NCBI RefSeq assembly: GCF_016722925.1
Contig: NZ_JAEQNC010000013.1
Coordinates: 1-64,000 of the forward strand
DNA length: 64,000 bases
Direction: 5' to 3'
From: Phytoamicus setariae
GTDB lineage: Bacteria > Pseudomonadota > Alphaproteobacteria > Rhizobiales > Rhizobiaceae
The notes under the pieces were generated by a model, which worked only from the letters and a program-made list of their open reading frames with translations, was not told where the DNA came from and did no database searches. Shown piece by piece: positions 1 through 64,000 of the stretch; position 1 is the first letter of the stretch; each line of letters begins with the position of its first letter. The translations under genes were made by a program, and so were the position numbers.

Positions 1-189
1 TTCCGACTGCGAGAGCTACGCGGCCAATTGGATCGTTCCGGTGGAGGTTACGGTCGTTCCCGAACCACAGACGTACGAGGAGGAATTCGTGATTTAATCA
101 CCCGCATGGGGCGGAATGGCGGCTTGGCGCAACTGCGACCCGCGTTATCACTGCGTCATGTCCGCTTTGCAGGGTTGCCTCAGCACCAG

Positions 190-544
190 AGGCAAACACC
201 CCGGTTGCCATCCCACAACCGACGCGAGGCATCACCCTTGCATCTGAAACCAAGGCAACGCTTGTCCTGAGGCTCCTGCAGCGAGAAGCCGGCGCAGCCC
301 TCTCGGAGCTCATGGCTACCACGGGCTGGCAAGCACACTCGACCCGAGGCATTTTGTCCGGCACAGTGCAAAAAAGCTCGGCTTGAATCTGATCAGCGAA
401 GTTACGGAAAATGGTATCCGGCGATATCGTATTGGCGATAAGACGGTGAACGATAGCGCACCCGAGCCGATCGAGCTACCTCCCTTCGGACCATTCAAAG
501 GTGCCCAAACAGCTGAGCAACCCGTTACCGAGCCGGAGGCCTGA
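190..544 (+). pseudogene. DUF3489-type protein remnant, frameshifted
   Basis: Conceptual translation around 230-375 gives a DUF3489-like stretch (LLQREAGAALSELMATTGWQ, then HSTRGILSG). The reading frame is lost at an A6 run (370-375). Adding one A restores KKLGLNLISE and a frame that continues to a stop at 542-544. Intact members of this family usually sit directly upstream of a DUF2924 gene and a serine recombinase, as here. The N-terminal part before about 190 is not recognisable in this frame, so the left edge is approximate. Seen: the frame break and the similarity in character. Inferred: loss of function. Confidence 0.6.
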
Positions 545-546
545 TT

Positions 547-1053
547 ATGGCTCGGTCGAGCATTGAGCAGAAAGTTGCTGCGGTCGGCGCCCTATCCCGG
601 CCGGAGCTCGTCGACCTCTGGGTCAAAAAATACCGCTGCTTGCCCCCGTCCGGCGCGCGCCAACCACTATTAGTTCGATCTGCAGCTTGGCATCTGCAGG
701 AAAAGCAGAACGGTGGTCTTTCGATGAACACTAAAAGGCTTATCAAAGCGACTTTGAAACGGATTGAAGCATCAACAAATGTCGGGGGCGTCGAGTTCAT
801 CAACGATCCTCCCGCAAAGGCGATTTAGCGCAACAAAGCAAATGCAAATGCCATCGATGACCATGCGGTTGGCGTGCGCGCCCAGCCCCTGCCTGGAGCC
901 CGCCTGATCCGTGACTGGAATGGACACCGCTACGTGGTGGACGTGGTCGAGAACCGTTTTGTCATGGATGGCAAGCCCTACCGATCCTTGACGGCGATCG
1001 CCTTGAAGATTACCGGCGCGAAATGGTCCGGACCGAGGTTCTTTGGCCTATGA
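547..1053 (+). pseudogene. DUF2924 domain protein, in-frame stop
   Basis: An ORF opens at ATG 547, two bases after the preceding remnant, and reads MARSSIEQKVAAVGALSRPE. It stops at TAG 826-828, but the same frame continues without further stops to TGA 1051-1053, giving the family-typical C-terminus (LIRDWNGHRYVVDVVENRF, then SLTAIALKITGAKWSGPRFF). DUF2924 proteins are partners of large serine recombinases in alphaproteobacterial mobile elements; their function is unknown. The terminal ATGA overlaps the recombinase start, the usual translational coupling. A single premature stop near the middle makes this a pseudogene unless the stop is suppressed or is a sequencing error. Confidence 0.75.
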
Positions 1054-2799
1054 GCGAGTTCAAGAAACTCCGCTGTGCAGTCTATACCCGCAAATCCAGT
1101 GAAGAGGGCCTCGATCAGACCTTCAACTCGCTCGATGCACAACGGGAAGCCTGCGTGGCCTTTATCGCATCACAAGCAAGCCTCGGTTGGAAGCTTGTGC
1201 CCGAACCCTTTGATGATGGCGGCATTTCAGGCGGCACGCTTGAGCGGCTCGGTATCCAGCGCTTGCTCCAGCATATTCGCGACGGACGGATCGATGTGGT
1301 GGTTGTCTACAAGATCGATCGCCTCACCCGCTCGCTGATGGATTTTGCCAAGCTGATCGACGTGTTCGACGGACACTCAGTCTCCTTCGTCTCCGTCACC
1401 CAGCAGTTCAATACCACGACCTCAATGGGACGATTGACGCTGAATGTCCTTCTTTCTTTCGCCCAGTTCGAACGAGAGGTCACGGCAGAGTGCATCCGCG
1501 ACAAAGTCGCCGCCTCTAAGAAGAAGGGGATCTGGATGGGCGGTGTCGTGCCTTTGGGCTATTGCGCTCAGGATCGCAAGCTTGTCATTGATGAGGATGG
1601 CGCCGTCACCGTGCGTCAAATTTTCAACGTTACCTGGAACTCGGTGCCGTTAAACCACTAATGCTGGAGCTGAACGAAGGGAGCGGTCGTTTGCCTGACG
1701 GAAGCGAGATCTTTGGCGCTTCGCTTCCTGCCTCTCCGCATAGCCGGGGCAAGATCTACCATGTGCTTTCCAATCCCATCTACATCGGCAAGATCCGTCA
1801 CAAAGGCGAGTTGCACGATGGCGAGCTAAAGCCGATCGTTGACGCTGAGACGTACGAGGCCGTTCAGAGAATGCTTGCCAATAGCGCTGCCCAATCCCAA
1901 AGGCTCAATCATTCATTCGCGCCCCCCTCTGCTGACAGGGCGCCTCTTCGATGAGCAGGGCAATCGCCTCACACCCGTCCATACGCAAAACCACGGCAAG
2001 CGGTATCGTTACCATGTCACGGACACCCGGAAAGCCGACACCTACGATGCGGATGTCTGGCGCATCCCTGGATCGGTCATTGAACCGATTGTTGAAGCAC
2101 AGCTCATTCAAGTCTTGAGGAATAGGGCGCAACTCGCGAAATGGATTCAAAAATATTGTCCTACCTCCAACCTGGCGCGAAGCCTTGAGAATGCCGCAGC
2201 GCTTGAGAGCCGCCTCTTGGCTGACAATCTCAGTGAAAGCAAAGCATCGATCATTCGGCGGATATTTATGCGTATCTCGCTGGCCACTAATAGCATCCAC
2301 TTTGAGATCGACGTGCGCAGGCTGGTTGCGATTATCGCCAAGCATGGGCGCGGCATAGATATTCCGGCGGTCAATCAATCGGCAGAATCGGGCGGGAGGC
2401 AGCACGGGAAGCCCGCGATGAATCTGCAACCGCCACGATCTCGATCACCCTGCCCATCATTCTCAAGCGCCGAGGTGCGGAAGTACGGATCGTGGTTGAG
2501 GATGGCGCAACGCAAAACAAATCGTTGATCAAACTCTGATCGACGCCACCGCAAAAGCACATCTTGCCATGCAGAGGCTGACAGATGGATCAGGGAAATC
2601 CATCGCGCATATTGCCAGCGACTTCAGAATGGATGCATCAGATCTGAGCCGCATCCTTCCCCTCGCCTTTCTATCCCCCAAACTCACCGAGGCAATCCTG
2701 ACAGGTCGGCAGCCGGCCGATCTGACGCTCCGCAAGCTCACGCGAGGTGTCGAAGTTCCCATCGAATGGGTCAAGCAGGATGAACTTCTGAGGGGCTAA
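1050..2799 (+). pseudogene. Large serine recombinase, multiply frameshifted
   Basis: The N-terminal resolvase domain is intact from ATG 1050: AVYTRKSSEEGLDQTFNSLD carries the catalytic Ser, followed by an IDRLTRS motif. The frame is lost near 1630 (RQIF then RYLELGAVKPLM needs a -1 change), again at the C6 run 1922-1927 (five C would restore APPLLTGRLFDEQ), again near 2380-2420 (SATATISITLPIILKRRG lies in another frame), and again near 2500-2523. The last frame carries the typical recombinase tail (LPLAFLSPKLTEAILTGRQP) to a stop at 2797-2799. Family length is about 550-600 residues, matching the full span. At least four breaks argue for genuine decay of an integrase/invertase-type recombinase; no att site or cargo could be identified. 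Confidence 0.85.
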
Positions 2800-2827
2800 A
2801 ACACTTATTTTTACACCAAAAAAACCA

Positions 2828-2846
2828 CGCCGGCACATTGCCGGCG
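2828..2846 (+). terminator. Hairpin after the recombinase remnant
   Basis: A 7-bp stem (CGCCGGC / GCCGGCG) with a 5-base loop starts 29 bases after the recombinase stop. The following bases (GCTTTCGTTTCTG) are only moderately T-rich, and an A-run lies before it, so it could act in either direction. Structure is seen; terminator function is inferred. Confidence 0.45.
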
Positions 2847-3348
2847 GCTTTCGTTTCTGATCCGCTGCGGGCACACCTAGCACGCCATTCAAAAATGTCG
2901 AAAAGCGGCGGGTCGCAGAAGCCGGCCGACAGAGACTATCTCTGCTCTTCGGCGGATTTTTGGGAGAATTGGAGACGATTCTGGAAACTGTCCCAGCAGC
3001 ATACCTTGCAAGTCTCGGAATAGTTTAAGTTATTCCAATAACTAGAAAATCAGCGTTTCTAGGAGGACTGTTTGGTGGAGCATGATGTGCTCACACCGAC
3101 GACCTGTTGTTTTCAAGCCCTTGATTTGGCTGATGTTGCGAGACGCGGGTCGAATACATAACCCTTCACCTGCTGAAAACAACGGGTCGTGGAAATGGCC
3201 GAACGGAGACTACCTCTCGAAATTCGGGATAAAATCACGTTTTTGGAGAATTCGTACAAGCCGTTACGCACCAAAGGGCCGGCAACCCTTTGAATTCTCG
3301 GTAACTTATTGAGAGACAAGAGAATTCATGCACAAAGGCCAGACTGAA
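2847..3348. other. Non-coding stretch between element remnant and tRNA
   Basis: About 500 bases with no supportable gene. Short ORFs are present but lack a good start and family resemblance. An inverted repeat GAGAATTC (3246-3253) / GAATTCTC (3292-3299) encloses a second hairpin CAAAGGG / CCCTTTG (3272-3292) just downstream of the minus-strand tRNA; it has no T-run, so I do not call it a terminator. Confidence 0.5.
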
Positions 3349-3424
<76 letters not shown>

Positions 3425-3503
3425 GCCGTGACCGCGCGTTTGCGACGCGTTTGATCGGCCGTATAAAGAAGAGTTTAAAGTCACCATTTTACTGGGGACT
3501 GAA

Positions 3504-3579
<76 letters not shown>

Positions 3580-3707
3580 GCCGTGACCCGCGTTGCTGCG
3601 CGTCTGATGGGCCGTATAAAGAGGAAGCTTCCCCTTGGCAACCCCCGCTCGGAGAAAACTTAAAAAAAACTGCAGTTTCCCCCGAGAGGGCAATTACCCT
3701 AGCGAAA

Positions 3708-4607
3708 TCAAAGATAAAGTTTTCCCGAAGCAACCCGGACAGCTTCTCCACCGATGCGAGCACGGGAAATCTCGGCGCTTTCGACTTCGATATGCAGGTC
3801 GATATGCGAAGGGCGGCCCATCTCGACGCCCTGCTCGATCAACAGCGCGTGATGGCCGTCGGCGAGCGCATCGAAATGGCGGATTGCGCCGCTCATCGCA
3901 GCCACCGCGCCGCCCGTTGCCGGGTCTTCGGCAATGCCCATATCCGGAGCAAACATCCGCGCATGAAAGCTCGCGCGGTGATCGGCGCCGCCGCGGCAAT
4001 AGACATAGGCGCTGAGGCTCTTGCCGACGCGCTTTTGCCACAAGCCGGCATCGAACGTCAGGGTACTGGCGATGCCCATGTCGCGCACCGGCACCATCAG
4101 GAAGGGTACGCCGGCGCTCCAGACCGACAGCGTATGATTCTCGAAACCGATATCGGCAGCGCTGATGCAGAGCGCATCGGCGACATTCTGTACATCGACA
4201 TCAGCGGCGAGTTGCTCGGACTTGCGTGGCAGGTCGAATTCCGCGAATGACACCTGCCCGGGCGCAACGCGGACAAGACAACGGACTGGACCGACATTTT
4301 CCTCGAGCACGCTGACCACATCGAGTCCACGACTGGCATTTGACCGTTCCGCCAGCGCAATCGCCGTTCCGACGGTCGGATGGCCGGCAAAAGGCAATTC
4401 GCGGCCGGGCGTGAAGATGCGAATGCGGGCGGTATGGGCCGCATTTTCCGCCGGCTGCACGAACACCGTTTCCGACAGGTTGAATTCGCGCGCGATCGCC
4501 TGCATGGCATCGTCCGTCAGCCCCGCTCCGTCGAACACCACCGCTAGCGGATTGCCCGCAAGAGCCTTGCTGGTGAAAACATCGTAGATTGCATAGTCAC
4601 GCGCCAT
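3708..4607 (-). CDS. PhzF family phenazine biosynthesis-like isomerase
   Basis: A 299-residue protein of the PhzF/epimerase-like fold, a cytosolic enzyme family that catalyses isomerisation through an active-site Glu. The family features are visible: a DVFTSKALAGNPLAVV start, SETVFV with the presumed catalytic Glu near residue 45, GHPTVGTAIAL, and the second-half motif EDPATGGAVAAMSG. Length matches the family (about 280-300). The start at 4607 gives the standard N-terminus; an upstream extension is possible but runs into the preceding gene. It lies 17 bases after the Nudix gene and is probably the last gene of a three-gene operon. The substrate is unknown; most PhzF homologues outside phenazine producers have no assigned role. 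Confidence 0.88.
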   Translation of the reverse strand: MARDYAIYDVFTSKALAGNPLAVVFDGAGLTDDAMQAIAREFNLSETVFVQPAENAAHTARIRIFTPGRELPFAGHPTVGTAIALAERSNASRGLDVVSVLEENVGPVRCLVRVAPGQVSFAEFDLPRKSEQLAADVDVQNVADALCISAADIGFENHTLSVWSAGVPFLMVPVRDMGIASTLTFDAGLWQKRVGKSLSAYVYCRGGADHRASFHARMFAPDMGIAEDPATGGAVAAMSGAIRHFDALADGHHALLIEQGVEMGRPSHIDLHIEVESAEISRARIGGEAVRVASGKLYL

Positions 4608-4624
4608 GATTTCGTTCCCGTTAC

Positions 4625-5356
4625 TCAATTGAACAGCCACCGCAGAATCGGCGGCATGAAGTAGGCATAGTCGTAGGCGGCAGGATCGGCATCGCGGATC
4701 GCCACCGCACCGGTGATTTCTGGTTGCGGGTCCGCCGCAACATGGGCCGCAATGATCTCCAGCATCGACGCAGCCGTTGCCGGGAACCGGAAAACCCGAA
4801 ACACGCACACCGTGTTGAGAGCATGAAGCGCGTGATAGCCGGCGCCGGCCACCGCCGCTGCCAGATCGAGCCCGGTCTCCTCCAGAACCTCGCGCCGCAT
4901 GTTGCCGTCAAGATCGCACAGGCCATCGACGACATCATGGCGATCCATTGAGCCCGCAGCGCAATAGACGCGCCCCGGATTGGCGGTATGCGCGCCCATG
5001 CGGATCGCAATCAGCGCGCCGTCCGAACTCATCACCACCGGCAAACCGAAAAGGTGATAGGCGTCTGGCCCTTGGCGCTGCTTTCGCCAATGCAGAAAGG
5101 CCGAGAACGGGATCATATGTGCCCTGCCCTCGAGCGCGCCGTTGCTGAAACTGAGCTGGCGCTGAAACACCATCTGCCCGTCATAGAGGTGCGGATTGGC
5201 GTCGATCTCGCGCGCCCAGTTCTCTGCAACTTCGGTACGGCGGGAGCAATGCCAGGGATGCTCGCCATCCAACACTGCCAGTCGAATGGCACCCGGTTCG
5301 AATATCACGCCCTCCGGCGGAAAGCCGGCTGCTTCGAGTGGAGTTAATTCAGTCAT
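4625..5356 (-). CDS. Nudix-like hydrolase
   Basis: A 243-residue cytosolic protein with a Nudix core in the second half: an AAGSMDRHD stretch followed by the helix MRREVLEETGLDL, which supplies the REXXEE-type metal-binding residues. The spacing between the Gly loop and the helix is longer than in the canonical 23-residue box. The N-terminal half (about 110 residues) is not recognisable and may recognise the substrate. The start ATG at 5356 overlaps the stop of the upstream endonuclease-like gene (ATGA), which indicates translational coupling. The substrate cannot be told from sequence. Confidence 0.8.
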   Translation of the reverse strand: MTELTPLEAAGFPPEGVIFEPGAIRLAVLDGEHPWHCSRRTEVAENWAREIDANPHLYDGQMVFQRQLSFSNGALEGRAHMIPFSAFLHWRKQRQGPDAYHLFGLPVVMSSDGALIAIRMGAHTANPGRVYCAAGSMDRHDVVDGLCDLDGNMRREVLEETGLDLAAAVAGAGYHALHALNTVCVFRVFRFPATAASMLEIIAAHVAADPQPEITGAVAIRDADPAAYDYAYFMPPILRWLFN

Positions 5357-6462
5357 TGCAGATCGAGTTCCATGACGACCGGGCAATGGTCGGAGGCCTT
5401 CGGGCGGTCCCAACCCGTGCGCGGATAGCGCTCCACCTCCTGGCCCAGCGGAAAGACCGTCCTGAAGGGTTGGCCGCTACGGATGACTTCGGGAATGGCA
5501 GCTGGATTTAGCTTCGACAGAGCTCGCGACAACCAGATGTAATCGAGCTGGCACAGATGCCGCTCCAGCATTCCGCGCGCGTGGTAAAGCGTCCAGCGAT
5601 CGTTTTCGGGTCGCCTCAGCATTGCGTTTTCCACAAAACCATCTGCCGAGAGGATATCGAGCGCGCTGACTTGCTCGCCTGCATGGGTAAAGGTAAACCC
5701 ACTCCGCCGGGTGCCATCGATCATCAGTTTCTCCTGATAATCGTTCATGTCGCCGCAAATTACGAAATTCTTGTTCGCAGACGCATCCTTGCCGAACCGT
5801 TGTTCGATGATGCGCCGCACGGCCGTCAGTTCGGCGCGCCGGATCGCCATGGTGCCGTCGCGGCCGTCCACGCCTTCGCGATGCGTGCTCATGGACTTGA
5901 GATGCACGACATAGACTGTCAGCGGGCGACCGCCTATGCGCAGATCGAGTTCGAGGCAGTCTCGACGAAACACCCGGTCGTCGGGCTTTTCCGTCTCGGC
6001 AAGCTCCTCGTTGAACAGCCCAAGCTGCCTGTATGTCAGCTCCGAATGGCTGCGGACATCGACAAATTCGATCGGTTCGCCATCGGCCGTCTGGTCGCGC
6101 ATCATGATGGCGACATCGATGCCGCGGGAATCGTTGCCCTCGATCAGGTACTTGTGCCGATATCCGGCTCCGATCATGCGGTAGAGATAGCCATATTCGA
6201 AAGCATTGAGCGCTTCGAGGCTCTCGACTTCCTGCAGGCAGAGGATATCGGCCTCCATGTCGGCGATCGCAAGCGCGGTCAGCTGACGGGTATCGTCGGT
6301 CGAGCCGATCATCCGCGCCTCTTCCAGCCGCTGATACTCCGCCTCGTTGTGAACAGCATAAAGGCGCATCACCCTGTCCTGCCGGACCTGATTGCGAAAA
6401 CCGGTAAAATCAAAGCGGGTCAGCAGGTTTTCGATATTGAAGGTGCCGATGCGAACCGCCAT
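5353..6462 (-). CDS. Endonuclease/exonuclease/phosphatase family protein
   Basis: A 369-residue EEP-fold metal-dependent phosphodiesterase. Visible motifs in order: RIGTFNIENL at the N-terminus, DILCLQEVES with the metal-binding Glu, VVHLKSM, GDMNDYQ, and SDHCPVVMEL near the end with the catalytic Asp-His. No signal peptide is apparent. Members of this fold act on nucleic acids, phosphoinositides or small phosphodiesters, so the substrate is open. It is the first gene of the operon with the Nudix and PhzF genes; coupling a phosphodiesterase with a Nudix hydrolase suggests a nucleotide-type substrate, but that is inference. Confidence 0.87.
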   Translation of the reverse strand: MAVRIGTFNIENLLTRFDFTGFRNQVRQDRVMRLYAVHNEAEYQRLEEARMIGSTDDTRQLTALAIADMEADILCLQEVESLEALNAFEYGYLYRMIGAGYRHKYLIEGNDSRGIDVAIMMRDQTADGEPIEFVDVRSHSELTYRQLGLFNEELAETEKPDDRVFRRDCLELDLRIGGRPLTVYVVHLKSMSTHREGVDGRDGTMAIRRAELTAVRRIIEQRFGKDASANKNFVICGDMNDYQEKLMIDGTRRSGFTFTHAGEQVSALDILSADGFVENAMLRRPENDRWTLYHARGMLERHLCQLDYIWLSRALSKLNPAAIPEVIRSGQPFRTVFPLGQEVERYPRTGWDRPKASDHCPVVMELDLQ

Positions 6463-6729
6463 GCCATTCTCCTCTGGGACTCATCCGAATCTATAGCATG
6501 CCGCAGTCTGGCGGTGAAATTGCCGGCGGCCATGACAAGTGGCCTGACTGTAAGTTGAACGCCAAACGCCGACTGCCGAAAACAGATTAAATCGGAGCGA
6601 AGCACCCAGAAATATACGCAAGTTCAGACAGTTGCGGTGAATCTCCTCTAAAATTCTCTGGACTCCAGAATATTGGGGAAAGATAGTTCGTCATTGGAAG
6701 GGAAACGCACCAATGCATAAGGGGACGAC
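6463..6729. other. Divergent intergenic region
   Basis: 267 bases between the minus-strand endonuclease-like operon and the plus-strand DUF4189 gene. It must hold both promoters. A clear AAGGGGACGAC ribosome binding site precedes the DUF4189 start. I see no other gene or strong dyad. Confidence 0.4.
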
Positions 6730-7116
6730 ATGAATTCGCTTGGGAAATTACTTCTGGCAACATCGCTTGGGGCGGTATTGCTTTGCGAACCTGTGGCAGC
6801 GCTTGCGCAGGAGCTTTACGGCTCAATTGCCTACTCGCAACAGACCCGCGCCTATGGTTGGTCGATAGACAATGCTTCGCAGGCGGACGCCGAGAATTCC
6901 GCGATGAACGAATGCTACAAACGTGCGAGCGATTGCAAGGTCGCGATGTCGTTCCGCAATGCCTGCGGCGCGGTGGCGACAGGTGAAGACGGCGGCTGGG
7001 GCTCCGACTGGGGTCGCAATTACTCCGCCGCCCAGAACAAGGCCATGCACATCTGCGACGGCTATTCCTACAACTGCAAGGTCGTGGTGACGCAGTGCGT
7101 CACGGGCGCGCAGTAG
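6730..7116 (+). CDS. DUF4189 domain secreted protein
   Basis: A 128-residue exported protein. Residues 1-26 form a signal peptide (hydrophobic core then AALAQ). The mature part has the DUF4189 pattern: YGSIAYSQQTRAYGWS, the small-residue helix DAENSAMNEC, and paired Cys residues (NECYKRASDCKVAMSF, NACGA, ICDGYSYNCKVV, QCV) that would form disulfides in the periplasm. The second half repeats the same motif (SAAQNKAMHICDGYSYNCKV), so it is a tandem of two half-domains. Function of the family is unknown. A good ribosome binding site lies upstream and the gene stands alone. Confidence 0.85.
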   Translation: MNSLGKLLLATSLGAVLLCEPVAALAQELYGSIAYSQQTRAYGWSIDNASQADAENSAMNECYKRASDCKVAMSFRNACGAVATGEDGGWGSDWGRNYSAAQNKAMHICDGYSYNCKVVVTQCVTGAQ

Positions 7117-7175
7117 GCCCGTAAAAAATACCATGGCCCTCCGGATTGCACCCGCGGGCTTCGCGGCGTGCAGTC

Positions 7176-7988
7176 CTATGCTGCGAGGGCCCAGTTTGTT
7201 CGTTCGTGCATGCACTTGAAGCCGGTGCGATACATATTCGCCAGCGATGGATTTGGGCCGTCCTGAATTCCTGTTTCGGTGAACACCCAGGCCTTTCCCA
7301 GCGATGCCGCATCGGCAATCCTACGCGCAATGAGTGCTCCCTGCGCGCCGTGCCTTCGCGCTTCAACAAGGGTCGCCGCAATTCCCAGCCAGCCGGCATC
7401 CTCGCCAATGTAGAGTGCAGCCCCACCGACTGCCCGCTTGCCATCGCGAGCGATATAGCAGCGCCAGCGGTCTCGGCCAGGCAGTGCTTCAAGCCACGGC
7501 TGGAACACGCCGGGCATCCCGAAACCGGCAAGCACCGTGCTGGCAAACTCCTTTGCCCTGTCTGCACCCGCCGGTTCGATCTGAAGGTCGGTCTCTACCT
7601 GTGGAACCTCATCCGTCATGCGACCCATCTTGGCCCAATTCGCAGGCAAGCGGGTAAAGCCCGCGTCCACCAGCCGTAGTTCGAATCCGCCCGGCATTGC
7701 GAATGGAGCCATCTGCAATTGTGCCACCGGCGCGGAATGGCTGCGCATATAGGCTGCTATTTTCGGCAACTCGCCAGCCTCGCCACGATGGTCGATACCG
7801 TAGCCGACCACGCGGTTGAACGTCACCAACGGAACATTCTTCGCACTGATGGAAAGCGCGCCGGCGATGGGACTGCAATCGGCGCCGAGCGCCTTGCCTG
7901 TCTCGGCGGGCATCGCGCTCATCATATCGGCGATGGCTTCCATTTCAATCGTCTCAGCCATGCAGGCTGCATCGGCCTTGCTCAACAT
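7176..7988 (-). CDS. GNAT family N-acetyltransferase
   Basis: A 270-residue protein with a C-terminal acetyltransferase core: RCYIARDGKRAVGGAALYIG, then the acetyl-CoA pyrophosphate-binding loop EARRHGAQGALIARRIADAA, and the final beta strand AWVFTETG. The N-terminal half is poorly conserved and could be a degenerate second GNAT domain. I chose ATG 7988 because GGAGG lies 8 bases upstream; an in-frame TTG at 7994 is less likely. It is transcribed divergently from a TetR-type regulator, with a dyad between them, so it is a likely target of that regulator. Confidence 0.8.
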   Translation of the reverse strand: MLSKADAACMAETIEMEAIADMMSAMPAETGKALGADCSPIAGALSISAKNVPLVTFNRVVGYGIDHRGEAGELPKIAAYMRSHSAPVAQLQMAPFAMPGGFELRLVDAGFTRLPANWAKMGRMTDEVPQVETDLQIEPAGADRAKEFASTVLAGFGMPGVFQPWLEALPGRDRWRCYIARDGKRAVGGAALYIGEDAGWLGIAATLVEARRHGAQGALIARRIADAASLGKAWVFTETGIQDGPNPSLANMYRTGFKCMHERTNWALAA

Positions 7989-8007
7989 TGCCAAGTCCTC
8001 CGAATTG

Positions 8008-8022
8008 CCTTACACCGTAAGG
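8008..8022. promoter_or_regulatory. Operator-like palindrome between GNAT and TetR genes
   Basis: CCTTAC-ACC-GTAAGG, a perfect 6-bp inverted repeat with a 3-base centre, lies in the 75-base gap between the two divergent genes, 20 bases from the GNAT start. Size and position fit a TetR operator controlling both genes. The sequence is seen; the binding is inferred. Confidence 0.6.
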
Positions 8023-8063
8023 ATAATCCACAGCCTCGCGATGTAAAGGAAATTTCGTCCTTC

Positions 8064-8726
8064 ATGACGACGATGCCGAAAAAGCCGAAGCTGACACGCG
8101 AAACGATCGTCGAAGCTGCCATTGAGCTGATCGAGAGCGAAGGCCTGGACAGCCTGTCGACTCGCGCGCTCGGCAATCGGCTCGGGGTGCAGGCGATGTC
8201 GCTTTACCATCATGTCGAGAGCAAGGACGTCCTGCTCGATCTGATCACCGCCAGGCTGGCGACGATGATCGAGTTTGGCGACCATACGGGGAATTGGCGC
8301 TGCGAACTCGAGGCAGTCTCACGCAGCTATATCGACATTGCCAGGCGCTACCCCAGATCCTTCCCTCTGCTGGCGGCGCGCCGTTTCAATACGCCGGAGA
8401 CCTTGCCGGTGCTCGAAAGGATCCTGTCGATATTCCGGCGCGCGGGCCTGCCACCGGCGGGAACCGCAGCGTCTTTTCGCATTTTGGGATATTACCTGAA
8501 CGGCGCGGGCTTGACCGAAGGCGCGACGATAGAGGCCGAACGGCGAACCGATTTCCATCTCCAGGATTCCGGGTTCCTCGAAGGATTTCCAGTTTCCGGC
8601 GAGACGGTAGCGCATCTCGCCTTGCCAAATCTGTCCGGTATTTTCGAGAAGGGGTTGGAGGTGATCCTCGATTCGATCGAGGACGAGATAAGGCTTACCC
8701 GCGTGAACAGACCCCACTCCGTCTAG
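8064..8726 (+). CDS. TetR/AcrR family transcriptional regulator
   Basis: A 220-residue repressor-type protein. The N-terminal helix-turn-helix (residues about 10-60) reads TRETIVEAAIELIESEGLDS then STRALGNRLGVQAMSLYHHV, the classical TetR pattern. The C-terminal ligand domain has the TetR_C layout (RRYPRSFPLLAARRF, then SFRILGYYLNGAGL). The start at 8064 gives a short basic leader (MTTMPKKPK). It is divergent from a GNAT gene and separated by a dyad that may be its operator, which suggests autoregulation plus control of the acetyltransferase. The effector is unknown. Confidence 0.9.
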   Translation: MTTMPKKPKLTRETIVEAAIELIESEGLDSLSTRALGNRLGVQAMSLYHHVESKDVLLDLITARLATMIEFGDHTGNWRCELEAVSRSYIDIARRYPRSFPLLAARRFNTPETLPVLERILSIFRRAGLPPAGTAASFRILGYYLNGAGLTEGATIEAERRTDFHLQDSGFLEGFPVSGETVAHLALPNLSGIFEKGLEVILDSIEDEIRLTRVNRPHSV

Positions 8727-8768
8727 TGCAAAGCCCCAAATCCGAGATCCTGCCTCGGCAAGGTAAGA

Positions 8769-8802
8769 CAGCGCCGCGCCTCGATTTCGAAGCGCGGCGC
8801 TG
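8769..8802. terminator. Bidirectional hairpin between convergent genes
   Basis: An 11-bp perfect inverted repeat (CAGCGCCGCGC / GCGCGGCGCTG) with a 12-base loop lies between the TetR stop (8726) and the aminotransferase stop (8808, opposite strand). No T-run follows on either side, but the stem is very stable and the place is right for a shared terminator. Confidence 0.6.
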
Positions 8803-8807
8803 GTGGA

Positions 8808-10031
8808 TCAGGCTGCTGCCAATTCAGATCGGATAAGGCTGCCAAGCCGAGAGATGCCCGTCTCGATCATCTCGTCGGATGCACAGGAGAAGCTCAGCCG
8901 CAGCGTATTCTGGCCACTGCCATCGGCATGGAAAGCCCTGCCGGGAACGAAGGCAACCTTGGCTTCGGCGATTGCCTTGGCCAACAATGCTGCGCCATCC
9001 ATGCCCTTGGGCAGCGTCACCCAGACGAACATCCCGCCTTCGGGCTTTGTCCATTCGACACCGGCCGGCATCGACTTTTGCAGCGCCGCGAGCATCTGGT
9101 TGCGGCGATGGCTGTAGACCCGTTTGATCTTTTCGACCTGTTCGGCAAACACCCCGTCGGCGACCTTGCCTATTACCATCTGGTTAATGGTCGAGGAGTG
9201 CAGATCGGCCGCCTGCTTGATCAGCACCAGCTTGCGAACCACTTCCTCGTTGGCAACAACCCAGCCGACGCGCAGACCGGGTGCCAGCGTCTTGGAGAAG
9301 CTTCCGCAATAGAAGGTGCGGGTCTTGTTGATATCGCCGCCATGGCGGGCGATGTCGAGCGCCAGAATCGGCGGAACGGTTTCGCCGTCATAACGCAGCG
9401 CCTGATAGGCGGCGTCCTCTACAACAGGTATATCGAGCGTTTCAGCCAGGTCGAGCAGCCATTCGCGCTCGCCCTTGGTCATGGTTTCGCCAGTCGGATT
9501 GTGGAATTCGGCCACCGCATAGGCGAACTTCACCCGGCCGCCTGCCTTCTCCGCGGCGTCGACATAGGACGAAGCGGGGCGATTGCTCATCGGCAGCAGC
9601 TTGTCGTAGGTAGGCTCATAGGCGTTGAACGCGCCGAGTGCGCCCATATAGGTCGGCCATGTCACCAATGCGGTGTCGTTGGGCGACAAAAACAGCTTGC
9701 CGAGATAGTCCAACACCTGCTGGGAACCGGACGTGATGAACACGTTGGTCGCATTGCAGGGAATGCCGATCTTGGCCATTTCCTTGACGATCCAGTCGCG
9801 TAGCGGCTTGTAGCCTTCGCTGACGGAATATTGCAGCGCCGCGTCGCCCTGATCGCCCGCCAGCACCTCGCCATAGGCCTTGCTCACGGCTTCCTTGGGG
9901 AAAAGCGCGACATCGGGAATACCTCCCGCAAACGAAATAATATCCGGCTGCTCAAGCAGTTTCAGCAGTTCGCGAATTTCCGACGCCTTCATGCGCATCG
10001 CGCGCGAGGCAAAAACCTTTTCCCAATCCAT
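8808..10031 (-). CDS. PLP-dependent aminotransferase, class I/II (LysN/2-aminoadipate type)
   Basis: A 407-residue fold-type I aminotransferase. Visible are the substrate loop IISFAGGIPDVALFP (residues 30-45), the cofactor loop TSGSQQVLDYLGKLF, the Asn-Pro of AEFHNPTGETM, the Asp of VVEDAAYQAL, and the Schiff-base lysine in CGSFSKTLAPGLRVGW, followed by the Arg of LRLSFS that binds the substrate carboxylate. It resembles the aminotransferase half of MocR proteins but has no helix-turn-helix. Substrate could be an aromatic, branched-chain or 2-aminoadipate-type amino acid. GAGG precedes the start at good spacing, and a strong promoter with an overlapping dyad lies upstream. The same dyad precedes a LysE exporter 16 kb away. 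Confidence 0.88.
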   Translation of the reverse strand: MDWEKVFASRAMRMKASEIRELLKLLEQPDIISFAGGIPDVALFPKEAVSKAYGEVLAGDQGDAALQYSVSEGYKPLRDWIVKEMAKIGIPCNATNVFITSGSQQVLDYLGKLFLSPNDTALVTWPTYMGALGAFNAYEPTYDKLLPMSNRPASSYVDAAEKAGGRVKFAYAVAEFHNPTGETMTKGEREWLLDLAETLDIPVVEDAAYQALRYDGETVPPILALDIARHGGDINKTRTFYCGSFSKTLAPGLRVGWVVANEEVVRKLVLIKQAADLHSSTINQMVIGKVADGVFAEQVEKIKRVYSHRRNQMLAALQKSMPAGVEWTKPEGGMFVWVTLPKGMDGAALLAKAIAEAKVAFVPGRAFHADGSGQNTLRLSFSCASDEMIETGISRLGSLIRSELAAA

Positions 10032-10063
10032 GTGTATTTCCTCGTAATCTTCTTATAGCTTCG

Positions 10064-10106
10064 AATACACCGTGAAACGCATATTATGTCAATATTACTG
10101 ACCTAA
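10064..10106 (-). promoter_or_regulatory. Sigma-70 promoter with overlapping dyad operator
   Basis: Read on the minus strand, TTGACA (10087-10092) and TGTATT (10064-10069) are separated by exactly 17 bases, a near-consensus promoter for the aminotransferase. The -35 box lies inside a dyad, TTAGGTCA-7 bases-TGACATAA (10084-10106). A factor bound there would block RNA polymerase. The same 23-base dyad, with 2 differences, occurs before the LysE gene at 26666-26690. Confidence 0.75.
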
Positions 10107-10211
10107 TTAGACGGCGTGCGGTGATCACGATTTCTTTCATTTTACCGGCTGCGATCGTGCGTGCATGGACGTCATAGCAGAAAGCAATTGATACGGAGCC
10201 CCCTTGTGTAC

Positions 10212-10955
10212 ATGCACACCGGAAAACTTGTCTTCCTTCTCGCCCTTTTCGCTGCCTCCTCCACCGCCCAGGCAGGCTGCTACGACCTTTCCAAGGCCGA
10301 GCCGCGCCAGCTAGCGGGCTTGCTCAGCTATCGCATCTTTGCCGGACCCCCAAACTTCGAGGATGTCCAGAAAGGCGACACGCCCGAGCCGGGTTTCATT
10401 CTGAAACTCGCCACGCCGATCTGCCTGCAGGGCGACGAATTCGCTGATCCAGCCGCATCGTTCGATGAAGTCCAACTGGTCGAGACCGAGCAGACCGCCG
10501 GCACCCTGGCGAAATACAAACAGCAGAATATTGCGGTAACGCTCGAACGCGCGATGGCGGCCCACACCGGTCATCACCACCGGCCCTTGGTCGCCTGGGT
10601 CACCAGCATATCAGCGCCCGGGGACTCCGCTGAGGAATACGGCACGGCCGCGTCCACCATTCGCGCCTTCTACCTTGCGCTGGCGGCCGTCGATGGCGAC
10701 ACTGCGTCCAACTTTGTTGTCGCAGAAAAGCGCATCAGCGGCCCCTTTTCCGCTCATGCGCTGACTCGCTTCTACAGAAACCTTACAGAGCCGCTGCAAC
10801 TGATCAACATCCAGCCATCCGGCAAAGACCAGTTCAAGGTCCGGTATACGTTCAAAAACGGGAATGCGCGTTGCGACGGCGAAGCTGCAGTGACCACCAC
10901 AAAGCGCAAAGGGGTGGATTTCATCAACGGCATAAAGGCCCTCAATGGGTGCTGA
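10212..10955 (+). CDS. Secreted protein with DUF4431-like N-terminal domain
   Basis: A 247-residue exported protein. The start at 10212 gives a clean signal peptide (HTGKLVFLLALFAASS, cleavage after AQA near residue 21); an in-frame ATG at 10161 would bury it. The first mature part (LSYRIFAGPPNFEDVQKGD, then FILKLATPICLQG) has the pattern of DUF4431, a small beta domain of unknown role. The second part, from about residue 150, is a separate unit (IRAFYLALAAVDGDTASNFV, then ALTRFYRNLTEPLQL) that looks like a small cystatin/NTF2-type fold. Two Cys near the end could pair. It ends 14 bases inside the convergent betI-like gene. Confidence 0.65.
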   Translation: MHTGKLVFLLALFAASSTAQAGCYDLSKAEPRQLAGLLSYRIFAGPPNFEDVQKGDTPEPGFILKLATPICLQGDEFADPAASFDEVQLVETEQTAGTLAKYKQQNIAVTLERAMAAHTGHHHRPLVAWVTSISAPGDSAEEYGTAASTIRAFYLALAAVDGDTASNFVVAEKRISGPFSAHALTRFYRNLTEPLQLINIQPSGKDQFKVRYTFKNGNARCDGEAAVTTTKRKGVDFINGIKALNGC

Positions 10956-11580
10956 GCGCAGTTGTCTTCAACCGAGCGACCAGTTCGTCGCCCAGCATTT
11001 TCTCGCAGTATTCGACCAGCAGCAGCTTGGCCTCTTCCAGCCAGATGTCTCTTTCCGCATGGCCGCGCCTTAGCCACAGGCCATCGATCATCGCGGCAAA
11101 GCCGCGGATGAAATGATCGGTTGGCTCGCGAGCCAACAGCGGCATCAACGCTGAGGCAACGTTCGATCGCAACCGGCTGTAATAGGGCCGTTGCAGGCGG
11201 GCGTAGCGCTCATTGTGCGAGGCTTCGGTGTAAAGCGACATCCACGCGCTGGCCGTGCTCTTATCGTAGCGGTGAGCCGGAAAGTTGCCGTCGATAATGG
11301 CGATCAACCGATCCCAACGCGTGGTCGCCTTCTTCATGTTGGCGACGACTTCCTCCATCAGCACGCGGTTGGCCAGCCGAACCATTTCGAAAAGAACTTC
11401 TTCCTTGTCTTTGAAATAGTAGGTTAAAATCCCCTGCGACATACCCGCCTCGTTGCAGATGCGGGTGGTCGTCAGCCCCTTCAGTCCCTCGCGCAGAAAT
11501 ATCCGATGCGCGGCATCGATCAGTTCAACACGGCGGATGTCTTCGATACGAGTCTTCTGTTTTTTAAGTCGTGCAACCAT
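10942..11580 (-). CDS. BetI-like TetR family regulator
   Basis: A 212-residue TetR-type repressor with the BetI pattern: RRVELIDAAHRIFLREGLKG, then TTTRICNEAGMSQGILTYYF for the helix-turn-helix, and the C-terminal part NFPAHRYDKSTASAWMSLYT plus RLQRPYYSRLRSNV typical of BetI choline-responsive repressors. Family length is about 195-210. It is divergent from a choline-binding-protein gene, the context expected of BetI. No betA/betB genes are present nearby, so the target may be the choX-like gene and itself. A weak dyad (TTGT/ACAA) is present in the intergenic gap but not convincing. Confidence 0.8.
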   Translation of the reverse strand: MVARLKKQKTRIEDIRRVELIDAAHRIFLREGLKGLTTTRICNEAGMSQGILTYYFKDKEEVLFEMVRLANRVLMEEVVANMKKATTRWDRLIAIIDGNFPAHRYDKSTASAWMSLYTEASHNERYARLQRPYYSRLRSNVASALMPLLAREPTDHFIRGFAAMIDGLWLRRGHAERDIWLEEAKLLLVEYCEKMLGDELVARLKTTALSTH

Positions 11581-11684
11581 GCTTGCTTATTAGCGCAATA
11601 ATTTTTTGTACGCTCTAACAATTTTTCATCTTGCCATACAAATAATGCTCGATAAGCTGCCCTCATAAACAAAAGGGGAAGCCA

Positions 11685-12632
11685 ATGCGCAAATTCACCG
11701 CCGCCATGCTGATCGCAATCAACAGCGTGAGCCTGCCTTCCGTGGCGCTCGCCGCCGACAAGGAGGAATGTCAGGCCGTCCGGATGTCCGATCTCGGTTG
11801 GACCGATATCGCACTGACCAACACGACAGCAGAGATCATCCTGAAGGCTCTGGGCTACCAGCCGACTCAAACGCTTCTCGGCCTCAATGTCACCTATGAC
11901 GCCCTCAAGCGCGGCGAAATGGATGTCTTTCTCGGCAATTGGCGGCCCGTGCAGGATATCGAATACAAGGCCTACTACGACGAAGGCTCGGTCGTCGCGC
12001 TCGGCAACAATCTCGAAGGCGCGAAATACACGCTCGCCGTGCCGAAATACGTCTCTGACGCCGGCGTAAAATCGTTCGCCGATCTCGCCGCCCACGGCGA
12101 CAAGTTCGGCAAGACCATCTATGGCATCGAGCCCGGCTCCAACCTGCCGCTGGTGGAAATGCTGGCCGAGAAGCGCCACGGCCTCGATGGCGACTGGAAA
12201 CTGGTGGAATCGAGCGAAGCGGCCATGCTGGCGCAGGTACGCCGCGCCATCTCCAGCAACGAGTGGATCGTCTTCCTCGGCTGGCAGCCGCACCCGATGA
12301 ACATGTCGATGGAAATGACCTATCTGTCCGGCGGCGATCAGGAATTTGGACCCAACTTCGGCGGCGCAACCGTGCGCACCATCGTCCGCAAGGGCTATCC
12401 CCAAGACTGCCCGAACGTGTCGAAGTTCTTCACCAATCTGGCATTCGATATTGCTTATGAAAATGCCGGCATGGATCTCATCATGACCAAGGGTACCGAG
12501 GTTCCTGCAGCCGCCCGCGAGATGATGGCCGCTCACCCCGAAAAACTCGAAGCATGGCTCGCCGGTGTCACCACCCTTGACGGCAAGCCGGGCCTCGACG
12601 CCGTCAAGGCAGAACTTGGAATGAACCAGTGA
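11685..12632 (+). CDS. choX: ChoX-type choline/glycine betaine substrate-binding protein
   Basis: A 315-residue periplasmic binding protein of the OpuAC/ProX superfamily. Residues 1-23 are a signal peptide ending ALA. The mature protein has the features of rhizobial ChoX: SDLGWTDIALTN, LNVTYDALKRGEMDVFLGNW with aromatic cage residues, a central GIEPGSNLP, and FLGWQPHPMNM with another Trp. These Trp residues build the cage around the trimethylammonium group. In rhizobia choX is followed by choW (permease) and choV (ATPase); here an alcohol dehydrogenase follows instead, so the permease must be elsewhere. Divergent from a BetI-like regulator, suggesting choline-dependent control. Confidence 0.82.
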   Translation: MRKFTAAMLIAINSVSLPSVALAADKEECQAVRMSDLGWTDIALTNTTAEIILKALGYQPTQTLLGLNVTYDALKRGEMDVFLGNWRPVQDIEYKAYYDEGSVVALGNNLEGAKYTLAVPKYVSDAGVKSFADLAAHGDKFGKTIYGIEPGSNLPLVEMLAEKRHGLDGDWKLVESSEAAMLAQVRRAISSNEWIVFLGWQPHPMNMSMEMTYLSGGDQEFGPNFGGATVRTIVRKGYPQDCPNVSKFFTNLAFDIAYENAGMDLIMTKGTEVPAAAREMMAAHPEKLEAWLAGVTTLDGKPGLDAVKAELGMNQ

Positions 12633-12649
12633 TCCTGCATACGTCCACA

Positions 12650-13660
12650 ATGCGTGCCGCCGTGCTCACCGAGCACGGCAAGCCACTCCAGATCGCCGAT
12701 GTGCCACGCCCCCGCCCGGGTCCCGGCCAGATTCTCGTGCGCCTGCAGGCCTGCGGCGTCTGCCATTCCGACGTTCACATCTGGAAGGGCGATGTCACCC
12801 CGCCTGATGTCCCCGCGCCGTTCGTGCTGGGCCATGAGGGCGTCGGCATCGTTGAAGGCGTCGGCAAAGGCGTCACCGAATGGCGGCAAGGCGATCTCGC
12901 CGGCGTTCCCTGGCTGCACGATACATGCTTCCACTGCGACGAATGCCTGGATGGCATGGAGTCCTTCTGCCAACACCAGCGGGCTCATGGATTGAATGTA
13001 CCGGGTGCATTTGCCGAATATGTGATTGCCGATGCCCGCTTTGCCGTGCCTCTGCCATCCGGCATGGAACCGGTCGGCGCCGCACCCATCATGTGCGCTG
13101 GCGTAACCGCTTACGGCGCCATTCGTCGGGCAAGGCTGGAGGCCGGCGAGAGCTGCGTGATATTCGGTTGCGGCGGGCTTGGGCTCTATGCGGTCCAGAT
13201 CGCCGCCCGACTGGGGGTCAAGGTCACCGCCGTCGATCGCGACCCGGCGAAACTCGCTCTGGCGCTCGAATATGGAGCTTCGCGCACGGAAGTTGCCGGC
13301 GAAGAACTTGCCAAGAGGTTCGCGAGCGAACATCCGAAGCACCACGCGGTGATCAACTTCGCGCCAACGACCGCGACCTGGGACGCGATGATAGCGGCCG
13401 TCCGGCCGCGTGGCCGTATCGTAGCGGCAGCTCTTGTCGCCGATCCGGTGCCCCTCAGTCAGGAATGGTTGACCGGAACGGGGGTGACGATAACAGGCAC
13501 CAGCGTCGGCACCCGGCAGGAAATGGCCGAAGTGGTAGAGATGCATGCGGCCCAACCGCTGCTGAACGAGATCGAGGCCATCGATCTGGCCGGGGCCTCC
13601 GCAGCGCTCGCGGCGCTGGACCAGGGCCGTGCGAAAGGCAGATATGTGATAAAGTTCTGA
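12650..13660 (+). CDS. Zinc-dependent alcohol dehydrogenase (AdhP-like MDR)
   Basis: A 336-residue medium-chain dehydrogenase/reductase. The catalytic zinc site is in ACGVCHSDVH (Cys, residue about 32) and GHEGVGIV (His), and the structural zinc is bound by four Cys in DTCFHCDECLDGMESFC with the standard C-x2-C-x2-C-x7-C spacing. The Rossmann motif is FGCGGLGLYAVQIA, and a following Asp (AVDRD) favours NAD over NADP. ATG 12650 begins the usual MRAAVLTEHGKPLQI; an in-frame GTG at 12629 overlapping the choX stop is a possible alternative and would imply coupling. Co-transcription with choX suggests oxidation of an alcohol such as choline-derived or related substrates, but that is inference. Confidence 0.9.
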   Translation: MRAAVLTEHGKPLQIADVPRPRPGPGQILVRLQACGVCHSDVHIWKGDVTPPDVPAPFVLGHEGVGIVEGVGKGVTEWRQGDLAGVPWLHDTCFHCDECLDGMESFCQHQRAHGLNVPGAFAEYVIADARFAVPLPSGMEPVGAAPIMCAGVTAYGAIRRARLEAGESCVIFGCGGLGLYAVQIAARLGVKVTAVDRDPAKLALALEYGASRTEVAGEELAKRFASEHPKHHAVINFAPTTATWDAMIAAVRPRGRIVAAALVADPVPLSQEWLTGTGVTITGTSVGTRQEMAEVVEMHAAQPLLNEIEAIDLAGASAALAALDQGRAKGRYVIKF

Positions 13661-13665
13661 CCCGG

Positions 13666-13767
13666 TTATCGGGCTGGGCCGTCGCTGACAAAGCCCATGA
13701 CGACAACTGTGAGAAACGCCGCAGCTATTGCGGCGTCGAACCAGCTGAGATGCTCGAGAAACGTCAT
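13666..13767 (-). CDS. Candidate 33-residue single-span membrane peptide
   Basis: A short ORF starting at ATG 13767 with an exceptionally strong ribosome binding site (GGAGGGGGG, four bases upstream). It reads MTFLEHLSWFDAAIAAAFLT and then a Val-rich stretch, ending in GFVSDGPAR. Residues about 11-27 form one uninterrupted hydrophobic helix, so an inner-membrane peptide is likely. It lies convergent to the adh gene and upstream of the minus-strand hypothetical gene's end, with no overlap. A GC-rich inverted repeat (13717-13735) inside it codes for Ala residues and might instead be the adh terminator. Not a recognised family; expression is unproven. Confidence 0.45.
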   Translation of the reverse strand: MTFLEHLSWFDAAIAAAFLTVVVMGFVSDGPAR

Positions 13768-13872
13768 CGTACCCCCCTCCAGACGATGCAACCTCCCCAG
13801 AAACCTAACACAACTTACCGCATTTTGTTCCATTGGCCAGACGAAATGGCTAAGGGACCTGCCCCGCGAGCA

Positions 13873-14622
13873 TCAGGTATGTTTCAGATGCAGTATGGCC
13901 TTCAATGCTTCCTCGAACAGCCAGATATCTGAATTCGCCGCGGCCACTCCGGCACCGCGCAACCTTGTTTCGACGTCGGGATCACAGAGAAAAACAATAA
14001 TCGACTGCCGCACCCCCTCTGGAACGCCGGACCAAAAATCCTCCGGCTCCCTCAGGTCCCGCATGCGCGCCACGAACTGCGCGAACTGCGCCGCCGAGCC
14101 CGGCGCCTGGTCGTCCAGCCAGACAGTCAGCTTCGGAACAACCGAAAGCCCGAGAAGCGCTGTCGCGCACAGCCAATCCTCCGCGTCACGCTCATCCGGA
14201 TGGAAAAAGCGAAGTCGTGCCCAGGCTGCTTCGACAACCGCGATAATTGTAACCCTCTCCGCCTCGGGCCAGCCCGGCCAGTTTGCATAGAGGAGTTTTT
14301 CGGCGATAAGCGTCGGATCCAGGCCCGGTTCACCTTCCGCGCCCACCACGGCAAGGTGAATGATCCGCGGCAGAAAATGCTTGTAGTCGTCAACATCTCC
14401 GACCGTGGTAATCGCATGCGAGGCGAAGCGACCCAGCGCGTTCGCCGACAGCTCCTTCAAAGGCGCGGAAATCAGATGCGCAAGAATCTTTGCAGTATCC
14501 CTCAACGGCGATGCATGCAGCTGGGTCGGCACCGGATATGCAGAAAATACCGCATACAGATCCGCCAGTGCATCGGCGAGATATGCATTCGCTGTGACGA
14601 CATCTCTGGGTATCTCGTTCAT
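13873..14622 (-). CDS. Hypothetical protein, 249 residues
   Basis: Not recognised. It is a mostly helical, acidic, soluble protein without signal peptide or membrane helix. It starts MNEIPRDVVTANAYLADALA and has HFLPRIIHLAVVG, EAAWARLRFFHPDERDAED and TVWLDDQAPGSAAQFAQFVA stretches, consistent with an alpha-helical repeat-like (HEAT-like) fold. The start at 14622 is preferred because the upstream extension would overlap the ilvC terminator. It stands alone downstream of ilvC and behind that gene's terminator, so it is probably transcribed separately. No function can be assigned. Confidence 0.65.
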   Translation of the reverse strand: MNEIPRDVVTANAYLADALADLYAVFSAYPVPTQLHASPLRDTAKILAHLISAPLKELSANALGRFASHAITTVGDVDDYKHFLPRIIHLAVVGAEGEPGLDPTLIAEKLLYANWPGWPEAERVTIIAVVEAAWARLRFFHPDERDAEDWLCATALLGLSVVPKLTVWLDDQAPGSAAQFAQFVARMRDLREPEDFWSGVPEGVRQSIIVFLCDPDVETRLRGAGVAAANSDIWLFEEALKAILHLKHT

Positions 14623-14652
14623 GTCTGGCTGATGTAGCAGTTCGCAGGCCAA

Positions 14653-14684
14653 ACAAAAAGCCGGGGAAGTTGCCCTCCCCGGCT
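14653..14684 (-). terminator. Rho-independent terminator of ilvC
   Basis: A 9-bp perfect stem (AGCCGGGGA / TCCCCGGCT) with an 8-base loop, followed on the minus strand by TTTTG. It begins 30 bases after the ilvC stop, a textbook intrinsic terminator. Confidence 0.9.
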
Positions 14685-14713
14685 CCAATAGCTATTGGCT
14701 ACCGCCAATTGGC

Positions 14714-16427
<1,714 letters not shown>

Positions 16428-16440
16428 CGCGAAACCCATA

Positions 16441-16456
16441 CGTACCGTACGGTACG
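16441..16456. promoter_or_regulatory. Perfect 16-bp palindrome, TetR operator candidate
   Basis: CGTACCGTACGGTACG equals its own reverse complement and lies directly upstream of the TetR coding region. Length and position fit an autoregulatory TetR operator. Binding is inferred. Confidence 0.65.
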
Positions 16457-16624
16457 GTTCGCAGTGTTTATGCGCCGGTTTTGGGCAGGGGTCAAGCTGA
16501 TTTTTTGTGAGGCACAAGCAAGTTTCGTAACTTGCCTCTACAGCTGGCGCGCACCGACTTTCGGGCGCAACGAAGGGGAACACCGACCAGCCGACAAAGT
16601 GACCTGCTGCAGGCGTCCCTCACT

Positions 16625-17458
16625 TCAAAACAGGAAATCGCCAGCCTTCAGGTTGGTGGCAGGGTCCAGGCGGATCAGGAAATCGGCCTTGCCGTCGCCG
16701 TCCGTGTCACCATAGAGATAGTTATCGCCCCTCACTGTCTCGTATCGCAGCTCACCGGCCTCCTTGCTGAAAGCAGCCTTGCCGATGAAATCAAAATCCT
16801 GCAGTCCCTTCGTCGTGGAATCCGCGTCCCAGCCGCTGAGATCGATCTTGTCTCCCTGCTTCCTGCTGAAGTCAAAAATCGTATCCGCGCTTGCCCTGGT
16901 GCTGCCGCTGTCGCCCGTGCGAAAAACGAAAATGTCCTGCCCAACATCGCCATAAAGCTTGTCGGCGCCCCTGCCGCCAGAGATCCTGTCGTCGCTAACA
17001 GCACCTTTGAGCAGGTCGTTGCCACTTTTGCCGGAGATTTCGTTCAACTCGAATTCCACCGACAGGGTTATGTGGCTCCTCTGGCCAAAGGAAGCCCCCT
17101 GGAAGTTGATGGCAAACGAATTGCCATCGGGCGAAATCGATATATCCCGCGCATCGAGCCCGTGCACGTTGGTGTTCATTTTAACCCCGATAATCGGATT
17201 GAGCGCACCGTATTTGTCTTCAAACAGCACGCCGTTGAAAGCAGCCCCCGAGAATATCCCGGCATCGTGAAACGCGAAGCGTATCTGTGTGTCTGATACA
17301 TCGATCGAGTAAAGGCTGGCCGTAGTGCCGAGCTCGATGCCGTCTTTGACAGTAAGGTCCTTTTGGGTCAGGACGCCACCGTAGGTCTCACCCTTCCAGG
17401 GAGTATTCGTGTCCGCATAGAAGTAGCTGTAAAAAATCTTCTTGCCCTGAAAGCCCAC
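16625..17458 (-). CDS. RTX-type calcium-binding secreted protein
   Basis: A 277-residue protein. The N-terminal 130 residues are beta-rich and not recognised. From about residue 140 there are glycine/aspartate-rich RTX nonapeptides (GKSGNDLLKGAVSDDRISGG then RGADKLYGDVGQDIFVF), followed by the serralysin-like C-terminal module (DTIFDFSRKQGDKIDLSGWD) and a hydrophobic end DFLF, the usual type I secretion signal. Such proteins bind Ca2+ once outside the cell. No signal peptide is present, as expected for type I export; no transporter genes lie nearby. Role unknown, possibly adhesion or surface coating. Confidence 0.85.
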   Translation of the reverse strand: MGFQGKKIFYSYFYADTNTPWKGETYGGVLTQKDLTVKDGIELGTTASLYSIDVSDTQIRFAFHDAGIFSGAAFNGVLFEDKYGALNPIIGVKMNTNVHGLDARDISISPDGNSFAINFQGASFGQRSHITLSVEFELNEISGKSGNDLLKGAVSDDRISGGRGADKLYGDVGQDIFVFRTGDSGSTRASADTIFDFSRKQGDKIDLSGWDADSTTKGLQDFDFIGKAAFSKEAGELRYETVRGDNYLYGDTDGDGKADFLIRLDPATNLKAGDFLF

Positions 17459-17581
17459 AATACATCCCCTTGAATATGCTCGGGAGCCTAGAGGGGCATC
17501 GTAAACAAAATCTTACCGCGGCCAGCATTGCCTAGCCGTCTGACGGGCGCGCCGGAATCTCCTTCTCAGCTTCGTCGAGCC

Positions 17582-18484
17582 TTACGCATCCAGACGCCTG
17601 CCTTTCACGAAATCCACGAATGCCCTCAGCGGTGCAGGCATGTGCCGGCGACTTGGATAATAGAGATACGGACCGGAAAACGGCTGCTGCCAGTCCCTCA
17701 ACACTTCGACCAGGGCCCCGCTCTCCAGATGGGTTCGCAAGAGATCCTCGAAAGTCGATAGAATGCCCACCCCTGCGAGTGCCGCGCGCAATTCCATGTC
17801 GATCGTATTGGCGACAAGCGGGCCGTTCGGCGTTATGCGGACGATTTCCGCGTCGCGCTCGAACTCCCAATTGGAAATGCGACCACTGTCGAATTTGTGG
17901 CGAATGCAGGAATGATGCAGCAAATCGCGGGGATGGGCAGGCACGCCTCGCGCCTTAAGATAATCAGGTGATGCGGCCGCCGCAAACCGCTGCTGGCGCG
18001 GTCCGAGCGGAACGGCAATCATATCGAGGTCCAGGCTTTCGTCATAGCGAATGCCGGCATCAAAGCCCTCGGCAAACACGTCGACAAAGCTGTCCTTCGC
18101 CTCGATTTCCAGCGTCACACCGGGAAACTCTTTGAGGAAGGCGGCGGCGATCGCCGGTATGATTTCGCGGGCAACGAATGTCGGTACGTTGAGCCTGAGA
18201 CTCCCCGCCGGGCTTTCATCAGAGCTCCGGACCTGATCGAGTGCTCCCGAAATCTCGCCCAACATCGGCGCTACTCTTTCGAGCAGCCGCTGGCCGGCCT
18301 CCGTCGGCGTCACACTGCGGGTGGTGCGATTGAGCAACCTTGTCTCAAGCCGCGCTTCCAGGCGTCGGACCGCCTCGCTGAGCGACGACGCCGAGACCGC
18401 GCGCAGCGACGCGGCCCTGCGAAAGCTCCTGACCTCGGCAACGGCCGCGAAGGCTTCGAGATCGGCGAGCGGCAATGAATTCAT
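17582..18484 (-). CDS. LysR family transcriptional regulator
   Basis: A 300-residue LysR-type regulator. The N-terminal helix-turn-helix is in DLEAFAAVAEVRSFRRAAS and SSLSEAVRRLEARLETRLLN, followed by RTTRSVTPTEAGQRLLERV. The effector domain has LRLNVPTFVAREIIPAIAAA and DAGIRYDESLDLDMIAVPLG, as in the subgroup that controls short-chain dehydrogenases and aldo-keto reductases. An in-frame ATG 24 bases upstream (18508) is possible; MNSLPLADLEAF is the more typical start. It is divergent from the aldo-keto reductase gene, its likely target. Confidence 0.92.
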   Translation of the reverse strand: MNSLPLADLEAFAAVAEVRSFRRAASLRAVSASSLSEAVRRLEARLETRLLNRTTRSVTPTEAGQRLLERVAPMLGEISGALDQVRSSDESPAGSLRLNVPTFVAREIIPAIAAAFLKEFPGVTLEIEAKDSFVDVFAEGFDAGIRYDESLDLDMIAVPLGPRQQRFAAAASPDYLKARGVPAHPRDLLHHSCIRHKFDSGRISNWEFERDAEIVRITPNGPLVANTIDMELRAALAGVGILSTFEDLLRTHLESGALVEVLRDWQQPFSGPYLYYPSRRHMPAPLRAFVDFVKGRRLDA

Positions 18485-18595
18485 TGTACATATTTCCGAA
18501 CGGGCCATTCAACGATGAGCGGATTATCGCACAAGCATGTCAGATGTAAAAGACCTGCATTCCGTTGAGTCAACCGGCGTTAAAGGAGCAAGACC

Positions 18596-19600
18596 GTGAA
18601 ATACGTTACGTTAGGCAAGACAGGTCCAGAAGTGTCAGCATACGGCCTCGGCTGCATGGGGATGTCGGGGATGTACGGCCCCGCTGACCGGGCAGAATCC
18701 ATCGCCACCATCCATGCCGCCATGGAAGTCGGCGTCACCCTGCTCGACACCGGCGACTTCTACGGCATGGGCCACAATGAAATGTTGATCGCCGAAGCGC
18801 TGAAGGGCAAGGATCGCGACAAGGTTCAACTCAGCGTCAAGTTCGGTGCCCAGCGCGACCCAATAGGGAACTGGCTCGGCTACGACGCGCGGCCAGCTGC
18901 GGTGAAATCGGCGCTCGCCTATACGCTCACTCGCCTCGGCGTGGATCATATTGACATCTACAGGCCTTCCCGCCTCGATCCGAACGTGCCGATCGAGGAT
19001 ACGATCGGCGCCATCGCCGAAATGGTCGAGGCCGGTTACGTCAGGCATATCGGGCTATCGGAACTTGGGGTGGACTCGATCCGCAAGGCAGCGGCGGTAC
19101 ATCCGATCTCGGACCTGCAGATTGAATATTCGCTGATGTCTCGCGGCATCGAGGACGAGATCCTACCCACCTGCCGTGCGCTCGGCATCTCCATTACCGC
19201 CTATGGCGTGCTGTCGCGTGGCCTCCTGAGTGGCCACTGGAACAAGGAGGCTGCTGGCAAGGGCGATTTTCGCGCCCATAGCCCGCGCTTTCAGGGCGAG
19301 AATGCCGAAAGGAACATGGCGCTCGCCAACGCCTTGCAAAAGGTGGCTGAAGAAAAGGGTATGACCGCGTCGCAGGCCGCCATTGCCTGGGTGGCGGCTC
19401 AAGGCGCCGATATCGTGCCATTGATCGGCGCCCGCAAACGCAACCAATTGTCGGAATCGCTAGGCGCGCTGGACAAGCCGCTCACATCCACCGATCTGGC
19501 CGCACTCGAAGCCGCCGTACCGAAGGGCGCTGCCGCAGGAGGCCGTTATGCCGAGGCGCAGTTGGCGCATCTTGACAGCGAAAAGCGCAAGGCTGGCTGA
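18596..19600 (+). CDS. Aldo/keto reductase, PdxI-like, His replaced by Ser
   Basis: A 334-residue TIM-barrel NADPH-dependent oxidoreductase. The catalytic Asp and Tyr are in LLDTGDFYGMGHNE and the Lys in LSVKFG. The fourth tetrad residue is unusual: where the family has HisArg after DLYYQ, this protein reads DIYRPSRLDP, so Ser replaces His. The subgroup with this change is common in rhizobial genomes and may use another mechanism or substrate. The C-terminal cofactor motif VPLIGARKRNQLSESLGAL is intact. An AAGGAGC ribosome binding site precedes the start. Divergent from a LysR gene that probably regulates it. Confidence 0.9.
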   Translation: MKYVTLGKTGPEVSAYGLGCMGMSGMYGPADRAESIATIHAAMEVGVTLLDTGDFYGMGHNEMLIAEALKGKDRDKVQLSVKFGAQRDPIGNWLGYDARPAAVKSALAYTLTRLGVDHIDIYRPSRLDPNVPIEDTIGAIAEMVEAGYVRHIGLSELGVDSIRKAAAVHPISDLQIEYSLMSRGIEDEILPTCRALGISITAYGVLSRGLLSGHWNKEAAGKGDFRAHSPRFQGENAERNMALANALQKVAEEKGMTASQAAIAWVAAQGADIVPLIGARKRNQLSESLGALDKPLTSTDLAALEAAVPKGAAAGGRYAEAQLAHLDSEKRKAG

Positions 19601-19637
19601 TTGCCAAAACGATCTCGCCGGCAGGAGCAGGCGAGAT

Positions 19638-20102
19638 CTAAACGGCGTATCCGACCGGCAACGCCCCGGACTCCTTCAGAGCCTCCATGGATATCGACGC
19701 CGAAACGTCGAACAGTTCGACCTGACGGATGATCTGCTTGTAGATCACATCGTAATGCTCGACACGCGGCAGCACGATCTTGAGAATGTAATCGTGGTTT
19801 CCGGTCAGACGGTGCGCCTCGACGATCTCCGGAATATTCGCAATCGCCCGGTGGAAGGCCGCCAACCAGTCATCGCCATGGCGCGCGGTCTTGACCAGGG
19901 CGAAGACCGTCGTCGGCACGCCCATCTTGGTCCTGTCGAGAACCGCCTTTCTGCCGAGGATATAGCCTTCGCTCTCAAGCCGCAGGATACGGCGCGAACA
20001 GGCCGATACGGACAGGTTGACGATATCTGCAAGCTCGGCAACGCTCATGCCGCCGTCACTTTGCAGCAAACTCAAAATCTTGCGGTCCCGGTCGTCAAGC
20101 AT
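19638..20102 (-). CDS. Lrp/AsnC family transcriptional regulator
   Basis: A 154-residue regulator. The N-terminal winged helix is [20 protein letters not shown] then [20 protein letters not shown], and the C-terminal RAM ligand domain has [18 protein letters not shown]. Length matches the family (about 150-160). Start at 20102 gives the typical [10 protein letters not shown]. It is divergent from an aspartate/glutamate racemase gene, which suggests control of that gene by an amino acid. An inverted repeat of two widely spaced half-sites lies between them, as expected for an octameric Lrp protein. Confidence 0.93.
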
Positions 20103-20146
20103 GCTCGGGCCTCCGTTAGGAAATATAGCTACGCACATCTATTGCG

Positions 20147-20193
20147 CATTATCGAGACAACCCGCAATATATTCGCACGAAAGCGCGATAATG
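20147..20193. promoter_or_regulatory. Spaced dyad in the Lrp-racemase intergenic region
   Basis: CATTATCG (20147-20154) and CGATAATG (20186-20193) form a perfect 8-bp inverted repeat separated by 31 bases (about four helical turns centre to centre). Wide spacing suits Lrp/AsnC binding and looping. Sequence is seen; binding is inferred. Confidence 0.45.
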
Positions 20194-20272
20194 GTAAAAT
20201 CTTCGCTAACAATCTCCCATCCCTCCATGTCATCCTGCATTCAAATTGGCACAACTTGACGGCAGGATTGGA

Positions 20273-20998
20273 ATGAAGACCATCGGATTGATCGGCGGGA
20301 TGAGCTTTGAAAGCACCGCAATCTATTATACCGGCCTCAATCGCATGGCACGCGACCGTTTCGGGGGGCTTGTTTCGGCTGAGGTACTGCTGCATTCGGT
20401 GAACTTTGCCGAAATCGTCGCCCTTCAAAAGGCGGGCCGCTGGAATGAGGCGGGCGAGAGGCTTGCGACGATCGCCCGCAATCTCGAGACAGCCGGAGCG
20501 GATTGCGTCCTTATCTGCACCAATACCATGCATAAAGTCGCCGAACGAGTGCAAGCCGCTATCGACGTGCCGTTGATCAACATCATCGACGAGACCGCGG
20601 CCTCGCTGGCAGCGGCAGGCAGGAAGCGACCCCTCCTGCTGGCGACACGCTACACGATGGAGGATGGCTTCTATCATGCTGGGATGGAGGCCGCGGGCGT
20701 GGATGCCATGGTTCCGGATGAACCCGGTCGTGCCCGTGTCCACGACATCATTTTCAACGAGTTGTGTGCCGGCCACGTCCTCGACGCATCACGAAGCGAA
20801 CTGCTTGAGATCATCGATACGGCCCGGAGTGCCGGCGCCGATAGTGTCATCCTCGGTTGCACCGAAATCTGCCTCAGTCTCGACCCCGCCAGCCTTGCCT
20901 TGCCCGGTTTCGACTCGACGGCGATCCATTGCGAGGCGGCTGCAAGTTTTGCTTTTGGACCGAACGCAGTATTGGCAACCAAACGGAGATATGCATAA
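20273..20998 (+). CDS. Aspartate/glutamate racemase family protein
   Basis: A 241-residue cytosolic racemase-fold enzyme. The N-terminal nucleotide-free Gly loop is TIGLIGGMSFESTAIYYTG; the first catalytic Cys is in CVLICTNTMHKVAE (about residue 85) and the second in VILGCTEICLSL (about residue 200). Both catalytic Cys are present, so it is probably active with a D/L amino acid pair. Length fits the family (230-250). MKTIGLIGGM is the normal start, with an AGGATTGGA ribosome binding site. It is divergent from an Lrp-type regulator. The precise substrate cannot be told. Confidence 0.92.
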   Translation: MKTIGLIGGMSFESTAIYYTGLNRMARDRFGGLVSAEVLLHSVNFAEIVALQKAGRWNEAGERLATIARNLETAGADCVLICTNTMHKVAERVQAAIDVPLINIIDETAASLAAAGRKRPLLLATRYTMEDGFYHAGMEAAGVDAMVPDEPGRARVHDIIFNELCAGHVLDASRSELLEIIDTARSAGADSVILGCTEICLSLDPASLALPGFDSTAIHCEAAASFAFGPNAVLATKRRYA

Positions 20999-21029
20999 TC
21001 CCGACAACCAAACGGGAGAACGCATATTT

Positions 21030-21395
21030 ATGAAAAGATTAGCAGTTTTCGCAGTAGCCGGCGCAACGTTGCTTTTGGCGGCGTCCATTGCACAGGCTGA
21101 AAAACGTTGCGGCTGGCTGGAAAATCCCACACCGGGAAACTGGTGGCTAACCGACTCCGAGATGTCCTGGACAATCATGACCCAGGGCGGCTTTGAAGCC
21201 GAGGGCATGGACCAGATCGGCGACATTTCAGCGGGAGACTATGCGGCCACCAATGGCAACTACGGCCACGCCTGCGCCTGCATGGACGTGATGACGGACC
21301 CGGATAACGGCCGTATCACCATGATTCATTCCTTCAAGCAGCTTTCGCTTGCCAAGTGCGCAAACGACAAGGCGCTTCCTGCCCCTGGCCAATAG
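21030..21395 (+). CDS. DUF4087 domain secreted protein
   Basis: A 121-residue exported protein with a signal peptide of about 23 residues ending AQA. The mature part has the DUF4087 signature: KRCGWLENPTPGNWWLTD, then SEMSWTIMTQGGFEA and YGHACACMDVMTDPDNGRIT. Four Cys residues suggest disulfides in the periplasm. The function of the family is unknown. It follows the racemase by 31 bases and could be co-transcribed, with GGGAG in front of its start. Confidence 0.85.
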   Translation: MKRLAVFAVAGATLLLAASIAQAEKRCGWLENPTPGNWWLTDSEMSWTIMTQGGFEAEGMDQIGDISAGDYAATNGNYGHACACMDVMTDPDNGRITMIHSFKQLSLAKCANDKALPAPGQ

Positions 21396-21406
21396 ATTTG
21401 CGCCTC

Positions 21407-21913
21407 CTATTCGGAGGCCGATTTGTGCAGGACCGCGATTTCAGTAATCCAGTCCTCCGGTGGCAAGCCCTCCAGCATGCTTTTCTTGAACACCGCAAGC
21501 CGGCAACCATATTGTATCCCGGCGTCAGTATGCGTTGCATCCCATTCCGCACCCGTTATGCTGCCCCACCCGGTCAGCATGGCGTGTGCATCGCGAAGGC
21601 CTGAATAGTCACCACGCCAAGTCACCGAGGTAAATGTACCTCCCGGCATCATGCCACCACGCATCGGACCGCCGCCCGGATGCAACTTGTCGGTAAAGTA
21701 GCCGAATTCAAGTTCCAACTCGCTGGATTGGGAGACGAGATTGTACCGAAGGAAGGAGTGGCCGGTTTCGGCAATCCCCTGCGCCTGCATGTACTGGCGC
21801 AATTCCGGATAGTACAGCCGAGCCTGCTTGCTGATCTGACGCTGCAGCAACCGGGCCCGGATCGCAAGATAGGGCTGCTTTTTGCGCCTCACTTTTTCAG
21901 GCAGGGTGAGCAT
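21407..21913 (-). CDS. GyrI-like/AraC effector-binding domain protein
   Basis: A 168-residue protein that reads LPEKVRRKKQPYLAIRARLL at the N-terminus and ends with DWITEIAVLH, the pattern of GyrI-like stand-alone effector domains (SOUL-like fold). The central YFTDKLHPGGGPMRGG then TWRGDYSGLRDAHAMLTGWG fits this family. Members sense or hydrolyse small molecules; no DNA-binding part is present. An in-frame upstream ATG exists at 21937. The 5' region is a long AT-rich, G-poor stretch. Confidence 0.65.
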   Translation of the reverse strand: MLTLPEKVRRKKQPYLAIRARLLQRQISKQARLYYPELRQYMQAQGIAETGHSFLRYNLVSQSSELELEFGYFTDKLHPGGGPMRGGMMPGGTFTSVTWRGDYSGLRDAHAMLTGWGSITGAEWDATHTDAGIQYGCRLAVFKKSMLEGLPPEDWITEIAVLHKSASE

Positions 21914-21939
21914 GATAATATTCCTAGGGCAATTCAAAT

Positions 21940-22375
21940 TCTATGTGACTGTTGATCACATTTGGAATTCATATAGGGTTAAAGCATCGACTTAAAAGTA
22001 CCACCCCTAAAAAAACACAAGGAATGCACAACTTGATGTGTATACCTATTACAACACCAAAAAACACCCAAACTACAGGACCAAAACGAAACAATACAAA
22101 TATGGAACACCTGCAATAAAGTGGCCGCCATCTTAAAGAATAGCTAAATTTAACTCAAATTTAACCACAAAAAATTCTGTTTCATTTCTACATATTTCAA
22201 GCATTACAAAATCAACAACCGACCAGACGACCATGAATCTTGAAAATCTCAAGATCAATTCATAGACACACTGAGAACAGCGCGACGAAGACGCGCGCAA
22301 CACCAGACTGCTCTTCTCGCAGAACGGTCACCTCGGCCGAAGAGGCCGGATCAGATCATTACAATATGAGGCGGC
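21940..22375. other. AT-rich, G-poor intergenic region
   Basis: About 430 bases without a supportable gene. The plus strand is rich in A and C and poor in G (for example CACCAAAAAACACCCAAAC near 22055), unlike the GC-rich neighbours. A direct repeat AAATTTAAC lies at 22145-22165, and CGGCC-GAAGA-GGCCG (22334-22348) forms a hairpin close to the pdxJ stop and may terminate pdxJ on the minus strand. The region could carry the promoter and silencer sites of the GyrI-like gene; that is inference. Confidence 0.5.
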
Positions 22376-23128
22376 TTAAACGCTGTCGCCAAGCGCCCGG
22401 CGATAACGTTTGACAGTCTCGGCCATGCCATATTGAAGAGCATCCGCAGTCAGCCCGTGACCGATCGACACTTCGGCCAACTTGGGGATCCGGGTGGCAA
22501 GTGCCGGCAGATTTGCAATCGTCAGGTCATGACCCGCATTGATATCGAGACCCCTTGCCATGGCGCGATCCGCAGTCGTGCCGAGCTTTTCCACCCACCG
22601 TGCCGCCGCGCCAGCATCGTCGTAGCATCCGCCATAGGGGCCGGTATAGAGCTCTATGCGGTCGGCTCCCACCTCGCGGGCGATGGTCACATCGTCTTCA
22701 CTGCAATCACCATCAGCAAACAGCGACACACGCATGCCTGAGCGCTTGAGACGTGCGCAGACTTCACTGAGCCGCTCGCGGTTGGCGGCGAAATCCCAGC
22801 CGTGGTCCGATGTGGCCTGGGCGGGATCGTCGGGCACCAACGTAACCTGGTCCGGCAGGTGGCGTTCGACCAGTTCGAGGAAATCCTCGGATGGATAGCC
22901 TTCGATGTTGTACTCCCTGCCCGGAAACTCGTTCTTGACCAGCGCCTTCAGCGCCGGCACGTCGCTGAAGCGTATATGGCGCTCATCCGGACGCGGATGA
23001 ATCGTCACGCCAGCCGCTCCGGCTTCCAGTGCGATCCGGCCAAATCCGACAACATCGGGCCAGGGAAGATCGCGCCGGTTGCGCAACATAGCGATTGCAT
23101 TGAGATTGACAGAGAGTTTGGCGGCCAT
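22376..23128 (-). CDS. pdxJ: Pyridoxine 5'-phosphate synthase
   Basis: A 250-residue TIM-barrel enzyme that condenses 3-amino-2-oxopropyl phosphate with deoxyxylulose 5-phosphate, the last ring-closing step of DXP-dependent vitamin B6 synthesis. Motifs seen: [35 protein letters not shown] with the phosphate-binding and catalytic residues, [33 protein letters not shown] and the C-terminal [15 protein letters not shown] and [11 protein letters not shown]. Length is standard. It is alone on its strand with two dyads directly upstream that may regulate it. Confidence 0.96.
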
Positions 23129-23139
23129 TTCTCGATCCG

Positions 23140-23185
23140 ATGATGCAGTTAGACGAATGCATCATTTCAGTAACCGATTGAAATG
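23140..23185. promoter_or_regulatory. Two overlapping dyads before pdxJ
   Basis: ATGATGCA (23140-23147) / TGCATCAT (23158-23165), an 8-bp repeat with a 10-base spacer, and CATTTCA (23163-23169) / TGAAATG (23179-23185), 7-bp with a 9-base spacer, sit 12-60 bases upstream of the pdxJ start. They share three bases, so binding to one may exclude the other. Function is inferred. Confidence 0.5.
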
Positions 23186-23536
23186 ACTGACGCCAGCCAC
23201 ATTTCTTCATAAATCGATCGCGATTATTGATCGGTATTCGCCGAAAGGCCCACGCCACTTCATGATGTATGCTTTCACGCATAAAATGGCTTACAATCTG
23301 ACTATATTTCATATATAACGACGGTTGTGTCGAAATGCGCCCTTACCTTGACATTATGAAACAAGATGTTCTTAGGAAGCGGTTGATGTTTGCTGCGCAA
23401 ATCGAAAGAATGCCATCGGGGAAATACCAGCACGATATGAGGCTGACCGCGTGCATTGCAATGCCGGTCGCTCAATAAGCGGTAACCTGAAAACGGTGAG
23501 AACCGTCTGCCTGATCGAAAACGGGGGCACGGCTAC
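23186..23536. other. Intergenic region between pdxJ and the MerR-LuxR gene
   Basis: About 350 bases. Only short ORFs in unlikely frames are present. A further palindromic patch, CGATCGCGATTATTGATCGG, lies near 23215-23235. It probably carries the divergent promoters of pdxJ and the regulator gene. Confidence 0.35.
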
Positions 23537-24226
23537 ATGCATGGAATCTTGGATCAACACATACCAGAAGTTGAAACAGACAACGAAGACCGCGGCTCGC
23601 ATCTTCCGTCCATTCCACTCCCTTCAAAGTTGCCGAACAAGCCAATCGCCATCGCCGACATGGCCAACATGTTTGGCGTGACGCACCGCACCCTTCATTT
23701 CTACGAGGAAAAAAGACTATTGAGGCCAAAGAGGCTGGGGGCAATGCGCGTCTATGAACCTCGCCAAGTGCAGATCATGGCCACCATCAATCTCTGTCGA
23801 GAAATCGGCATGCCGGTTGCCCAGATCCAGGAACTCCTTGCCGAACTGGCCGATACCGCGACCCAGTCCGAATGCGACCGCGTATTCCATGCCGCTCTGG
23901 AGAGCCGCAAGAAGGAACTGATCGCGGATGAATCCCTGATCCGCCGACAGATGCAGCAAATCAACGAAATCCTTGATGACGACCGCGCCGCCTCACGTGA
24001 GGGAAACGACTACCGTCAGTCCGGCGCACCATTCCTGTCGGATTTCGAATTTCACTGCCTCAAGCTGATGGCCGAAGGCAATACGCCCGCGCGCATCGCT
24101 CACACCACCAACAAGCCATTGGAAGACATCCTGACGATCGAGGCGACCATCATTCGTAAATTCGGCTCATCCAACCGCTTTCAGACCGTTGCCAAGGCTG
24201 TGCTGCTCGGAATGATCGGCGACTGA
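23537..24226 (+). CDS. MerR-type HTH fused to LuxR-like HTH regulator
   Basis: A 229-residue protein. Residues 34-105 form a MerR winged-helix: IAIADMANMFGVTHRTLHFY, EEKRLLRPKRLGAMRVYEPR, then the helix IGMPVAQIQELLAELAD. The segment 105-160 is a charged coiled-coil, as in MerR dimers. Residues about 165-229 (FLSDFEFHCLKLMAEGNTPA, then HTTNKPLEDILTIEATIIRK) resemble a GerE/LuxR DNA-binding domain instead of an effector domain. No metal-binding Cys are seen. The first 30 residues are not conserved, so the true start may be further in (for example 23657, MANMF). It is next to pdxJ, but no regulatory link is proven. Confidence 0.8.
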   Translation: MHGILDQHIPEVETDNEDRGSHLPSIPLPSKLPNKPIAIADMANMFGVTHRTLHFYEEKRLLRPKRLGAMRVYEPRQVQIMATINLCREIGMPVAQIQELLAELADTATQSECDRVFHAALESRKKELIADESLIRRQMQQINEILDDDRAASREGNDYRQSGAPFLSDFEFHCLKLMAEGNTPARIAHTTNKPLEDILTIEATIIRKFGSSNRFQTVAKAVLLGMIGD

Positions 24227-24230
24227 AGGA

Positions 24231-25358
24231 TCACCGCACGATCGTCAGCGTCTCCGCCGCGCGCGTTACCGCCGTGTAGAGCCAGCGTTCCCGGGTTTCG
24301 CGGAATGCCCAGGCCTCATCGAACAGCACCACATTGTTCCACTGCGAGCCCTGCGCCTTGTGCACTGTCAGCGCATAGCCATAGTCGAACTCGTCATAGC
24401 GCTTGCGCATGTTCCAGGGGATCTCGCCGTCGACTTCCTCGAAAGCGGCCTTCAACAGCTTGATCTTGGCCGCGCCGCGATCCATGTCGTCGTCTTCCGG
24501 CCGGATCAGCAGGTTGATGCCGGGCTTCGTCGTTTCCTTGGAGGATGACATCACCTGCCAGAGCGAGCCGTTGAGCAACCCCTTCACCTGGTCGTTCCTG
24601 AGGCAGACGAGCTTGTCGCCGGCCGCCGGATAGGCTGACGGAAAGCCCTTGAGCTCGCGAAGCCGCTGATTGTAGCGCTTGCGCGTCTTGTTGGTTCCCA
24701 CCAGCACCTGATCGGCTTCGAGCACCAGATCCTGCGTCACATCGTGGCGCGAGATCACCTTGGCGGCGCCGTAGTCGCCGGGCAGAATCTCCCTGCCTTC
24801 GCGCACCTGCATCGCCAGTTGGATGATCGGGTTGTCGCGTGCTTGCCTGTGGATTTCCGAAAGCAGGAAATCAGGCTCCTGCTCCGTGAAAAAACCACCG
24901 CCGGAGACCGGCGGCAACTGGCCCGGGTCGCCCAGCACCAGCACCTTGGTGCCGAAGCTGAGCAGGTCCCTGCCGAGCGCCTCGTCGACCATCGAGCATT
25001 CGTCGATGACAATCAGCGGCGCCTTGGCGACGGGGCTTTGACGATTGATGGAAAACATCGGCGCGATGTTTGTCTTGCCAGTGATTTCGTCGGCGACCTC
25101 TTCCTCGCCACGCGGACGATAGATCAGCGAGTGAATGGTCTTGGCATTGGACGCACCGCGCGAACGCAACACCTGTGCGGCCTTGCCGGTGAAGGCGGCA
25201 AACAGCACCTCGCCGTCGACATGCTCGGCAAAGTACTTTGCGAGCGTCGTCTTGCCGGTGCCGGCATAGCCGAACAGCCGGAAAACCTGGCTGTGGCCAT
25301 CCTTCAGCCAGCGCGAAACGGCTTTGAGAGCCTCATCCTGTTGGGTCGAAAATTGCAT
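24231..25358 (-). CDS. RecD-like ATP-dependent DNA helicase
   Basis: A 375-residue superfamily 1 helicase. Walker A is FGYAGTGKTTLAK (residue about 29-41); the DEAD-like box is VIDECSMVDEALGR; GDPGQLPPVSGGGFF is motif III-like; and the C-terminal LTVHKAQGSQWNNVVLFDEA plus YTAVTRAAETLTIVR supply motifs V-VI of a UvrD_C_2/RecD-like module. Stand-alone small RecD-like proteins of this length are widespread in rhizobia and probably act in DNA repair or conjugation-independent processing. The start at 25358 gives MQFSTQQDEALKAVSRWLKD. Not in an evident operon. Confidence 0.9.
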   Translation of the reverse strand: MQFSTQQDEALKAVSRWLKDGHSQVFRLFGYAGTGKTTLAKYFAEHVDGEVLFAAFTGKAAQVLRSRGASNAKTIHSLIYRPRGEEEVADEITGKTNIAPMFSINRQSPVAKAPLIVIDECSMVDEALGRDLLSFGTKVLVLGDPGQLPPVSGGGFFTEQEPDFLLSEIHRQARDNPIIQLAMQVREGREILPGDYGAAKVISRHDVTQDLVLEADQVLVGTNKTRKRYNQRLRELKGFPSAYPAAGDKLVCLRNDQVKGLLNGSLWQVMSSSKETTKPGINLLIRPEDDDMDRGAAKIKLLKAAFEEVDGEIPWNMRKRYDEFDYGYALTVHKAQGSQWNNVVLFDEAWAFRETRERWLYTAVTRAAETLTIVR

Positions 25359-25463
25359 AAGGCGACTTGGCAGGATTCGCAGTCGATAAGCAAGATGTTC
25401 TTGCCACGTTCCACCAGCGATGCGGCATTGTCAGCGGTACTGCGAAAGCCGGAAGTGCACGTC

Positions 25464-25871
25464 TCACGTCGAATGCGGGTCCAGCACGCAGAACACGGAC
25501 ACCTTGTTGCCCACAGGATCCCTGAGATAGGCGACATAGAAATCTTCTGAGTAATAGGCGCGGGTCCCGGGCGGCCCCTCGTCGGTGCCGCCAGCCGCGA
25601 TGCCGGCTGCGTGCAATCTTTGCACGGTTTCGGGATCTGCGGCCCGGAATGCCGGCATCATGCCGTTGCCCGCTGTCGCCACCTTGCCGTCGAAGGGTTT
25701 CTGGATCCAGACCGTTCCCGGACCGTTGTCCTTGTCAGCGACGCCCCGGAGAGAGAAGCGGGCCGAGCCTTCTATTTCATGGCGTTCATAACCGAGTGGA
25801 ACAAGCACAGCCTCGTAGAACTGTCCCGAGACAACGGGATCATTTGCACCAATGCTTATATTGCTTAGCAT
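25464..25871 (-). CDS. VOC family (glyoxalase/bleomycin resistance-like) protein
   Basis: A 135-residue protein with two beta-alpha-beta-beta-beta units of the vicinal oxygen chelate fold. The N-terminal unit is NISIGANDPVVSGQFYEAVL, and the second has YYSEDFYVAYLRDPVGNKVSVF, the latter with a family-typical DPxGN end. A metal-binding set is not certain. Substrate is unknown. It stands alone on the minus strand. Confidence 0.85.
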   Translation of the reverse strand: MLSNISIGANDPVVSGQFYEAVLVPLGYERHEIEGSARFSLRGVADKDNGPGTVWIQKPFDGKVATAGNGMMPAFRAADPETVQRLHAAGIAAGGTDEGPPGTRAYYSEDFYVAYLRDPVGNKVSVFCVLDPHST

Positions 25872-26060
25872 TGCACTCTCCCTTTACCTGCAAAAGCGAT
25901 AACAGCATAAGGAAAGCAGCGAAAAAGCCAAGCAGGGGCACTGGCGAAAATGAACCGACCTGAAGAAACTGACTCAAGCCTCGGATTGGAATCGACTTCT
26001 CGCCGGACAGGATGTGGTCGTCAATTGCGCCGGCTGATGCTGAACAAGCCGGACATCGCC

Positions 26061-26654
26061 CTATTTTAGCATCGGCCAGAGCGACAGAACCAGCAGAACG
26101 GCCATCGTGATGTTGAAGCGCTTCAGGCGCACCGGATGCGACAGCCAATCGCGCAGCAGGGCGCCGAAGCCGGCCCAGCCACCCTGGCACGGCAGTGCAA
26201 GCAGAAGGAAGGCAAATGTGACGAGCAGAATCGAGCCAATGGGGTCTTCGGCATTCGCATAAGCCGCCATCGAAGAAACGGCCATCACCCAGGCCTTTGG
26301 GTTCACCCATTGAAACAGGGCAGCAGCCCAAAACCCCATCGGCGCCGATGTCTCCCCGCCCTCGCCCAGCGTCCGTGACGTGCCGATTGACCAGGCGATA
26401 TAAAGAAGGTAGGCGCCGCCGGCGATCTTCAACAAGAGATAGGCGATCGGCACGGCGTGCAACAGCGCCCCCAGACCGAAGCCGCATGCGACCAGAAGGC
26501 TTGCAAAGCCAAGCTCTATGCCGAGCATATGCGGAACCGTCCGTCGAAGCCCGAAATTGACCCCGGAAGCCAGCAACATCATGTTGTTCGGACCGGGCGT
26601 GATCGAGGTTGTAAACGCAAACAGTAGCAGCGAAAGGAATATTTCGGGTGACAT
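26061..26654 (-). CDS. LysE family amino acid exporter
   Basis: A 197-residue inner-membrane transporter with about six hydrophobic helices. The family motif SITPGPNNMMLLASGVNFG is near residues 17-36, followed by GIELGFASLLVACGFGLG, and NPKAWVMAVSS in the middle. LysE proteins export amino acids such as lysine, arginine or homoserine lactones. The start at 26654 has GGAG seven bases upstream. A perfect 9-bp dyad lies in its leader and is nearly identical to that at the aminotransferase gene at 10.1 kb, which suggests a common regulator controlling amino acid turnover and export. Confidence 0.9.
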   Translation of the reverse strand: MSPEIFLSLLLFAFTTSITPGPNNMMLLASGVNFGLRRTVPHMLGIELGFASLLVACGFGLGALLHAVPIAYLLLKIAGGAYLLYIAWSIGTSRTLGEGGETSAPMGFWAAALFQWVNPKAWVMAVSSMAAYANAEDPIGSILLVTFAFLLLALPCQGGWAGFGALLRDWLSHPVRLKRFNITMAVLLVLSLWPMLK

Positions 26655-26665
26655 GGGCTTCTCCG

Positions 26666-26690
26666 GTTAGGTCAATAATACTGACCTAAC
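26666..26690. promoter_or_regulatory. Perfect dyad operator in the LysE leader
   Basis: GTTAGGTCA-7 bases-TGACCTAAC, a 9-bp perfect inverted repeat of 25 bases, ending 12 bases before the LysE start. The minus-strand core TTAGGTCA (bases 23 in total) matches the aminotransferase dyad at 10084-10106 in 21 of 23 positions. Confidence 0.75.
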
Positions 26691-26804
26691 TCCCCGCGTC
26701 CAATGAATAACATTGGAGGGCATCGCACGGAAATTGATTGAAGACCGTTTGACGCCGAACCGACAGGGAATATGCTCAGGCGAACAAGCAACAGGTGAGC
26801 ACGC

Positions 26805-27653
26805 ATGGACAACGACCCGATCCCGACGATTACTTTTCCCGATGGCACGGAAGTGCCGGCGCTCGGCCAAGGCACATGGAACATGGGCGAGAATGCCAGT
26901 CAGGCAAAGGCGGAAATCGACAGCATTCAGGCAGGCATCGACCTCGGCATGACCCTGATCGATACCGCCGAAATGTATGCCGAAGGCGGCGCCGAGATGA
27001 TTGTGGGTCAGGCGATCAAGGGCCGGCGCGACGGGCTTTTCATCGTCAGCAAGGTCTATCCGTGGAATGCCAGCCACAGGGGCACGATCGATGCCTGCGA
27101 GCGCAGCCTTGTGCGCATGGGCATAGAGCGTATCGATCTCTATCTACTCCATTGGCGCGGCGACCACCCGCTGGCCGAGACGGTCCAGGCGTTCGAGACG
27201 CTGAAAGCCGACGGCAAGATCGGCGCCTGGGGAGTCTCCAATTTCGACACCGACGACATGGAAGAACTCCTGACTGTCCCGGGCGGCAAGAATGTTGCCG
27301 CCAATCAGGTGCTCTACAATCTTTCCCGACGCGGCCCGGAATTCGACCTGCTGCCCTGGTGCCAGGACCGCAACATTCCGCTGATGGCCTATTCGCCGAT
27401 CGAACAGGGGCGCATCCTGCGTCATCCCGAACTGATCCGCATCGCCAAGGCCTATCAGGCGACGCCGGCGCAACTGGCGCTCGCCTTCCTGCTGGAACGC
27501 GACGGCGTCATCCCCATCCCCAAGACATCCAGCCGCCAACGGGTCGCAGAAAACCGGGATTGCGTCTCGCTGGATGTCAGCGACGAGGACTGGGCCGTGC
27601 TGGATGCAGCCTTCCCGCCGCCGGCGCGAAAGGTGCCGCTGGAAATGAATTGA
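26805..27653 (+). CDS. Aldo/keto reductase with full catalytic tetrad
   Basis: A 282-residue NADPH-dependent oxidoreductase. The Asp and Tyr are in [14 protein letters not shown] (about residue 50), the Lys in [10 protein letters not shown] and the His in [12 protein letters not shown], so all four catalytic residues are present. The cofactor motif [17 protein letters not shown] is near the end. It belongs to the group of 2,5-diketo-gluconate reductase-like enzymes. Start ATG 26805 has a plausible upstream AACAGG site. Its last codons reappear as a degenerate copy at 28833-28895, past the FkbM gene. Confidence 0.92.
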
Positions 27654-27818
27654 ATCAGCACAAGGGCCGGCAGCTTCTCTACGTGTGTTCCCACGGGTTT
27701 GCTGCCGCTCCCGCCGACTACCAGGGCTTACTATCTTGGATTGTTTCGTTAATCGGCGATTAACCATGTTTGAATAGCTTCCCCTGCAGGTAACCTACGT
27801 GCAGCCTCCGGGGGAAAA

Positions 27819-28706
27819 ATGGAAATCGATTTCAAGGTCAAAGTCACAAACAAGCTTGGCGAGAGCAAGGAAATCACCCTCAAGCTGGACGATACCAATG
27901 CGAATGAAAATCATATCCTTTCTTTCCTGAGAGCGGGCCACTCCTACGAACCGGATGTCACGAAGATCGTACAGAAGATCCTCGAACCCGGCGACGTGTT
28001 CATCGATGTCGGTGCCAATGTCGGCTACTTCACGCTGCTTGCATCGACGCTCGTCGGACCAGAGGGGAAAGTCTATGCCTTCGAACCGGATCCGAAAAAC
28101 ATCGAACGGATCACGCTTCACTGCGCCAATAACGGATATGACAATGTCGAGATCATCTCGAGGCCGGCGTCGCATTGCGTGGAGGACGTCAACTTCTACT
28201 TCAACAAGAGCAGTTCGGGTGGCAATGCGCTGTGGAACCCCGGTGAATTCTTTGGCGATCCAGAATTCAATGACGGCTATTCGGTAATGAAATCCACGAC
28301 GCTGTCGAACGAGTTCACGAGCCTCGGCCTCGACAAGGTCAAGATGGTCAAGATCGATACCGAAGGCGCCGAGCACGCCATTCTGCGAGGAGCATATGAC
28401 TGGCTGAAAAATCAGTCGATTCCGTTCATCATCGCGGAACTGAACACGTTTGGCCTCAAAAAGCTCGATTCATCCACCGAACAGTTGATCGACTACATGT
28501 ATACGCAGGGCTATCTGGCATTCCTGCTGTACTTTGACGGCCGTTCACCGCAGTTCATCTGCCCGGGCGTCGACATCCACACTGCCGTCATCTCCAATAT
28601 CCTTTTCACCACACCGGCCGGATTCTCCAAGATCTGGCCTGTCGTTCAGCACAATCCCGGCGTCGAGATTGACAAGGACACCGGCAAAATGCGCATTGCC
28701 GCCTGA
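27819..28706 (+). CDS. FkbM family methyltransferase
   Basis: A 295-residue SAM-dependent methyltransferase. The SAM-binding motif is DVFIDVGANVGYFTLLASTL (residues about 65-85), followed by GKVYAFEPDPKNIERITLHC and later VKMVKIDTEGAEHAILRGA, the acidic post-motif and a conserved DxEG signature. FkbM-type enzymes O-methylate sugars or glycolipids. The N-terminal MEIDFKVKVTNKLGES is a small extra domain. It is inserted between the aldo/keto reductase gene and a degenerate copy of its 3' end, so it may have been acquired; it has its own GGGGGAAAA ribosome binding site. Confidence 0.88.
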   Translation: MEIDFKVKVTNKLGESKEITLKLDDTNANENHILSFLRAGHSYEPDVTKIVQKILEPGDVFIDVGANVGYFTLLASTLVGPEGKVYAFEPDPKNIERITLHCANNGYDNVEIISRPASHCVEDVNFYFNKSSSGGNALWNPGEFFGDPEFNDGYSVMKSTTLSNEFTSLGLDKVKMVKIDTEGAEHAILRGAYDWLKNQSIPFIIAELNTFGLKKLDSSTEQLIDYMYTQGYLAFLLYFDGRSPQFICPGVDIHTAVISNILFTTPAGFSKIWPVVQHNPGVEIDKDTGKMRIAA

Positions 28707-28832
28707 GCACAGCGCAGCCCATTCAAAGCGGCGCCACACGAGACCGAAGGGCGCCGCAAATCGTTTCCCGGCAAGCCCCAATCGAGGTAAGCATATCGCC
28801 GAAAACCACGCCCTCTGTGCCTACGCCTGATC

Positions 28833-28895
28833 GACAAGGCTGGGCACTTCCGGGTGCCGCCGGCGGCGCGAAAGGTGCCGTTGGATATGATCTGA
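28833..28895 (+). pseudogene. 3' remnant of an aldo/keto reductase gene
   Basis: The frame ends FRVPPAARKVPLDMI then stop, matching the terminal [13 protein letters not shown] of the intact gene at 26805-27653. About 39 bases around the end match with five or six differences. The rest of the gene is missing, so only the tail of a second copy survives. Seen: the sequence likeness; inferred: an ancestral duplication broken by the FkbM segment. Confidence 0.6.
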
Positions 28896-28986
28896 GTTTT
28901 TTCGGAATCGACGGAATAAATCGCCTGCCTCATGTTTCCCATGAACGGTCGCGCAAATCGTGCGGCGTCACACCAGGGAGACCACC

Positions 28987-29364
28987 ATGCGTATCCGAAC
29001 ACTCGTTCCCCTCATGCTGCTCGCAAGCGCGTCCTTCGCCTTTGCGGGTCCGGCAGTGAAGATCGTCAAGACCGAGAAAGGCGAAGTGATTGCCGGAGCC
29101 TCAGGCATGACCCTCTATACCTTCAAGAAGGACAAGAAGGGCGTGTCCAATTGTAACGGCGACTGCGCCAAGGCCTGGCTGCCACTCATGGCCAAGGCCG
29201 GCGACAAAGATGACGACGACTATTCGATCATCAAGCGCAAGGACGGAACGATGCAGTGGGCTTACTATGGCAAGCCGCTCTACTACTGGATAAAGGACAA
29301 GAAGGAGGGCGACGTGACCGGTGACGGCTTCAAAGGTGTCTGGAATGCCGCAAGGCCCGAGTAA
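28987..29364 (+). CDS. Secreted-repeat (COG4315-type) protein
   Basis: A 125-residue exported protein. The signal peptide is residues 1-20 (LVPLMLLASASFAFA). The mature part is two related halves: GMTLYTFKKDKKGVSNCNGDC then AWLPLMAK, and GTMQWAYYGKPLYYWIKDKK ending in GVWNAARPE, the typical secreted repeat. Two Cys form a possible disulfide. The start at 28987 has an AGGGAG site close by; an ATG at 28960 is less likely. It directly precedes and overlaps an ECF sigma factor gene, so it is probably regulated with that unit. The function of the repeat is unknown. Confidence 0.85.
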   Translation: MRIRTLVPLMLLASASFAFAGPAVKIVKTEKGEVIAGASGMTLYTFKKDKKGVSNCNGDCAKAWLPLMAKAGDKDDDDYSIIKRKDGTMQWAYYGKPLYYWIKDKKEGDVTGDGFKGVWNAARPE

Positions 29365-29902
29365 ACCGCATTTTCGGGCGGGGCGCGCTGATGTGCCCTC
29401 GCCCGGCAGCCTCGAGGGCGGGCTGCTTGCCCTGCTGCCCGACCTGCGCCGCTATTCGCGCAGCCTGACCCGGTCCGATGCCGATGGCGAAGACCTGCTG
29501 CAGGACGCCGTGGAGCGCGTGCTCTCCAGCCGCGCCGCATGGTCCGGCATCAATCTGCGCGGCTGGGCTCTGACCATTATGACCAATCTCTATCGCAACG
29601 GCACGCGCCGCATTAGGCGCTTTCCCGAGGTTGAGATTGCGGAGGCGGAAGACATCGCGACGCCCGATATGACGGGCGACCCTCTCGAGCGCGCCCGACT
29701 GGCTCGCGCGCTCGAAGCGCTGAGCCCTGACCATCGCGCCGTGTTGATGCTGGTGGTGATCGAGGGTTATGCCTATGCCGAGGTGGCGGCAATGCTGAAA
29801 GTGCCTGTAGGCACGATCATGTCGCGACTCGCCCGGGCCCGAGAACATCTGGGCAAACGTCTCGCTGAAGACAACATCGTACCGATCCGGAGATCCGAAT
29901 GA
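29345..29902 (+). CDS. ECF-type RNA polymerase sigma factor
   Basis: A 185-residue sigma-70 family protein with regions 2 and 4 but no region 1.1 or 3. Region 2 is LLPDLRRYSRSLTRSDADGE, DLLQDAVERVLSSRAAW and LRGWALTIMTNLYRNGTRRI; region 4 is RALEALSPDHRAVLMLVVIE and YAYAEVAAMLKVPVGTIMSR. The N-terminus shown overlaps the preceding gene by 20 bases; a slightly shorter start is possible. It overlaps the anti-sigma gene by four bases (ATGA). The unit would direct a stress regulon; its promoter sequence is not identifiable here. Confidence 0.92.
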   Translation: MPQGPSKPHFRAGRADVPSPGSLEGGLLALLPDLRRYSRSLTRSDADGEDLLQDAVERVLSSRAAWSGINLRGWALTIMTNLYRNGTRRIRRFPEVEIAEAEDIATPDMTGDPLERARLARALEALSPDHRAVLMLVVIEGYAYAEVAAMLKVPVGTIMSRLARAREHLGKRLAEDNIVPIRRSE

Positions 29903-30672
29903 GCGACGCGGACAGACCAGTCACCGCCGAAATGCTGCACGCCTATGTCGATGGACAATTGCCCGACGGCGATATCGCACGTGTCGAACAGTGGCTGGCG
30001 GATCATCCCGACGATCAGGCCCGGCTATTGGAGTGGCAAGCACAGAACAATAGCATCAAGAGCATGTTCGCACCGTATCAGCGTGCATTGGCCAACGACG
30101 CCACACTGCTGAAAACGCCGGAGGCGGCACCCACCCGCCGGTGGTCGACCAGCGTGGCACTCGCAGCCGCAAGTATCTGCCTGTTTGCCGCCGGTGCCCT
30201 GACCGGCTATCTTGCGGCGCCTTCCCGAGAACTCCCTGTTCACGAGGCATCCGTACGCGACGAGGCCAGTTCGGCATTCCTGATCTACGCGAGCGAGGTG
30301 CGCCATCCGGTCGAAGTGCGTGCCGACGACAAGGACCATCTCGTTGCATGGTTGGGCAAAAAGCTCGGTCACAAGCTTTCGGCTCCGGATCTTTCCGGGC
30401 TGGGTTTCAGCCTGGTCGGGGGCCGGCTGGTTCCTGCCAACGGCAAGGCAGGCGCGCTTCTGATGTATGAGGAAGCCAGCGGCAAGCGGCTGACGGTGCT
30501 GATCGGCCAGAGCCAGGAAAATGCCGTCACCAGCTTCCGCTTCGCTGCCAACGGCCCTGTCGAAACCTTCTACTGGATCGACGACAAGCTTTCCTATGCC
30601 GTCACGGGAGAAATCCCTCGCGACCTGCTCAGGCGTGTTGCCGACACCTGTTACCAGCAGTTCGATACGTGA
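29899..30672 (+). CDS. Anti-sigma factor, membrane-anchored
   Basis: A 257-residue protein. The N-terminal cytosolic part (MLHAYVDGQLPDGDIARVEQ, WLADHPDDQARLLEWQ) has the zinc-finger-less anti-sigma domain with the conserved helix; one membrane helix follows at about residues 85-105 (SVALAAASICLFAAGALTGY). The periplasmic C-terminal part (GFSLVGGRLVPANGKAGAL and RLTVLIGQ) is probably the sensor, as in RskA/ChrR-like proteins. It is coupled to the ECF sigma gene by an ATGA overlap. Confidence 0.88.
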   Translation: MSDADRPVTAEMLHAYVDGQLPDGDIARVEQWLADHPDDQARLLEWQAQNNSIKSMFAPYQRALANDATLLKTPEAAPTRRWSTSVALAAASICLFAAGALTGYLAAPSRELPVHEASVRDEASSAFLIYASEVRHPVEVRADDKDHLVAWLGKKLGHKLSAPDLSGLGFSLVGGRLVPANGKAGALLMYEEASGKRLTVLIGQSQENAVTSFRFAANGPVETFYWIDDKLSYAVTGEIPRDLLRRVADTCYQQFDT

Positions 30673-30722
30673 CGGGCCGCATCACCTTAATCTCCACCCA
30701 GCTTATCCGGGCACGAGAGCAT

Positions 30723-30748
30723 AAAGACGGCGCTTGCGCGCCGCCTTT
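30723..30748. terminator. Bidirectional terminator between anti-sigma and ilv genes
   Basis: A stem of CGGCGC / GCGCCG with TTGC loop, flanked by AAAG on the left and CTTT on the right, so it works for both the plus-strand anti-sigma unit and the minus-strand ilv operon. T-richness is modest. Confidence 0.65.
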
Positions 30749-30753
30749 CACAA

Positions 30754-31326
30754 TCACATCCCCTGCGGGCCGCGGTTCATCGCCGCGATGCCGGTGCGGC
30801 ACACCTCGATGAGGCCGAGCGGCTGCATGATGGCGATGAACTGGTCGATCTTGGAGGATTTGCCGGTGATCTCGAACACGAAGTGGCTCACCGTCGCATC
30901 GATCACCTTAGCATGAAACGCCTCGGCAAGGCGCAGCGCCTCGACGCGATGTTCGCCGTTGCCGGCAACCTTGATGAGCCCCAGTTCCCGTTCGATCGGT
31001 CGCTCCTGGCCAAGATCACGGGCCCGCACGGTCAGGTCGACGACCCGATGCACCGGTACGATGCGCTCGAGCTGCGACTTGATCTGTTCGAGCACATGCG
31101 GCGTGCCGCGCGTCACCACGGTGATGCGCGACAGGTGTGAGGCGTGTTCCGTTTCGGAAACGGTCAGGCTTTCGATGTTGTAGCCGCGCCCCGAAAACAG
31201 CCCGATCACCCGGGCGAGCACGCCCGGCTCGTTGTCGACAAGCACCGAAAGCGTGTGGCTTTCAGCTAGCGCCGTGTCCTTGGAGATGAAGTAGGCCGAA
31301 CCGGTCGGCTGAAGGTGTGTGGTCAT
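30754..31326 (-). CDS. ilvN: Acetolactate synthase small (regulatory) subunit
   Basis: A 190-residue regulatory subunit that gives valine feedback and boosts activity of the large subunit. It has an N-terminal ACT domain (HTLSVLVDNEPGVLARVIGL, then GRGYNIESLTVSETEHASHL) and a second, ACT-like half (ELGLIKVAG, then GKSSKIDQFIAIMQPLGLIE). It lies 21 bases after the large-subunit gene. The name ilvH is equally used for this gene. Confidence 0.95.
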   Translation of the reverse strand: MTTHLQPTGSAYFISKDTALAESHTLSVLVDNEPGVLARVIGLFSGRGYNIESLTVSETEHASHLSRITVVTRGTPHVLEQIKSQLERIVPVHRVVDLTVRARDLGQERPIERELGLIKVAGNGEHRVEALRLAEAFHAKVIDATVSHFVFEITGKSSKIDQFIAIMQPLGLIEVCRTGIAAMNRGPQGM

Positions 31327-31346
31327 AGTCTCTCGCTCCCGAAAAC

Positions 31347-33128
31347 TTAAACTAGCTGGCGGCCCTTGGCGTCGATCGCATTGGCGACCGCATCGTCGGT
31401 GGCCTCATCCGGCAGCAGCATCTCGTTGTGTGCCTTGCCCGACGGAATCATCGGGAAGCAGTTGGCGAGATTGGCAACACGGCAGTCGAACAGCACCGGC
31501 TTGTCGACGTCGATCATTTCCTGGATCGCCGCGTCGAGTTCACCCGGCTTTTCGCAACGGATGCCGTGTGCGCCGAAGGCTTCCGCCATCTTGACGAAAT
31601 CCGGCATCGCTTCGGTATAGGAATTGGACAGGCGATTGCCATGCAGCAGCTGCTGCCACTGGCGGACCATGCCCATGTACTGGTTGTTGAGGATGAAGAT
31701 CTTGATCGGCGCATTGTACTGCACCGCCGCCGACATTTCCTGCATGGTCATCTGCACCGACGCATCACCGGCGATGTCGATGACCAGGCTGTTCGGGTGG
31801 GCGATCTGCGCACCCAGTGCAGCCGGCAGGCCGTAGCCCATCGTCCCCAGGCCACCCGACGTCATCCAGCGGTTCGGTTCCTCGAAATGATAGAACTGCG
31901 CCGCCCACATCTGGTGCTGGCCGACTTCGGTGGTGATGTAGGTATCGCGATCCTTGGTCAGCGCATAGAGCCGTTCGATGGCATATTGCGGCATGATCAC
32001 GTCGTTGTTCATGGTGTAGGCCAGCGAATTGCGGCTACGCCAGCGATCGATCTGCGCCATCCACTCCTTCATGCGCCCTTTGTCGGCGGTCTTTGCACTG
32101 ACCCGCCAGATGCGCAGCATGTCTTCCAGAACAGACGCGGTGTCGCCAATGATCTTGACGTCAGCAGGAACGTTCTTGTTGATCGACGACGGATCGATGT
32201 CGATGTGGATCTTCTTGGAGTTCGGCGAGAACGCGTTCAGGCGGCCGGTGATACGGTCGTCGAACCGGGCGCCGACACAAAGCATGACGTCGCAGTCGTG
32301 CATGGCCATGTTGGCTTCGTAGGTACCATGCATGCCGAGCATGCCGAGCCAGGCCGGACCGGAAGCCGGATAGGCGCCAAGGCCCATCAGGGTCGAAGTG
32401 ATCGGAAATCCTGTCAGTTCGACCAGTTCGCGCAGCAGCTTTGAGGCGGTCGGGCCGGAATTGACGACACCGCCACCCGAGTAGATGACGCCCTTCTTCG
32501 CGCCGGCCATCAGGGCGACGGCCTTTTCGATTTCAGCCAGATCGCCCTGGATCTTCGGCTGATAATGCGCAGCAGTTGGGACCGCAGAAGGCGGCTGGTA
32601 GGTGCCGGTGGCAAACTGCACATCCTTGGGGATGTCGACGAGAACAGGACCGGGGCGGCCGGATTGGGCAACGCGGAAAGCCTCGTGCAGGATCTTGGCG
32701 AGATCGTTGACGTCCTTGACCAGCCAATTGTGCTTGGTGCAGGGGCGCGTGATGCCGACAGTATCGCATTCCTGGAATGCGTCGGAGCCAATCAGCGACG
32801 ACGGAACCTGGCCGCTGATGCAGACGAGCGGGATGGAGTCCATCAGCGCATCCTGCAGCGGGGTGACCGCATTGGTCGCGCCAGGACCGGAGGTGACCAG
32901 CAATACGCCGACCTTGCCGGTCGACCTCGCATAGCCTTCGGCGGCATGTCCCGCGCCCTGTTCATGGCGAACGAGGATATGCTGGACTTCTTCCTGCTGG
33001 AAGATCTCGTCGTAGATCGGCAGCACCGCGCCGCCCGGATAGCCGAATATGTGTTCGACGCCATTATCCTTCAGCGCTCGCAGAACGATTTCCGCTCCAG
33101 TCATCCGCATATCATCTGTGCCCGTCAT
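31347..33128 (-). CDS. ilvB: Acetolactate synthase large subunit
   Basis: A 593-residue ThDP-dependent enzyme for the first common step of branched-chain amino acid synthesis. The N-terminal cofactor motif is GYPGGAVLPIYDEIF, then VRHEQGAGHAAEGYARSTGK with the catalytic Glu; the C-terminal ThDP/Mg site is IDIAGDASVQMTMQEMSAAV ending in FILNNQYMG. The start is MTGTDDMRMTGAEIVLRALK. It is the first structural gene of the operon, behind a leader peptide and attenuator. The gene is also called ilvI or ilvG in other species. Confidence 0.97.
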   Translation of the reverse strand: MTGTDDMRMTGAEIVLRALKDNGVEHIFGYPGGAVLPIYDEIFQQEEVQHILVRHEQGAGHAAEGYARSTGKVGVLLVTSGPGATNAVTPLQDALMDSIPLVCISGQVPSSLIGSDAFQECDTVGITRPCTKHNWLVKDVNDLAKILHEAFRVAQSGRPGPVLVDIPKDVQFATGTYQPPSAVPTAAHYQPKIQGDLAEIEKAVALMAGAKKGVIYSGGGVVNSGPTASKLLRELVELTGFPITSTLMGLGAYPASGPAWLGMLGMHGTYEANMAMHDCDVMLCVGARFDDRITGRLNAFSPNSKKIHIDIDPSSINKNVPADVKIIGDTASVLEDMLRIWRVSAKTADKGRMKEWMAQIDRWRSRNSLAYTMNNDVIMPQYAIERLYALTKDRDTYITTEVGQHQMWAAQFYHFEEPNRWMTSGGLGTMGYGLPAALGAQIAHPNSLVIDIAGDASVQMTMQEMSAAVQYNAPIKIFILNNQYMGMVRQWQQLLHGNRLSNSYTEAMPDFVKMAEAFGAHGIRCEKPGELDAAIQEMIDVDKPVLFDCRVANLANCFPMIPSGKAHNEMLLPDEATDDAVANAIDAKGRQLV

Positions 33129-33179
33129 GTCTCAATTTCCTTCCCTTCGTTATCCGCGCGATAGCAAGTTTTCAGGCAT

Positions 33180-33203
33180 AAAAAAAGGCCCCCGGAGGAG
33201 CCT
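33180..33203 (-). terminator. Attenuator terminator in the ilv leader
   Basis: On the minus strand a hairpin (AGGC-T-CC / GG-G-GCCT, one mismatch, loop of 4) is followed by seven T residues, an intrinsic terminator 52 bases before the ilvB start and 33 bases after the leader-peptide stop. Position and the amino acids in the leader point to classical translation-coupled attenuation. Confidence 0.8.
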
Positions 33204-33235
33204 CGATTTGCGCATGGGTGGCTTTCGCCGGATGG

Positions 33236-33292
33236 TTACACCATCCTGCCCATACGCCTACCCACCACAAGAATGTTTGCGATCGTGTTCAT
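33236..33292 (-). CDS. ilv leader peptide, 18 residues
   Basis: The ORF reads MNTIANILVVGRRMGRMV. Four of the first ten codons are branched-chain amino acids, with Ile-Leu-Val-Val in a row, the control codons expected of an ilv leader. An in-frame ATG 12 bases upstream (33304) would add four residues. A 7-bp hairpin GGATGGT / ACCATCC overlaps the stop codon, and the attenuator follows. A ribosome binding site is weak. Recognised from pattern, not from a database. Confidence 0.75.
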   Translation of the reverse strand: MNTIANILVVGRRMGRMV

Positions 33293-33468
33293 GGCGCTTT
33301 GCATAACGGGATTTTTTTTCATCGTCAATGGCCGCGAGCCGGTAAAATTGCCCGAGAAATGCCGGGAAGCCGTCATTTGCGGCGTGTCATTTCGGGACAG
33401 GCGTCCCGAAACAGGATTTTAACCCGCAAGCGCTAATATGCATTTCCTAACATAAGTGGAGCCAGCAA

Positions 33469-35460
33469 TTGTACAGCAAGGATCTGCAGAATTCTCCCAG
33501 TGCTGGCATTCAGGAAAGGCGCGCTTGGGATCAACCTGAAGACCGCTCGTTAGGCCACATCGTTGCCTGCGACGGCGGCAAGGCTACGATTTCCGCCAAG
33601 GTCGACGCCGGCGAAAGCGATGATCTCGCCGGCTGGGCGGTCGGTCGCCTTGTAACGATCGCAGTCGGTGCCAACCGCGTGGTGGCGCTCACCCGCTCGA
33701 TGCACACCACCAGTGCCCTTTGGATAGAAGAAGCGCCGAACGCTTTCCATGTCGAACTGGAACTGATGGGCGAAGTCCGGCGGCAGCCCGATGGCAGCGA
33801 GCGCTTTTCGACCGGCATCAGCACCTATCCTTATCTCGGCGCGCATGCACATCATATTCGCTCATCCGATCTCGTCCGCATTTATGACCACGGCAAATCC
33901 GACGTCTCCATCATCGGCCATCTGAGCCAGGACGAAAATGCCGACGCGGCAGTCCACATGTCCTCGATGCTGTCGAAACATTTCGCTATCGTCGGCAGTA
34001 CCGGTTCGGGTAAATCGACGGCGGTGACGTTGTTGCTGCGCGAGGCGATTGCCTCCGATCCAAAATTGCGTGTGCTGATCCTCGACCCGCATAACGAATT
34101 CGCCGCTGCATTCCCTGAAAGCGCTGTCGTTATCGACACCCACAATCTCGATTTGCCGTTCTGGTTGTTCAGACTGGAGGAATTCACCGAAGTGCTGTTC
34201 CGGGGTCGTCCTGCGGTACCGGACGAACTCGATGCGCTACGCGACCTCATCCCCGAAGCCAAGAAAGCCTTTCGCGGCGAACAGGCGGGAAGCCGACGAC
34301 ACGGCGAGCGCAACGGGCTGACTGCCGATACGCCGGTCCCCTATCGCATCGCCGACCTGATCGCATTGATCGACGAACGCATCGGCAAGCTCGATGGCCG
34401 CAACGAGAAGCCGTATCTGCGCGCGCTGAAGCTCCGGCTGATGGCAGCGCTCAATGATCCACGCTACCGCTTCATGTTCTCTTCGAACACGATCAGCGAC
34501 ACGATCAACGAGACCATCGCGTTCATATTCCGCATCCCCGGCGGAGGCCGCCCCATCAGCACATTCCAGCTCGCGGGCATTCCCTCCGAGGTGGTCAACT
34601 CGGTTGCCTCGGTCCTCTGCCGGATGGCATTCGAAATCGCCTTGTGGAGCAAGGGAGCGGTTCGCATCCTCGTCGTATGCGAAGAGGCACATCGTTATGT
34701 GCCGTCAGATCCTTCTCTCGGCTTTGTTCCGACTCGCCAGGCAATCGCCCGGATCGCCAAGGAAGGCCGCAAATACGGCGCCTCACTGGGGATTATCACC
34801 CAGCGCCCCGGCGAACTCGACCAGACCATATTGTCGCAATGTTCAACGATTTTTGCCTTGCGCCTGTCCAACGATCGCGACCAGGAAATCATTGCCAAGG
34901 CCCTGCCGAGTTCGTCCACATCGGCGCTGACCTTCATTTCATCGCTGGCAAATGGCGAGGCGATTGCATTCGGTGAAGCCGTGCCGGTTCCGATGCGGCT
35001 AAAATTCAACCGGGTTCAGCAGAAATTCCTGCCGACCGCCAACGGTACAGAGGTGGCCGAGAGCACCGACGACCCCAACACCATCAGCCTGACGACGATT
35101 GTCGATCGGATGCGGACCAGCGGCGGCCCCGATATTTCGGACTTCCAGTCTCGCGTTTCCGCTTCGGAAGCTTCGGTGTTCGATGCGGTCGCCGTAACGC
35201 GCCCGGAGACCACTACCGAGAGTTTCGAGCCTCCCCGGCGCAGCATGCCTGAGGCTGCAGACACAAATCTGGAGCCGTATAACCCCAACATGCTGCCGGG
35301 ATCCATGCGTGTTGCTGACCCATCGGCGTCTCGGCCGGATTCACGCATTGATCGCTACGATTCGCTGCTTCGAGGCGATGAACGGCAAGGCGCCTGCGGA
35401 TCGAGCGGTTTGCGCAATACGCTGCTGAAACGTCCCCACGATAGTTTTTTCAAGAAGTGA
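33469..35460 (+). CDS. HerA-like (DUF87) ATPase, TTG start
   Basis: A 663-residue FtsK-HerA superfamily ATPase. Walker A is VGSTGSGKSTAVTLLL (about residue 178), Walker B is RVLILDPHNEFAAAFP, and IITQRPGELDQTILSQCSTI is the sensor region. An N-terminal beta-barrel (about 1-130) matches the HerA N-domain. The long C-terminal tail (from about 540) is low in complexity and acidic. The start is TTG, with GGAG eight bases upstream; no ATG lies nearby in frame. In other genomes HerA pairs with NurA nuclease, but no NurA is present here, so the role (DNA translocation or repair) is unclear. Confidence 0.85.
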   Translation: MYSKDLQNSPSAGIQERRAWDQPEDRSLGHIVACDGGKATISAKVDAGESDDLAGWAVGRLVTIAVGANRVVALTRSMHTTSALWIEEAPNAFHVELELMGEVRRQPDGSERFSTGISTYPYLGAHAHHIRSSDLVRIYDHGKSDVSIIGHLSQDENADAAVHMSSMLSKHFAIVGSTGSGKSTAVTLLLREAIASDPKLRVLILDPHNEFAAAFPESAVVIDTHNLDLPFWLFRLEEFTEVLFRGRPAVPDELDALRDLIPEAKKAFRGEQAGSRRHGERNGLTADTPVPYRIADLIALIDERIGKLDGRNEKPYLRALKLRLMAALNDPRYRFMFSSNTISDTINETIAFIFRIPGGGRPISTFQLAGIPSEVVNSVASVLCRMAFEIALWSKGAVRILVVCEEAHRYVPSDPSLGFVPTRQAIARIAKEGRKYGASLGIITQRPGELDQTILSQCSTIFALRLSNDRDQEIIAKALPSSSTSALTFISSLANGEAIAFGEAVPVPMRLKFNRVQQKFLPTANGTEVAESTDDPNTISLTTIVDRMRTSGGPDISDFQSRVSASEASVFDAVAVTRPETTTESFEPPRRSMPEAADTNLEPYNPNMLPGSMRVADPSASRPDSRIDRYDSLLRGDERQGACGSSGLRNTLLKRPHDSFFKK

Positions 35461-35496
35461 TGGCGCCGGCCAGTGCCGGGGAAATCTCTGCCAGGC

Positions 35497-36366
35497 CTAT
35501 TGTCGGCGCGTCCAGCTGTCGTCCATCTGGTTGCGAAACCAGGTCATCTGCCGCTTGGCGTATTGCCGGGTGGCGGCGGATGCCCTTTCGATCACCTCTG
35601 CCCGAGACATCGTCCCCGCGAGCAGCGCGGCGATCTGTGGCACGCCAATCGCCTTCATCACAGGCATGGCGGGATCGAGCGCGAGTGCTAGAAGCGCCTC
35701 AACCTCCTCGATGGCCCCGTTGTCCAGCATGCTGGCAAAGCGTCTGTTGATCCGGTCATGCAATACGGCGCGTTCCGGTTCGACGATCAGCTTCAGCGCC
35801 CCCTCGGGATCGATGACCGCCCTGCCCGCCTCCGCCTGAAAATCCGCGATCGACTTGCCGCTCACCTCAAAGACCTCCAGCGCCCGGACGATCCGCTGGC
35901 CGTCCGAGACGCTGAGCATGCCGGCCGCCTTCGGGTCCAGCGCCAGCAATCGCCTGTGCAGGGCTGCTGGCCCCTCCTCCACGAGAAGCCCCCGCCACTT
36001 ATCACGAACAGCCGGGGAAATCTCCGGCATGTCAGACAGGCCGCCCGTCAGAGCCTTGAAATAGAGGCCCGTCCCGCCAACGAAGACGGGAATCCGCCCT
36101 CTTGCCCGGATATCGCCAGCCACGCCTTCGGCCGAGCGCAGCCACTCTCCTGACGAATATTTGGCCGACGCGGGAACCGTGCCATAGAGATGATGTGGGA
36201 TCCCTGCCATCTCCGAGACGCGCGGTCGCGCGGTCAACACGTCCAGCGTGTCGTAAATCTGCATGCTGTCGGCGTTCACAACTTCGCCGCCATGCAGTTT
36301 GGCCAGTTCCACCGCCAGAGCGGACTTGCCGCTGGCCGTCGGCCCGGTTATCAGGATCGCATCCAT
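35497..36366 (-). CDS. miaA: tRNA dimethylallyltransferase
   Basis: A 289-residue enzyme that adds a dimethylallyl group to A37 of tRNAs reading UNN codons. The P-loop is ILITGPTASGKSALAVELAK, then NADSMQIYDTLDVLTARP, GGTGLYFKALTGGL, and the C-terminal TRQYAKRQMTWFRNQ. ATG 36366 was preferred because an AGG lies seven bases upstream; ATG 36390 is also possible. It is divergent from serB, whose start overlaps the 36390 ATG, so the starts are very tightly packed. Convergent with the HerA-like gene. Confidence 0.95.
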   Translation of the reverse strand: MDAILITGPTASGKSALAVELAKLHGGEVVNADSMQIYDTLDVLTARPRVSEMAGIPHHLYGTVPASAKYSSGEWLRSAEGVAGDIRARGRIPVFVGGTGLYFKALTGGLSDMPEISPAVRDKWRGLLVEEGPAALHRRLLALDPKAAGMLSVSDGQRIVRALEVFEVSGKSIADFQAEAGRAVIDPEGALKLIVEPERAVLHDRINRRFASMLDNGAIEEVEALLALALDPAMPVMKAIGVPQIAALLAGTMSRAEVIERASAATRQYAKRQMTWFRNQMDDSWTRRQ

Positions 36367-36388
36367 TCCATTACCTGAGGAAGTCTTC

Positions 36389-37279
36389 ATGGCCCTCGTT
36401 GCCACGCTTATAGCCAATCCGTCAAATCCCATCCTCACTTCGGAGCTTGCAGAGCGAGCGGAAGCCGCCGCCAATGCATCCGGCCTTTACTGGCTGGCGG
36501 ACAACATCGCCTGCGACATCGCGCTTCGGGACGGGACCAATGCAACAGCGGCCGAAGCCACGCTGAGGAATGCCATCGGCGACCTGGCCATCGATGTGGT
36601 CGTGCAGGAAGCCGAGCTCCGTCGCAAGAAGCTGCTGATCGCCGACATGGATTCGACCATGATCGGGCAGGAGTGCATCGACGAACTGGCTGCGGAAGTC
36701 GGCCTGAAGGAAAAGGTCTCGGACATCACCGCGCGCGCTATGAACGGCGAAATCGCATTCGAACCCGCGCTTCGCGAACGCGTGGCTTTGCTCAAGGGCC
36801 TGTCGCTTTCCGTCGTGGATGAAGTGATCGCCAAGCGCATTACGCTAACTCCGGGAGGGATCGAACTCGTCCGAACCATGAAGGCCAGGGGCTACTTCAC
36901 CGCACTGGTATCGGGTGGTTTCACCGTCTTCACCGGTCCGATCGCAGCAACGATCGGCTTCGACGTCAACCGCGCCAATGTCCTGCTCGAAGAAGGCGGC
37001 AAGCTGACCGGCAAAGTCGCCGAACCCATCCTCGGCAAACAGGCAAAGGTCGATTCGCTCGTCGCATTCTCGGAAATGCTCGAGATCACGCCGGCTGATG
37101 CGATCGCGGTGGGCGACGGCGCCAACGACCTCGGTATGCTGCAGCTCGCTGGATCCGGAGTGGCGCTGCATGCAAAGCCCGCGGTAGCGGCCGCGTCGCG
37201 CATGCGTATCGACCACGGCGACCTGACCGCCCTGCTCTACATACAGGGATACCGCAAGTCGGATTTCGTCACGGGATAA
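36389..37279 (+). CDS. serB: Phosphoserine phosphatase
   Basis: A 296-residue HAD-family enzyme for the last step of serine synthesis. The catalytic loop is LLIADMDSTMIGQECIDELA with DxDxT, motif II is FTALVSGGFTVFTGPIAA, and motif III-IV is ADAIAVGDGANDLGMLQLAG. An N-terminal ACT-like region (about 1-80) is typical of the longer SerB form. An ATG at 36389 has GAGG eight bases upstream. It is divergent from miaA with overlapping start codons. Confidence 0.96.
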   Translation: MALVATLIANPSNPILTSELAERAEAAANASGLYWLADNIACDIALRDGTNATAAEATLRNAIGDLAIDVVVQEAELRRKKLLIADMDSTMIGQECIDELAAEVGLKEKVSDITARAMNGEIAFEPALRERVALLKGLSLSVVDEVIAKRITLTPGGIELVRTMKARGYFTALVSGGFTVFTGPIAATIGFDVNRANVLLEEGGKLTGKVAEPILGKQAKVDSLVAFSEMLEITPADAIAVGDGANDLGMLQLAGSGVALHAKPAVAAASRMRIDHGDLTALLYIQGYRKSDFVTG

Positions 37280-37412
37280 CCGGCGAAAACAATTCTGGGT
37301 GGATGGCGCGCCCTGTCGTTCGACGTCACCATGGAACAACGAACAGGCGAGTCGGTGAAAATCGGCCGCCAAAACGTTATTCCACGAAGAATGAAGTTCG
37401 AACGATTTGCCC

Positions 37413-39002
37413 ATGATAAGCCTATTTCACATCGCCGCGCTCGCGGTCGGCCTCGGCACGGGCACTGTTAGTGATGTTGCCGTTGCCGAGAGCCAGCCAA
37501 GCGATGTGGCGACGCGTTGCGACGTTCTCGCCGCCGATCCCGCAGATACGACACGCCCCGAGCACGTTGCCGGGGTCGATATCCATTTGATCAACAGCGG
37601 CGAAGCTATCGCTGCGTGCGAAGCTGCCGTTGCGGTAAGCCCCGGCGACGCCAGGCTGCAGTTCCAGCTCGGTCGGGCATTTGAAAGTGCCGGGCAATAT
37701 GCGCGCGCGCTGACCTGGTACCTGAAGGCGGCGGACGAAAGCCAGGCGCGAGCGATTTCAAGCGTCGGCACATTTTACGAAGACGGAAATGCCGTTCCGC
37801 AGGACCTCGACGCAGCGGCGCATTGGTATGAACGTGCCGCATCGCTCGGAGACCGCACGGCAATGTACAATCGCGGTCTTCTCTATGACGAAGGCGACGG
37901 CCACTCGATCGATTATGCAAAGGCAATGGAGTGGTATCGCAAGGCCGCCGCGCTCGGAGATCCCGACGCGATGAACAATATCGGCATACTCTATGAAAAC
38001 GGTCAGGGCGTGAATGCCGACATCGTTGAAGCTTTCCGCTGGTACTCGAAAGGCGCCAGTGCTGGCAGTCCGGTGGCAATCAACAATGTCGCCATCATGT
38101 ACGACGATGGAACCGGCGGCGTTCAGGCGGATCCGGAAAAAGCGTTCGAACTGCATTTGAATGCCGCCGAACTCGGCAACTCCGACGGCATGTACGACAC
38201 AGGCGTCATGTATGAAAACGGCAAGGGCGTTCCGCGCAACTATGCCGAAGCCGTTCGCTGGTATCAGGCTGCTGCGGAGCAGGATCACGCGGAAGCCACC
38301 AACAGCCTCGGCCTCATGTACCAGCGTGGCTTGGGCGTCGAGAAGAACTATCGGAAAGCACTGGAACTCTTCCGCCGCGCCGACGAATTAGGGGCTCCGG
38401 ATGCCGCCTTCAATCTGGGCACCATGTATCAGCTGGGGTATGGCGTAAAGCAGGACTATGCGCAGGCGATGAACCTGTTTCGCCTTTCCGCCAGCGAAAA
38501 TCTGCCGGCTGCGATGAACAGCCTTGGCAATCTCTATCAGCATGGCCTGGGCACGCCGCCGGATATACAGCAGGCCATAGACTGGTATCGAAAGGCTGCA
38601 GACGGTGACAACGCAGAGGCTGCGCTGAACCTAGGCGCCATCTATCGGCAGGGACTGGGCGTCATGAAGGACGAGCGCGCCGCGTTTGACTGGTACGCCA
38701 AGGCGTCGGACCTGGGAAACCCGGCCGGCGATGTCGGTATGGCCGAGCTCTATGACCATGGCCAGACAATTCAGCGCGACACCGGCGAAGCCGTGGACCG
38801 GATGCTGAAGGCGTTGGCAACGGGTGAACCCGCAGCCTTGGACGCACTCTTCAACCGTTGGGCCAGTTGGTCGGAGGATTTCCGATCCCGGCTCCAGGAC
38901 CGGTTGAAGGCGAAAGGCCTGCTCAAGGGCGACAAGTCCGACGCCATGACGCCCGCATTGGAGAGCGTGCTCAAGTCGCTGCTGGACCAGAATACACCCT
39001 AG
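37413..39002 (+). CDS. Sel1-repeat secreted protein
   Basis: A 529-residue exported protein with a signal peptide (MISLFHIAALAVGLGTG, cleavage near VAVA). From about residue 110 there are ten Sel1-like repeats of about 36 residues (for example AMNNIGILYENGQGVNADIV, then EAFRWYSKGASAGSP). Such proteins form TPR-like solenoids that mediate protein-protein contacts in the periplasm, often in envelope or exopolysaccharide regulation. ATG 37413 was chosen over a TTG at 37407. It stands alone; partner unknown. Confidence 0.85.
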   Translation: MISLFHIAALAVGLGTGTVSDVAVAESQPSDVATRCDVLAADPADTTRPEHVAGVDIHLINSGEAIAACEAAVAVSPGDARLQFQLGRAFESAGQYARALTWYLKAADESQARAISSVGTFYEDGNAVPQDLDAAAHWYERAASLGDRTAMYNRGLLYDEGDGHSIDYAKAMEWYRKAAALGDPDAMNNIGILYENGQGVNADIVEAFRWYSKGASAGSPVAINNVAIMYDDGTGGVQADPEKAFELHLNAAELGNSDGMYDTGVMYENGKGVPRNYAEAVRWYQAAAEQDHAEATNSLGLMYQRGLGVEKNYRKALELFRRADELGAPDAAFNLGTMYQLGYGVKQDYAQAMNLFRLSASENLPAAMNSLGNLYQHGLGTPPDIQQAIDWYRKAADGDNAEAALNLGAIYRQGLGVMKDERAAFDWYAKASDLGNPAGDVGMAELYDHGQTIQRDTGEAVDRMLKALATGEPAALDALFNRWASWSEDFRSRLQDRLKAKGLLKGDKSDAMTPALESVLKSLLDQNTP

Positions 39003-39116
39003 GCCTATGCGGCAGGCGGACTTGGAGGTGCATGTGCGGCGATCACAGCCAGAGCTGCATCGTTACGCCCGCACGCTCGCCACCATGATCCCGGCCAGGG
39101 GTTGCAGCGCAAGGCT

Positions 39117-39776
39117 TCAATCCCGATCCGGCGCTCCCAGAGGGAAGTTCGGCCGGAACCACCGCGCCTCGTCCACCGCCCGGGCGAAGGACGGGCGGGC
39201 AAGCAACCGCGCACGGTAGGCGCGCAACGCGGGAAACGCCTCCGAAATCTGGTGCGTCCAATCGGCGTAGAATAGTGAGGGCGCGGCCGCGCAGTCCGCC
39301 AGCGTGAAGCCCACACCTGCAGCCCAGGTCCTGCCGGCAAGATGTCCTTCAAGCCAAGCATAGGCGCGTTCCAGCAATTCCTTGGAAAGCGCAAGTCCCT
39401 CTTGGCGCTTTACCGGGTCACCGGTCAACGCTCCGCCTACTGCGTGCTGTACCACGTTCATGACGTGTAGATCGAAAAAGCGGTCGAGAAAACGCACGTC
39501 CAATGCCACCGTCGGGTCCGTTGGGAGGAGACGCACGGGCCCTGGATGTACGAGATGCAGGTACTCGATGATGATGCTGGACTCGGCGACGTCGCGCTCG
39601 CCATCCGACAGCAGCGGAAATTTACGCAGCGGCCAATGCCGCAGCCACTCGGCCGAGTGCTCAGGCGTGTCCGGGCCGATGCAGCGAAATTCAAAGGGCG
39701 TGTCGTTCTCATAAAGCGCTATCAACACTTTCTGCGTGTACGACGAGAAGGGATGACCGTAAAGCGCAAGTGACAT
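39117..39776 (-). CDS. Glutathione S-transferase family protein
   Basis: A 219-residue cytosolic GST-like protein. The thioredoxin-like N-domain is LALYGHPFSSYTQKVLIALY with the active Ser region and LRKFPLLSDGERDVAESSII for glutathione binding; the all-helical C-domain contains AGVGFTLADCAAAPSLFYAD, the N-capping box of the GST fold. Substrate is unknown. It has an alternative upstream ATG at 39833. Confidence 0.9.
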   Translation of the reverse strand: MSLALYGHPFSSYTQKVLIALYENDTPFEFRCIGPDTPEHSAEWLRHWPLRKFPLLSDGERDVAESSIIIEYLHLVHPGPVRLLPTDPTVALDVRFLDRFFDLHVMNVVQHAVGGALTGDPVKRQEGLALSKELLERAYAWLEGHLAGRTWAAGVGFTLADCAAAPSLFYADWTHQISEAFPALRAYRARLLARPSFARAVDEARWFRPNFPLGAPDRD

Positions 39777-39948
39777 CGTGGAGCCTCCCGAGAAAACCGA
39801 TTGCATTTCGCAAGTGGATTGCTCGTATCTCAACCAGTTGCATGCTGCAAGCAGTAATTCGCGCCGAGCTTCTGGAAATTGGCAATAACTTCAGGCCGCC
39901 TGCGAGACGGCACTAGGCTGACCGGTCATGAAATCAGCCCCACCGCAA

Positions 39949-41193
39949 TCATTTGCGTTTCCAGATCAGCGCCGAACTGACGGCGTAATTGAACACCGCA
40001 CCGATGATCGCGCCGGCAAGGCCGGCGACCCAGGCAGTCGCATGGTAGGAGTAGATCCAGCTCGCCACGCCGACATTGCCGATGGAACCGATCGAGCAGG
40101 CAAGATAGAACATCATGAGCCCGCCGACGAACCGCCAACCCGACAGGCGGGCGTCGCGATAGGTCAGCTGATTGTTGAGGATAAAGTTCCAGGTCATGGC
40201 GGCAATCACGGCGGTCAGTTGCGACCATTCGAAACTGAGGCGAAGGGTCGAGAGCGCATAGCCTAGCACCAGCAGATGCACGCCGACGCCTGAAAGGCCC
40301 ACCGCGCCGAACATGAGGAAGCGGACGGGCAACACACCGCCAAGCAATTTCGAGAACAGCAGCCCCAGATAGTCGATGGTCACACGCGCATCGAGCTTGC
40401 TCTCGCCACTGCGTCTTTCGCGAAAGCGGTAGGCAAGCTCCATGATCTTGAGCGATTTTCCCGTAGTCCAGAGAATATCCAGAAGCAATTTGTAGCCTTC
40501 CTTGGCCAGCGCCTCTGCATGTTCCTCGATTGCTTCGCGGCGGATCATGAAGAAGCCGGACATGGGATCCGACACCTGCGTACCCGTCAAAATCCGAGCC
40601 ATGCCCGTCGCCAGTCCACTGCCCCACCGGCGCAAGCCGGAAAAACCCTGTTCGGCAGACCCGCCGGCGACGTAGCGGCTCGCGACGACCAGATCCGCGC
40701 CCCCGTGGATTGCCTGTAGCATCTGCGGCAACAGCGTTTCGTCATGCTGGAGATCGGCGTCCATAACGGCGACGACGGGGGCGGATGAAGACAGGATACC
40801 TTCGATGCAGGCACCGGACAGACCCCGCCGCCCCACCCGGCGGATACACCGGATATGAGGATCGGTCGACGCAATCGATTTTGCCAGCGCCGAAGTTCCG
40901 TCCGGACTGTCGTCGTCGACAAAGACAACCTCCCAATCAATGCCGGCGAGGATCGAGGTAAGCCGCCTGACCAGTTCAGCGATGTTGTCTCGCTCGGCGT
41001 AGGTGGGAACGACGACCGTTAACTCCGCGACAGGTCCGTGAATGGACGGTGGCCATGAAACTGCTCGTGCAGCTTGCACACCGGAAGCCGTTTTATCCGG
41101 CGCGGAGGTACTGCGACTGCCCGATATCCTGCTTCGACTGCCGATCTGCACCATGGTTTGCTGACCGCCATCCCATAAAAGCGATTGGCTCAC
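39949..41193 (-). CDS. GT2 glycosyltransferase fused to GtrA-like membrane domain
   Basis: A 414-residue protein. Residues about 57-290 are a DPM1-like GT2 domain: LTVVVPTYAERDNIAELVRR, then EVVFVDDDSPDGT, VVAVMDADLQHDETLLPQM and DPMSGFFMIRREAIEEHA. The C-terminal 120 residues form four membrane helices of the GtrA family (VRFLMFGAVGLSGVGVHLLV and WNFILNNQLTYRD). Such fusions transfer a sugar to a polyprenyl phosphate and flip it for use by an integral GT39. The start shown is GTG, whose GTGA overlaps the stop of the upstream GT39 gene; ATG 41154 is an alternative. Confidence 0.87.
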   Translation of the reverse strand: MSQSLLWDGGQQTMVQIGSRSRISGSRSTSAPDKTASGVQAARAVSWPPSIHGPVAELTVVVPTYAERDNIAELVRRLTSILAGIDWEVVFVDDDSPDGTSALAKSIASTDPHIRCIRRVGRRGLSGACIEGILSSSAPVVAVMDADLQHDETLLPQMLQAIHGGADLVVASRYVAGGSAEQGFSGLRRWGSGLATGMARILTGTQVSDPMSGFFMIRREAIEEHAEALAKEGYKLLLDILWTTGKSLKIMELAYRFRERRSGESKLDARVTIDYLGLLFSKLLGGVLPVRFLMFGAVGLSGVGVHLLVLGYALSTLRLSFEWSQLTAVIAAMTWNFILNNQLTYRDARLSGWRFVGGLMMFYLACSIGSIGNVGVASWIYSYHATAWVAGLAGAIIGAVFNYAVSSALIWKRK

Positions 41194-42767
41194 TCGAAGA
41201 GATCGACCCTTGCGAGCGAGTTTCCATAATACCGCACGAATGTCCTGGCTGCTGCGATTCTCGACCTTACAATGCTCTTCGGGTCATAAAGTTGCACCGA
41301 AACCTGGACCAGCCAAACGCGCCCATGTGTGCTGAGCGCGCGGTCCACGATCTCGCCATCAGCCTCGATCAGTTTCGGAGCGCCAAAATTACTGCCATAG
41401 ACTCTGGGCAGGTTGCGTTGGGGATAGCAGCCGGGAACGCAAACCACAGGTGGGAAATGCGCCTGACGCGCTGCATAGTAACCGACGGCAATACTGCCCT
41501 CCGCTGGTACAGCGATAACGACATCGCCCGGCCGGGCGTTGCGCGCGATCTCTGCCACAATCGCTTTCCAGTCATCAATCGGCCTGTCGATATCCACGAC
41601 GGACCTGGCAGCCGAAATCAAGACGACGAGAAGCATGAGCACAAGCCTGAGCCACTGCCGGTTTGTCGCCGTCAGGATGCCAAGCGCGATGACCAGAGAC
41701 GCAAGCGGCACCATCCACGCAAACAGGCGTTGGATGTAGATCGGTTTTACCGCAAAGCTCAGCATCAATACGCTGTAAAGCGGCACCAGCAGAATTGCCC
41801 CGGCAAGCAGCGCGAATACCGGCCCGCAGCGAGCAAGGCGGAAAATGCCAAACCCTAAAAGCACAAGGCTTAGGGAAAACGCCGGCCAGCTTTCCCCCAG
41901 AAGCAACATCCATGCACTGTAGAGATCCCGCGTCTTCGGCTCGAGCCAGAAGGCCAGGCCAGAAAAGGCGTGGGACTGCTCGATGAACAGCGGCGCATAG
42001 GGCGCCCAGATGACGAGCGCCAGGATACCCGCAGCGCAGAAGATGGCAAAATTCCGAAGCCGCTGTCCTGCCGGCGTGACAATCAGCGACAGACCCAAAC
42101 CGCACCAGATTCCCAGGGCAATGAATAGGCTAGTATTGTGGATCCATAGCGCGCAGCCGGTGGACAGGCCAAGGACCAGCCCAGCGGTCCGCCAACCATC
42201 CGCCAGCCGTCCCTCGGAATGCTCGTTGGCAATTGCGGACTGGTTGAGACGCGCAACGAGCGAGAACGCTGCGAGGATAGCGACTGTGATGATGAAGGTC
42301 TGCAGCGCATAGGGACGGGCATTCTGGGCATCACGGATGTTGGCATAATTCACGGCCAGAAAGGTCGCTGCGAGGAGGCCAACGCCCTCAGCCCGCAAGC
42401 CGGCCTTCAGGAACCGGCCGGAAACGGCAACGGCAAGGATCGTTGCCATGCTCGCCACCAGTGACAGGCTTCGGAGGCCTAGCTCGGAATCGCCGAAGAC
42501 AAGCGTCCATAGCTTGAGCAACGTATAATAGGACGGCGGATGCGTTTCGTAGGATGGTACATCTCGCCACAGCTCAGCAAACGACCTCGACGAGAACCAT
42601 TGGCTATAGAGTTCGTCGATCCAGAGCGACCGGCTGCTGAGGCCTGGCAGTCGGAAAATCAGCCCGATCGCGAGGATCAGAGCGACGAGCGCCCAGAAGA
42701 ATCGCGCGACAAGGCCGGCGGCTCCGTCCTGCGTCTTGCCCGGTATGATATCCAGACTCTGATACAT
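41190..42767 (-). CDS. GT39/ArnT-like integral membrane glycosyltransferase
   Basis: A 525-residue inner-membrane enzyme of the PMT/ArnT superfamily with about 11 hydrophobic helices. The conserved N-terminal extracytoplasmic loop has LWIDELYSQW with the catalytic acidic residues, then ETHPPSYYTLLKLW; a soluble C-terminal part carries the rest. These enzymes use a polyprenyl-linked sugar to modify lipid A, cell-wall polymers or proteins on the periplasmic face. It overlaps the GT2-GtrA gene by four bases, so the two probably work together, one making the lipid-linked donor and the other transferring it. Confidence 0.87.
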   Translation of the reverse strand: MYQSLDIIPGKTQDGAAGLVARFFWALVALILAIGLIFRLPGLSSRSLWIDELYSQWFSSRSFAELWRDVPSYETHPPSYYTLLKLWTLVFGDSELGLRSLSLVASMATILAVAVSGRFLKAGLRAEGVGLLAATFLAVNYANIRDAQNARPYALQTFIITVAILAAFSLVARLNQSAIANEHSEGRLADGWRTAGLVLGLSTGCALWIHNTSLFIALGIWCGLGLSLIVTPAGQRLRNFAIFCAAGILALVIWAPYAPLFIEQSHAFSGLAFWLEPKTRDLYSAWMLLLGESWPAFSLSLVLLGFGIFRLARCGPVFALLAGAILLVPLYSVLMLSFAVKPIYIQRLFAWMVPLASLVIALGILTATNRQWLRLVLMLLVVLISAARSVVDIDRPIDDWKAIVAEIARNARPGDVVIAVPAEGSIAVGYYAARQAHFPPVVCVPGCYPQRNLPRVYGSNFGAPKLIEADGEIVDRALSTHGRVWLVQVSVQLYDPKSIVRSRIAAARTFVRYYGNSLARVDLFE

Positions 42768-42853
42768 GAGCGAAGTACCAAGGAGTAATCCAGGAATACG
42801 CTATACGTTAAACATCCTTCAAAGTCTCGCAGCCGCGGCGCAACGGACGCGCC

Positions 42854-44416
42854 TCAATCCAGCGGTACGGCCACCAGCCGCAGTTCACCCTTGTTGTTGG
42901 CGATCATCAGATAGGCGTTGCGGCGATCGTTCTGCTTGAGTTCGCCAACCTTGGAGGTCACGGCGTCCGGCGTATCGACGAATTCCTGCGCAATCTCGAC
43001 AATGACATCGCCCTTGCGGATCCCCTTCTCGTAGGCTGCGCTGGTTTGCGGAACGTCGGTGATCAGCACGCCCTCCACGCTATCGGGAATATTGAACTGC
43101 TTGCGGGTTTCCGCATTCAGCACCGAAAGGCTGAGTTGCAGCGTATCGACAGACGGCTCGGGAACCGTGGTATCGGGGTCCGTGGGCATGCTTTCGTCAG
43201 GTTCGACCTCTTCCTCGGTGCTTTCCTGCACGGGCTTTGCATCCGCCGGTTTGGCAGCCTCGTCCGTCTGGCGGCCGAGTGTAACCATCACTTTGATTTC
43301 CTTGCCGTCGCGCAGGATTACGGCCTCGAGCGGCTTTCCGATCGGGCTCTCGGCGACGATGCGCGTCAGGTCACGCATCTCCACGACGTCGTTTCCATCA
43401 AGCTTCAAGATGATGTCGCCGGTTTTGACGGTGCCATTGTCCACCGGGCCACCCTTGACGATGCCAGACACCAGTGCACCGCGCGGCGCATCCATTTTAA
43501 GGTCGGCAATCATCTCGTCAGTCACAGGCTGGATGCGCACACCCAGCCAACCGCGCCGTGCTTCGCCGAACTCCTTGAGTTGATTGATGACATTGGCGGC
43601 AATTTCGGTAGGCACCGCAAAGCCGATGCCGATGGAACCGCCGCTGGGAGAAATGATGGCTGTGTTGATGCCGATCACATCGCCATACATGTTGAACAAC
43701 GGTCCGCCCGAATTGCCGCGATTGATCGCCGCATCGGTCTGGATGAAATTGTCGTAAGGGCCGGCATTGATATTGCGGTTGCGCGCCGAGACGATGCCCA
43801 CGGAAACCGAGCCGCCGAGCCCGAATGGGTTACCGATCGCCATCACCCAGTCGCCGATCCTCATCTTGCGGGAATCGCCCAGCTTGACGAAAGTCAGCGG
43901 CTTCTTCGGCTCTACCTTGAGAACGGCGATATCGGTCTTGGTGTCTGTTCCGACCAGTTTCGCTTTCAGCTTGGTGCCGTTGGCAAAATTGGCCTCGATT
44001 TCGGTCGCGCCTTCGATAACGTGATTGTTGGTGACGATATAGCCGCTCGGGTCGATGACGAAGCCCGAGCCAAGCGAACTGACCTTGCGCGCAGTCTTGG
44101 CGCCGTCCTTGTCCTTACCCTTGAAGTAGTCGTTGAACAGATCCTCGAACGGGCCGCCTTCGGGCAGGTTCGGCGAGGGAAAACCCTCGTCGCCTTCCGG
44201 CTTCACACTTTGAGTAATGGCAATATTGACCACAGCACCCGTCAGACTTTCGGCAAGGTCGGCTACTGATTCAGGGCCGTGCTGGGTGCGCTGCGAACCT
44301 GTCGTTTCCTGCGCCGCGAGCGGCTGAAGGGCTGTGCCGGCAAGCAGCGCCGAGATGACCGTCAAGGAAAGTCCGGCCTTGAGAACCCGGGATTTACGCG
44401 CCTGCATTGCTGCCAT
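42854..44416 (-). CDS. Do family periplasmic serine endopeptidase (DegP/DegQ-like)
   Basis: A 520-residue secreted protease with a signal peptide ending PLAAQ. The trypsin-like domain has His in VTNNHVIEGATEIE, Asp in TKTDIAVLKVEP and Ser in RGNSGGPLFNMYG, so the triad is intact. Two PDZ domains follow (residues about 290-385 and 420-515), separated by an acidic linker. It removes misfolded periplasmic proteins. It follows DUF2065-hflC-hflK on the same strand, the usual rhizobial order. Confidence 0.95.
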   Translation of the reverse strand: MAAMQARKSRVLKAGLSLTVISALLAGTALQPLAAQETTGSQRTQHGPESVADLAESLTGAVVNIAITQSVKPEGDEGFPSPNLPEGGPFEDLFNDYFKGKDKDGAKTARKVSSLGSGFVIDPSGYIVTNNHVIEGATEIEANFANGTKLKAKLVGTDTKTDIAVLKVEPKKPLTFVKLGDSRKMRIGDWVMAIGNPFGLGGSVSVGIVSARNRNINAGPYDNFIQTDAAINRGNSGGPLFNMYGDVIGINTAIISPSGGSIGIGFAVPTEIAANVINQLKEFGEARRGWLGVRIQPVTDEMIADLKMDAPRGALVSGIVKGGPVDNGTVKTGDIILKLDGNDVVEMRDLTRIVAESPIGKPLEAVILRDGKEIKVMVTLGRQTDEAAKPADAKPVQESTEEEVEPDESMPTDPDTTVPEPSVDTLQLSLSVLNAETRKQFNIPDSVEGVLITDVPQTSAAYEKGIRKGDVIVEIAQEFVDTPDAVTSKVGELKQNDRRNAYLMIANNKGELRLVAVPLD

Positions 44417-44457
44417 TCCTGCCTCCGCTGCCCGTCAACTGCGGGCCAGTGCATTTT

Positions 44458-44646
44458 TCAGGCGCCGCGTATGAGCCAGATTCCAGCCACGCCAAGCGCC
44501 ATCGCTATCAATCCCGTCGTTCTCAGTTGCCGTTCGGGAATCATTGGCAACACTGTAGCCAACTTCTTGACGAAAGAAGGGGCTGCCGCATAGAGCAACC
44601 CCTCGATCACAAGAAAGAATGCCAGTCCGGTCAGGACGTCGTTCAT
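44458..44646 (-). CDS. DUF2065 small membrane protein
   Basis: A 62-residue protein with two hydrophobic helices (VLTGLAFFLVIEGLLYA and TTGLIAMALGVAGIWLI). DUF2065 proteins are found next to hflC in many proteobacteria and are probably linked to the HflKC complex; their function is unknown. Its start overlaps the hflC stop by four bases (ATGA). Confidence 0.9.
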   Translation of the reverse strand: MNDVLTGLAFFLVIEGLLYAAAPSFVKKLATVLPMIPERQLRTTGLIAMALGVAGIWLIRGA

Positions 44647-63763: not shown

Positions 63764-64000
63764 ATGATGAACGGCTTTGACGATATTCCCTTCTTCGATG
63801 AAGAGCCCACCGCCCGCCCGGCAAAGCCTGATCCCGCACCGGAGCGGCCTCAGGCTGGCGCAATTCCCAGTGGACTGGCAGCGCGCGCGATGGCCGCGCG
63901 CCAGGCTTCGGCCCCACGGCCCACTTATCTGGATGGCCTGAACCCCGAACAGTTGCGTGCTGTCGAGACGCTCGATGGCCCGGTTCTGGTGCTGGCGGGC
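63764..64000 (+). CDS. UvrD/PcrA-type DNA helicase, N-terminal part
   Basis: The gene runs off the window after 79 codons. A non-conserved acidic/Pro-rich leader (residues 1-55) precedes the Q-motif region LDGLNPEQLRAVETLDGPVL then VLAG, where the Walker A box begins. Rhizobial UvrD proteins have this type of long leader. AAGGA lies seven bases before the start ATG. Confidence 0.88.
   Translation, partial: MMNGFDDIPFFDEEPTARPAKPDPAPERPQAGAIPSGLAARAMAARQASAPRPTYLDGLNPEQLRAVETLDGPVLVLAG

Follow-up and report, generated by a model that had tools for sequence, protein, structure and literature searches.

In Rhodobacter capsulatus, the gene for the MarR-type regulator PetP is followed by the gene for the OmpR-type response regulator PetR; the locus described here resembles petP-petR in this arrangement. 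In a search of the open-licence PMC literature, no operator or amino-acid regulon of R. capsulatus PetP was found, no paper was recognised that deals with the operator or the regulon of any PetP-type protein, and pieces of the motif used as queries gave matches that, judged by title, were unrelated. PetP has been described as a MarR protein required for growth by photosynthesis and by respiration (PMC3616918). Within the Rhizobiaceae, LdtR of Liberibacter asiaticus is a MarR protein that binds its own promoter and activates an L,D-transpeptidase gene through the site ATATTCCTTGTATTTTAA, which is unlike the dyad reported below; we considered LdtR as its regulator and rejected it because the published footprint differs from the dyad by eye (PMC3999280). 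A precedent for assigning a MarR regulator to amino-acid degradation genes via conserved sites comes from work on HmgS and other regulators, in which the HmgS regulon covers tyrosine degradation in Alteromonadales and Pseudoalteromonadales, and a word search of that main text returned no PetP, LysE or exporters (PMC5343134).

A dyad before LysE and its two genomic partners

In the window, the 64,000-nucleotide stretch of DNA analysed here, a perfect 9-7-9 dyad, GTTAGGTCA-ATAATAC-TGACCTAAC, lies at 26666..26690 (no strand assigned), 11 nt from the ATG of a gene for a LysE-type amino-acid exporter (26061..26654, minus strand; Pfam LysE, 4.8e-16). An imperfect copy at 10083..10107 (likewise unstranded) precedes a gene for a class I/II aminotransferase, AT1 (8808..10031, minus strand; Pfam Aminotran_1_2, 4.9e-33), with its core at 10084-10106 placed 52 nt upstream of AT1. 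The 23-bp core of the LysE dyad is identical to this site, 16.6 kb away, at 21 of 23 positions and differs at two. The first-pass annotation had described both the perfect repeat directly before LysE and the 21 common core bases and had called chance likeness very unlikely, all of which the sequence bears out: with up to three mismatches allowed in the 18 arm bases, the LysE and AT1 sites are the only two matches in the window, while across 100 shuffles the mean was 0.03 matches and none reached two. A chance origin of the dyads is ruled out by these shuffles together with the reversed-motif controls in the genome, the relatives and the class.

Across the 5.6-Mb genome, the pattern TTANGTCA-N7-TGACNTAA occurs exactly three times, before LysE, AT1 and a MarR gene, and its reversed control not at all. 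A stricter pattern finds the same three places; allowing two mismatches adds four places versus two in the reversed control, and a 24-bp spacing control, one base longer than the 23-bp pattern, has no exact occurrence and two places with two mismatches. The third copy lies outside the window: on contig 32 it falls in the interval between the MarR gene (G000:C32:51245-51766) and the divergently oriented ilvE, which scores above cut-off against a branched-chain aminotransferase model (7.2e-159). Eight base pairs separate the site from the first ATG of the MarR frame, whose true start may be later. The encoded protein matches Pfam MarR_2 above cut-off (1.4e-14) and carries a winged-helix domain, and the next gene encodes an OmpR-type response regulator; we take this pair to be petP-petR, after the Rhodobacter arrangement.

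A consensus scan predicts a promoter-like pair for LysE, TGGACG-16-TATTAT (two such pairs versus 0.3 in shuffles), with its -35 at 26697-26702 and its -10 box at 26675..26680, both on the minus strand and the latter inside the dyad. The same scan returned no AT1 promoter; by eye, the AT1 half-site reads TTGACA, followed 17 nt on by TGTATT, so that the dyad would cover a -35. Divergent genes begin at 26805 on the LysE side (an aldo/keto reductase) and at 10161 on the AT1 side (a DUF4431 match below its cut-off). A further promoter-like pair, TTGACG-16-TATGCT, is found on the plus strand at 26749-26776, before the aldo/keto reductase gene and outside the dyad. One relative's locus (L016) has the site before LysE but lacks a match to the aldo/keto reductase, and another (L013) has it before AT1 and lacks one to the 10161 gene; because the site is kept there without these neighbours, LysE and AT1 are the better candidate targets, and an effect of the dyads on the divergent genes of the window is also possible.

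Conservation and distribution of the site

To score conservation, we used 61 genomes (own, genus, family and order, the own genome included) and, for each protein match, the 320 bp upstream plus 30 bp into the match, counting a site at 12 or more of 14 core positions with A or T allowed at both ends. One AT1 and one LysE were scored with less than 350 bp of sequence, and two matches were excluded from the counts: a second, weaker MarR hit of G040 and, for the AT1 of G001, which has an internal stop, its second piece. The site precedes petP in 53 of 58 matches, own genome included (reversed control 0/58), placing an inverted repeat before the candidate regulator's own gene. It is also conserved before the proposed targets, at AT1 in 20 of 22 matches (reversed control 0/22) and more weakly at LysE, in 13 of 41 (41 places in 39 genomes; reversed control 0/41); shuffled motifs reached 12/14 in 0.15-0.28%. 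AT1 lacks the site in two genomes, G024 and G006, the match in the latter being only 38% identical, and within the own genus five of seven LysE matches carry the site, G001 and G004 being those without. Five of the 58 petP matches have no site before them. At three loci petP and petR are present and the site before petP is lost (L040, L044 and L045); in the corresponding genomes, G022, G025 and G017, AT1 still has its site. Internal stops occur in the petP match G007:C44:45559-46047 and the AT1 match G001:C1:4089479-4090697, which are either broken genes or sequence errors. Thirty of the 58 loci were viewed, with petR in 30/30 and ilvE in 21/30, and because six of the nine loci without a neighbouring ilvE retain the site before petP, the site goes with petP.

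With a looser pattern, and among the matches listed, relatives other than the own genome have at least 21 exact places in 16 genomes: four at petP, four at AT1, two at LysE, one at indolepyruvate ferredoxin oxidoreductase and ten elsewhere, these last ten counting against PetP as the regulator. They comprise one TRAP-type binding protein, two VOC-like, three YitT-like membrane protein, three ROK/sugar-transport-type and one DinB-like gene, names given by eye except for the oxidoreductase and a weak YitT match; only L019 was read among the ROK/sugar sites. The YitT-like gene, with its weak NCBIfam match, has an exact site upstream near 1500-1560 in three own-genus genomes (L020, L021, L300). 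In L019 (G004), at about 1501, TTAAGTCAA...TTGACTTAA stands between what look by eye like a ROK-like and a sugar-binding-protein-like gene, with similar letters in G001 and G002, and is probably another regulator's operator that resembles the site at LysE, AT1 and petP.

We then scanned 289 genomes of the class for exact matches to WTANGTCARYN3RYTGACNTAW and searched the same genomes for petP with a 22-row PetP alignment (cut-off 1e-20). The exact site is present in 72 genomes (reversed control 0) and petP in 155. All 72 site-bearing genomes have petP versus 83 of the 217 others (Fisher 1.8e-24, which is not a true probability since the genomes are related). Among the 72 places listed outside the own genome, 63 lie directly before petP, at 30-156 bp (median 45) from its first aligned residue. 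In the best-scoring 29 petP loci of the 155 genomes, own excluded, ilvE, site, petP and petR occur together in 29/29, and in the best 80 of 588 named petP loci the site is found in 54, ilvE in 42 and petR in 80; most of the 26 without a site before petP come from Rhizobium, Agrobacterium and Neorhizobium. One Sinorhizobium meliloti record (L279) carries the site upstream of petP. Three genomes of one family of the class (G086, G196, G277) have three PetP-family matches each, paralogues that may split the regulon.

The nine listed class places away from petP comprise four at indolepyruvate ferredoxin oxidoreductase (G206, G287, G218, G124), three at glutamate synthase subunits (the large subunit in G189; the small subunit in G284 and G062, divergent there from an undecaprenyl-diphosphatase-like gene), one at an undecaprenyl-diphosphatase-like gene (G319, one side of the site examined) and one at LysE (G093). 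The G062 and diphosphatase names were given by eye, and for G206 and G189 the scan used partial proteins, with scores under the full-length cut-offs. Among the best 30 oxidoreductase relatives, 29 of them scorable, eight have the site at 12/14 or better (reversed control 0); the own genome has no oxidoreductase match at 1e-100 in the search on which the assignments in G287, G218 and G124 rest.

A scan of 249 genomes of the phylum found the exact site in 41 of 88 genomes within the class or closer and in one of 161 outside it. In this one genome, G492, the site overlies the beginning of a MarR gene as listed, whose product is 37% identical to PetP over 122 residues, and a second site (12/14) follows 19 bp further on; an AT1-like gene (33%) is divergent from the MarR gene, a LysE gene (50%) lies 1.3 kb away from it, and the 7.7 kb examined gave no match to petR. 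Eighteen places chosen from the phylum listing fall at AT1 (10), petP (5), G492 (1) and two other genes, by eye GMP-synthase-like and amino-acid-binding-protein-like.

PetP as the candidate regulator

The site is confined to three promoters in its own genome, is conserved among relatives and is linked to a marR gene. On these grounds we consider it highly probable that a PetP-type MarR protein encoded outside the window has the dyad as its operator. Points against this reading are the weaker conservation at LysE (13 of 41, with two of seven own-genus genomes lacking the site there), the petP loci that have no site (5 of 58 relatives, 26 of 80 named loci) and the lack of a scanned promoter at AT1. 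The first-pass annotation had read the two dyads as copies of one regulatory mark with an amino-acid theme and had seen no cognate regulator gene adjoining either, and this much stands. Its candidate, the Lrp-type regulator at 19638-20138 as the protein binding both dyads, does not. That gene lies in the window and encodes a genuine Lrp/AsnC protein (Pfam AsnC_trans_reg, 6.2e-17), and Lrp proteins often control amino-acid genes; Lrp/AsnC regulators have a similar physiological theme but belong to a different protein family, and nothing here links them to the dyad. We regard binding by the Lrp-type protein as very improbable, since no copy of the site within three mismatches is found near its gene, while the one exact copy beyond the window lies at the MarR gene, and of the 72 places listed for the class 63 lie at relatives of that gene.

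Harder to separate is the neighbouring response regulator: if PetR or another protein bound the site, PetP would be just one of the targets, and because petR adjoins petP in every locus viewed (30/30, 80/80 and 29/29), neighbourhood alone cannot distinguish the two. The form of the site speaks against PetR, in that a MarR protein usually has an inverted repeat upstream of its own gene whereas OmpR-type regulators usually bind direct repeats, and in G492 the site stands at a PetP-like gene with no petR match in the 7.7 kb examined; we think such binding unlikely. That the dyad works in the LysE leader as an RNA hairpin or terminator is scarcely credible. If transcribed, it could fold into a 9-bp stem with a 7-nt loop, but it would not be transcribed whole because the predicted -10, from consensus, sits inside it; furthermore, no terminator-like site was found in 26600-26860, and bases outside the pairs (e.g. 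positions 9, 10 and 15) are also conserved.

A structure model of PetP (mean pLDDT 82.6) matches MarR structures, the best being 3s2w (E 1.5e-5), and we take helix 94-107 as its putative recognition helix. Across 22 aligned PetP proteins I92, T93, K94, Q95, S96, L97, R99, V100, L101 and L104 are invariant. In 86 pooled sites the half-sites GTCA/TGAC are nearly fixed, a fit that is partly built in since the sites were chosen by these letters, and an invariant recognition helix is in keeping with them. We infer that a PetP-type dimer would place one recognition helix on each GTCA half-site and that PetP is probably a repressor at the dyads, as suggested by the dyad covering the predicted -10 at LysE and, by eye, the -35 at AT1. 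Occlusion of the -10 box would account for repression at LysE, and the dyad directly before petP would allow autoregulation. The dimer might be released by a ligand linked to amino-acid transamination, be it an amino acid, the corresponding 2-keto acid or an aromatic acid, such that under amino-acid excess aminotransferase and exporter would rise. An aromatic or keto-acid ligand is plausible, no more, because the PDB matches of the model include MarR proteins with bound indole-3-carboxylic, salicylic or 4-hydroxyphenylacetic acid.

The best reading of the predicted PetP regulon is a set of amino-acid transamination and export genes that includes petP itself. MarR regulons are a known kind, and a PetP-type operator with an amino-acid regulon was not found in the literature searched. 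A MarR gene present in 155 of 289 sampled class genomes would thereby gain a specific operator and a predicted regulon, whose targets point directly to candidate ligands. Tentatively, and with more doubt than belief, we suggest that PetP-type MarR proteins could be an ancient equivalent of Lrp in the Alphaproteobacteria. Such a regulator, whose operator is nearly fixed, would sense a transamination product (e.g. a branched-chain or aromatic 2-keto acid), would set, differently from lineage to lineage, amino-acid export, glutamate synthase, indolepyruvate ferredoxin oxidoreductase and aminotransferases, and would control the neighbouring PetR. If true, this would tie amino-acid status to the targets of PetR.
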